NCBI GenBank assembly: GCA_946537725.1
Contig: CAMNFZ010000003.1
Coordinates: 1 to 44,278 of the forward strand
DNA: 44,278 nt
Direction of reading: 5' to 3'
Source: an uncultured Methanosphaera sp.
GTDB lineage: Archaea; Methanobacteriota; Methanobacteria; Methanobacteriales; Methanobacteriaceae
Under the pieces are notes generated by a model that worked only from the letters and a program-made list of their open reading frames with translations, was not told where the DNA came from and did not search any database. The translations under genes were made by a program, and so were the position numbers. Shown in pieces: positions 1 to 44,278 of the stretch (position 1 is its first letter; each line of letters begins with the position of its first letter).

Positions 1-69
1 TTTCAATAAGACACGATTTCTTATAAATAATTCTTTAAACATATTAGTAACTAATGGTAAGGTGTTAAA

Positions 70-621
70 ATGAAAGCAATTACTGTAATCGCTAGTCCAA
101 GAAAAAATGGAAACTGTAAACAGATAGTAAATATTATTACAAAAATAATAGAAGAAAAAGATGGAATCAATAAAATATATTTTGTAGATGACCTGAATAT
201 TAAAGGTTGTCAAGCATGTAGAGCATGTAAAAACATGGATAATCCCACAAAATGTGTTTTAGGGGATGATTTTAATAGGATAATGGATGAAGTTGAAGAA
301 TCTGATGCTTTCATATTTGCAGCACCAAACTATTTTGGAGAAATAAGTGGTCAAGGACGAATTTTCATGGATCGTTTCTTTTCTATGACTAAAACAACAC
401 TTAATCAATTAAAAAACAAACCAAAATGTATTGTTATTCATACCTACGGTGCTAGTGAGGGACATTATGATGAATACATTAATAAAAAAGCAAATATATT
501 TAACTCAATAGGATGTGAACTTATAAAAGTTTTCTCAGTTGGAAAAAACAAGCCTTCAAGTGGAAACTGTGATGAATTAATTCAAGAAGTTAAAGAAATA
601 GCATATCAAATAAGTGAGTGA
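70..621 (+). CDS. Iron-sulfur flavoprotein / NADPH-dependent FMN reductase family
   Basis: Flavodoxin-fold protein of 183 residues that probably binds FMN and moves electrons in the cytoplasm; the partner is unknown. The N-terminus (AITVIASPRKNGNCKQIV) is the phosphate-binding loop of the NADPH-dependent FMN reductase family. It is followed by a Cys cluster (GCQACRACKNMD, then a further Cys about 10 residues on) like that of archaeal iron-sulfur flavoproteins, which carry a 4Fe-4S cluster. The segment FAAPNYFGEISGQGRIFMDR is typical of the family. The start has a GGTG Shine-Dalgarno about 7 nt upstream. The next gene begins 7 nt after the stop, so the two are probably co-transcribed. A second member of the family closes this gene group at 3660-4238. 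Family is clear, substrate is not. Confidence 0.85.
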   Translation: MKAITVIASPRKNGNCKQIVNIITKIIEEKDGINKIYFVDDLNIKGCQACRACKNMDNPTKCVLGDDFNRIMDEVEESDAFIFAAPNYFGEISGQGRIFMDRFFSMTKTTLNQLKNKPKCIVIHTYGASEGHYDEYINKKANIFNSIGCELIKVFSVGKNKPSSGNCDELIQEVKEIAYQISE

Positions 622-628
622 ATAAAAA

Positions 629-1195
629 ATGTCAAACTTGGACAAAGTATTAGAAATATTAGAAAATGAGGAAAGAGTCATCAAAGTAGACCTAATCAAT
701 GATGATAAAATAAAGAAGGATATTACTCAAATAGAAATGAAAAGATTAAATGAAATGGTTCCACTAATAAATAAGGGAGTTGAAGAAGCATTAAATGAAG
801 AAGAAGCAATAATAATTATTAAAGATAAAACAGACATTATTGTTCCTGATGAAGAACTTATACCCACACTTACCCTTATGAGTGAAAACGGAACATTAAT
901 TGGGGAAGAAATATATGATCCTGACGAATTAGAAGATCTTCGTGAAGATCCGAATGTTTATTTTATCTCCGAACACTTTGCTACTTATCCTAATCTTTCC
1001 ACACCAGGCGAAAAACAATTTTTCATGGTAAGTCAATTAAGGGGAGAATTATCCTGTGAAAATGAAATAGAAGAACTTGTTTCAAGCTTATCTATTGCAG
1101 CACCTTCCACAGAAACAGACCATTACATCAAAGACTTATACGGTATGAGTTATGAAGATAGAATAATCACAATTCTTGTGGGAATTAGTATTTAA
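629..1195 (+). CDS. Acidic protein of unknown family, paralog A of three
   Basis: I do not recognise the family. The 188-residue protein is rich in Glu/Asp, has no membrane segment or signal peptide, and is probably cytoplasmic. It aligns along its whole length with the products of 2370-2945 and, more distantly, 1744-2346. Shared landmarks are QIEMKRL..MVPLINKG near residue 35, GEEIYDPDELEDLREDPNV near the middle, PGEKQFF, and DHYIKDLYG close to the C-terminus. It lies 7 nt behind the flavoprotein gene, and its stop codon overlaps that of the convergent HxlR regulator. The context suggests a role connected to the neighbouring redox proteins, but nothing in the sequence names a reaction. Confidence 0.75.
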   Translation: MSNLDKVLEILENEERVIKVDLINDDKIKKDITQIEMKRLNEMVPLINKGVEEALNEEEAIIIIKDKTDIIVPDEELIPTLTLMSENGTLIGEEIYDPDELEDLREDPNVYFISEHFATYPNLSTPGEKQFFMVSQLRGELSCENEIEELVSSLSIAAPSTETDHYIKDLYGMSYEDRIITILVGISI

Positions 1196-1602
1196 TCACT
1201 TATTTCCAATAATTCCCCATATTCCTTTTTCATCTGTTTTTTAATCTCTGGCTTATCCTCACAACAACTTAAAACATCAAGCCCATATAAAACCATCTCA
1301 TAAATAATATTGTTTAATTTCTTAGCTTTATCTGTTAAATAATACTCAGTATTACTTCGTATATCATCATTTATAATTATTTTTTCTATTAAGCCCTGTT
1401 CAATCATGAATTTCAATGTTTCTGAAAGAACAGAATTATTTAATTTAGGTTTATTTTGTTTAAATTCACTGAAATGTTTCTTTCCTACAAACATATCTCT
1501 AATTATTGCAATTACCCATTTACGACTAATTAACTCTAATGTAGTGTCAATAGGACAATCCGGTCCACCCCATGATTCCATAATACTACTTTCATTATCC
1601 AT
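1192..1602 (-). CDS. HxlR-family winged-helix transcriptional regulator
   Basis: DNA-binding regulator of 136 residues with the HxlR signature: CPIDTTLELISRKW at about residues 16-29, followed by the winged-helix region (HFSEFKQNKPKLNNSVLSETLKFMIEQGL, broken here only by reading). Cys16 is the conserved N-terminal cysteine that in some family members senses redox or electrophile stress. The ATG has no Shine-Dalgarno; an AT-rich TATA-like stretch lies about 20-25 nt upstream, so the mRNA may be leaderless. It is divergent from 1744-2346, and a 40-bp palindrome lies between them, suggesting autoregulation and control of the gene group. The effector is unknown. Confidence 0.88.
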   Translation of the reverse strand: MDNESSIMESWGGPDCPIDTTLELISRKWVIAIIRDMFVGKKHFSEFKQNKPKLNNSVLSETLKFMIEQGLIEKIIINDDIRSNTEYYLTDKAKKLNNIIYEMVLYGLDVLSCCEDKPEIKKQMKKEYGELLEISD

Positions 1603-1638
1603 AATATAATTTATATTATTAAATATTGTTAATTTTTC

Positions 1639-1678
1639 TATGTATTTTTGAAAATACTAGTATTGTTTAAAATACATA
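1639..1678. promoter_or_regulatory. 40-bp palindrome, candidate HxlR operator
   Basis: TATGTATTTT (1639-1648) is exactly mirrored by AAAATACATA (1669-1678), and the centre is ATACTAGTAT (1654-1663). By hand count 17 of 20 symmetric positions pair. The site sits between the divergent HxlR gene and the operon starting at 1744, and its right half overlaps TATA-like sequence. HxlR proteins are dimers that bind such inverted repeats; the link to this regulator is inference from position. Confidence 0.55.
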
Positions 1679-1743
1679 AATTACTTAAATAATGTAAAAC
1701 AAGTTTTAAATATAATAAAACTGAAATCAAAGGAGGAATAAAT

Positions 1744-2346
1744 ATTACAAAAAGTCCTGAGGAAGTACTTCAAGAAGTATTAGATACAATTAATCCTTTA
1801 CGTGGAGTTCAGAGTGTTGGCGTATTGGATGATGAAGTACGTAAACGTATTCTTGAAATAGAAATGGAAAAAAGTGGTGAACTCATTCCAGTTATAAATT
1901 ATGGAGTTCATGAATGCTTAAACAGAGAATATACTGTTGCAATAATAAAAACCGCAACATTCAGACCACCTCCAACCGCAACAGTTCAACTAGTTGATAA
2001 TCATGGTAACATTCTTGGAGAAGAGATTGTTAACAACGAACAAAAAAAGAAACATGAAGCTAACGAAAATGCCACATTTATAACACCAGACTTTGTATTA
2101 ACACAAAATCCTAAGGAAATAGAAGATAACCTTAAAAGTGAAGTTTTAGAAAAAAATCCTACAAAACAAGCATTTATATTGCCACCAGTACAATTTATTG
2201 AAGTTGAAGAACTTGAAGATACATGTGATGTAGTATCAAGTAGTCCTGACCCATTAGCTGATGTATACATAAAACAGCACTTCAACTTTGAAGATGATGC
2301 AAAACTTGCTTCAATTCTAGTAGGATTCAACGTTAAAAAAGATTAA
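1744..2346 (+). CDS. Acidic protein of unknown family, paralog B, probable ATT start
   Basis: Divergent member of the three-paralog family, 200 residues if translation begins at ATT 1744. Reasons for this start: a perfect AGGAGG at 1731-1736 sits 7 nt upstream, and the first 27 residues (TKSPEEVLQEVLDTINPLRG and onward) align with the start of paralog C. The first conventional in-frame start is TTG at 1825, which has no Shine-Dalgarno and would remove this conserved part. Shared features are ILEIEMEKSGELIPVINYG and DVYIKQHFNF near the C-terminus. The central part is unlike A and C, with a Pro-rich patch (FRPPPTATVQL) and no DELEDLREDPNV segment. It is the first gene of the plus-strand operon that runs to 4238. 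Function unknown. Confidence 0.7.
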   Translation: MTKSPEEVLQEVLDTINPLRGVQSVGVLDDEVRKRILEIEMEKSGELIPVINYGVHECLNREYTVAIIKTATFRPPPTATVQLVDNHGNILGEEIVNNEQKKKHEANENATFITPDFVLTQNPKEIEDNLKSEVLEKNPTKQAFILPPVQFIEVEELEDTCDVVSSSPDPLADVYIKQHFNFEDDAKLASILVGFNVKKD

Positions 2347-2369
2347 AACAAATAATTAGGTGAAAAAAG

Positions 2370-2945
2370 ATGAGTGCTACAACAGAACTGATAAATTTAA
2401 TCAAAGAAGAACCAGGGATTATGATTGTAGAATTAATGACTGATGAAATGAAAAAACAAGTTCTACAACTTGAAATGAAACGTTTAGAAGAATTAGTACC
2501 ATTTATTAACCAGGGAATGGAAGAAGCTTTTGAAGAAGAACAAGCATTAGTAGTAGTTATTGATAACAATAAAAAAGAAGACAGAACAATTGAATCATAT
2601 GAGGAAGAAGAAGCTTCATTCACATTAAGAACAGAATCCGGACAAATCATAGGGGAAACTATCTACGATGAAGAAGAACTTGAAGAATTACGAGACGACC
2701 CTAATGTTTTCTTCTTATCTGATAATTTTGTAACCTATAATAATCTTGCAAAACCTGGTGAAAAACAGTTCTTTGTAATGAGTAGTGCAACAAGTTCTTT
2801 TTTAACCGATAAAGACCTTGAAAGTTTAGTTTCAAGTCTTAAACTAGCTATTCCATCAACAGGATCAGACCATTATATTAAAGATCACTTTAACTTATCA
2901 CATGAAGAAGAAATAGGAACATTCATAATAGGATTCACAGAGTAA
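2370..2945 (+). CDS. Acidic protein of unknown family, paralog C of three
   Basis: A 191-residue paralog of 629-1195, with high similarity throughout: QLEMKRLEELVPFINQGMEE, DEEELEELRDDPNVFFLSD, PGEKQFFVMS and DHYIKDHFNL. Very acidic, with no membrane segment, signal peptide or Cys motif. The ATG follows an AGGTGA Shine-Dalgarno and lies 23 nt after paralog B; the QueG-like gene starts 8 nt after its stop. The family is unrecognised. The arrangement B-C in one operon and A just across the regulator points to duplication within the locus. Confidence 0.75.
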   Translation: MSATTELINLIKEEPGIMIVELMTDEMKKQVLQLEMKRLEELVPFINQGMEEAFEEEQALVVVIDNNKKEDRTIESYEEEEASFTLRTESGQIIGETIYDEEELEELRDDPNVFFLSDNFVTYNNLAKPGEKQFFVMSSATSSFLTDKDLESLVSSLKLAIPSTGSDHYIKDHFNLSHEEEIGTFIIGFTE

Positions 2946-2953
2946 CTGGTAAT

Positions 2954-3655
2954 ATGACAATAATAGAATATATTGAAGAATTAAGTGATATCTATGGTGT
3001 TGCCGATTTTTCAAAAAATAGATATGAATTAATAGAAACATATGGTGAAGATATATGCAAATATCCCTATGCTATAGCAATAGGACATAAAATGTTAGAA
3101 GAAATTATTGAAAATATACCATTAACATATACTGATGATAAATTAGCTCAAGAATATCTTGATGAATACTTTAATTCACATCAACGAGTTTCTAAAATTG
3201 CTAATAAAATTGTTGAAAAAATAAAAAGTGAAGGATATGATGCAATAGTTCTTGATGTTTCTGGTAAAAATGAAAAGTTAAATCTTAAAATGCCTTTTAG
3301 TAACAAAGCCAGTGCACATTTATCAGGTATAGGGTGGCTTGGTAAAAATAATCTTTTAACAACCAAAGAATTTGGTCCAAGACTCACATGGGCAACAATT
3401 TTAACCAATGCTCCTTTATCTGATTATACTAAAGATGAAATGAAATCTCTTTGTGATGACTGCACAATATGTGTTAAAGCATGTCCTGGTAATGCTATTG
3501 TAGACTTACCGGACCCCAAAGAATCATATAGTCCAGAAAAATGTGGTGCATTTCTTAAAAGTCGCCAAGATGAGGGTCATCCTGTTGCATGTGGAATGTG
3601 TCTGTTTATATGTCCTTATGGAAATAAAAAATCAAGAAAATTGGTAGGAGATTAA
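2954..3655 (+). CDS. QueG-like double 4Fe-4S protein
   Basis: Iron-sulfur protein of 233 residues related to epoxyqueuosine reductase and other reductive-dehalogenase-type ferredoxins. The diagnostic parts are SGIGWLGKNNLL (about residue 125), CDDCTICVKACPGNAI for one 4Fe-4S cluster, and a second Cys set ending CGMCLFICPYG. QueG proper is longer (about 350 residues) and binds cobalamin; this short form probably lacks part of that chemistry, so an electron-transfer role or another reduction is just as possible. It is 8 nt after paralog C and 4 nt before the flavoprotein gene, which makes it a likely electron partner of that flavoprotein. Confidence 0.78.
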   Translation: MTIIEYIEELSDIYGVADFSKNRYELIETYGEDICKYPYAIAIGHKMLEEIIENIPLTYTDDKLAQEYLDEYFNSHQRVSKIANKIVEKIKSEGYDAIVLDVSGKNEKLNLKMPFSNKASAHLSGIGWLGKNNLLTTKEFGPRLTWATILTNAPLSDYTKDEMKSLCDDCTICVKACPGNAIVDLPDPKESYSPEKCGAFLKSRQDEGHPVACGMCLFICPYGNKKSRKLVGD

Positions 3656-3659
3656 TAAC

Positions 3660-4238
3660 ATGAAAGCAGTTACATTAATCACATCATCTAATCGTCATGG
3701 AAATACTAAGAAAATAGTTGACAGATTAACTATTGGAATAGAAGATAATGGTGGAAGTAACGAAGTTTTGTTTATGGATGATTACAATATTAAATATTGT
3801 ACTGGATGTGAAGCTTGTAAAAAAGGTGGGGGCTGTGTATTAGATGATGATTATAACATGTTAATGCAGAAAATTAGAGAAGCAGATTATTTTATTTTCA
3901 CGGCACCTATATTTTATAATGATCTTGCTGGTCATTCAAAAATGTTTCTTGACCGTTTAGGATCTTTAGCTTATGATCCTGAACTTGAAATGAAAGAAAA
4001 AAAGACATTACTTATGATTACTCATATTTCTGATAAAATTAATGATTTTGTCATAGAAAATACACATAGATGTATTGTTACAGCAAACTTCAAAGTTAAT
4101 AAAATATTAGATGTTGGTGGATTATTAGATAAGAAATTTGAAGAATGGGAATTAGAAGATTATGAGGATATTGGCTATGAATTAGAAGAATATGATATCA
4201 TACCTCATAAACTTGACCTAGATTCTGCAACATTATAA
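3660..4238 (+). CDS. Iron-sulfur flavoprotein / NADPH-dependent FMN reductase family
   Basis: Second flavodoxin-fold protein of the group, 192 residues. It begins AVTLITSSNRHGNTKKIVD (FMN phosphate loop), has a Cys cluster CTGCEACKKGGGC, and the family segment FTAPIFYNDLAGHSKMFLDR. It is similar in layout to 70-621, so the gene group is bracketed by two related flavoproteins. Its acidic C-terminal tail (about residues 155-192) is absent from the first protein. It starts 4 nt after the QueG-like gene and ends the operon, 2 nt from the convergent end of uvrC. Probably an FMN/4Fe-4S electron carrier or reductase; substrate unknown. Confidence 0.83.
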   Translation: MKAVTLITSSNRHGNTKKIVDRLTIGIEDNGGSNEVLFMDDYNIKYCTGCEACKKGGGCVLDDDYNMLMQKIREADYFIFTAPIFYNDLAGHSKMFLDRLGSLAYDPELEMKEKKTLLMITHISDKINDFVIENTHRCIVTANFKVNKILDVGGLLDKKFEEWELEDYEDIGYELEEYDIIPHKLDLDSATL

Positions 4239-4240
4239 AT

Positions 4241-6061
4241 TTAACCACCATTTTTTCTATTTTTATCATTTTCTAGACTTTCATATATTGTTTTTGCTAA
4301 CTTATTATTAATTCCATTCACTTCACATATTTCTTCATAGCTAGCATCATATAATGCATCAAGATTTTCGAAGTGTGTGAGTAATGCTTGTTTCCTTTTT
4401 TTACCTACACCTGGTATTTCATCAAGTATAGACTTAGTGAATGCTTTACTTCTTAATTGTCTATGGAATGTAATTGCAAAACGGTGTGACTCATCACGTA
4501 CATATTGCAGTAAATGTAATGCTGTTGATTTTCGTGGGAGAATGATAGGATCACTTCTTCCAGGAACATATAATTCTTCAAACTTCTTTGCAAGTCCTAC
4601 TAATGGAACATCATTTATTCCCAGTTCCTTAAATACTTCTACTGCCATTCCAAGTTGTCCTTTTCCCCCATCTATTAATACCAAGTCCGGTTTAATAAAC
4701 ATTGAATCAGAGGGATTCTTCTCTTTATCATATGATGGTGAAATTCGGGAGTATCTGCGCGTAATTACTTCTTTCATCATTGCAAAGTCGTTTGGACCCG
4801 GAGTATTCATCTTGAATTTTCGGTACATTTTCTTTGCTGGTTTTGCATTTTCAAACACAACCATTGATGCTACTGCATGTATACCTGATATATTAGATAT
4901 ATCGAAGGCTTCAATATGGTAAGGTAATTTGGGAAGGTTTAAATATTGTTCTAATGTTAATAACGGATTTTCCTCTTCTTTTGTATTTTCTGTTAAGCTA
5001 ATATGTGCATTCTTTTTAGCTATTCTTATTAATGTTAGGTAATGTCCATCTTCTGCAACTTTTATCTTGATTTTATGTCCTTGTTTTTCTTCTAACCATT
5101 CCTTAATAATATCTTCATCATTTATTGAGTCTTCTAATATTATTTCATCTGGTGCCGGTGCTGTGGAATAATATTGTTTGATAAATTCGGTTAGTATTTC
5201 TGTATCCGTGAATCCATCTATTTGTTTTAGTACTAAATCATCTTTTTTGTTTGTTTTTCCATTACGTACAGATATTATTACTACTGCTGCTTCAGAATCA
5301 TTATGATCTATTCCAATAATGTCCTGATCTACTTCTTTTGTTGGTTGTATGTTCTGTTTTTCTAGGGTTACTTTTATGTTTTCTATTTGGTCCCTGATTA
5401 TTGCTGCTTTTTCAAATTCCATATTTTTTGAGTAATTGTTCATTTCTTTTTCTAACTGTTTTAATATGGTTTTATATCTTCCAATTAAAAGCAATTTTAC
5501 TCTTCTAATATTTTTGTTGTAGTCTTCTTGTGATATGTAGTTTACACATGGTGCACTACATTGTTTTATTTGGTAGTTTAAACATGGTCCGTCCATGTGT
5601 TTGCATGTTCTTATTTTAAAGTTCTTGTTGAGAAAGTCTATGAATCCTCTTGCATTTGTAGCATCTGTGTATGGACCATAGTATGATGCACCATCATTTT
5701 GTAATCTTCTTGTAATATGTATCCTTGGGAATTCTTCATTAGTTATCTTAATGTATGGGTATTGTTTACCATCTTTTAAACTAATGTTATAATGCGGTTT
5801 ATGTCTTTTTATAAGATTTGCTTCTAGAATTAATGCTTCTTTTTCTGTGTCTGTTAATATGTATTCTAAATATGCAAAATGTTTCATTAAAACCTGTGTT
5901 TTTGGCCGATCTAATTTATCCTCTTCTCTGAAATAACTTTGCACCCTACTTTTTAGTTTTTTGGCTTTTCCAACATATATTATTTCATCATCACTATTGT
6001 GCATAATATATACCCCAGGTTTTTGGGGAAGCTCATTAGGATTAGTAATCTTCATAGACAT
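4241..6061 (-). CDS. uvrC: UvrC, excinuclease ABC subunit C
   Basis: Endonuclease that makes both incisions around a DNA lesion after UvrB loading. The chosen ATG (6061) lies 9 nt after a GGTG motif; an in-frame ATG at 6076 contains that motif and is less likely, giving 606 residues. Domains in order: GIY-YIG nuclease (PGVYIMH, then IIYVGKAKKLKSRVQ), a Cys-containing segment, a UVR motif (EFEKAAIIRDQIENI) that contacts UvrB, the RNase H-like 5' nuclease domain (FDISNISG, LVLIDGGKGQL) and a C-terminal helix-hairpin-helix (IPGVGKKRKQALL). Length is normal for bacterial UvrC. It is on the opposite strand from uvrB-uvrA. UvrABC in an archaeon is generally taken as an acquisition from bacteria. 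Confidence 0.96.
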   Translation of the reverse strand: MSMKITNPNELPQKPGVYIMHNSDDEIIYVGKAKKLKSRVQSYFREEDKLDRPKTQVLMKHFAYLEYILTDTEKEALILEANLIKRHKPHYNISLKDGKQYPYIKITNEEFPRIHITRRLQNDGASYYGPYTDATNARGFIDFLNKNFKIRTCKHMDGPCLNYQIKQCSAPCVNYISQEDYNKNIRRVKLLLIGRYKTILKQLEKEMNNYSKNMEFEKAAIIRDQIENIKVTLEKQNIQPTKEVDQDIIGIDHNDSEAAVVIISVRNGKTNKKDDLVLKQIDGFTDTEILTEFIKQYYSTAPAPDEIILEDSINDEDIIKEWLEEKQGHKIKIKVAEDGHYLTLIRIAKKNAHISLTENTKEEENPLLTLEQYLNLPKLPYHIEAFDISNISGIHAVASMVVFENAKPAKKMYRKFKMNTPGPNDFAMMKEVITRRYSRISPSYDKEKNPSDSMFIKPDLVLIDGGKGQLGMAVEVFKELGINDVPLVGLAKKFEELYVPGRSDPIILPRKSTALHLLQYVRDESHRFAITFHRQLRSKAFTKSILDEIPGVGKKRKQALLTHFENLDALYDASYEEICEVNGINNKLAKTIYESLENDKNRKNGG

Positions 6062-6209
6062 AAATTTTAACACCATTTTGGATTTTATGATATTATATTA
6101 GAAATTTGAAATATTAATATATTCAATTCGATTAAATAATTTTTTCCTGATAAAAAAAAGAGGTATGTGTAAAAATAGATTTTCAATACTAAAAAAAATG
6201 TTAAATGGA

Positions 6210-6605
6210 TTACTTGAGCAATTCTTTCCAAAACGGATAAATTTTTATAAAATCTTCTATTTCCTTTATTATAAACTTATAATATTCATCCAAGCCATTG
6301 TTTCGTGCTTCTTGTCTTTGAGCCCGTTGTTTCATTCTTTTGACCAATAACTTTTCAGTTATTTCTTTGTCTTCATCTGCACCAAACAACAGTTTATAAC
6401 GTGCATTCACACCATTAAACGTGTAATAGGTTATATCATTAAAAATATCCGGGATAAGTACTCCCTCATTTGTCGACATCCTGTAAATTTCTTCAAAATG
6501 TCTGCAAAAGTAATTGAAATTTATGCTGGGTTTTAATATTTTTTGGTAATGTTTTTCTATTTTTTCTATAGCTTTTGTATCCCAGTCAATCATTGTCTCA
6601 CTCAT
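6210..6605 (-). CDS. Conserved-looking hypothetical protein
   Basis: A 131-residue soluble protein that I do not recognise. It is rich in charged and aromatic residues (HYQKILKPSINFNYFCRHF near residues 19-37, IYPFWKELLK at the end) and appears largely helical, with no signal peptide, membrane segment or metal motif. It lies between uvrC and the divergent uvrB; the shared upstream region (6606-6753) must hold promoters for both sides. A second ATG four codons in (6593) is an alternative start, with GAGTGA just upstream. A role in repair is only suggested by position. Confidence 0.6.
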   Translation of the reverse strand: MSETMIDWDTKAIEKIEKHYQKILKPSINFNYFCRHFEEIYRMSTNEGVLIPDIFNDITYYTFNGVNARYKLLFGADEDKEITEKLLVKRMKQRAQRQEARNNGLDEYYKFIIKEIEDFIKIYPFWKELLK

Positions 6606-6753
6606 TAAGTGTTAATTAATAAGATTATGTTTTATAATATCTAAAAAAGTATCCTAAATAATGATTTAATTATTATAAAATTTCATTACATTAAGTGAAA
6701 ATAATTTAATGACAATAATATTATCAATTAGTTTTTAGAAATATAAACTTATT

Positions 6754-8703
6754 ATGTCAAAATTCAATTTACATTCTGATTACAAACCATTTGGTGACCA
6801 ACCTAAAGCTATTGAATCTCTTGTTGAACATTTTAAAAACGGAGATAAAGAGCAAACTTTAGAAGGTGTGACAGGTTCTGGTAAAACATTTACCATGGCA
6901 AATGTTATTGAACAATTAGATAAACCTACACTAGTTATGAGCCATAATAAGACTTTAGCATCACAATTATTTGAAGAATTCAAGGAATTTTTCCCAGATA
7001 ATGCTGTTGAATACTTTGTTAGTTACTATGATTTTTATCAACCTGAAGCTTATGTGGCACAGACAGACACATTTATTGATAAAGAATCTGCAGTTAATGA
7101 GGAAATCGACAGATTAAGACATTCAGCCACACAATCACTCCTCACACGGGATGATGTTATAGTAGTTAGTAGTGTTTCTTGTATTTATGGTATTGGTAGT
7201 CCAGAAGATTATGCAGAGTTTACCCTTCAACTAGAAACTGAACAAATTATTGGTCGTGAAGACATTTTAAAGGCTCTTGTTGAAATGCAATATGAACGTA
7301 ATGATATTGAATTTATCAGAGGTCGCTTCAGAGTAAGGGGGGATGTTTTAGAAATTTATCCTATTAACGCTAATTATGCTTTACGTGTAGAATTATGGGG
7401 CGATGAAATAGATTGCATATACAAGATTGACCCATTGAAAGGAGATATTATTGAAGAAGTTCGTAAAGTAATAATTTTCCCTGCAAAACACTTTGTTATC
7501 GCTCGCGAGAAACAGGATGTAGCTATTCAAAATATTAAGAAAGAATTAGCAGAACGTGTTGCTACTTTTAAAGCAACAGACAAATTTGTTGAAGCTCAAC
7601 GAATAGAACAACGTACAAATTTTGACATTGAAATGATTCAGGAAATCGGGTACTGTTCAGGTATTGAAAACTACTCTATGCACATGAATGGTAGAAAATG
7701 GGGTGAAACTCCATATTCCTTATTAAAATATTTCCCTGAGGATTACTTGACCATTATTGATGAATCTCACGTTACTGTACCACAAATTAGGGGTATGTAT
7801 GAAGGAGACAGGGCTAGAAAAGAGACTTTGGTACAATATGGTTTCAGACTTCCAAGTGCTAAAGAGAATAGGCCTTTAAGATTTGATGAATTTATGAGAG
7901 CACAGAATCAGGTATTATATGTGTCTGCAACACCGGCTCCATTTGAACTTGGTCGGAGTAAGAATAAAGTTGAACAAATTATCCGTCCTACAGGACTTGT
8001 TGATCCAAAGCCTATTATTCGTCCGGTAAAAAATCAGGTTGATGATTTGCTTGGAGAAATACGAAAAAGGGTTGAAAAAGATCAGAGAATTCTTGTAACT
8101 GCACTTACAAAGAAAATGGCAGAGGATTTAACAGATTATTATATTAAAATGAATGTTAAATGCAGATATTTGCATTCGGAAATAACAACTCTTGAAAGGA
8201 CTGAAATTATTGATGATCTTCGTCGAGGAGATTTTGATTGTCTTGTCGGGGTTAACCTTTTAAGAGAAGGATTAGATTTACCGGAAGTTTCTTTGGTTGC
8301 TATTCTTGATGCAGATAAGGAAGGATTTTTACGTTCACAAACTTCACTTATTCAAACTATTGGAAGAGCTGCAAGAAATGTTGATGGAGAAGTTATATTA
8401 TATGCAGATAACATTACAGATTCTGTAAGAAATGCAGTAAATATAACTGAACGTAGACGGAAAATACAAATTGCATACAACAAGGACCATAATATTATCC
8501 CTAGAAATGTTGTACGAAAACTTAAAGATAAAAAGATTCAAAGTCAAGTTGATGATATACAGGAAATTGATAATATTACCATAGAAGAAGTTGACATGCT
8601 TATAGAAGAACTTGAAATAGAAATGAAAGAAGCTGCACAAAAATTAGATTTCGAAAGAGCTGCTAAATTAAGAGATAGAATACAAGAATTGAAGGAGGAA
8701 TAA
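6754..8703 (+). CDS. uvrB: UvrB, excinuclease ABC subunit B
   Basis: Damage-verification helicase-like subunit of nucleotide excision repair. Seen in 649 residues: Walker A GVTGSGKT (38-45), the beta-hairpin region rich in Tyr ([10 protein letters not shown], 91-100) that clamps the DNA strand, DESH box (336-339), helicase motifs V-VI ([20 protein letters not shown]), and a C-terminal UVR motif ([13 protein letters not shown]) that binds UvrC. Length is standard. No clear Shine-Dalgarno precedes the ATG, so the transcript may have a very short leader. uvrA starts 1 nt after the stop behind AGGAGG, indicating a single operon. Confidence 0.97.
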
Positions 8704-8704
8704 A

Positions 8705-11572
8705 ATGGAAAGTAAAGAAGAAATCAGAAACAGGGCAATACAAGATAGAAAAATAATAATTAAAGGAGCAAGAGAACACAACCTCCAAAACATCGATTTA
8801 ACCCTCCCACGTGACCAGTTTATAGTAATCACAGGACTTAGTGGTTCAGGAAAATCATCTTTAGCATTTGATACAATTTATGCAGAAGGACAAAGAAGAT
8901 ATGTAGAATCATTATCAGCATACGCAAGACAATTTCTAGGACAAATGGAAAAACCAGAAGTTGACTATATAGAAGGTTTATCCCCTGCAATATCAATTGA
9001 CCAAAAAACAACAAGAGTAAATCCACGTTCAACAGTAGGAACCGTTACGGAAATATACGATTATCTCAGATTATTATATGCAAGAATAGGAATTGCTCAT
9101 TGTTATAATTGTGGAAAAGAAATATCACAACAAACACCAGGACAAATAGCTGAAGCAATAATAGAAGATAATAATCAAGAAAAAATATTTTTACTAGCAC
9201 CAGTTATTAAAGACAGAAAAGGAATGCATCAAAAAATATTCGAATCCTATAAAGAAAAAGGATTTGTCAGAGCAAGAGTTGATGGCGAAGTATTATCTTT
9301 AGATAATGAAATCAAATTAAACAAAAACAACAAACATACTATAGAAATTGTTGTAGACAGATTAAAAGTCGTCAACAACGAAAATTTCAGAAAACGTTTA
9401 GTCGAATCCGTAGAAACTGCTCTAGAAATTGGAGAAGGATTAGTTACAGTAGCAAATAGTAACCCCGAAGTTTCTGACCAATATTATAGTGAAGCTCTAG
9501 CATGTCCAGACTGTGGAATTAACTTTACTGAAATTAGTCCCAGAATGTTTTCTTTCAATAACCCACAAGCAGCCTGTCCCACCTGTAATGGTATTGGAAG
9601 TACATTAGAAGCAGACCCTAATCTAGTAGTGCCAGACAAAACACTTAGTCTTAAAGAAGGTGCAATAAAACCTTGGAGTAACTCTCAAAAAACAGACTCC
9701 TACTATAATAAGTTAATAGCTGGAGTTGCTAATCATTACGGATTTAAATTAGACGTTCCATTCCACACATTATCCAAAGAACAACAAAATATAATATTAT
9801 ACGGAAGCGGAAAAGAAAAAATAACATTCTCATTTGGTTCAGGAAGAACAGAACGTAATGTTTCAAAACCATTTGAAGGTGTAATACCTTATATGAAACG
9901 ATTATATATTGAAACTAGTTCAAGATATAGAAGAAAAGCTGCTCGTACATATATGGCATTAAATGATTGTCCTGATTGTCATGGAGATAGACTTAAACCA
10001 GAAATGTTAGCAGTAACCGTCGGTGACATTAATATTGCAGATTTAACCAAATTATCCCTTAGTCAAAGCAAAGAATTCTTTGAAAACTTAGAACTAAACG
10101 AAAGACAAGAATTCATTGGAAAAGAAATTCTTAAAGAAATAAAAGAAAGATTAGAATTCCTTAATGATGTAGGATTAAATTATTTAACATTAGCACGTTC
10201 TTCAGGAACATTATCTGGGGGAGAAGCACAAAGAATACGTTTAGCCACACAAATAGGCAGTAGGTTGGTCGGTGTATTATATGTTTTAGATGAACCTAGT
10301 ATAGGTTTACATCAAAGAGACAATATGAAACTTATTGCTACATTAAAACATTTACGTGACATAGGAAACACTTTAATTGTCGTAGAACACGATGAAGAAA
10401 CAATATTGGAAGCAGATCACGTTGTAGATATAGGTCCTGGTGCAGGAGAACATGGAGGAATATTAACTGCTCAAGGAACGCCAGAAGATATTAAAAATAA
10501 TGAAAAATCATTAACAGGACAATATCTCTCAGGAATTAAGGAAATACCAGTTCCAAAAGAAAGACATGAAGGAAACGGAAAATTTATTAAAATTTATGGA
10601 GCAGAAGAAAATAACCTTAAAAAAGTTGATGTTTCATTCCCATTAGGTAAGTTTATTTGTGTAACTGGTGTTTCAGGTTCTGGAAAAAGTACCCTTGTAA
10701 ATGAAATATTATATCATGGAATTGACGAAGCTTTAACTCATAAACATAAATATAAAATAGGAAAACACGAAAAGATTACAGGCATTGAAAATATTGATAA
10801 AATAATTGTTATTGACCAATCCCCTATTGGTAGAACACCACGATCAAATCCTGCAACATATATTGGTCTATTCACATACATACGGGAATTATTCGCACAA
10901 ACTAGTGAATCAAAACAAAGAGGTTATAAACCAGGCCGATTCAGTTTTAATGTGAAAGGAGGTCGTTGTGAAGCTTGTAATGGTGATGGTATTGTACAAA
11001 TAGAAATGCATTTCTTAGCAGATGTTTATGTTCCATGTGAAGTATGTGAAGGTAAAAGATACAACAGAGAAACATTAAATATCCGATATAAAGGTAAAAA
11101 TATTAATGATGTTCTTGAAATGACAAGTGAAGAAGCTTTAGAATTCTTTGAAAACATTCCAAAAATTAGAAAAAAATTACAAACATTAGTTGATGTGGGA
11201 TTAGGCTATGTTAAACTTGGACAACCTGCCACAACACTTTCTGGTGGAGAAGCACAACGTGTTAAACTTGCAAAAGAATTAAGTAGACAAAATACTTCAA
11301 ATACATTATATATTCTTGATGAACCAACTACAGGTCTTCATTTTGAGGATATTAACAGATTACTCAAAGTATTGCTTAAATTAAGAGATCAGGGAAATAC
11401 ATTGGTAGTGATTGAACACAATTTAGATGTTATTAAAACTGCGGATCATATTATTGATTTAGGACCGGAAGGGGGAGATAAGGGCGGACAAATAGTCGCA
11501 GAAGGTACTCCCGAAGAAGTATCATTGACTAATTCATATACAGGCTTATATTTAAAACCTATGCTTGAATAA
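8705..11572 (+). CDS. uvrA: UvrA, excinuclease ABC subunit A
   Basis: DNA damage sensor ATPase that loads UvrB; 955 residues, full length. Two ABC ATPase modules: Walker A GLSGSGKS (44-51) and GVSGSGKS (about 655-662), ABC signatures [12 protein letters not shown] (about 503) and [12 protein letters not shown] (about 845), and Walker B/D-loops ending [10 protein letters not shown] and [10 protein letters not shown]. Zinc-binding Cys pairs are present ([39 protein letters not shown]). AAGGAGGAATAAA precedes the ATG, overlapping the end of uvrB, so translation is probably coupled. Codon choice is A-rich in the 5' half but otherwise like the neighbours. Confidence 0.97.
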
Positions 11573-11752
11573 CACTTAAATACTTAATTATACTATCATA
11601 TTTCAACAATTCTTTAACGATGTTTTTAATCCTAACATAATGTATTATTTTATTAAATATAGGAAAATATATATATTTATCTAAGTAAAATAACAACATA
11701 GATAATATTATTTTAATATTATCCATATATTAAAACAGAAGATTGGGATATT
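11573..11752 (+). promoter_or_regulatory. Intergenic region with TATA-like promoter for the MBL-fold gene
   Basis: No gene is visible here. A run of alternating A/T around 11666-11682 (AAAATATATATATTTAT) resembles an archaeal TATA box and would place transcription start near 11700, leaving a leader of roughly 50 nt. A GGGAT element just before the ATG at 11753 can act as Shine-Dalgarno. Boundaries are approximate. Confidence 0.35.
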
Positions 11753-12526
11753 ATGAAACTACAATTCCTAGGAACTGGAGGTGGTCGATTTGCCACCATC
11801 AGCCAAAAGCGAATGACTGGTGGTTTCAGAATCGATGAAATTGATGGTAAAAATATCCATGTAGACCCAGGACCGGGTGCTTTAGTAAGAAGCCACCAAT
11901 TTGGCCTTAATCCTAGAAAAATTAACATGTTACTAGTTAGTCACTGCCATACCGATCATTATAATGATGCAGAAGTGTTAATTGAAGCTATGACACAAGG
12001 AATGACAAAGAGAACAGGACATGTTATTGCAAGTGATAGTGTAATTAATGGAGCTGGAGAATTAGGTCCTAGTATCTCAAAATATCACCAATCTAAACCA
12101 GAAATTTCTGTTTTAAAACCAGGTGATGTGATTAAAGAAAAAAATATATCAATTAGAGGTACAAAAACAAATCATGGGGATCCTACTTGTGTGGGATTTA
12201 ACATTAATTACAAAGGATTTAACATAAATTACACGGCTGATACTGAATATTTCCCAGAACTAGCTGAGGAACATGCAGGTGCAGATATATTAATAGGTTG
12301 TGTAATTAAAGAAGGCGAAAGAAGAATTAAGGGTCATTTAAGAACATTGGACTTCGAAGAACTAGTTAACGAAGTTCAACCACAAATTGCTATAATGACT
12401 CATTTGGGTGTAAACTTAATTATGAACAATCCGTTCAAAAATACGAGACTTATCACCAAGAATACTGGTGTTAGAACGATTGCTGCAACTGATGGATTAA
12501 CTATGAACTTAGATCAATTTATGTAA
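11753..12526 (+). CDS. Metallo-beta-lactamase-fold hydrolase
   Basis: Cytoplasmic MBL-fold protein of 257 residues. The metal-binding signature SHCHTDHY gives His64, His66, Asp68 and His69, and a further site is likely in KTNHGDPTC (about residue 140-148) and YTADTEYF. The N-terminus LQFLGTGGGRFAT is the usual beta-strand/glycine loop of the fold. The family covers nucleases, phosphodiesterases and lactonases, and the sequence alone does not decide which; the compact one-domain form with no beta-CASP or RNase Z exosite suggests a small-molecule or cyclic phosphodiesterase. It stands alone, downstream of uvrA and upstream of tRNA-Thr. Confidence 0.85.
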   Translation: MKLQFLGTGGGRFATISQKRMTGGFRIDEIDGKNIHVDPGPGALVRSHQFGLNPRKINMLLVSHCHTDHYNDAEVLIEAMTQGMTKRTGHVIASDSVINGAGELGPSISKYHQSKPEISVLKPGDVIKEKNISIRGTKTNHGDPTCVGFNINYKGFNINYTADTEYFPELAEEHAGADILIGCVIKEGERRIKGHLRTLDFEELVNEVQPQIAIMTHLGVNLIMNNPFKNTRLITKNTGVRTIAATDGLTMNLDQFM

Positions 12527-12584
12527 AATATAAATATGAAAAAATAGTAATAATTAATTTGTCAGTTTAAACTTTTTTTTAAAT

Positions 12585-12658
12585 GCCCTGATGGCTCAGC
12601 CCGGCACAGTACCTGACTCGTAATCAGGGGATCGGGGGTTCAAATCCCCCTCGGGGCT
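12585..12658 (+). tRNA. tRNA-Thr (anticodon CGT)
   Basis: 74-nt cloverleaf. The acceptor GCCCTGA (12585-12591) pairs with TCGGGGC (12651-12657) with one G-T wobble. The anticodon stem CCTGA/TCAGG encloses CTCGTAA, anticodon CGT at 12619-12621, reading ACG. The T arm is GGGGG-TTCAAAT-CCCCC. The D stem has only three pairs because positions 13 and 22 are both C. The discriminator is T and CCA is not encoded, as is common in archaea. A TATA-like AAAATATAAAT lies about 50 nt upstream. Its 3' end faces the end of aroC at 12665. Confidence 0.95.
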
Positions 12659-12664
12659 TAATAT

Positions 12665-13759
12665 TTAAATTTTATCAGGATGAATGAATCCTGCACGTAT
12701 CATATGATCAACAACAACCATACTACACGCAGATTCTGCTACCGTAGTAATTCTTGGACAAATACACGGGTCATGTCGACCTTCTATTTCTATAGTGCTT
12801 TCTTTATTATTTACTAAGTTAACAGTTTTTTGTATTCCACTAACTGAGGGTGTTGGTTTAACAGCTATGCGAAGTATTACTGGCATACCATTAGACATCC
12901 CACCAAGAATTCCACCACAATTATTTGTTTTCGTAACAATTTTATCATTTTCTAAAAAATACTGATCATTAAATTCTTTTCCAGTTAAAGCAGCACTTTC
13001 AAATCCAAGTCCAACTTCAACTCCTTTAACAGCACCAATATTCATTAACGCTTTTGCCAAATCACCATCTAACTTATCAAATACTGGTTGACCAAGTCCT
13101 AACGGGATATTATCTATAATTATTTCAACTATTCCTCCAACAGAGTTTCCTTCATTTTTTGCTTGAAGTATTCTTTCTTCCATTTCTTTAGCTTTTTCTA
13201 TATCAGCACATCGAACATTATTTTTTGTAATATTTTCCTTAATTTGGTCCAAAGAATATTTTTTTTCTGTTGTTATATTGTGTATTGATATAACATGTGC
13301 AGTTACTGTAATATTATATTTTTCAAGAATTTTTTTACTTACTGCTCCACCAATTACATGGCCTATTGTTATTCGTCCACTTCCTCTTCCACCACCACGG
13401 TAGTCGTAATGTCCAAATTTTTTTTGCCAACATAAGTCCCCATGTCCAGGTCTTGGATTATTTATTAAATTATCATAATTTTTACTTCTTTGATCTTTAT
13501 TTCTAACTATTGCTGTGATTGGTGTTCCATCTGTTTTTCCATCAAAAATTCCTGAGAGAATTTCTACTTGGTCCTTCTCATCGCGGGGTGTTGTTATGTT
13601 GCTAGTTCCTGGTCGTCTTTTCTTTAATTCTAGTTGTATATCTTCTTTTGAAAGTTCGAGTCCTGCTGGACACCCATCTATTATTGCTCCCAATGCAGTA
13701 CCATGACTTGCACCGAATGTTGTTATTTTAAATATTTCACCTGTTGTATTTGATGCCAT
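12665..13759 (-). CDS. aroC: Chorismate synthase
   Basis: Last step of the shikimate pathway: conversion of EPSP to chorismate using reduced FMN. The 364-residue length is normal. Family segments visible are [19 protein letters not shown] near the N-terminus, [27 protein letters not shown] region (read as separate motifs RPGHGD and [12 protein letters not shown]), [20 protein letters not shown], and the C-terminal [10 protein letters not shown]. The ATG overlaps the stop of the upstream 222-residue gene by one base (TAATG), so aroD, the unknown gene and aroC form one operon. It makes the precursor of the aromatic amino acids. Confidence 0.96.
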
Positions 13760-14427
13760 TATTCTTTCCCCATATTTTGTTGATTATTTTTGTCTAAATA
13801 ATTTACTGATTGTTTAATTGATTCTTGTACATTAGGTATGTGTTGTTCTAAAAATTCTATTATTTCAGTCGATATGGTTTTTTCGTATTTTTTATTTTTT
13901 ATGTATTTTATATTATTGGTTGTTGCCCAATCAAGTATCCAAGTGTGTGGTACATGAGTTAGGGGGTATATGTTTTTTTCTTCTAGTTTATCCGTTATCT
14001 GCTCTGCATTTGTCATTAAATCAATATATTTAATTGTAAAATCATCTAAACAATCATTATTTACTTTTATATGGTTTTTTTCATATTCATTTGTTATTTT
14101 TATTCCATATTTTCTTTTGTATGGTTCTAAAACTATATACAATAATATATTTTCTATGCTTCCATCATTTTCTATGTATAATGTTTGTCTTGGTTCTATT
14201 TGTGTTTTAATTGTTCTTGATACTTTTATACATATTTTTTGGAAGAGTTTTGAACGTTTTACTTTGATGTTTGGATAGTATTCGTGAAATTCATCCTCTT
14301 TTTTTCTTGAGAACTTTGAAAATTTCAGATTATTTATGTATATCTCATTTTCATATAAACTTATGAATCTTGTATCTACTCCAATTTTGTTTAGTTTTTT
14401 TATTATTATTTTTTCTTCAGAATTCAT
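13759..14427 (-). CDS. Unknown protein within the aro operon
   Basis: A 222-residue protein I cannot assign to a family. It is soluble and Lys/Ile/Asn-rich. Visible segments are [20 protein letters not shown] near the N-terminus, [20 protein letters not shown] in the middle, and [20 protein letters not shown] (about residues 155-174), which is the best candidate for a functional site (two His and a Trp pair). The gene starts 4 nt after the stop of aroD and overlaps aroC by one base, so it is translated with them. Co-transcription suggests a role in aromatic biosynthesis or in a pathway using chorismate, but this is inference. Confidence 0.65.
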
Positions 14428-14431
14428 TTTA

Positions 14432-15109
14432 TCAGTATTGTAATTTTTTTATTAATTCACTTGTCGTTTTTATATCATATTGTCCGGGAGCAGATTCTTT
14501 TTCTATTGAAGCATAGGTTACAGGTGACCCTAGTATAGGAGCTATTATTCTAGTATATGCTCCTATCTTTCCCATACTTATTCCTATTATTCCTTCATTT
14601 TGCATTATTAATTTAAGTAATATGTGCGTATCTTCTTTATTTTGTGGTGTAACTGCTATTTTTGGTATGTCTCCTATTTTATTTGCTTGATTTACTAGTT
14701 GTTGTAATTGTTCTAATGAAGGTGTTTTATTAAAATTGTGGTAAGAAATTATTGTTTTATTTGCTTTATTTATTACGCTTTGTCTGAGTGTTTCTTCGGT
14801 CATTAATTCTACATCTGTGATTTCTACAAGTGGAGCATTTTCAGATAATATTTTAATTCTTTCTTCTTCGGATGCTGTAAAGTATCCTCCTTCTTTTTGT
14901 GTTCTGTTGGTTAAGATAATTGGTGTTCTCGTAATTTTTTTTACTTCTTGAATTATTTCTGTAGCTTCTGAGGAACTTATATCTTTTATAGTATCTAATC
15001 TTAATTCTATGTATTCAACATAATCATCTGATAATTTTTTAACAGTTTTTAATATATTCTCTTTATTTTCTTCAATTATTGAAGCACATACTCCTGTTTT
15101 TATTTTAAT
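14432..15109 (-). CDS. aroD: 3-dehydroquinate dehydratase type I, non-canonical start
   Basis: Schiff-base enzyme converting 3-dehydroquinate to 3-dehydroshikimate. The catalytic His is in SYHNFNKTP (His124) and the Schiff-base Lys in PKIAVTPQ (Lys150); the C-terminal [20 protein letters not shown] is also typical. The first conventional start in frame is ATG at 14803, which would lose the N-terminal 102 residues including the strands [18 protein letters not shown] and TPIILTNR, all normal parts of the barrel. Reading upstream meets no stop until TAG at 15110-15112, directly before ATT 15109. Translation therefore probably begins at ATT 15109 or ATA 15103 behind AAGGGGT, giving about 225 residues, the usual length. 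No frameshift is needed. Confidence 0.9.
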
Positions 15110-15221
15110 CTACCCCTTAATTCATTATATATTACTTTTCTCTATTATTACTAAAAAAAATTATGATATTAAACAGATAAATATAGTATTATTGAAAAAT
15201 TTTTAGAAGAGGGGGCTTTAT

Positions 15222-15953
15222 ATGAAAATTCTTTGTCATGGAATTGATATCTCAGATAATGATGTTTCCTGTAGTGATATGTTAATAAATAATATAGAAA
15301 AAAGTTTATACAAAATTAAAGAAGCGGGTGCAACACAAGCATTACTGAGCAATATCACTGGTGATGATATAGTAATTACTGCTGTAATAGAAGATGATTC
15401 TCTTCTAGAAAGGGTTAATAAAAGTATTTTTGAATGTTTTAAAGATAATGCTCTTGGTTTTGATGATTTGAATGGGGTAAGTTTGAAACGTGAAGATGCT
15501 AACGAAGGAATATCTTATGTTGAATTGGACTTAAACCCGGCTTTTTATCCTGATGCTATAATTATAAGTTTTGACACGTACTGTGGTGAATATTTTGTTG
15601 ATAATGTCGCAAGAAGTGCTGTTGAAGCTGCAAAAGGCATGAGTGATGTTTATGATGTAAAATCTAGTTTAGTAAACTCTGTAAAGCATATTCCGGGTGT
15701 AGGCTTTGTTTCTAATCAGACTGATGATCCTGTTGTTGTTGCATCTGTAACAAATGTAGAACAGGTAGGTGTAGTTGCAGGTGCCATGATTGGTGCTATA
15801 TTAGGTAATAAAAACACTTATCTTGTTAAAAGACATACTCCTATTAATGTTATTCCAGGCAGCGTTATTTTTTCAGTAACTGCAATAATGAATGGAAATC
15901 TCATAGATTTAGCGGAAAATTTTTCTTATCGTAGCAGAATTATGAGAAAATAA
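15222..15953 (+). CDS. Unknown protein, probably conserved in methanogens
   Basis: A 243-residue soluble protein that I do not recognise. The N-terminal half (MKILCHGIDISDNDVSCSDM onward) looks like an alternating alpha/beta domain. The C-terminal half holds glycine-rich stretches: VAGAMIGAILGNKNTYLVKR, followed by HTPINVIPGSVIFSVTAIMN. Hydrophobicity of the latter is moderate, so it is more likely a buried beta/alpha segment than a true membrane span. The start has a strong GAGGGGG Shine-Dalgarno. It is monocistronic between the divergent aro operon and sucD. No function is inferred. Confidence 0.65.
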   Translation: MKILCHGIDISDNDVSCSDMLINNIEKSLYKIKEAGATQALLSNITGDDIVITAVIEDDSLLERVNKSIFECFKDNALGFDDLNGVSLKREDANEGISYVELDLNPAFYPDAIIISFDTYCGEYFVDNVARSAVEAAKGMSDVYDVKSSLVNSVKHIPGVGFVSNQTDDPVVVASVTNVEQVGVVAGAMIGAILGNKNTYLVKRHTPINVIPGSVIFSVTAIMNGNLIDLAENFSYRSRIMRK

Positions 15954-16098
15954 TTGAATTATTCCCTTTTTATGATTTTATTTTTTTCCTATTTTTAAAG
16001 CAACAACATTTGCTAAAATGTTTATTTTTATTAATATATTTTGTGAGTAATTTATTTTCAGATACTCTTTTATTTTTTTTGTTACATAACAAAAGAAA

Positions 16099-16115
16099 GT
16101 TTTTATATTAATAAA
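16099..16115 (+). promoter_or_regulatory. TATA-like element upstream of sucD
   Basis: The stretch around 16099-16115 (AGTTTTTATATTAATAA) is the best TATA-like sequence in the 246-nt gap 15954-16199 and would predict a leader of about 70 nt for sucD. Apart from T-runs after the previous gene at about 15963-15997 the gap shows nothing else. Confidence 0.3.
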
Positions 16116-16199
16116 AATAGATATTAAACTAAAGTAAACAATTCATAATATAGTAATATTGAAGATTTAATTTATATAAACAATTAGGAGAATGTTAAA

Positions 16200-17063
16200 T
16201 TGATTTTATTAGATGAAAACACAAAAGCTATAGTTCAAGGTATTACAGGAAAACAAGGAAGATTCCATACAAAAGAAATGATAGAATATGGAACCAACAT
16301 CGTAGCCGGTACAAGCCCTGGTAAAGCAGGGGAAGTAGTAGAAGGAGTGCCAGTATACAATTCAATAGAAGAAATCAAAAAATATCATCCTGACATTAAT
16401 GCAAGTATCATATTTATACCAGCACCATTTGTTAAAGATGCAGCATTTGAAGCCATTACTCAGGTAGACTTAGTAATCATCATAACAGAACACATTCCAA
16501 TCCATGATACAATGGAAATAGTTAAATATGCTAAAGAAAATAATACTACAATTATTGGACCGAACACACCAGGTATCATTACACCAGGAATTGGTAAATT
16601 AGGTATTATGCCTACACATATTTTCAATAAAGGAAAAGTAGGTTTAGTTTCTAGAAGTGGAACACTTACATACGAAGTGGCTAGCCAAATAAGTGATGCA
16701 GGACTTGGACAAAGTACATGTTTAGGAGTTGGTGGTGACCCAGTAACAGGTATGGACTTTATCACAGCATTAAGAAAATTTGAAGCAGACCCTGAAACAG
16801 AACAAATTGTATTATTAGGAGAAATTGGTGGTATCGCAGAAATTAAAGCAGCAGAATATGCTGAAAAACATGTGACTAAACCAGTAATATCATTTATTGC
16901 AGGAGTATCAGCACCATTAGGAAAACGTATGGGTCATGCAGGAGCTATTATTGAAGGTACTGATGGAACAGCACAAAATAAAAAAGAAATATTAGCACAA
17001 CATGGAATAAAAGTAGCAGACAAGCCAAGTGATATTGTCGACTTGATTAAAGAAGAGTTATAA
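16200..17063 (+). CDS. sucD: Succinyl-CoA synthetase alpha subunit
   Basis: ADP/GDP-forming succinate-CoA ligase, alpha subunit, 287 residues. The N-terminal CoA-binding Rossmann domain starts with [19 protein letters not shown]. The active-site phosphohistidine is His246 in [10 protein letters not shown], and [11 protein letters not shown] is also typical. In methanogens it works in the incomplete TCA route toward 2-oxoglutarate. The beta subunit gene is not adjacent, as is usual in Methanobacteriales. Start is TTG, with AGGAG at 16186-16190, 9 nt upstream. A hairpin terminator follows at 17100. Confidence 0.95.
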
Positions 17064-17099
17064 TATTTAATAAATAAAATCATTTAATTTTAACATTCA

Positions 17100-17144
17100 G
17101 TATGAAAAAAAACTATTCATACAACACTAACTTTTTTTTCTTTT
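17100..17144 (+). terminator. Hairpin plus T-run after sucD
   Basis: Seven-base stem GTATGAA (17100-17106) / TTCATAC (17116-17122), followed after 8 nt by a T-rich run (17131-17144). It is placed 37 nt after the sucD stop. Archaea can terminate on T-runs alone, so the hairpin may be an RNA-processing or stability element. Confidence 0.6.
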
Positions 17145-17163
17145 ACAAAACTTACAAATAAAT

Positions 17164-17178
17164 TCATATATTTAAAAA
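17164..17178 (+). promoter_or_regulatory. TATA-like element upstream of hmgA
   Basis: TCATATATTTAAAAA lies about 47-60 nt before the hmgA ATG, giving a leader of about 30 nt that includes the AGGGAAG Shine-Dalgarno. It sits just after the sucD terminator, so hmgA is probably transcribed separately. Confidence 0.4.
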
Positions 17179-17223
17179 ACAAATATGATAACAATTTAAC
17201 AAAATTTTAGGGAAGCATTAAAG

Positions 17224-18432
17224 ATGAATTCAAATACTGATGAAATAATTGAAAAATTAGATTCTGGTGAAATAAGACTTCATGAAATAGAAAAATATGC
17301 AGAGGATGCTAATCAAGCAACCGACATCAGACGTAAATTCATTGAAGAAAAAACAAACACACAACTAGAACACATAGGAAAATACAGTATTGACATGACA
17401 TTAACTGCACAAAAAAACATTGAAAATCAAATAGGAACAATACAAGTTCCAGTCGGTGTTGCAGGACCAGTTATTATAAACACAGAAGAAGAAACAATAG
17501 AAACATATGTTCCAATGGCAACAACAGAAGGAGCATTACTTGCTAGTGTAAACAGAGGATGTTCAGTAATTAGAAAATCAGAAGGATGTTCAGTTTCAAT
17601 ACTTAACAATCAAATGACACGAGCACCAGTAATTAAAACAAAAAACATCCATGATGCAAATAAACTAAAAATATGGATAGAAGAACATTTCAATGAAATC
17701 AAAGAAGTAGCAGAAAGCACTACAAATCATGGAAAGCTCATAAAAATTGATCCAATAGCAATAGTAGGTCACTTTGTGTATCCACGTTTTGTTTATGAAA
17801 CAGGAGATAGTATGGGAATGAACATGGTTACTATTGCAACACAAGAAGCAATAAATTATATAGAACAAGAAAATGACATACATGTTATCGCTTTAAGTGG
17901 AAACTTTTGTGTAGATAAAAAACCATCAGCACTTAACATGATCGAAGGAAGGGGAAAAAGCATTGTTGCAGAAGTAACAGTTCCAAAAGAAATTGTGGAA
18001 AAAACTTTAAAAACAACCCCTGATGCAGTAGTTGAAGTAAATTATGCTAAAAACTTAGTAGGTTCTGCTATATCTGGCAGTTATGGATATAATGCACATT
18101 TTGCTAATATGATTGCCGCAGTATTTCTGGCTTGTGGTCAAGATCCGGCACATGTAGTGGAAGGAAGTATAGGAATTACAACAGCAGAAACTGTTGAAGG
18201 AGATTTATACTTTAGTGTTACAATTCCTGATTTACCTGTTGCAACAGTTGGTGGAGGAACAAGACTTGAAACAGCTACTGAATCATTGAATATTATGGAT
18301 GTAAAAGGTAGTGGAAATGTAAATAAATTTGCTTCAATTGTTGCAAGTATTGTACTTGCAGGTGAATTATCTCTCGTTGGGGCTTTGGCTGCAGGACACT
18401 TGGCAAGAGCACATAAAGAATTAGGACGATAA
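17224..18432 (+). CDS. hmgA: Hydroxymethylglutaryl-CoA reductase
   Basis: Class I NADPH-dependent HMG-CoA reductase, 402 residues, producing mevalonate for the isoprenoid chains of archaeal lipids. Motifs in order: PVGVAGPV, PMATTEGALLASVNRG (substrate loop with the catalytic Glu), DSMGMNM (NADPH-binding), EGRGKSIVAE, GYNAHFANMIAA, GGGTRLETATE, and the C-terminal ALAAGHLARAH that carries the catalytic His. No N-terminal membrane anchor, as normal for archaea. Start ATG follows AGGGAAG. The VIT-like gene begins 19 nt after the stop. Confidence 0.97.
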   Translation: MNSNTDEIIEKLDSGEIRLHEIEKYAEDANQATDIRRKFIEEKTNTQLEHIGKYSIDMTLTAQKNIENQIGTIQVPVGVAGPVIINTEEETIETYVPMATTEGALLASVNRGCSVIRKSEGCSVSILNNQMTRAPVIKTKNIHDANKLKIWIEEHFNEIKEVAESTTNHGKLIKIDPIAIVGHFVYPRFVYETGDSMGMNMVTIATQEAINYIEQENDIHVIALSGNFCVDKKPSALNMIEGRGKSIVAEVTVPKEIVEKTLKTTPDAVVEVNYAKNLVGSAISGSYGYNAHFANMIAAVFLACGQDPAHVVEGSIGITTAETVEGDLYFSVTIPDLPVATVGGGTRLETATESLNIMDVKGSGNVNKFASIVASIVLAGELSLVGALAAGHLARAHKELGR

Positions 18433-18451
18433 AGGGAGACTAGGAAAAAAT

Positions 18452-19039
18452 ATGGAAATTACTTTAAAAAAAGTTATCAGAGATTATATTGCATTAAGTA
18501 GGTATGTTGCATTAGGTTCTTTAGATGGTATTCTAACTGTTTTAAGTATTTCTTTAACTGCAGCTTTGATGGGTATTTCTACAGGGGGCAATGTTAATCC
18601 AATGACTGTTGGATTAACAGGTCTAAGTGGTGGTATTGCTATTGCATTAAGTAATGGTTTTGGTTCTTATGTGGGAGAACATGCAGAGGAAGGTAAAATT
18701 ATAAGGGATTTAGAAAACCAAATGCTTCTCAAAGAACGTAAACTTGATGATACCGTTATACATGAACAAGCTAAATATCGTGTGTTTATGAGTATGTTAA
18801 CACATGGTTCTGCAAGTTTTTTAGGTTCTTTTATACCTTCAATACCCTTCTTTATATTTGGTGATATTTATACAGCAGTAACAGCTACATTAATTGTTTG
18901 TTTTGTAATGCTTACAGTTTTAGGTTGTTATCTTGGAAAAATTGCAAAGGAAAGCATGTCAAAAACTGTTATTCAAATTATTGGAGTTGGAGTTTTAATA
19001 GTTATTATTAGTTTCTTTATGGGTGGAGGACACGGATAA
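18452..19039 (+). CDS. VIT1/CCC1-like membrane protein
   Basis: Integral membrane protein of 195 residues with the features of the archaeal CCC1/VIT-related family (TIGR00267 type). The N-terminal helix region YVALGSLDGILTVLSISLTA matches the metal/cation transporter signature, and is followed by a Gly-rich helix (GLTGLSGGIAIALSNGFGSY with VGEHAEEG after it). A charged cytoplasmic part (about residues 80-110) and three C-terminal hydrophobic helices complete the usual topology. Family members move iron or manganese, but the ion is unknown here. It lies 19 nt after hmgA and is probably co-transcribed with it. A hairpin terminator overlaps its stop codon. Confidence 0.8.
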   Translation: MEITLKKVIRDYIALSRYVALGSLDGILTVLSISLTAALMGISTGGNVNPMTVGLTGLSGGIAIALSNGFGSYVGEHAEEGKIIRDLENQMLLKERKLDDTVIHEQAKYRVFMSMLTHGSASFLGSFIPSIPFFIFGDIYTAVTATLIVCFVMLTVLGCYLGKIAKESMSKTVIQIIGVGVLIVIISFFMGGGHG

Positions 19040-19075
19040 GTAAACACTTATCTTTACTTTTACTACTTTTTTTTT
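19035..19075 (+). terminator. Hairpin terminator overlapping the stop codon
   Basis: Perfect 7-bp stem GATAAGT (19035-19041) with loop AAAC and ACTTATC (19046-19052); a T-rich run follows, ending in nine Ts at 19067-19075. The TAA stop at 19037-19039 is inside the 5' arm. Confidence 0.65.
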
Positions 19076-19252
19076 ATTAAATTATTACTGTAATCTCTTG
19101 TTTATTTATTTCATATATTTTTATCTAATTAATTTATTTTTTATTCAATTTTAATATAATTAAAGCATATCCGACTTATACTAGTATTATTTTTTTATTT
19201 TATTTAATTGCTTTATTTGAGTTATTAACTCAATTATTAGATGTGAAAAATA

Positions 19253-19262
19253 CATATATTTA
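19253..19262 (+). promoter_or_regulatory. TATA-like element for the thrC-upstream RNA
   Basis: CATATATTTA preceded by an A-rich BRE-like stretch (GTGAAAAATA). Archaeal spacing predicts transcription start near 19280-19288, just before the hairpin RNA candidate at 19292. Confidence 0.4.
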
Positions 19263-19291
19263 TTAACTATGATAACAAATATTATTACTGT

Positions 19292-19393
19292 TAGGGATTG
19301 GTGTAATACAAATAACATGAAGACTTTTACAAAAATTCTACCCACCACTTGAATTGTTTAAAAGATAACCGAAGTATTACATCAATACCCCTA
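19292..19393 (+). ncRNA. Structured RNA candidate upstream of thrC
   Basis: GGGATTGGTGTAATAC (19294-19309) pairs with 19374-19390 over 16 bp, with one G-T pair and one bulged A (19387). Inside, CTTTTA (19324-19329) pairs with TAAAAG (19359-19364), and AATTC (19334-19338) with GAATT (19351-19355), leaving a C-rich apical loop (19339-19350). The element is richer in G/C than the surrounding sequence, has its own TATA-like box, and is followed by a short T-run near 19412-19417. It could be an independent small RNA, or a leader of a long thrC transcript. It also encloses an 11-codon reading frame (19317-19352). No known RNA family was recognised. Confidence 0.5.
19317..19352 (+). CDS. Possible threonine-rich leader peptide
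   Basis: ATG at 19317 opens an 11-residue frame, MKTFTKILPTT, with four Thr codons (ACT, ACA, ACC, ACT), the last two adjacent and directly before TGA. The next gene is threonine synthase. The only Shine-Dalgarno-like element is GGTG at 19300-19303, which lies in the 5' arm of the enclosing hairpin and rather far (13 nt) from the ATG. The match between peptide composition and downstream function is what makes this notable; translation is unproven. Confidence 0.3.
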   Translation: MKTFTKILPTT

Positions 19394-19460
19394 CACATCC
19401 TAATTTAATACTATTTTTAATACAATTCTAAAAAATACTTATTATACTAATTACAAATAC

Positions 19461-19470
19461 TTATATATTA
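19461..19470 (+). promoter_or_regulatory. TATA-like element of thrC
   Basis: TTATATATTA with AAATAC before it predicts a start near 19490, giving a leader of about 40 nt that includes TAGGAG (19515-19520). The rest of the 488-nt stretch 19040-19527 holds the preceding gene's terminator, the RNA candidate at 19292-19393 and otherwise featureless AT-rich DNA. Confidence 0.45.
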
Positions 19471-19527
19471 TAAACTAGGGGAATGCTAATCAAACCCCAA
19501 TTAAATAATTTTTATAGGAGAATCATA

Positions 19528-20724
19528 ATGATACGATGTATTTCATGCGGAGCAGAATATGACGATGATGAAATAATATACACATGTAAATGCGGGTCAA
19601 TTCTAGAAGTAGTAACTGAAGTAGATAACATACCAAAAGAAACATTTGATAACAGAAGAGACAACATATGGAAATATAAAGAATTCCTTCCAGTAAACGC
19701 TGAAAACAGAATCAGTTTAGACGAAGGAGGAACACCATTTTGTAAATGTGAAAAAATTGGTGAAGAACTAGGCGTAGACCTATATGTTAAAGTAGAAGGA
19801 TCCAACCCTACAGGAAGTTTCAAAGATAGAGGAATGAGTGTAGGAACAACAAAAGCAGTAGATCTTGGAGTAAACATGGTAGGATGTGCATCAACGGGTA
19901 ACACTTCAGCATCATTATCTGCATACGCAGCACGTGCCGGTCTAAAATGTGCAGTACTACTACCATCAGGTAAAGTAGCTCTCGGAAAACTAGCACAAGC
20001 AATGTTCCATGGAGCAAAAGTATTTGGAGTAGATGGAAACTTCGACGATGCTCTAGAAACAATAACACAATTAGCATTAAACGGAGAATTATACCTCTTA
20101 AATTCAATTAACCCATACCGTCTTGAAGGACAAAAAACCATTGGTATGGAAGTAGTTCATGATCTTGGATGGCAATCCCCAGATAGAATAATATTGCCAG
20201 TAGGAAATGCAGGAAACATTTCAGCTATATGGAAAGGAATAAGTGAATTTAAAGAAGCAGGATACATAAAAGATACTCCTATGATGACAGGTATTCAAGC
20301 AGTAAACAGTGCACCAATAGCAAATGCAGTAAAAGCAGGAACTGATGAAGTAACACCAGTAGAAAATCCAGAAACTATTGCTACTGCAATAAGAATAGGT
20401 GCACCTGTAAGCAGTGTTAAAGCTATGAGAGCCATTAAAGAATCAAATGGAACTGCAGAAACAGTTACTGATGATGAAATTCTAGATGCACAAAAATATT
20501 TAGCAAGAACTGAAGGTATAGGTGTTGAACCAGCAAGTGCTGCTTCAATTGCAGGACTAAGAAAACTTGCAGAAAATGGTGAAATTGATAAAGGTGAACG
20601 TATAGTTTGTATAGTAACAGGACATGTGCTTAAAGATCCTAATGTAGCTATAGATGCATGTGAAGAACCTACTCAAGTTTCATCAGATCCTGAAGAAATT
20701 AGAAGAGTTTTAAAAACAATGTAA
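19528..20724 (+). CDS. thrC: Threonine synthase
   Basis: PLP enzyme converting O-phosphohomoserine to threonine; 398 residues. The ATG at 19528 is preferred over an in-frame upstream start at 19483 because TAGGAG sits 7 nt before it and the protein then starts directly with the zinc-ribbon-like MIRCISCGAEY...CKCG of archaeal ThrC. The PLP lysine is Lys99 in NPTGSFKDRG. STGNTSASLSAYAARAG and LPVGNAGNISAIWKG bind the cofactor phosphate and substrate. It stands alone, with its own promoter and a T-run after the gene (20741-20750). Confidence 0.96.
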   Translation: MIRCISCGAEYDDDEIIYTCKCGSILEVVTEVDNIPKETFDNRRDNIWKYKEFLPVNAENRISLDEGGTPFCKCEKIGEELGVDLYVKVEGSNPTGSFKDRGMSVGTTKAVDLGVNMVGCASTGNTSASLSAYAARAGLKCAVLLPSGKVALGKLAQAMFHGAKVFGVDGNFDDALETITQLALNGELYLLNSINPYRLEGQKTIGMEVVHDLGWQSPDRIILPVGNAGNISAIWKGISEFKEAGYIKDTPMMTGIQAVNSAPIANAVKAGTDEVTPVENPETIATAIRIGAPVSSVKAMRAIKESNGTAETVTDDEILDAQKYLARTEGIGVEPASAASIAGLRKLAENGEIDKGERIVCIVTGHVLKDPNVAIDACEEPTQVSSDPEEIRRVLKTM

Positions 20725-20740
20725 TAACTCTACTAATCTA

Positions 20741-20750
20741 TTTTTTTTTT
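20741..20750 (+). terminator. T-run after thrC
   Basis: Ten consecutive Ts 17 nt after the thrC stop; archaeal RNA polymerase terminates at such runs. The following gene starts only 18 nt later, so read-through is also plausible. Confidence 0.35.
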
Positions 20751-20767
20751 ATTTAGGAGTATTCGCA

Positions 20768-21370
20768 ATGTTGATTGAAATATTTAGTAAAAAATTTATT
20801 AAGGAATACTTCAACAGAAATAAAATATTAATATTATTATCTGCCACTATTTTTATAGTATCAATATTAATTGGGGCAATATTCCACAATACTTTTCAAG
20901 CATTTGCTACAGAAATCATTAAGAAGATGATTGAAGAAATTCCTCTAAATTCTGTTAGTGAAAGTGCTATAGGCTTATTTATGAATAATGTAAAAGCTAA
21001 TTTAATAATAATCTTTGGTGGATTGTTCTTTTCAATTCTGTCAACATTTAGTATGATTGTTAATGGAATTTTAATTGGTTATGTTTTCACATTAACAAAC
21101 CCGTTAGTATTTTTTGTTGGAATAGCACCACATGGAATATTTGAGTTGACAGGAATTGTTCTTTCTTTAACTGGAGCATTTATAATAACAAAAATGGAGA
21201 TTAGGATTATACAAGCTTTATTTAGAAGAAATTTAAGAAATGAACTTGAAAATGTGAAAATAAGTGTTATGGATTTAATATTTACAATTATTGTTTCCAT
21301 TATTTTAATAATAATTGCAGCTATTATTGAGGCAGCAATAACTCCAATCCTTTTAAATATGGTAATTTAA
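20768..21370 (+). CDS. SpoIIM/DUF95-like membrane protein
   Basis: Integral membrane protein of 200 residues with the layout of the stage II sporulation protein M family found widely in archaea. Hydrophobic helices are at about residues 20-40, 75-105, 115-135 and 170-195; a polar segment with the family-like LFMNNVKANLIIIFGG lies between the first two, and GIAPHGIFELTGIVLS is the most conserved part. In bacteria SpoIIM acts with SpoIID/P in sporulation, but in archaea the role is unknown. AGGAG precedes the ATG, and the adenylate kinase gene follows after 14 nt, which suggests co-transcription. Confidence 0.82.
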   Translation: MLIEIFSKKFIKEYFNRNKILILLSATIFIVSILIGAIFHNTFQAFATEIIKKMIEEIPLNSVSESAIGLFMNNVKANLIIIFGGLFFSILSTFSMIVNGILIGYVFTLTNPLVFFVGIAPHGIFELTGIVLSLTGAFIITKMEIRIIQALFRRNLRNELENVKISVMDLIFTIIVSIILIIIAAIIEAAITPILLNMVI

Positions 21371-21384
21371 TAGAGTGATTATTT

Positions 21385-21927
21385 ATGATGATTATAATAA
21401 CTGGAACACCAGGTACGGGGAAAACTTCAGTAACTGAATTATTAAAAGAAAAGATTGATGCTGAATTTATTAGTATTAACAGTTTACTTGAAGATTATGA
21501 TTTAAACTTAGGAACAGATGAGAAGAGAGGCTATAAAATTGTTGATACTGAAAATATGATTCCTATTGTAGATGATATTAAAAAGAATTCTGTTAAGGAT
21601 ATTTTAGTATTCGAAGGCCATCTTGCTCAAGATTACCCTAATGCTGATTTAGTAATAGTTTTACGTTGTAATCCAGAAATACTTGAAAAAAGATTAAATA
21701 CTCGTGATTGGAGGGAAGAAAAAATAAAAGAAAATGTATCTGCTGAAATTTTGGGGGTATGTACTTCGGAAAGCTATGAAACTTATGGTGAAAATGTCCA
21801 AGAAGTAGATACGAGTAATATAACTATTGAAGAATTGGCAGATAATATAATGAAAATTATTAATTCTGAACTACATTTTCCATTAGGTGAAATAGATTAT
21901 CTTACTGATTACTTCCAATTATTGTAA
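21385..21927 (+). CDS. AK6/Fap7-type adenylate kinase
   Basis: P-loop NMP kinase of 180 residues related to eukaryotic Fap7/hCINAP. The Walker A is GTPGTGKT (7-14). EGHLAQDYPNADLVIVLRC corresponds to the Walker B region and the following strand, and RLNTRDWREEKIKENVSAE is the lid-region signature of the AK6 group. Fap7 homologues act in late small-subunit ribosome assembly, an ATPase role that fits its location just before the translation gene cluster. The archaeal protein may also carry adenylate kinase activity. Confidence 0.88.
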   Translation: MMIIITGTPGTGKTSVTELLKEKIDAEFISINSLLEDYDLNLGTDEKRGYKIVDTENMIPIVDDIKKNSVKDILVFEGHLAQDYPNADLVIVLRCNPEILEKRLNTRDWREEKIKENVSAEILGVCTSESYETYGENVQEVDTSNITIEELADNIMKIINSELHFPLGEIDYLTDYFQLL

Positions 21928-22201
21928 GATTATAATTAGTCTATTTAATATTAATACTTTTCTAATTTTTCTTAATTTATATTTTTTTTATTAATAATTT
22001 TTATATAATTATTAATTTTTTAGGAGCTTTACTGTTTTGTTCTATTTTTTAACTTCTATAGGACATAACATATTTAAGTAATAGATTACATAAATTATAT
22101 TATTATTCTTAAGTTTACTATCTAGATTTTATGTATTTTTCATAATTTCATTCCTTGCACTTAAGAAGAATATTCTATATTTTTTAGAGGATTAGATATT
22201 T
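21928..22201. other. AT-rich intergenic stretch, no gene seen
   Basis: 274 nt of A/T-dominated sequence before the RNase P gene. Several T-runs follow the kinase gene (about 21958-22020). No convincing hairpin or reading frame was found; a promoter for the downstream cluster must lie here, but I cannot single out its TATA box. Confidence 0.4.
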
Positions 22202-22519
22202 TTGAGTAGAAGAAAACGACCAAACTATGTGAATAAAATAGCATTAGAAAGAATGCAAATTTTGTTTAATCAAGCAGAAAAAGAGTTTTCATCTCACCCA
22301 GAACGTTCTGATCGTTATGTTAAGTTAACTCGTAATATCTCTACAAAATATAATATCACATTACCTTATTATTGGCGAGGAAGGTTTTGTAAAAATTGTA
22401 ATAAATTCCTTAAACCAGGGGCTAACTTAAGAGTAAGACTTTCAGGTAATACCATTACCCGAAAATGTCTTGAATGTGGAAATTTAACTAAAGTTCCTTA
22501 CACTCATAAGAAAAACTAG
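22202..22519 (+). CDS. rnp4: RNase P protein component 4 (Rpr2/Rpp21)
   Basis: Zinc-ribbon protein subunit of archaeal RNase P, which matures the 5' ends of tRNAs. In 105 residues the zinc ligands are CKNCNKFL and CLECGN; the N-terminal helices include ALERMQILFNQAEKEF and the basic segment LTRNISTKYNITLP, which bind Rnp1's partner surface and the RNA. The start is TTG with AGAGGA 11 nt upstream. It opens the translation/RNA cluster; the YhbY gene follows after 32 nt. Confidence 0.92.
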   Translation: MSRRKRPNYVNKIALERMQILFNQAEKEFSSHPERSDRYVKLTRNISTKYNITLPYYWRGRFCKNCNKFLKPGANLRVRLSGNTITRKCLECGNLTKVPYTHKKN

Positions 22520-22551
22520 GTTATATAATAATATAAACGGAGTATGATAAT

Positions 22552-22812
22552 TTGAGCAAAGTCCAGAGTAGAAAAGAAATAATGAGAAATTCTTTAAACG
22601 CAGTTGAAATTAACATTGGAAAAAATGGTGTTAATGAAAATGTTATTGAAGAAATCAAACGTCAATTAAAAAATGGAGAAATTGTTAAAATAAGATTTTC
22701 TAGAACTATAGCATCCAACAAAGATGAATTTTTAGAAGAAATTGTCTCAAACACTAAATCCAAATTAATTGATGTTCGTGGTAATGTAGCAGTATTATAT
22801 AAGAGAAAATAA
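22552..22812 (+). CDS. YhbY/CRM-domain RNA-binding protein
   Basis: 86-residue single CRM-domain protein. The family pattern is NIGKNGVNENVIEEIKRQL followed by GEIVKIRFS and the C-terminal VDVRGNVAVLYKRK-like end (here IDVRGNVAVLYKRK). Bacterial YhbY binds pre-50S ribosomal particles; archaeal members are found, as here, next to RNase P and ribosomal protein genes, which suggests ribosome assembly. The start is TTG with CGGAG about 10 nt upstream. Confidence 0.9.
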   Translation: MSKVQSRKEIMRNSLNAVEINIGKNGVNENVIEEIKRQLKNGEIVKIRFSRTIASNKDEFLEEIVSNTKSKLIDVRGNVAVLYKRK

Positions 22813-22880
22813 TATCTCTCTAAAATATAGGCAAATTAAAAAAAATAAACATTATAATTTAATAGGAGGCTAATTAAACC

Positions 22881-23318
22881 ATGACAACAGCATTCGATGT
22901 ACCTGCTGAAAGTTTAATCAGCGCATTAAGTGAAGACTTTAAAGAAAATGATAAAATAGAAGCACCAAAATGGTCACAATTTGTTAAAACTGGTGTTCAC
23001 AAAGAACGCAGACCAGAAAACCCAGATTGGTGGTATGTAAGAACAGCAGCATTATTAAGAAGAGTATATATGGATGGTCCAGTAGGATTAAGCAGATTAC
23101 AAACCAAATACGGTGGTAACAAAGATAGAGGAACCAGTCCTGAAAAATTCAGAAAAGGCAGTGGATCTATCATAAGAACTGCATTACAACAATTAGAAGA
23201 AGCAGGTTACGTACAAAAAACAGAAGAAGGAAGAGTTGTATCACCTGCAGGTCAATCTTACTTAGATAAAAAAGCTGCTGAAATCATTAAAGATATTCCT
23301 GAATTATCAAAATACTAA
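22881..23318 (+). CDS. rps19e: Ribosomal protein S19e
   Basis: Archaeal/eukaryotic small-subunit protein with a winged-helix fold, 145 residues. Recognised by PKWSQFVKTGVHKERRPENP, WWYVRTAALLRRVYMDGPVG and the basic loop KYGGNKDRGTSPEKFRKGSG. It binds the 30S head and is needed for small-subunit maturation in eukaryotes. A strong AGGAGG lies 10-11 nt before the ATG, and PDCD5 follows 44 nt after its stop, the normal archaeal order. Confidence 0.97.
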   Translation: MTTAFDVPAESLISALSEDFKENDKIEAPKWSQFVKTGVHKERRPENPDWWYVRTAALLRRVYMDGPVGLSRLQTKYGGNKDRGTSPEKFRKGSGSIIRTALQQLEEAGYVQKTEEGRVVSPAGQSYLDKKAAEIIKDIPELSKY

Positions 23319-23362
23319 TCATAGTATTGGTTTTTATACCAAAAATTAAGGAGTTGTATTAA

Positions 23363-23719
23363 ATGAGTGAACTTGACGAAATAAGACGTAGAAGAATGGA
23401 ACAGCTACAACAACAGCAAATGGCTGCTCAACAACAACAAGGTGTTAATTATCAACAAATGCAACAAGAAGAGCAGATGAGACAACAATATGAAGAGCAA
23501 AAGAAAAATGCTCTCAGACAAATTTTGTCCCCAGAAGCACGTCAAAGACTCGCTAACTTAAGATTAACAAAAGCTGAACTGGTAAATGCTATTGAAATGC
23601 AATTAATTCAAATGGCACAATCTGGTAGAATTCAAGTACCAGTAAGTGATGCTACATTAAAACAAATCTTAAGAGAAACAACTAACACTAAACGTGAAAT
23701 TCATATCACAAGAAAATAA
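23363..23719 (+). CDS. PDCD5-family DNA/nucleic-acid-binding protein
   Basis: 118-residue helical protein of the archaeal PDCD5/TFAR19 family. The N-terminal 50 residues are a Gln-rich charged helix ([16 protein letters not shown]). The core is [20 protein letters not shown] and the tail contains [14 protein letters not shown], like other archaeal members. Its biochemical role is not settled; archaeal homologues bind DNA weakly. It lies between rps19e and the PP-loop gene, as in other archaea. AAGGAG precedes the start. Confidence 0.93.
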
Positions 23720-23756
23720 TATTTTCAAAAATTATATGATATAATCGTGTATTTTT

Positions 23757-24338
23757 ATGAAAACAGCTGTATTATATAGTGGTGGTAAGGATAGTTCATT
23801 AATGGCAGTTATTTTAGATAAGTTAGGTTATGATGTTGAATTGATAACTATTAATTTTGGAGTATTTGATTCATCAAAACCTGCTACACAATCAGCGAAT
23901 AGTTTAGGTTTCAAACATAAAGTATTGAAACTTGATAAAAATATTTTAACTCATGCTGTAGAATTGATTATAAAAGATCAATTTCCTAATAATGGTATTA
24001 ATTATATACACCATGAAGTTATTGAATTTTTAGCTGATGAATATGATTTAATAGCTGATGGAACTAGACGAGAAGACAGGATTCCTAAACTTAAACAGAA
24101 TGAAATACAAAGTTTGGAAGATAGGAAGAATGTTCAATATGTTAATCTAACTGGTATTGGTTATAAGACTATTAATGATACTAGTGAAAGATTATTTAAG
24201 CTTCAAAAAGCTGAAAGTAATATTTATAATAGTTCAGATTATGAAATGGAAATTAGAGTATTGCTTGAAGAAAAAGGTCAAAACATTAATGAAATATTTC
24301 CCCAACATATTCAATCAAGAGTTATAGGATGGAAGTAA
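23757..24338 (+). CDS. PP-loop ATPase-like protein
   Basis: Adenine-nucleotide alpha-hydrolase superfamily protein of 193 residues. The PP-loop SGGKDSS begins at residue 8, after the first beta strand; the segment [14 protein letters not shown] further on resembles the family's second nucleotide-binding motif. Such enzymes adenylate a carbonyl or tRNA base (as in TilS, ExsB/QueC and related proteins). This small archaeal form has no extra substrate domain, so the target, possibly a tRNA or rRNA base given the neighbours, is unknown. rpl39e begins 2 nt after the stop. Confidence 0.8.
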
Positions 24339-24340
24339 AA

Positions 24341-24496
24341 ATGAGTCGTAACAAAAATTTACCAAAAAAATTAAGATTAGCTAAAAAAGGCAAACAAAAC
24401 AGAAGAGTTCCTATCTTTGCTATGATTAAAACATCAAGAAAATTAAGAACTCATCCAAAAGCTAGACAATGGAGAAGAAGCAAAATTAAAGTATAA
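24341..24496 (+). CDS. rpl39e: Ribosomal protein L39e
   Basis: A 51-residue, very basic protein lining the exit tunnel of the archaeal/eukaryotic large subunit. Easily missed because of its size. It starts [20 protein letters not shown], then [14 protein letters not shown] and ends QWRRSKIKV, the family's typical sequence. Its ATG is 2 nt after the PP-loop gene's stop, and rpl31e follows 51 nt later, the standard archaeal pair. Confidence 0.97.
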
Positions 24497-24547
24497 TCTT
24501 CGTGATTTATATTTTGATTTTATAATAATTTATAGGAGCGTATTAGA

Positions 24548-24793
24548 ATGGAAAGAATTTACACAATTCCTCTTAGAGATGTAAAAAGAGTACCTAGAAC
24601 AAAAAGGTCACCAAAAGCAATGAGATACATCAGAGAATTCATTCAAAAACATATGAAAGCTGAAGATGTTATAATTGACACAGCTGTTAACGAAAAAATT
24701 TGGGAAAGAGGACGAGAAAAAATCCCTTCAAAAATCAAAGTTAAAGCTGTTGAAGAAGACGGTACAGTAGAAGTAACATTAGTAGATGAATAA
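24548..24793 (+). CDS. rpl31e: Ribosomal protein L31e
   Basis: 81-residue large-subunit protein near the tunnel exit. Segments [20 protein letters not shown] and RAMRYI-like [14 protein letters not shown], followed by [20 protein letters not shown], are diagnostic. AGGAG precedes the start. aIF6 usually follows directly, but here a 214-nt spacer with hairpins separates them. Confidence 0.97.
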
Positions 24794-24830
24794 TTATTTT
24801 ACTAAATGCTAACTATGAGATTATTATGTT

Positions 24831-24875
24831 ATCTATCCTCTTTATCATATAATACGAGTTACTAAAGAGTTAGAT
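24831..24875 (+). promoter_or_regulatory. Hairpin between rpl31e and aIF6
   Basis: Stem CTCTTTA (24838-24844) / TAAAGAG (24863-24869) extended by ATCTA (24831-24835) / TAGAT (24871-24875) across a small internal loop. No T-run follows directly. A second, smaller hairpin AAGAGA/TCTCTT lies around 24894-24917. The pair may mark an mRNA processing or attenuation site; aIF6 could have its own promoter in the AT-rich stretch near 24960-24982. Confidence 0.45.
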
Positions 24876-25007
24876 AATAATGTATACATGTAAAAGAGAA
24901 CTTAATCAACTCTCTTCCCTACTTAAATATAATTTAAAATGTTTGAGAGGTGGGCATTTTAATTATATTGATACATATTTAATAAACCTCACAGATGGAG
25001 TGATAAA

Positions 25008-25682
25008 ATGATACAAAGATTCGATATTGATGGAAATCCTAATTTAGGTGTTTCTATTTTAGCAAAAGATAATGTTGCTATAGTTTCACAAGGACTCCAA
25101 GATACATATTTAAAAAGTATCGAAGAAACATTGAAAGTACCAATAATAAAAACGCCAATCTGTGGTAGTAATCTAGCAGGAGCATTAATGGCTGGAAATT
25201 CTAACGGTCTACTTGTATCACCATATGTCTTTTCACATGAATTAGATATACTAAGTGAACATGATATTAACGTGGAAATAATACCAGACAAATTAACTGC
25301 AATAGGAAATATTATGGTAGCTAACGATAACGGAGCTATCGTAAATCCAGATTTATCAAGTAATGCCAAAAAAGTCATTGAAGATACCTTAAATGTGGAA
25401 ATTGTAGAAAGCACCATAGCAGGCTTAGACATTGTTGGTTCAACAATAACTGCAACAAATAAAGGAGCTTTAGTTCATCCTGATGCAACAGATGAAGAAC
25501 TAGATTTAGTTGAAGATGTATTAGGAGTACCTGCAGAGATTGGTACAGTTAACCGTGGAGTAAAACTCGTAGGAGCATGTATCATTGCAAATTCTAACGG
25601 AGTTATTGTAGGAAATAAAACTACAGGACCCGAACTAGCAAGGATTGATCAAGTATTCAACTTATTTGAGGGAACATTATGA
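25008..25682 (+). CDS. eif6: Translation initiation factor aIF6
   Basis: Anti-association factor that binds the 50S subunit and blocks 30S joining; 224 residues, the full archaeal length. The five-fold pentein repeat is visible as recurring segments of the type [53 protein letters not shown] and [24 protein letters not shown] precedes the ATG. The last 4 nt (ATGA) overlap the start of rplX, so translation is coupled. Confidence 0.97.
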
Positions 25683-25903
25683 AAACAAAAATATATAGAG
25701 TAAAAGGAAAACTTTTAGATGTTGATAAAACTAAAAAATTCACAAGAGAATTAAAAGCAATAAAAGTAGAAGATGTTCAAGAAAAATTATATTCTGAATT
25801 TGGTAGTAAACACAGATTAAACAGAGACCAAATTATCTTCGAAGATATTTCTGAAATATCCGCAGATGAAGTAACAGACCCTGTTGTAAAAAGTTTATTA
25901 TAA
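25679..25903 (+). CDS. rplX: Ribosomal protein L18Ae/LX
   Basis: 74-residue archaeal large-subunit protein. [20 protein letters not shown] and the C-terminal [13 protein letters not shown] are typical. Its ATG overlaps the stop of aIF6 (ATGA), which is the usual archaeal arrangement. Prefoldin alpha follows after 36 nt. Confidence 0.95.
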
Positions 25904-25939
25904 ACTTCATGGTAACACTATTTAAGGGAGTGTGTTCCA

Positions 25940-26356
25940 ATGGAAGATAGACAAAAATTAGAACAAATGGTAACTGAAATTAATCAGTTACAACAACAAG
26001 GGGAAACAATCACCCAACAGATTGAACAATTAAACATATCATTAAATGATATTCGCTCTGCTCAAGAAGCTGTTAAAGGAATAAAAGGAGCTACTGGAAA
26101 AGAAACATTAATTCCTATAGGAGCTGGATGTTTCATAACTACTGAACTTAAAAATGAAGATATTATTGTTGGTGTAGGTTCAGATGTAGCTATAAAAAGA
26201 AGCAGAGAAGAAACTGAGGAAACTCTTAAACAAGACAAAGAAGAAGTAGAAAAATTAATCAAATCATTAACTGAACAATTACAGAAAATTAATGATTATA
26301 TTACTCAAAGAAGACCTGAAGTAGAAAGATTAATGAAAGAAACAGGAGTACATTAA
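25940..26356 (+). CDS. pfdA: Prefoldin alpha subunit
   Basis: 138-residue subunit of the hexameric chaperone that hands unfolded proteins to the thermosome. Two long coiled-coil helices (about residues 1-45 and 90-138) flank a beta-hairpin core (LIPIGAGCFITTELKNEDII, VGVGSDVAI), the classic prefoldin alpha layout. GGGAGTG precedes the start. In many archaea ftsY follows; here it is replaced by a long non-coding stretch. Confidence 0.96.
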   Translation: MEDRQKLEQMVTEINQLQQQGETITQQIEQLNISLNDIRSAQEAVKGIKGATGKETLIPIGAGCFITTELKNEDIIVGVGSDVAIKRSREETEETLKQDKEEVEKLIKSLTEQLQKINDYITQRRPEVERLMKETGVH

Positions 26357-27022
26357 TACTCTGAGAATTCTACCTTCTTTTTATTATTTTAACCACCCTT
26401 TGATATTTTTAGACAAGTCTTTAAACTATTTTTTAAAATAATTATTTTTTGTTAACGTATATACTAATTCTAATTTGTAAATATAATATTCAGGCAATAG
26501 ATTATCGTCTCAATGGGCATTTTGTGTTTTTGTATTTTTTTAGTGAATATGACTATATAGAATTTATTTAAATATTTTAAGTATTATGATATAGGTTACC
26601 TTTAATATATCTCTTCAGTTTATGTTTGGCATACTTATTTGTATTTATCGGTGTATTATATTGATTATAATTTAATTAAGTATGTATTATATGAAGTATG
26701 CTATTAAGTATATTGTAATGATCACATGTGTTCTCAAATTATTTTTCAATCATGTTGATACTACTTTCTATATGTACTAATTAAGGATTGTGAAAAATTG
26801 TGGATAAACCCGTTTTACTTGATTTTTTTTTATTTATATTTCTGAGTTTCTAAATACGTTGTTAAGAAAATTCATTGAAATAGATGCTGATTTTTTTCTT
26901 GCTGATATATTAATAATTATTGTTATATTAAAACTAGTGGTAAGTTTATATTTTTAAAGTGAAAGTTATATAATGTTTTATTTTAAAAATTTGTAAAAAA
27001 AAAATAGAATGTGGATTATTTT
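26357..27022. other. Long AT-rich intergenic region
   Basis: 666 nt without a convincing gene on either strand. T-runs at about 26375-26390 probably end the prefoldin transcript. Small patches of higher G/C (about 26488-26522) have no recognised structure. A short plus-strand frame at about 26823-26960 reads like weak coding sequence (EFLNTLLRKFIEIDADFFLA) but lacks a start and may be a decayed fragment or chance. Strand composition turns G/T-rich to the right of here. Confidence 0.4.
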
Positions 27023-28132
27023 TTAGTTTATTGTCTGTATTTCTTTTTCGACACTATCCAGTGCTTCGTCTATGATTTTCCACATATCATAATATTTGTA
27101 TGTTCCTAATCTTCCTCCGAAGATTACATTTTCCTCTTTTGCTGCTTTTTCTTCATATTTAGCATAGGTTTCATTATTTTTATCATTGTTTACTGGATAA
27201 TATGCTTCGTCTCCAGGTTTCCATGTTGCAGGGTATTCTTTGGTAACTATTGTTTTTGGTGATTCTGAGCCTTCAAAATGTTTATGTTCTATTATACGTG
27301 TATATGGTATTTCACGTTCGGTATAATTTATAACAGCATTTCCTTGATAATTTTCCATGTCTATTGTTTCTGTTTCAAACTTAAGGCCTCTGTATTCTAG
27401 TTGACCAAATTCATAATCATAGTATTGATCTATCATTCCTGTGAAAACTATTTTTTCAGCAATGTTTTCCCAGTGTTCTCTATCATCGAAGAAATCTGTT
27501 TCTAGTTTTACATCTATTCCTTCAAGCATTTTTTCTATTATTTTTGTGTAGCCATCTAATGGTATTCCCTGATATCTGTCGTTGAAGTAGTTGTTGTCAA
27601 ATGTTAATCTTACTGGTAATCTTTTAATAATAAATGCAGGTAATTCAGTACAGTCTTTTCCCCATTGTTTTTCGGTATATCCTTTAATTAATTTTGTGTA
27701 AATGTCTGGACCAACTAGACTTATTGCTTGTTCTTCCAGGTTTTTTGGTTCTGTGATATTTGCTTCTTTTTTCTGTTCTTCTATTTTATTAATGGCTTCT
27801 TCAGGTGTTTTTACTCCCCACATTTGATAGAAAGTGTTCATGTTGAATGGTAAATTGTACATTTTATCTTTGTATACTGCTACTGGTGAGTTTATGAAGT
27901 TGTTGAATTCAGTAAATTCATTTATATATTCCCATACTCTTTTGTCACTGGTGTGGAATATGTGTGCACCGTATTTGTGTACGTTTATGTTTTCTTGTTT
28001 TTCGGTGTATATGTTTCCCCCGATATGATCACGTTTTTCTATTACTAAGCATTTTTTACCAATTTTATTCATTTCGTAGGCAAATATTGAACCGAATAGT
28101 CCTGATCCTACTATTAAGTAATCGTATTTCAT
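27023..28132 (-). CDS. glf: UDP-galactopyranose mutase
   Basis: FAD enzyme that interconverts UDP-galactopyranose and UDP-galactofuranose, supplying galactofuranose for surface glycans. In 369 residues: the FAD motif VGSGLFGS (8-15), EKRDHIGGNIYTE, HIFHTSDKRVWEYI, the KQWGKDCTELP segment, NYTEREIPYTRIIEHKHFE and the C-terminal GGRLGTYKYYDM that contacts FAD and substrate. Length is normal. It is divergent from rfbC (28251), with a 118-nt shared promoter region. Together they begin the glycan part of the window. Confidence 0.96.
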   Translation of the reverse strand: MKYDYLIVGSGLFGSIFAYEMNKIGKKCLVIEKRDHIGGNIYTEKQENINVHKYGAHIFHTSDKRVWEYINEFTEFNNFINSPVAVYKDKMYNLPFNMNTFYQMWGVKTPEEAINKIEEQKKEANITEPKNLEEQAISLVGPDIYTKLIKGYTEKQWGKDCTELPAFIIKRLPVRLTFDNNYFNDRYQGIPLDGYTKIIEKMLEGIDVKLETDFFDDREHWENIAEKIVFTGMIDQYYDYEFGQLEYRGLKFETETIDMENYQGNAVINYTEREIPYTRIIEHKHFEGSESPKTIVTKEYPATWKPGDEAYYPVNNDKNNETYAKYEEKAAKEENVIFGGRLGTYKYYDMWKIIDEALDSVEKEIQTIN

Positions 28133-28250
28133 GTTTAATTATTCCTAAATATCTAGTTATATCTTATATTTGTAATTTTATTGTAATAAAATTTAATAAT
28201 TTAATTTGAATATATATAACATTATAATTTATTTATATCGGAGAATTAAT

Positions 28251-28808
28251 ATGGCAGATTTTAAATTTACTAAAACAAGTATTGATGGTGTTTACATTAT
28301 TGAACCGCAAGTTTTTGGTGATAACAGAGGTTATTTCATGGAAACTTATCATAAGGATGTTTTCAGTGAAAATGGTTTAGATATGGATTTTGTACAGGAT
28401 AATCAGTCAAAGAGTAAAAAAGGAGTACTAAGAGGGTTACACTTCCAATACACTCAACCTCAGGGAAAACTTGTCAGAGTTATTAGTGGTGAAGTGTTTG
28501 ATGTAGCTGTGGATTTGCGTAAGGATTCTCCTACTTATGGTAAGTGGGAAGGTGTGATTTTGTCTGAGGAGAATAAGAAACAGTTTTATATTCCTGAAGG
28601 TTTTGCTCATGGTTTTGTTGTGTTAAGTGATACTGCTGAGTTTACTTATAAATGTACTGATTTTTATAAGCCTGATGATGAGGGTGGTATTAAGTGGGAT
28701 GATCCTGAGATTGGTATTGATTGGCCAATTGATGATATTGATGAAATTATCTTGTCTGATAAGGATAAACTTTGGAAACCACTTTCTGAAACAGAAACTG
28801 ATTTTTAG
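28251..28808 (+). CDS. rfbC: dTDP-4-dehydrorhamnose 3,5-epimerase
   Basis: Epimerase of dTDP-L-rhamnose synthesis, 185 residues from ATG 28251, which has CGGAG 9 nt upstream; the in-frame upstream start at 28206 has none. Cupin-fold landmarks: VFGDNRGYFMETYHKDVF, VLRGLHFQ with catalytic base His64, QGKLVRVISGEVFDVAVDLR, and FTYKCTDFYKP. rfbA, B and D are not in this window. Strongly G/T-rich codon use on this strand, unlike the plus-strand genes beyond 32 kb. Confidence 0.95.
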   Translation: MADFKFTKTSIDGVYIIEPQVFGDNRGYFMETYHKDVFSENGLDMDFVQDNQSKSKKGVLRGLHFQYTQPQGKLVRVISGEVFDVAVDLRKDSPTYGKWEGVILSEENKKQFYIPEGFAHGFVVLSDTAEFTYKCTDFYKPDDEGGIKWDDPEIGIDWPIDDIDEIILSDKDKLWKPLSETETDF

Positions 28809-28815
28809 TCAATCC

Positions 28816-28836
28816 TTTTTTTTTTAACTTTTTTTT
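28816..28836. terminator. T-runs between convergent rfbC and gshA-like gene
   Basis: Two runs of nine Ts (28816-28824 and 28828-28836) follow rfbC closely and would end its transcript on the plus strand. Nothing equivalent is seen for the opposite gene. Confidence 0.45.
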
Positions 28837-28922
28837 TAGTTTTAATTGTTACTGTAATGTTTTTATTTATTTTATCAGTTATTAAATGATTAATATGTGG
28901 GTATGTGGATGATCTTTTTTAG

Positions 28923-30365
28923 TTACATTCTGTTTTTATGTTCAGGTAATCCTTTTTCGTAGTATTTTGTTAGTTCTTTATTGTTGTATATTGTTTCTAG
29001 GTCTATGAGTTTTTTGCTTGTTTCTTTGTTGTGTTTTGCTATTGATATTTGACTTGGTATGTATCCTTTGTTTTCCACTATTTTTTGTAGTTGTTTTGCG
29101 TGGGTTTTTTGTTGATTGTTTATTCTTTCTCGTATGTTTTTAATTAGGTTTTCTTTTTCTAGGTTAAATGTTGTGTTTATGGTTTCTATGTTGTCTAGTA
29201 TTTGGTTGGCCCATTTTTGTATTTTTATTTTTTCGCCATTTCTTTTTAGTCTGGTGTTTGGGTTAAATCCTTTTTCTGCTACTATTTCTCCGTTGTATAA
29301 TCCTTCTTCTTGCCAGTTTTCATATTTATTTTCTTCTAGTAATAGTAGGTATATTAGGAATAGGTGTACGAATTCGGCGTCTTGTTTGCTTATTCCACTT
29401 TTTTCGAATGGGTTTATGTCGATTGATCTTACTTCAACGTATAGTATTCCATCTTCTTCTAAGGATTGCAGGTAGTTTTCTCTGTCTTTTGGTTTTAATC
29501 TTATTTGTGTGTATAATTCTTTGGCTTCTGATAGTTTTCCTTCTTGTATGTATGTTTTAACGTCTTTGCTGAAATTTTCTACTGTATCATATCTTGGATA
29601 GAAGTTTTCTAGGTTTTTGTATCCTATGTGTGAATTTCTGTATGATGGGCCCTGGTTTGTGTAGTGGCTTTCGTGTTGGTCTTCTAGTTTCATTAGGTTT
29701 ATGCATTCTGTTGTGAATGTTTTGTGTGCTGCTACTGATGCTCCGGTGATGTATATTATGAACCATTTTAGTCGTAGGTAGTTTCTTGTTATTTTGAGGT
29801 ATATTTCGTTTTTAAAGTTTTTGTAGGTTATTTTTTGGGGGTAGTTTTTGTAGAGTTTTTCAATTGTTTTTTCGTTTAGTGAGTAATTGTAGTGTATTCC
29901 ACTTATCATTTGTTTTTTGGTTCCATATTTTTTTGCTAGTTGTTTTCGGTAGTTTTCTGAGTTTTCTCCTTTTTTGCCTTTGTATTTTGCTAGGGGTATT
30001 TCTGTGTCGGGTGGTAGTATGCATGGTAGTGATTGGTTCCATATGTATTCATCTTCTGGTATGGATGTGTTTACTAGGTCTACTATGAATGAAAGGCAGT
30101 GGTATGCTTTGTTTATGTTGTTGAAGGTGGGGGTGACTATTTCTACTTGACTTTCTGAAAAGTCGGTTGTTATGTAGGGATTTGTTAGTTTGTCTCCGAA
30201 TATTTTTGGGTGTGGGGTTAGTGCTAGTTCTCCTGTTTTTTTTATTCTTAAACCTTCTTTTTCAAATCCGAAGTTTCCTGATAGGATTTCTTGTTTGGTT
30301 AATATGTTTTTGATGATTTGTGTAGTGAAATAGTTGTTCATGTTTTTTTCTTTGTTTTTTATCAT
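28923..30365 (-). CDS. Glutamate-cysteine ligase, GshF-type N-terminal domain only
   Basis: ATP-dependent ligase joining glutamate and cysteine to gamma-glutamylcysteine, 480 residues. The N-terminal FGFEKEGLRIKKTGELALTP, NPYITTDFSESQVEIVTPTF and later YRNSHIGYKN and YVEVRSIDINPFEKSGIS are characteristic of the bacterial GshA/GshAB (GshF) family. In GshF proteins of Firmicutes and Pasteurellaceae a C-terminal ATP-grasp domain (about 270 residues) adds glycine to make glutathione; that domain is absent here, so the product should stop at gamma-glutamylcysteine. An internal ATG eight codons in (MNNYF) is an alternative start. Rare in archaea; acquisition from a gut bacterium is likely. Convergent to rfbC. 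Confidence 0.88.
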   Translation of the reverse strand: MIKNKEKNMNNYFTTQIIKNILTKQEILSGNFGFEKEGLRIKKTGELALTPHPKIFGDKLTNPYITTDFSESQVEIVTPTFNNINKAYHCLSFIVDLVNTSIPEDEYIWNQSLPCILPPDTEIPLAKYKGKKGENSENYRKQLAKKYGTKKQMISGIHYNYSLNEKTIEKLYKNYPQKITYKNFKNEIYLKITRNYLRLKWFIIYITGASVAAHKTFTTECINLMKLEDQHESHYTNQGPSYRNSHIGYKNLENFYPRYDTVENFSKDVKTYIQEGKLSEAKELYTQIRLKPKDRENYLQSLEEDGILYVEVRSIDINPFEKSGISKQDAEFVHLFLIYLLLLEENKYENWQEEGLYNGEIVAEKGFNPNTRLKRNGEKIKIQKWANQILDNIETINTTFNLEKENLIKNIRERINNQQKTHAKQLQKIVENKGYIPSQISIAKHNKETSKKLIDLETIYNNKELTKYYEKGLPEHKNRM

Positions 30366-30490
30366 TAATAATATTTAACATTGTTATATGATTAAATATT
30401 ATAAAAAAACAAGTTTTGTTAATAATAAATAAGAAATAATTTAAAAAATTTTATCAAAAAAAAATAATAGAAAGTAGTTAAAAAAACATT

Positions 30491-31474
30491 CTATTTAGCA
30501 CTTTCAGTATTACTTTCAGTACTTTTAACTTCTTCACTACTTGCACTGTTTGAATCAGTATTGGATGAAGTATTCTCTACTTGAGTTTCAGTAGTGGTAT
30601 TGTTTACTGTTGTATTGTTTGTTTCATTAACTACAGATTCGACATCAACATTTTGTGGAATAATGTGGAGGTAACCCCAGTTAATTATACCATTTTCTAC
30701 TTTTATTTCACTTGTGTCAATTCCATTTTCTTCTAATGCTTGAATGAATTGTGCTGAAGTTATATCACCCTTTTCGTATAGTGAACTAAGTAATTTAACA
30801 AAATCAATCATTGAATAATATTTTCCATTATATGAAAACATTGGATTATTCTGACTAGGTTGATTTGAATTATTTTTGTTTATTTTAATATAATTGTTTG
30901 ACTGAACGTTGTTTGATGATTGATCATTACTGTTTGTGCCTTGTGAACCGAATATCTGTGATGCAGTGTTTGTAATAATGTTAATTGGGTTGTTGTTGTT
31001 ATTGTTTTCTTGATAATTTGTATCAAATAATTTTAGGAATTCATCAAAGAATACATCTATTTTGTTTTGATTTAATTCTCCAACTTTACTTAAAAGATGT
31101 TCTCTGTCATTATTTCTTAATGCTGTTATAACATCTTTGTATGTTGCTTCATCAATTTCTGCTAACCTATCAGCAAAATAGTTTAATCCTTCAGGTGTAA
31201 CAAAATTCATTAATATATTAAAGTCTTCAAGTTTGCTTGTGTTTGTAGGTACAACTACATCGGGATATTCTCCAGGTTCGTAAGTTGTATTATTTTGTGT
31301 TGTTACATTATTTGCTGATTGTTCTGTGTTTGTAGTGTTTGTTTCTTCTTGTGTTCCTGTTTGCATATCAGCTACGTTTTGTTCATCGATTGTTGTTTCG
31401 TTTGCCGAGATGCTTGTTAAACTTACTGCTAATAAGCTGAATATAAGTAATATACTTATAATTTTTTTATTCAA
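30491..31474 (-). CDS. Secreted Asn/Thr/Ser-rich protein
   Basis: Extracellular protein of 327 residues without a recognised family. The TTG at 31474 is chosen: GGAGG lies 8 nt upstream, inside what would be the first codons of an ATG start at 31489. The protein then begins MNKKIISILLIFSLLAVSLTS, a clean signal peptide, ending near SISA-NE. Low-complexity Asn/Thr/Ser/Gln-rich stretches follow (about residues 20-75, 160-210 and 280-327) around a helical part (about 85-160) and a short domain starting YNGKYYSMIDFVKLLSSLYE. No C-terminal membrane anchor is seen. Possibly a surface or shed protein; the composition is typical of archaeal extracellular proteins. Confidence 0.7.
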   Translation of the reverse strand: MNKKIISILLIFSLLAVSLTSISANETTIDEQNVADMQTGTQEETNTTNTEQSANNVTTQNNTTYEPGEYPDVVVPTNTSKLEDFNILMNFVTPEGLNYFADRLAEIDEATYKDVITALRNNDREHLLSKVGELNQNKIDVFFDEFLKLFDTNYQENNNNNNPINIITNTASQIFGSQGTNSNDQSSNNVQSNNYIKINKNNSNQPSQNNPMFSYNGKYYSMIDFVKLLSSLYEKGDITSAQFIQALEENGIDTSEIKVENGIINWGYLHIIPQNVDVESVVNETNNTTVNNTTTETQVENTSSNTDSNSASSEEVKSTESNTESAK

Positions 31475-31622
31475 TTGTTTTTCCTCCATTATATTCTAAG
31501 TCTAATCAAAAATTTTTTTATAATATTTTTTTTATTTTTTGAAGTATTTAACTTTTAAATATTTTCATCATTTATATTAAAAAAAAAGTTTAATATTAAA
31601 AAAAGTGGAGGGTTAAATATTT

Positions 31623-32021
31623 TTAATCATGTAATTCTGTTAGGCTAAGGTCTGATTTGCTGCCCATACATACGGAACAATATTCTGGAATGTTTACTTT
31701 TTCTTTATGTAATTGGCATAGAACTTCTTGTGTTTTTATTGTTTTACAGACATGACAAAATTTGGGTATTAAGTCGATAGGTTTTAAGTCTCCTGTGGTC
31801 ATGTCTTTGGCCATATTTTTTATGTATTGTTCTACAACTGGGTCAAAGTCTATTTCATGTCCTCGTTTATCACTTATATATTGACTTACTGCGGGTTGAG
31901 TTATATCTAAAAGTTTTGATATTTCTTTTTGTTTCATGCCAAGGTTAAGTAATTCTTTTGCTAGTTTTGACCTTATTGATGGAATTACGTACCATACTAC
32001 TATTTCACATGGTGGTTTCAT
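31623..32021 (-). CDS. HTH transcriptional regulator with C-terminal zinc motif
   Basis: Archaeal DNA-binding regulator of 132 residues. The ATG at 32021 is chosen since AAAGGAGG ends 9 nt before it; an ATG at 32030 directly abuts that sequence. The helix-turn-helix is KQKEISKLLDITQPAVSQYI (about residues 30-50). The C-terminal half has Cys pairs CHVCKTIKTQEVLC and CSVC, likely a small zinc site. This HTH-plus-Cys layout occurs in a group of predicted archaeal regulators. Its targets are unknown; neighbours are surface-protein and glycan genes. Confidence 0.8.
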   Translation of the reverse strand: MKPPCEIVVWYVIPSIRSKLAKELLNLGMKQKEISKLLDITQPAVSQYISDKRGHEIDFDPVVEQYIKNMAKDMTTGDLKPIDLIPKFCHVCKTIKTQEVLCQLHKEKVNIPEYCSVCMGSKSDLSLTELHD

Positions 32022-32155
32022 GGCTTTCATCCTCCTTTGGGATTACATTTTTCCACTATTATCTTACTTATTTTTTTTCCTATGTTATTTATTATATAAT
32101 TTGACATATATAATATTTCACAATGTTAATTATTCCTATAAAAAAAATATATAAA

Positions 32156-32752
32156 TTATTTAAGACGAGACACCACATTCTCCTCTAAAAAGCGTCGATT
32201 ATCATCAAATTTACTATCCAACTTAATATTAGTATAGGATGAAGTCTTTTCAACACGCATACAACTATCTTCCAATGAAGACAATAATTCACGATTTTCA
32301 TCAAATTTCTTAGAAAAATGATACTGATTACTCATAAAAGCATCTAATAACTTCTCATTATCCTTCAATAATTCCTTTAAAACATTATCATTATTTAATT
32401 TATTTAAAATTTCGGAATTATTATTATTTAATGAAGATAACAATTTATTATTTTCATCAAACATAGCAGATACCTGCTCATTATTGTCTCTAAAAGAAGA
32501 TAATAACTTGGAATTATCTTCAGAAAATTTATTTAAACTATCATTAATTTTCACGTTTTTCTCTTCAAAACTATTAAGAATAACATCCTGCTTAGCATTC
32601 AAAGAATCTAAAAGAATTTTAAACTCCTCTTTTAAATAACTATTTTCCTTATTTAAAATCTCACAAGTATTCTTTAACTTCTCATATTCAGATTTATAAA
32701 AAGTATAACTATTACTAAGACCTAAAATTTTATCTATTATTCCTGAAAACAT
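32156..32752 (-). CDS. Coiled-coil repeat protein
   Basis: A 198-residue protein dominated by helix-forming repeats and without a recognised family. After a short start (MFSGIIDKILGLSNSYTFYK) come about 160 residues predicted as coiled coil, with a repeated motif of the form FDENxxLLSSL: DNSKLLSSF, FDENNKLLSSL, KDNEKLLDAF, FDENRELLSSL and the weaker FDDNRRFLEENV. The spacing is irregular, about 14-30 residues. No signal peptide or membrane span is present. It lies between regulatory and membrane genes; role unknown. The gene is encoded on the minus strand, yet its codons show the G/T bias of that strand in this region. Confidence 0.6.
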   Translation of the reverse strand: MFSGIIDKILGLSNSYTFYKSEYEKLKNTCEILNKENSYLKEEFKILLDSLNAKQDVILNSFEEKNVKINDSLNKFSEDNSKLLSSFRDNNEQVSAMFDENNKLLSSLNNNNSEILNKLNNDNVLKELLKDNEKLLDAFMSNQYHFSKKFDENRELLSSLEDSCMRVEKTSSYTNIKLDSKFDDNRRFLEENVVSRLK

Positions 32753-32883
32753 AATTCAATCCCAAAAATTAATCTAATTACTAATAAATAGATATGTAAT
32801 AAAAATTATATAAAACTATACAATACTTTTAACATAATAAAAACACATAAATAATATTAATATAAATGAAATGGTGAAAAAAG

Positions 32884-33231
32884 ATGAACCTCATGTGGTT
32901 TTATATAGCAATAGTACTAGCCTGTTCAGATATATTACATGGAATAATATGGCACACATTCAGTGACTTCTACATAATACTAGGTGAAATAATACATAAT
33001 ATAGTAAAATCATCATTTGTCACATGGATAGTACATGAAGTACTAGAAGCAATATTTCACTTCATAATACTCTCATTGGTATTTCAATCATTAACAATAG
33101 GAATACTTGCAGGAACAATACATTTTATCATAGATGTCTACCACAATTTCTTTGAAATAGAAATGAATAGCCTACAACACAGATCATTACACTTTGTCAT
33201 TGAATCAATATTTTTCATGATAATATTATAA
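32884..33231 (+). CDS. Histidine-rich small membrane protein
   Basis: A 115-residue integral membrane protein with three or four hydrophobic helices and an unusual number of His residues: ILHGIIWHTF, EIIHNIV, VHEVLEAIFHF, GTIHFIIDVYHNFFE and LQHRSLHFVIE. The clustering of His with Asp/Glu at helix ends (HFIIDVYHN) recalls metal-binding membrane hydrolases, but no family is certain. GGTGA lies just upstream of the start. pheT follows 72 nt later on the same strand. Confidence 0.65.
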   Translation: MNLMWFYIAIVLACSDILHGIIWHTFSDFYIILGEIIHNIVKSSFVTWIVHEVLEAIFHFIILSLVFQSLTIGILAGTIHFIIDVYHNFFEIEMNSLQHRSLHFVIESIFFMIIL

Positions 33232-33303
33232 CATCTCACCCCCATCATTTTAATCAATTTTATTTCTAACATATAAAAAAAAAGATAAAGGAAAAAGAAT
33301 AAC

Positions 33304-34983
33304 ATGCCAGTAATAAATTTCACATACAAAGAATTATACAAACAACTAGGAAAAACACTAGAAAAAGAAGAACTAATCAACACACTACCTATGATATCAA
33401 GTGATGTTGAATCATACACAGATGAAGAAGTAAAAGCAGAATTCTTCCCAAACAGACCAGACTACTATAGTATCGAAGGAATAGTAAGATCACTAAAAGG
33501 ATACTATGAAATAGAAACAGGAATGCCGGAATATGACGTAAAACAAACTGACATAACAATGACCGTAGACAAAGAACTAGAAAACATCAGACCATACGTA
33601 GCAACATGCATAGTAAAAGGAATCAAAATAACCGAAGAAGAACTAGTAAACATAATGGAATTCCAAGAACACCTACACTGGGTAATAGGAAGAGACAGAA
33701 AAAAAGTAGCAATAGGAATACATGATCTTGACAAAGTCGAAGGACCATTCCACTACAAAGCAGGAAAACCAGACGAAGACAAATTCATACCACTAGACTC
33801 AACACAAGAACAAACACTAAACGAAATCTTAGAACAACACGACAAAGGAAAAAAATACTCAAAATTACTAGAAGACAAAGAATATTATCCACTAATAGTA
33901 GACAACAAAGGACAAATAATGAGTATGCCACCAATCATAAACAGTGACCTAACAAAACTAACAACACAAACAAAAAACCTATTCATAGATGTAACAGGAA
34001 CAGACATAAATGCAGTAACCAATGCACTAAACATAATAGCAAGTAACATGGCAGAACATGAAAACACAATCATAGAAGAAATGACAGTAAAATACCCATA
34101 CTATGATGACATAACATACCCACAATTCAAACCACAAATATTAGACGTACACGTATCACTAGCAAGTAGCTACATAGGATTAGACTTAACAGCAGAAAAA
34201 ATAATAGAAACACTACAAAAAACACGATTCAATGCAGAAAAAATAGACGAAGAAACCGTACGAGTAACAGTACCAAGATACAGAATAGACATACTACATG
34301 AAGTAGATATTATAGAAAACATAGCATTAGGATATGGATTCAACGATTTACCAGCAGAATTACCAGACTTTGCAACAATAGCAAATCCGGATCCAAAAAG
34401 AGAATTCGATAAAATATTAGAACAAGTAATGATAGGACTTGGATTCACAGAAATAAAAAGTCTAATGCTAACAAGTCAAGAACAACATTACACAAAATTG
34501 GGGCGAGAAATAGAGGAACAACCAGTTACAGTAGCTCAACCGATTACACAAGACAGAACAATGATAAGACAATCACTAATAAACAGTCTACTGGAATTCC
34601 TACAAGATAATAAACATGAAGAACTACCACAAAAAATCTTCGAAATAGGTGATGTAGCAATAATCGACCAAACACAGGAAACCAAAATGAAAACCATCAA
34701 AAAACTAGCTGGAGCAGAAATATCCTCAAATGCAAACTTAACAACAATAAAATCATATATCGAATCAATAATACAAAACCTTGGATTCAAACTAGAATTA
34801 GAAGACTATGAAGATCCACTATTCATACAAGGAAGATGTGCAAAAATTAATGTGCAAAAATTAGATGAAAACACTCCATTCACACTCACAGGATACTTTG
34901 GTGAAGTACATCCACAAGTATTAACAAATTTTGAACTGGAATATCCAACAATCATGTTTGAAGTGGAATTTAAAGAAGATTAA
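33304..34983 (+). CDS. pheT: Phenylalanyl-tRNA synthetase beta subunit
   Basis: Archaeal-type PheT, 559 residues, which forms the alpha2beta2 enzyme charging tRNA-Phe. The N-terminal region FPNRPDYYSIEGIVRSLKGY and the B3/B4 editing domain (GRDRKKVAIGIHDLDKVEGP) are present; the B5 tRNA/DNA-binding-like domain contains VTVPRYRIDILHEVDIIENI. The C-terminal part is the degenerate catalytic-like core. pheS is elsewhere. AAGGA precedes the ATG. The coding strand is strongly A/C-rich (AAC, ATA, ACA codons). A hairpin terminator overlaps its stop. Confidence 0.95.
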   Translation: MPVINFTYKELYKQLGKTLEKEELINTLPMISSDVESYTDEEVKAEFFPNRPDYYSIEGIVRSLKGYYEIETGMPEYDVKQTDITMTVDKELENIRPYVATCIVKGIKITEEELVNIMEFQEHLHWVIGRDRKKVAIGIHDLDKVEGPFHYKAGKPDEDKFIPLDSTQEQTLNEILEQHDKGKKYSKLLEDKEYYPLIVDNKGQIMSMPPIINSDLTKLTTQTKNLFIDVTGTDINAVTNALNIIASNMAEHENTIIEEMTVKYPYYDDITYPQFKPQILDVHVSLASSYIGLDLTAEKIIETLQKTRFNAEKIDEETVRVTVPRYRIDILHEVDIIENIALGYGFNDLPAELPDFATIANPDPKREFDKILEQVMIGLGFTEIKSLMLTSQEQHYTKLGREIEEQPVTVAQPITQDRTMIRQSLINSLLEFLQDNKHEELPQKIFEIGDVAIIDQTQETKMKTIKKLAGAEISSNANLTTIKSYIESIIQNLGFKLELEDYEDPLFIQGRCAKINVQKLDENTPFTLTGYFGEVHPQVLTNFELEYPTIMFEVEFKED

Positions 34984-35002
34984 TTTTTTAATCTTTTTTT
35001 TT
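34976..35002 (+). terminator. Hairpin terminator overlapping the pheT stop
   Basis: Perfect 8-bp stem AAGATTAA (34976-34983) with a TTTT loop and TTAATCTT (34988-34995), running into a T-tract up to 35002. The TAA stop is the last three bases of the 5' arm. Confidence 0.7.
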
Positions 35003-35299
35003 ACTATTTTTATTAAATCATAATCATTTTTAAGACTTATTTTCTCTTTTAATTATAATATTTATCATATATTTTCTGTTTTTTTTTTAAATAAATATAT
35101 TATTGGTGGATTTGATAATATTGTTGTCATTAAATAATATATTTTATTCTTGTTTAATCAAATTATGTTTACATCACATCAAAAACTATTTAATAAAGTA
35201 AATCTATAAATAAATATTAATAATAAATTATTATGTTTTAATTATAATTATTTTAAAAAATAAAACATAAACAAGAATCTATCTGAAACCTGTGATAAA
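35003..35299 (+). promoter_or_regulatory. Intergenic region upstream of the glycan operon
   Basis: About 300 nt of AT-rich DNA with no reading frame. It must hold the promoter of the operon at 35300-40730. The stretch near 35200-35215 (AATCTATAAATAAATA) is a TATA-like candidate, but many others exist in such sequence. A GTGAT element just before ATG 35300 serves as ribosome-binding site. Confidence 0.35.
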
Positions 35300-36787
35300 A
35301 TGACAAAGAAAGAGACAACAAAACAAGAAAAAACTCCATATTTGTCCGATATAACTGTAGCTGTAATTATGGACACTTTCACCTACAATTCATACAAATC
35401 TGAGTTTAATCTCTTCGTACTAGAACCAGACAACTGGGAACAAATATTTAATCACAACAAAATAGACATATTCTTCTGTGAATCAGCATGGAGAGGAGTA
35501 GGACGAGAAAACATAATTGACGGAAACGCAATAGAAAATGACTACAAAGCATGGGGAGGACTAATTGCAGTAAAACTTGACGCAGGAACAGGAAAAGAAA
35601 AAACATTATTCGATATAATAGATTACTGCAACGAAAAAGGAATACCAACAGTATTCTGGAACAAAGAAGACCCACCATCATTCGATAGATTCATAGATGT
35701 AGCACTAAAATTTGACTACATATTCACAACAGACGAAGAATGCATAAAAAAATATGAATACATGGGACATGAAAACGTATTTCCACTGCTTTTCGCATCA
35801 CAAACAAAAATGTTCAATCCGATAGAACAAACACCACGATCCGAAGAAATAATATTCGCAGGAAGCTGGCCAAACAAATACCTAAACAGATGCGCAGACA
35901 TGCACAACATATTCCAAAAAGTACTAAAAGCAGGATACAAACTAAAAATATATGACAGAAACTCCGAAAAAGAAGACACACAATACAGATTCCCAGAAGA
36001 ATACCAAGAATATGTATACCCAAAAGTCGAACACTACCAAATACCACAAGTATACAAAGAAGGAAAAATAGGAATAAACATAAACACAATCCAACACTCA
36101 AATACAATGTTCGCAAGAAGAATCTTCGAACTAATGTCATCAAACACATTCGTAATAACAAACTACTCAAAAGGAGTATACGACCTATTCAAAGACAACG
36201 TAGTATACCTTGATAAAGAAGAATCATTCAATGTAACAGAAGAAGAAATAGACAGACTATGTGAACATAACCTCTATGACGTACTAGAAAACCACACATA
36301 CACAAACAGATTCAAATACCTACTGGACTGTATAGGATTCGAATACAAAGAAAAACACCAAAAAATACATGTATTCTATATAAAAGATGAAAACACAACA
36401 TTACAAGAAATAAAGAATGATTTTAAAAACATAGAATACTACTATAAATACTGTAAAATAATTACAGACGATGAAAACATAAAAAATGAGGATAACCTAG
36501 AATTCTTAACAAAAGATGAACTATACAAACTAACAGAATCATTTACAGATGAAGACTACTTCATAATAAGAAATATGAAAACAAAACTAGGAAAATTCAT
36601 AGAAAAAGCAAGATTACACTACCAATACATAGAAAAAAACACAGCAATAACTATAAATGACAAAAAATATACATTCAATGAATCAGATGAATATGAAAAC
36701 AGATTATTTAACTCAGTCAACTATAAAAAAGTATTAGAAAACAAATATGAGAATAAGAAAAACACATTTAAAACTTACAATATATAA
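35300..36787 (+). CDS. CgeB-like glycosyltransferase
   Basis: Cytoplasmic glycosyltransferase of 495 residues resembling the CgeB/DUF3880-plus-GT1 family found in bacterial spore-coat and surface-glycan loci. Landmarks: WRGVGRENIIDGN and WNKEDPPSFDRFIDVALKFD (about 117-139), FTTDEECIKKYEYMGHENV, a GT-B-like segment EEIIFAGSW, and GININTIQHSNTMFARRIFE with the sugar-nucleotide site FVITNYSKGVYDLF. The C-terminal 130 residues (about 365-495) form another alpha/beta domain, also seen in family members. The donor and acceptor sugars are not predictable. First gene of a three-gene operon; the next gene starts 6 nt after its stop. Confidence 0.82.
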   Translation: MTKKETTKQEKTPYLSDITVAVIMDTFTYNSYKSEFNLFVLEPDNWEQIFNHNKIDIFFCESAWRGVGRENIIDGNAIENDYKAWGGLIAVKLDAGTGKEKTLFDIIDYCNEKGIPTVFWNKEDPPSFDRFIDVALKFDYIFTTDEECIKKYEYMGHENVFPLLFASQTKMFNPIEQTPRSEEIIFAGSWPNKYLNRCADMHNIFQKVLKAGYKLKIYDRNSEKEDTQYRFPEEYQEYVYPKVEHYQIPQVYKEGKIGININTIQHSNTMFARRIFELMSSNTFVITNYSKGVYDLFKDNVVYLDKEESFNVTEEEIDRLCEHNLYDVLENHTYTNRFKYLLDCIGFEYKEKHQKIHVFYIKDENTTLQEIKNDFKNIEYYYKYCKIITDDENIKNEDNLEFLTKDELYKLTESFTDEDYFIIRNMKTKLGKFIEKARLHYQYIEKNTAITINDKKYTFNESDEYENRLFNSVNYKKVLENKYENKKNTFKTYNI

Positions 36788-36793
36788 TAGGGG

Positions 36794-39457
36794 ATGTTCA
36801 GAATTACAAGCATTAAATTATCAATCTGTGTATATCATGAAAAAGAAGAAAATCTAGAAGAGTCATTAAACAAAATAAAATCACAAATTGACACAAAAAC
36901 AGAAATAATCTCCATAAACAAAAACGAAGACATACTTAAACAAACAAAAGGACAATATATACTACTAACTGACTCACAAAACATAGAAAACATAAACATA
37001 AAAAATATCACAAGTATACAAGATGAAGATATACTCCTAAACACAGACAAAACAACATCAACAACAATCACACACACAGATAATGCTAAAAAAATATTTT
37101 CAAATCCTAAAAATAATATGAACATCTACAAAACCGAATTTCTAAAAAATAATTCAATACAAATACCATCAAATCAAAAAAGCTACGAAAACATCTTATT
37201 CTATTATAAAACAACATTCCTAGCAAAAAAAATCACAACTAAAAACATATTCCAAAAAATCACCCATGACGACTCTATAGAAACACTCATACTAAACGAC
37301 TATAAATACACTTATTCAGATGAAAAAACATATACGATAAACTCAGAAGAACTATTCAAAACATTCGAAAATTTACTAACATTTTTTAAACAAAACAACC
37401 TTTATAACTTAAATAAATTCTATATATTAAACTATACATTCAATATACTAAGAAAAACATACAAACTAAACCAGGAAAACAAGGAAGACTACTTTAACAA
37501 ACTAAAAATATTCATAAGACATATGTCACAACACAACACAGACCTAGTATTAAACCTAAAAAGCAAAAACCTAAGATTCTACAGAATAATACAAGAAGTA
37601 AACACAATAAAAGAACTAGATTTATTACTAAAAAATGATGAATACGAAAAAGAAAACTTCATAACACACCACCAATTAGACAAATTCAGAACACTAATCA
37701 TAGATCTTAAAAATGTGGATTCAGAAGATAACATGCTAGAAATGGTGGAATTTCCACAAGACAATAAATCTAAATTCATTCTAGACAAATTCAGAGATTC
37801 AGAAGGTTCAGGTATAAGAATCATAAGTTTCAACAACAAAATAAACTTCAAAATAAGATGCATAAACAAAGGAAAATTAAATGTTTATGTACGGGGAGCC
37901 GACTTAAAAGACAAAAAAGCAAGAAGAATACCAATTACAATAGATTTAAAAAGATTCCAACTATGTGAAGAAGCATTAATTGAAGAAAACAAAGTAATAA
38001 CATACGAAAAACCATTAAAATACACTAAAGAAGTAGAAGACCAAGAAATAATAGATATCCAAGCAGAATGGTCAACAGTATCCAATCAGAGCATATATCA
38101 TTTTCAGGATACAATAAATTCTGCGCTAATGCCATTTGACACAATAAGATTTGACATAAAAAACGTTGGAAACAGTGACAACACCATAGAAGTCATAAAA
38201 AATACTGATGAAAACGCCAGTGAATATGCACCAGAATGGTTTACAGACAAAAATGGTATAGGAAAAGTAATACGAAGTTCCAACGAACATATACATTTCC
38301 AAATACAATGTATTAACTCGGGAACACTTAAAATATTCCTCAGAACACTGGATTTAAGAGACAAAAACAGACAAAGAATACCAGTAAAAGTAGACCTTGA
38401 ACAACTAATAGTAAACAATGACACATTAGTAGATGAAAACATCTTAATCTCCCATGACAAACCATATGAAATAACTCGGAACGTAAAAGATGGGGAAATA
38501 ATTGATGTAATAGCACACTGGTCACCAATATCCTCAAAAAGCACATACTTTGAATCAACAACCATAAGGTCAGACCTACTACCATTTACTACAGCAAGAT
38601 TTGACATAAAAAATAAAGGAAAATCAGACAATTGCATAGAAATATATTCAATAGATGATTATGGCGCAAAAATCTATTCACCCGGTTGGTTCAGAAATCA
38701 ATATGGTTTGGGACAAGTAATTGAAAGTGCAAAAGGTAAGATAAAGTTTAAAATTAAATGTATCAACGCAGGAACGCTGGAATTGTTTATACGGGCAATA
38801 AATTTCATGGATACGCAAGCATCAAGAATACCTCTAAAAATAGACATTAAAAGACTAATAATAAATGGTGACATCATAATAGATGAAAACAAACTAGTTT
38901 CACATGATAACCCATACACATACACAAAACAAGTAAATGATGGGGAAATAGTAACAATAAGTGCCGAATGGAATCCAATATCCAGAAAAAGTACGTATTT
39001 TGAATCATCAAATATAAGAAACGATCTCTTGCCATTCACAACATTACACTTTGACATAAAAAACAGGGGAGACAAAGAAAATAAAACAAAAGTCGTATCA
39101 TATGATGATGACAATATAATTAACTACACGCCAGGATGGTTTACAGACGAAACAGGTGAGGGAAGAATCATCGAAAGTGCCAAGGGAAAACTAAATCTAC
39201 ACCTTAAATGCATACAAAAAGGAGAACTCACATTATCCCTAAAAACAATGAACTTCAAAGATAAGACAGGACACAGAATGCCATTAAACATAGATATAAA
39301 ATCATTAACAATAAATAACAAAATATTAATAGAAGAGAATACATTAATATCCTATGAAAAACCATATGAATATACAAAACAGGTAGTGGATGGAGAAATA
39401 ATAAATATCAAAGTGGAATGGGCACCATTATCAGTTAACAGCCAATACTCAGACTAA
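36794..39457 (+). CDS. Degenerate GT-A-like protein with four tandem 150-residue modules
   Basis: 887 residues. Residues 1-80 (KLSICVYHEKEENLEESLNK, GQYILLTDSQNI) follow the opening of a family-2 glycosyltransferase but lack the nucleotide-binding Asp residues and the DxD motif, so this part is probably not a transferase. A helical region follows to about 297. The rest is four copies of a probable beta-sandwich module at 298-430, 448-580, 598-730 and 748-880, with exactly 150 residues between equivalent positions. Conserved in each: FDIKN, GWF or EWF followed by GxG, KIKCIxxGxL, RIPxxIDxKxL, SHDxPYxYTxxVxDGEI, and a final W-x-P-I-S. It is placed between glycosyltransferase and sugar-dehydrogenase genes, so a glycan-binding or assembly role is plausible. 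The ATG abuts AGGGG; an ATT 9 nt later (36803) has better ribosome-site spacing. Confidence 0.75.
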   Translation: MFRITSIKLSICVYHEKEENLEESLNKIKSQIDTKTEIISINKNEDILKQTKGQYILLTDSQNIENINIKNITSIQDEDILLNTDKTTSTTITHTDNAKKIFSNPKNNMNIYKTEFLKNNSIQIPSNQKSYENILFYYKTTFLAKKITTKNIFQKITHDDSIETLILNDYKYTYSDEKTYTINSEELFKTFENLLTFFKQNNLYNLNKFYILNYTFNILRKTYKLNQENKEDYFNKLKIFIRHMSQHNTDLVLNLKSKNLRFYRIIQEVNTIKELDLLLKNDEYEKENFITHHQLDKFRTLIIDLKNVDSEDNMLEMVEFPQDNKSKFILDKFRDSEGSGIRIISFNNKINFKIRCINKGKLNVYVRGADLKDKKARRIPITIDLKRFQLCEEALIEENKVITYEKPLKYTKEVEDQEIIDIQAEWSTVSNQSIYHFQDTINSALMPFDTIRFDIKNVGNSDNTIEVIKNTDENASEYAPEWFTDKNGIGKVIRSSNEHIHFQIQCINSGTLKIFLRTLDLRDKNRQRIPVKVDLEQLIVNNDTLVDENILISHDKPYEITRNVKDGEIIDVIAHWSPISSKSTYFESTTIRSDLLPFTTARFDIKNKGKSDNCIEIYSIDDYGAKIYSPGWFRNQYGLGQVIESAKGKIKFKIKCINAGTLELFIRAINFMDTQASRIPLKIDIKRLIINGDIIIDENKLVSHDNPYTYTKQVNDGEIVTISAEWNPISRKSTYFESSNIRNDLLPFTTLHFDIKNRGDKENKTKVVSYDDDNIINYTPGWFTDETGEGRIIESAKGKLNLHLKCIQKGELTLSLKTMNFKDKTGHRMPLNIDIKSLTINNKILIEENTLISYEKPYEYTKQVVDGEIINIKVEWAPLSVNSQYSD
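37685..39433 (+). repeat. Four tandem modules, 450-bp period
   Basis: Modules at 37685-38083, 38135-38533, 38585-38983 and 39035-39433, separated by 51-nt linkers. The third and fourth are closest, including nearly identical linkers (KSTYFES..IR.DLLPFTT), which suggests they arose most recently. The first is the most divergent. Confidence 0.8.
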
Positions 39458-39488
39458 AAAAAAATAAATATTAAGGAATGTGATAATA

Positions 39489-40730
39489 ATGAAAATATGT
39501 GTAATAGGACAAGGATACATTGGATTACCAACAGCATTACTTTTTTCAAAAAATGATTGTGAGGTCATAGGAGTAGATCTTAACACTGAAATTATTACAA
39601 AACTAAGTCAAGGACAAATAACAATAGAAGAAGATGGACTACAACAACTACTGGATCAAGTAATAAACAATAATTACACTCCAACAACAACACCAGAAGA
39701 AGCAGATGCATATATTATCACAGTACCGACACCATATCATAAAGAAAACTACGAATGTGATTTAGGTTATGTAAAAACAGCATGTGAATCAATAATGCCC
39801 TACTTAAAAAAAGGCAACACAATAATAATAGAATCCACAATAGCTCCATTATCCATGAAAAACCAGATAAAACCTCTTTTTGAAAAAGCAGGATACAATA
39901 TTGGAACAGACATATATCTCTCCCACTGTCCAGAAAGAGTACTGCCTGGAAACATAATACATGAACTAATAAATAACAACAGAATAATTGGTGGAATAAC
40001 AAAAGAATGTGCAAATAAAGCAGCACAAATATACCAAACATTCGTAAAAGGAAACATCATAAAAACATCAGCAGAAATAGCAGAAATGTCAAAATGTATG
40101 GAAAACACATATCGTGATGTAAACATAGCATTAGCAAATGAACTGGTAAAAGTATGCGATAAAATAGGAATAAATGCACTAGAAGTTATACAAACAGCAA
40201 ACCAACACCCAAGAGTTAACCTCCATAACCCAGGACCTGGAGTTGGGGGACACTGCCTTGCAATAGATCCTTATTTCATATATGCGCTAGCACCAACAGA
40301 AGCTGACATTATCAAAGCATCCCGAGACACAAACAGTAACATGCCCCAATTTGTAGCAAATAAAGTACGAAAACTAGTGGAAAAAGGACAAACCATAACA
40401 ATACTGGGAATAGCATACAAAGGAAACTCAGATGATGACAGAGAAAGCCCATCATACTCAATAATAAACGAACTAGAAAAAGACTATGATATCAAAATAC
40501 ATGATCCACACATACCAGAAAAGAGCATAAAATACCAAGAAGCAATCAAAGACTCTTCACTCATACTAATACTAACAGCACATAACGAATTTAAAACACT
40601 AAACTATGAGGAACTAATTAAAAACATGAAAAAACCAATAATATTCGACACATGTAACATACTACCACTAAATGAAGTACCAACAGAACTCACAGCATAT
40701 AATTATGGAAACATAAACAAAATAAACTAA
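39489..40730 (+). CDS. wecC: UDP-N-acetyl-D-mannosamine dehydrogenase (WecC-like)
   Basis: NAD-dependent UDP-sugar dehydrogenase, 413 residues from ATG 39489 (AAGGA about 11 nt upstream; a GTG at 39480 is too close to it). N-terminal Rossmann motif GQGYIGLPTALLF; TVPTPYHKE; SHCPERVLPGN; central NTYRDVNIALANELVKVCD; and active-site Cys in GPGVGGHCLAIDPYF, the form seen in WecC rather than UDP-glucose dehydrogenase. C-terminal NAD/sugar domain includes GIAYKGNSDDDRESPS. Product is probably UDP-ManNAcA for surface glycan. Third gene of the operon, 31 nt after the module protein. Confidence 0.92.
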   Translation: MKICVIGQGYIGLPTALLFSKNDCEVIGVDLNTEIITKLSQGQITIEEDGLQQLLDQVINNNYTPTTTPEEADAYIITVPTPYHKENYECDLGYVKTACESIMPYLKKGNTIIIESTIAPLSMKNQIKPLFEKAGYNIGTDIYLSHCPERVLPGNIIHELINNNRIIGGITKECANKAAQIYQTFVKGNIIKTSAEIAEMSKCMENTYRDVNIALANELVKVCDKIGINALEVIQTANQHPRVNLHNPGPGVGGHCLAIDPYFIYALAPTEADIIKASRDTNSNMPQFVANKVRKLVEKGQTITILGIAYKGNSDDDRESPSYSIINELEKDYDIKIHDPHIPEKSIKYQEAIKDSSLILILTAHNEFKTLNYEELIKNMKKPIIFDTCNILPLNEVPTELTAYNYGNINKIN

Positions 40731-40809
40731 CCCCGATTACCAAAAAAAAACAATACAATTTGATTTAAACATTATAACATAAAAATTAAAACCGAGATTT
40801 AAATTTATC

Positions 40810-40839
40810 TATTTGATATAAAATTAAAAATATCAAATA
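40810..40839. terminator. 10-bp inverted repeat between convergent genes
   Basis: TATTTGATAT (40810-40819) and ATATCAAATA (40830-40839) form a perfect 10-bp stem around a 10-nt A-rich loop. T-rich sequence follows on the plus side. Position, 80 nt after the dehydrogenase stop, suggests a terminator. Confidence 0.45.
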
Positions 40840-40938
40840 TTATTCTCATAATTTTCAAAAAAATGATTACTATTTTTTTTTATTTAATCATCATTATTAA
40901 TCTTTTAACGAAATTTAAACAAATACAAAAATAATATA

Positions 40939-40973
40939 TAGGGTTAATAAGTTCTACACATTACTAAACCCTA
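40939..40973 (-). terminator. Hairpin after the GT2 gene
   Basis: TAGGGTT (40939-40945) pairs with AACCCTA (40967-40973), 7 bp. On the minus strand it lies 23 nt after the GT2 stop and is followed by AT-rich sequence with a short T-run. Confidence 0.4.
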
Positions 40974-40995
40974 CCTGTTAATGATTAAATTAAAA

Positions 40996-42315
40996 TTATT
41001 TAATAAACTCCTCAAAATCCCTAGAATAAATAATTTTATTAAAAAATTCCTTATTTTCAACCCATAAACATTCCATCAAATCATCAAACAAACCAAAATC
41101 AAACATAAACTTGTTCAACTTATTTTTAGCTCTAAAAAAGTATTCTTCCTTAAATGAATCACCAACAAGAGTATAACGATTACGTAACTTAAAAAGCAAA
41201 CGATTCAACAGATACTCCTTATATCTATCATACAAACCATTATTAATGAAAACTTTTAATATGGTTTCAACAATTTCAATAGTACCTAACTCAGTATCAT
41301 CACGTAAATGGGTTATAGAACCACTCCATAACCTACGATTATACAAATATTCATCAGCTAAAAAAATACGCTCACACTCACAAAATGTCTGATAAAAGAA
41401 AGGATTATCCTGATGAATATACTTCTCAGGAAAAGAAGCATTAATATCCATCAAGAAACATCTAAGATACAACTTATTCATAGCTACAACAGAAACCTCA
41501 AATAACTCTGCAGGTTCAACATCATTAGAATTAAATAATGAATTATTAAAACGATCTAAACATGAAACAGACAGATAATCATCCTTAATAAACTTTGTTC
41601 CATCATCTTCAAAATTAATTAACTTATACATAACAGTCTGGGTGTTGTGCTTTTCAGCAAGATTATATAACTTTTCAAGACAATTAACATCCAACCAATC
41701 ATCACCATCAACAAACAAAACATACTTACCCTTTGCTTGTTTCAAACCAAAGTTTCTAGAACCACCAGAACCAACATTAATAGAATTCTCAAATAATTTG
41801 ATACGACTATCTAACTTTGAATAATAATCAACAATATCGGTAGTAGAATCAGAAGAACAATCATCTACAACAATAACCTCAAAATCACTAAAGGATTGAT
41901 TAATCAAACTACATAAACAATCTCCAATAAAACGTTCAACATTAAAAGTGGGAATAACAACAGATATGGGGATGTTATATGATTTTACTTGAACTTCAAT
42001 CATCTCTTTTAAATAACGAAGATAATTCAAAACATCATGGGAAAGATTGAAATCCGCTTCTTTAAGGGATAATTCAATTTTAAAAAATTCTTCTTCTAAC
42101 ATTTTATATTCATTATATGTAAAATGAGGTAAATCTATTTTATTATTCAATAAATTATTTGAAATGTCATTTATATCTTCATATGCTGAAGTATTACTTA
42201 ATATTTTATTGAGATCTCTAAATATATTAATGAAATCATTAACATTTAAATTGTAATTATCATTTTCTTGAATGTTGTTATTTAACAAATTGGATTTTAA
42301 GGAATATTTGCAAAT
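40996..42315 (-). CDS. Family 2 glycosyltransferase, probable ATT start
   Basis: GT-A fold glycosyltransferase of 439 residues from ATT 42315. A perfect AAGGAGGT (42323-42330) lies 7 nt before this ATT; the first conventional start, TTG 42288, has no ribosome-binding site. A helical N-terminal extension of about 115 residues precedes the catalytic domain: ISVVIPTFNVERFIGDCLCS, VIVVDDCSSDSTTDIV, NVGSGGSRNFGLKQAKGKYV and the DxD motif VDGDDWLD (203-206). The C-terminal part (about 300-439) is helical. It probably adds a sugar during surface glycan assembly; donor unknown. No membrane span. Convergent to the dehydrogenase gene. Confidence 0.88.
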   Translation of the reverse strand: MCKYSLKSNLLNNNIQENDNYNLNVNDFINIFRDLNKILSNTSAYEDINDISNNLLNNKIDLPHFTYNEYKMLEEEFFKIELSLKEADFNLSHDVLNYLRYLKEMIEVQVKSYNIPISVVIPTFNVERFIGDCLCSLINQSFSDFEVIVVDDCSSDSTTDIVDYYSKLDSRIKLFENSINVGSGGSRNFGLKQAKGKYVLFVDGDDWLDVNCLEKLYNLAEKHNTQTVMYKLINFEDDGTKFIKDDYLSVSCLDRFNNSLFNSNDVEPAELFEVSVVAMNKLYLRCFLMDINASFPEKYIHQDNPFFYQTFCECERIFLADEYLYNRRLWSGSITHLRDDTELGTIEIVETILKVFINNGLYDRYKEYLLNRLLFKLRNRYTLVGDSFKEEYFFRAKNKLNKFMFDFGLFDDLMECLWVENKEFFNKIIYSRDFEEFIK

Positions 42316-42712
42316 GGTATGGACCTCCTTACAATTATTTGTTACTTTATTAATTATAATATTTATTTATTATGTTTTAAATAAAGAAATCTCTTATTAT
42401 ATTTTAGTTTGAAAACTTTTATTAATTTCTTTGAATTTTTGTCTTTGTTCAAATGTGGAAAAATCTACTTAAAGAATAAGGTATATTAAATTGATGATAA
42501 TTAGGAAAAACATAAAAAATTAAACATTTACTAATTAATCAAAATAAATATTATCAAAAATGATAAAAAAAAGATAAAAAAATAAAATCAGAGTTTAAAC
42601 AAAAAAAGGTCTATCTTCCAGGCCCTATATAAAAATAATACATTTTACAAAGTATGTATCCATAGAATATGTGCAAAATAGATTACGCATTTACAATTTA
42701 AATATTATTTTG
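42316..42712 (-). other. AT-rich spacer between GT2 and module gene
   Basis: 397 nt with no gene. It holds the GT2 ribosome-binding site (42323-42330) and presumably its promoter. The only G/C-rich patch, GGTCTATCTTCCAGGCCC (42608-42625), precedes a run of seven Ts on the minus strand and may be a weak terminator for the gene ending at 42713. Confidence 0.4.
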
Positions 42713-43711
42713 TTATAAAGGTTCCCATGAAAGATAAATCTCAATTTCATCGCCATCTTTAATTGATTTAGTATAGGTATAGTTAGCATCGTGTGAAAGG
42801 ACATTATTTGAATTAAAAATTGTTTGATTATTTATTTTAAACTCTCTGAAATTTATATAAATAGGTAATCGGTTTCCTTTAATTTTATAATCAATTCCTA
42901 AAAGTGTAATATTTAATTCTCCGTCTTTTACACATTTTATTTTTAAGTTTAATTCTCCTTTTGAACTTTCAATAGTTAAACCTGAACCTTTATCATTACT
43001 AAACCAGGAGGGATAGTTTGCTTTAGAAAATGAATCTGAATTTTCTAAAATTTTAACATTATTTTCGGAATTTCCATAATTTTTTATATCGATACGTGCA
43101 GTATGATATTTCTTAAGTTTGTTCAAGTAAGGTACATCGATAATATTCTCTTCAATTTCACCGGAAGTAAATAAACTAATTGGTTCCCACTTGACATAAA
43201 TATCTATAATTTCTCCATTTTCAACTTTTTTAGTATATTTATACTTACTGTCATGAGATACAACTTTATTTGATTCAAATATGGTTTCATCGTTAATTTT
43301 TAAATCTGTGTAATTAATATAAATAGGAATTCTCTTATTATTAATTTTATAATTCATACTTAAAAGGTTTAAATTCAATTCTCCATCTTGTACACATTTT
43401 ATTTTTAAGTTTAATTCTCCTTTTGAACTTTCTAAAGTTAAACCAGAACCTTTTTTATCTGTAAACCATGATGGAAACTCATAATTTGCTGAATGATCAG
43501 AAACTTGGATAATTTCAATACTATTTTCAGAATTTCCTACATTTTTAATATCTAATCGAGCAGTATTGTATTTTATTAAACCCCTCACAGATGTCTTTTC
43601 ATTTAACTCATTCATTTCATTATTTTTAGCAGTTAAACTGTTTCTTAATTGGATAATTTTGTTTTCATAAAAATATACGCGTCTTTTAACAGTAGTATAA
43701 GAATCTTCCAA
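42713..43711 (-). CDS. Two-module protein related to the 887-residue protein
   Basis: 332 residues: a short coiled-coil start (about 1-40, VYFYENKIIQLRNSLTAKNN) and two modules at 48-178 and 202-332 of the same type as in 36794-39457. Shared pattern: ARxDIKNxGNSEN, PSWF, GSGLTxESSKGELNLKIKC, DGELN, RxPIYIN, SHDxxYxYTK, IxDGDEIEIY and WEP. Start is unclear: TTG 43711 has no ribosome-binding site, and the frame stays open upstream only to a TAA about 40 nt away. The gene may therefore have lost an N-terminal (perhaps glycosyltransferase) part. The C-terminus ends exactly at the module edge. Function unknown. Confidence 0.65.
   Translation of the reverse strand: MEDSYTTVKRRVYFYENKIIQLRNSLTAKNNEMNELNEKTSVRGLIKYNTARLDIKNVGNSENSIEIIQVSDHSANYEFPSWFTDKKGSGLTLESSKGELNLKIKCVQDGELNLNLLSMNYKINNKRIPIYINYTDLKINDETIFESNKVVSHDSKYKYTKKVENGEIIDIYVKWEPISLFTSGEIEENIIDVPYLNKLKKYHTARIDIKNYGNSENNVKILENSDSFSKANYPSWFSNDKGSGLTIESSKGELNLKIKCVKDGELNITLLGIDYKIKGNRLPIYINFREFKINNQTIFNSNNVLSHDANYTYTKSIKDGDEIEIYLSWEPL
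42929..43432 (-). repeat. 42-bp exact direct repeat within the two modules
   Basis: 42929-42970 and 43391-43432 are identical over 42 nt, 462 nt apart. They encode ESSKGELNLKIKCV in both modules. Identity at silent positions indicates recent duplication or gene conversion. Confidence 0.85.
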
Positions 43712-43765
43712 TAAATCCAGATAATCTTCGCTTATGCTCTCATTATTTTTTTAAATATGATTCTT

Positions 43766-44010
43766 TCATTTTATTTTTTTGTATTCTTTAGTTATTGATT
43801 TGAAAGTTATGTCATTAGAAATAAATGTTTTTGTTTAGTATATTCGTATTTTTCATTCCATTTTTTAACATTAATTCATATGAACTATTTTGAGGAACTT
43901 CATATATTTCAATGTATGTTTTACCATTGGAAAATAATACACCATTAAGTGCATTTTTATGGATTTTATCCATTTGGAATTAAAACTTTAGAAAATCCTA
44001 CTTTTGCCAT
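43766..44010 (-). pseudogene. Frameshifted small gene remnant
   Basis: ATG at 44010, with GGGGTG upstream, starts MAKVGFSKVLIPNG and hits a stop after 14 codons. Moving one base in the adjacent frame gives a further coding-like stretch (DKIHKNALNGVLFSNGKTYI and on to YEVPQNSSYELMLKNGMKN), ending at 43815. A second frame change near 43820 continues with SNDITFKSITKEYKKIK to TGA 43766. The combined 80 or so residues look like one former protein with two frameshifts. Family not recognised; sequencing errors cannot be excluded. Confidence 0.4.
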
Positions 44011-44186
44011 TTAAAACACCCCATAAATTTATTATCAATTATTCAATTAGTATATTGATTTAATTAAACAAATAAGTTTTATATTAATGTATAGGTATAT
44101 TCATAATTTTTATAAGTTTAAAAATATTTGACACATTTTATTAGTTTACTATTCATTTTTAAATTCAAATTTTTTATATTTATTAT

Positions 44187-44278
44187 TTATCTAGTCTCTG
44201 ATGGGGTTTGGGTACTGTAATAATCTTTGATTCTTATTGTATCGTCTAGGTCTGGTGTTGATACTTCGTGTAGTACTG
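44187..44278 (-). CDS. 3' end of a gene truncated by the window edge
   Basis: The frame reads in from the right edge as VLHEVSTPDLDDTIRIKDYY followed by STQTPSETR and stops at TAA (44187-44189). The amino acid pattern and the C/A-rich coding strand look genuine. Too little remains to name the protein. Confidence 0.45.
   Translation of the reverse strand, partial: VLHEVSTPDLDDTIRIKDYYSTQTPSETR

Follow-up and report, generated by a model that had tools for sequence, protein, structure and literature searches.

The wall-teichoic-acid transferase TarS acts on a poly-ribitol-phosphate chain (PMC5156392). Its C-terminal trimerisation domain consists of stacked carbohydrate-binding modules, to which polymer binding and a gain in processivity are attributed, and trimerisation through these modules was found to have little effect on kcat/Km (PMC5156392). 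The substitution of R75, D93, or D94 with alanine abolished the activity of TarS, and the substitution D178N severely reduced it (PMC5156392). In the GtfA-GtfB enzyme of the accessory Sec pathway, GtfB is an inactive subunit that binds the acceptor (PMC12809243). Wzt carries a C-terminal jelly-roll carbohydrate-binding domain on its export ATPase, and this domain reads the end of the chain (PMC9445017). Glycosyltransferases take up an unusual share of the gene content of gut methanogens, and many of them came from bacteria (PMC3445992).

In our study, we analysed a window of 44,278 nucleotides from an uncultured Methanosphaera sp., which is one contig of a draft genome (73% complete, 1.2 Mb). 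The window was found to contain the gene P0001, which encodes a GT2-like domain followed by four tandem modules (Table 1). The frame of P0001 was open across 887 codons in a contig of 30% GC, and neither a hydrophobic signal nor a membrane segment was found in its product. Self-comparison of the region 281–887 gave 46% identity at an offset of 150 (211 matches) and 3–9% at the other offsets between 130 and 169. The repeated aspartate was present at residues 304, 454, 604, and 754, within IDLKN in module 1 and FDIKN in modules 2–4, and no insertions or deletions were found between the modules. The self-comparison thus bore out the aspartate positions and the indel-free period of 150 residues given in an earlier sequence-only reading of this DNA. 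The exact spacing is no special sign, since other tandem arrays of the family likewise have periods of 149–154 residues. Nucleotide differences among the modules mostly followed the order of codon positions 2 < 1 < 3, which indicates a constrained coding sequence.

Table 1. Features of the window; positions are counted from its first nucleotide.
Feature	Positions	Strand	Description
P0003	35300..36787	+	CgeB-like glycosyltransferase (Glyco_trans_1_2); its stop codon 6 nt upstream of P0001
P0001	36794..39457	+	GT2-like domain, very probably dead, and four tandem modules; 887 aa; ATG start, no internal stop
P0001 N-terminal domain, residues 1–288	36794..37657	+	GT-A/GT2-like, from alignment, AF2 model, Foldseek, and homologue P0006
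Module 1, residues 289–438	37658..38107	+	Most diverged; 22/31 family-conserved residues
Module 2, residues 439–588	38108..38557	+	30/31 family-conserved residues
Module 3, residues 589–738	38558..39007	+	30/31 conserved residues; modelled, pLDDT 95
Module 4, residues 739–887	39008..39454	+	26/31 family-conserved residues
P0005	39480..40730	+	Nucleotide-sugar dehydrogenase, nearest to UDP-ManNAc dehydrogenase; same surface-glycan cluster
P0004	40996..42288	-	Ordinary GT2, DGDD and other motifs intact; contrast within the window to the dead domain
P0002	42713..43747	-	Coiled segment, then a tandem pair of modules from this family

The N-terminal domain of P0001 was modelled with AF2 from a 32-row alignment (pLDDT 86, pTM 0.85), and the model showed a GT-A fold. 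Its best Foldseek match was TarS (E 4.6e-8, probability 1.00, TM 0.60), and the top 47 fold matches in the PDB were TarS, RmlT, and TarP, all of them wall-teichoic-acid transferases. The profile of the aligned GT2 set also matched TarS (E 1e-42). No match to PF00535, the GT2 family of Pfam, was found for the whole of P0001 or for its N-terminus; the homologue P0006 matched this family above the cut-off (E 1.7e-7). The assignment of the N-terminus to GT2 was therefore supported by the homologue and the fold, and Pfam gave it no support. On the predicted fold, which is nearest to TarS, RmlT, and TarP, the best reading is that the domain descended from a GT2 of the wall-polymer-decorating type.

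The alignment with 31 GT2 relatives showed that the D/NDGSTD and GxGxxRN blocks were deleted from P0001. The metal-binding DXD motif was changed from DSDD to DSQN at residues 60–63, and FED was changed to YEN at residues 131–133 (YENILF vs FEDNxF), where the catalytic base ED became EN. In the profile alignment, D93, D94, and the proposed base D178 of TarS corresponded to Q62, N63, and N133 of P0001, respectively, and R75 fell in the deleted block. Only two residues critical for the activity of TarS were clearly retained in P0001, namely D91 (as D60) and E177 (as E132). A GT2 outline without catalytic residues had been read from the sequence earlier, and it was recovered here both column by column against the 31 relatives and in the active-site numbering of TarS; an intact catalytic site was not found in the N-terminus, as the claim of a dead transferase had implied. 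Judged by its sequence, the domain should no longer be capable of the usual binding of nucleotide sugar and metal or of supplying the catalytic base. We are highly confident that the N-terminus of P0001 is a GT-A/GT2 domain devoid of catalysis. The domain also showed a long branch and an odd composition.

A homologue of this domain was found in another genome of the genus, which we take to be that of Methanosphaera stadtmanae DSM 3091 (G016). The homologue, P0006 (L088:6919-8163), showed 27% identity with P0001 (E 6e-24) and shared with it the helical half of the dead N-terminus and the same neighbours. P0006 likewise lacked the GT2 motifs and contained DNNC, NSKD, and YDIG, a pattern different from that of P0001. 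As the loss of motifs is common to P0001 and its syntenic homologue, it appears to be old and retained rather than fresh decay, and the different manner of the loss in P0006 indicates that the loss was common and that the sites kept drifting. The order of genes at the P0006 locus was a UDP-ManNAc-dehydrogenase-like gene, a CgeB-type transferase, and the dead GT, whereas in the window the CgeB-type transferase P0003 was followed after 6 nt by P0001 and then by the dehydrogenase P0005. P0003 shared 52% identity with the C-terminal portion of the product encoded next to P0006. P0005 suggests a ManNAcA-type sugar in the glycan, and it passed the general nucleotide-sugar dehydrogenase cut-off only. 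Where P0001 has its four modules, P0006 had a coiled coil with a membrane helix, and a search of that genome found no member of the module family. The modules are thus not essential to the role of the dead domain, and we read the coiled coil with membrane helix and the modules as two possible means by which this dead domain is localised. The pair of homologues was present in 2 of the 20 genomes of the genus.

The module was modelled from an alignment of 48 members and was predicted to be all-beta (pLDDT 95.1, pTM 0.89), with some eleven strands and a single helix at the N-terminus. The polar residues R14, D16, N19, N25, D82, D85, R90, H116, and D117 were conserved. No match to the module was found in Pfam or NCBIfam; when the 48 members were scanned against Pfam, 16 families were hit by one member each (best E 0.003). 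The hits to PapD_C, Ig_SIBA-E, and ApyA RiPP were below the cut-off and inconsistent between members, and were regarded as chance. The Pfam scans gave no match of the module itself to any Asp family (Asp1/2/3 of accessory Sec). A sequence search of the PDB gave ribosomal proteins alone (E 0.3), and a Foldseek search against 350,542 PDB chains gave nothing at E < 0.001. This search covered PDB chains, so that a known but unnamed cellular fold family might escape it. The nearest fold match was weak, being the CBM35 structure 2w1w (E 0.037, probability 0.82, TM 0.34), followed by matches to PA14 sugar-binding domains and miscellaneous beta-sandwiches. The likeness of the model to CBM35 and PA14 may be taken as a hint and not as a classification. 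The module showed neither a sequence match nor a listed fold match with the C-terminal domain of TarS. Hence no characterised domain was found to match the module. The earlier reading was supported in part, namely for the dead GT-A/GT2 domain and for the use of the modules on surface-glycan enzymes; a carbohydrate-binding or scaffold protein stays a proposal, as the best fold neighbours included CBM35 and PA14 but no neighbour reached significance.

At least one module was found in 35 of 152 Methanobacteriota genomes (one of the 35 by a weak match) and in 4 of 20 genera, Methanobrevibacter included, with up to ten modules per genome. A search with the whole of P0001 gave no related loci, and a search with the consensus module picked up five loci from named organisms, bacterial in three cases. 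One match was in Pseudoflavonifractor, within whose order the module was present in 2 of 295 genomes. A Spirochaetia genome (horse faeces) contained two modules and an Alphaproteobacteria genome (roe-deer rumen) contained ten. This patchy and gut-linked spread is as expected for the movement of genes between gut archaea and bacteria, in either direction. A viral or plasmid origin is disfavoured, as searches of 50,697 phage records and of 72,556 plasmids gave no match and the viral fold search gave no significant one. In the module tree, the four copies of P0001 formed one clade (100/93) and the two copies of P0002 formed another (100/98), which shows that the arrays expanded separately, each within a single gene. 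P0002 was devoid of an in-frame ATG; it either starts at a TTG (43711) or is the remnant of a larger gene that lost its transferase part.

We examined about 70 carrier ORFs. The module was present at the N- or C-terminus, as a single copy in most carriers or in tandem, with adjacent copies spaced 149–154 residues apart; outside P0001, the highest number of tandem copies was three (L074, at a contig end). The partner domains in Pfam or NCBIfam were GT2, Glyco_trans_1_2 (GT4-like), GT10, GT61, LicD, DUF6270, and Methyltransf_24, along with a weak Asp2/CpsF-like hydrolase and a TagH/Wzt-type export ATPase (L084). These fusions agree with the earlier reading, which placed similar modules on surface-glycan transferases of gut microbes. 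The hydrolase part of L079:4060-5361 matched PF16929 (Asp2) below the cut-off (E 0.0012). The protein L084:3041-6148 (-) contained an asparagine-synthase-like region, one module, and a TagH/TarH/Wzt-like ATPase in one polypeptide, and the best PDB match of the ATPase was TarH (6jbh, E 4e-53). We read this protein, from its domain content, as one that may join modification, recognition, and export. L091:2406-5519 (+) contained the asparagine-synthase-like region and one module, followed by a probable ATPase, the ATPase being shown for L084 alone. A large group of carriers, namely L075:7646-9712, L076:9071-11140, L056:3327-5477, and about 17 related ORFs, contained an N-terminus of about 550 residues, which was recognised by none of Pfam, NCBIfam, and the PDB; its description as asparagine-synthase-like is our own reading. 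In two DUF6270 proteins (L077:4376-5890 and L079:5352-6746), which are SGNH-like by their GSC motif, the module was present at opposite ends. The DUF6270 carriers are candidates for esterases or acetyltransferases of this glycan, and none of the papers searched mentioned DUF6270.

Dead GT2 domains were not confined to P0001 and P0006. Among 85 GT2-like matches in the module clusters, five full-length proteins were devoid of both DXD and base, i.e., P0001, P0006, and three others (L071:4829-5881, L072:6788-7852, and L077:8276-9334; motifs KPST, NPGC; PE, DV). The gene next upstream of each of these three encoded a GT2 with two modules. The dead proteins forced 2 changes on the GT2-domain tree, which indicates two origins. 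The L071 and L072 loci are close relatives, and the live/dead pattern rests on few independent cases.

We give an even chance to the proposal that P0001 serves a surface-polysaccharide machine as a cytosolic subunit without catalysis, with modules that grip the glycan and with P0003 as its partner. The four beta-sandwich modules would hold the glycan under synthesis, or its carrier, and the four copies would give avidity. P0001 would work with the active CgeB-like transferase P0003, encoded 6 nt upstream, and present the acceptor chain to it, as the inactive GtfB does to GtfA. The binding of glycan by the modules appears somewhat more probable than its contrary; the partnership, which is proposed because the synteny is conserved in the presumed M. 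stadtmanae, is plausible but falls a little short of even chances. The partners of the module have only the handled polymer in common, from synthesis to export, which favours the recognition of a polymer or a lipid carrier. Several points count against this explanation: the module had no significant match to a carbohydrate-binding fold and no sequence match to the C-terminal domain of TarS, module 1 was missing several conserved residues, P0006 does without the modules, and the homologue pair was limited to 2 of the 20 genomes of the genus. An extracellular lectin or adhesin is disfavoured, since P0001 had no hydrophobic signal or membrane segment and the modules occurred on cytosolic enzymes and on an export ATPase; a place in an intracellular assembly machine seems the more likely.

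The lack of a significant match to known carbohydrate-binding folds would also suit a different role, in which the modules oligomerise or act as spacers and bind protein instead of glycan, and P0001 is a structural scaffold that gathers glycosyltransferases at the membrane. The stacked modules of TarS serve trimerisation and hardly alter kcat/Km (PMC5156392), the linker-free and constant spacing of 150 residues suits a rigid rod, and the coiled coil and membrane helix that stand in for the array in the M. stadtmanae homologue are both typical of assembly or anchoring. However, the module was single in most carriers and located at either end of unrelated enzymes, its conserved polar residues seem more than a pure spacer needs, and it was found on a TagH/Wzt-like ATPase, a setting in which a fused domain is known to recognise the polymer (PMC9445017). 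We consider this scaffold role unlikely, though it deserves to be kept in mind.

Improbable, in our view, is that P0001 is a functionless relic, recently fused and decaying in an expanding GT cluster. Its occurrence within the genus was patchy, modules 1 and 4 were short of conserved residues, and the N-terminal domain had a long branch and an odd composition, but 887 codons stayed open at 30% GC, the differences between modules showed constraint by codon position, and the helical half of the dead N-terminus was common to the syntenic homologue in another species. Very improbable is a domain that is highly diverged and still active through other residues. The first aspartate of DXD (D60) and E132 were kept and the fold was predicted with good confidence, but the segments with the nucleotide-binding aspartate and the conserved arginine were deleted, and the equivalents of D93, D94, and D178 were Q, N, and N, at positions where D93A and D94A abolish and D178N severely lowers the activity of TarS. 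Moreover, P0006 lost its catalytic sites by a different route.

More tentatively, and with less than even probability, the module may represent a new family of polymer recognition, a common address tag on proteins of synthesis, decoration, and export, and the pairs of a dead and a live GT-A may be general, having arisen at least twice. If this is true, live/dead GT-A pairs would be a general and unnoticed trait of archaeal surface-polysaccharide assembly, and the recurrent pairs would extend the GtfA-GtfB principle to GT-A enzymes and to archaea. One module marking the proteins of synthesis, modification, and export would let sets of genes be read as one machine. The module is also a small expressible domain with which the glycan could be fished out.

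TarS of S. aureus (PDB 5tz8, 5tze, 5tzi) and RmlT of Listeria (PDB 8bz4-8bz8) contain a GT-A/GT2 N-terminal domain similar in size to that of P0001, and in TarS, as predicted for P0001, tandem beta-domains follow the GT-A domain. However, TarS and RmlT are active whereas P0001 is devoid of an active site, and TarS has two C-terminal regions in place of the four modules of P0001. GtfB resembles the role proposed for P0001 in being a dead glycosyltransferase beside a live one; GtfA is of the GT4 type and GtfA-GtfB acts on a protein acceptor, whereas P0001 combines a GT-A domain with modules and its partner is proposed from synteny. The all-beta module sits on a TagH/Wzt-like ATPase in L084, and probably also in L091, a fusion that resembles Wzt. 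In L084 the module is N-terminal to the ATPase, after the asparagine-synthase-like region, whereas the domain of Wzt is C-terminal, and no sequence similarity was found between the module and the Wzt domain. Taken together, the design of TarS, the logic of GtfB, and the reading of the chain end by Wzt led us to propose P0001 as a chain-holding, non-catalytic subunit beside P0003.
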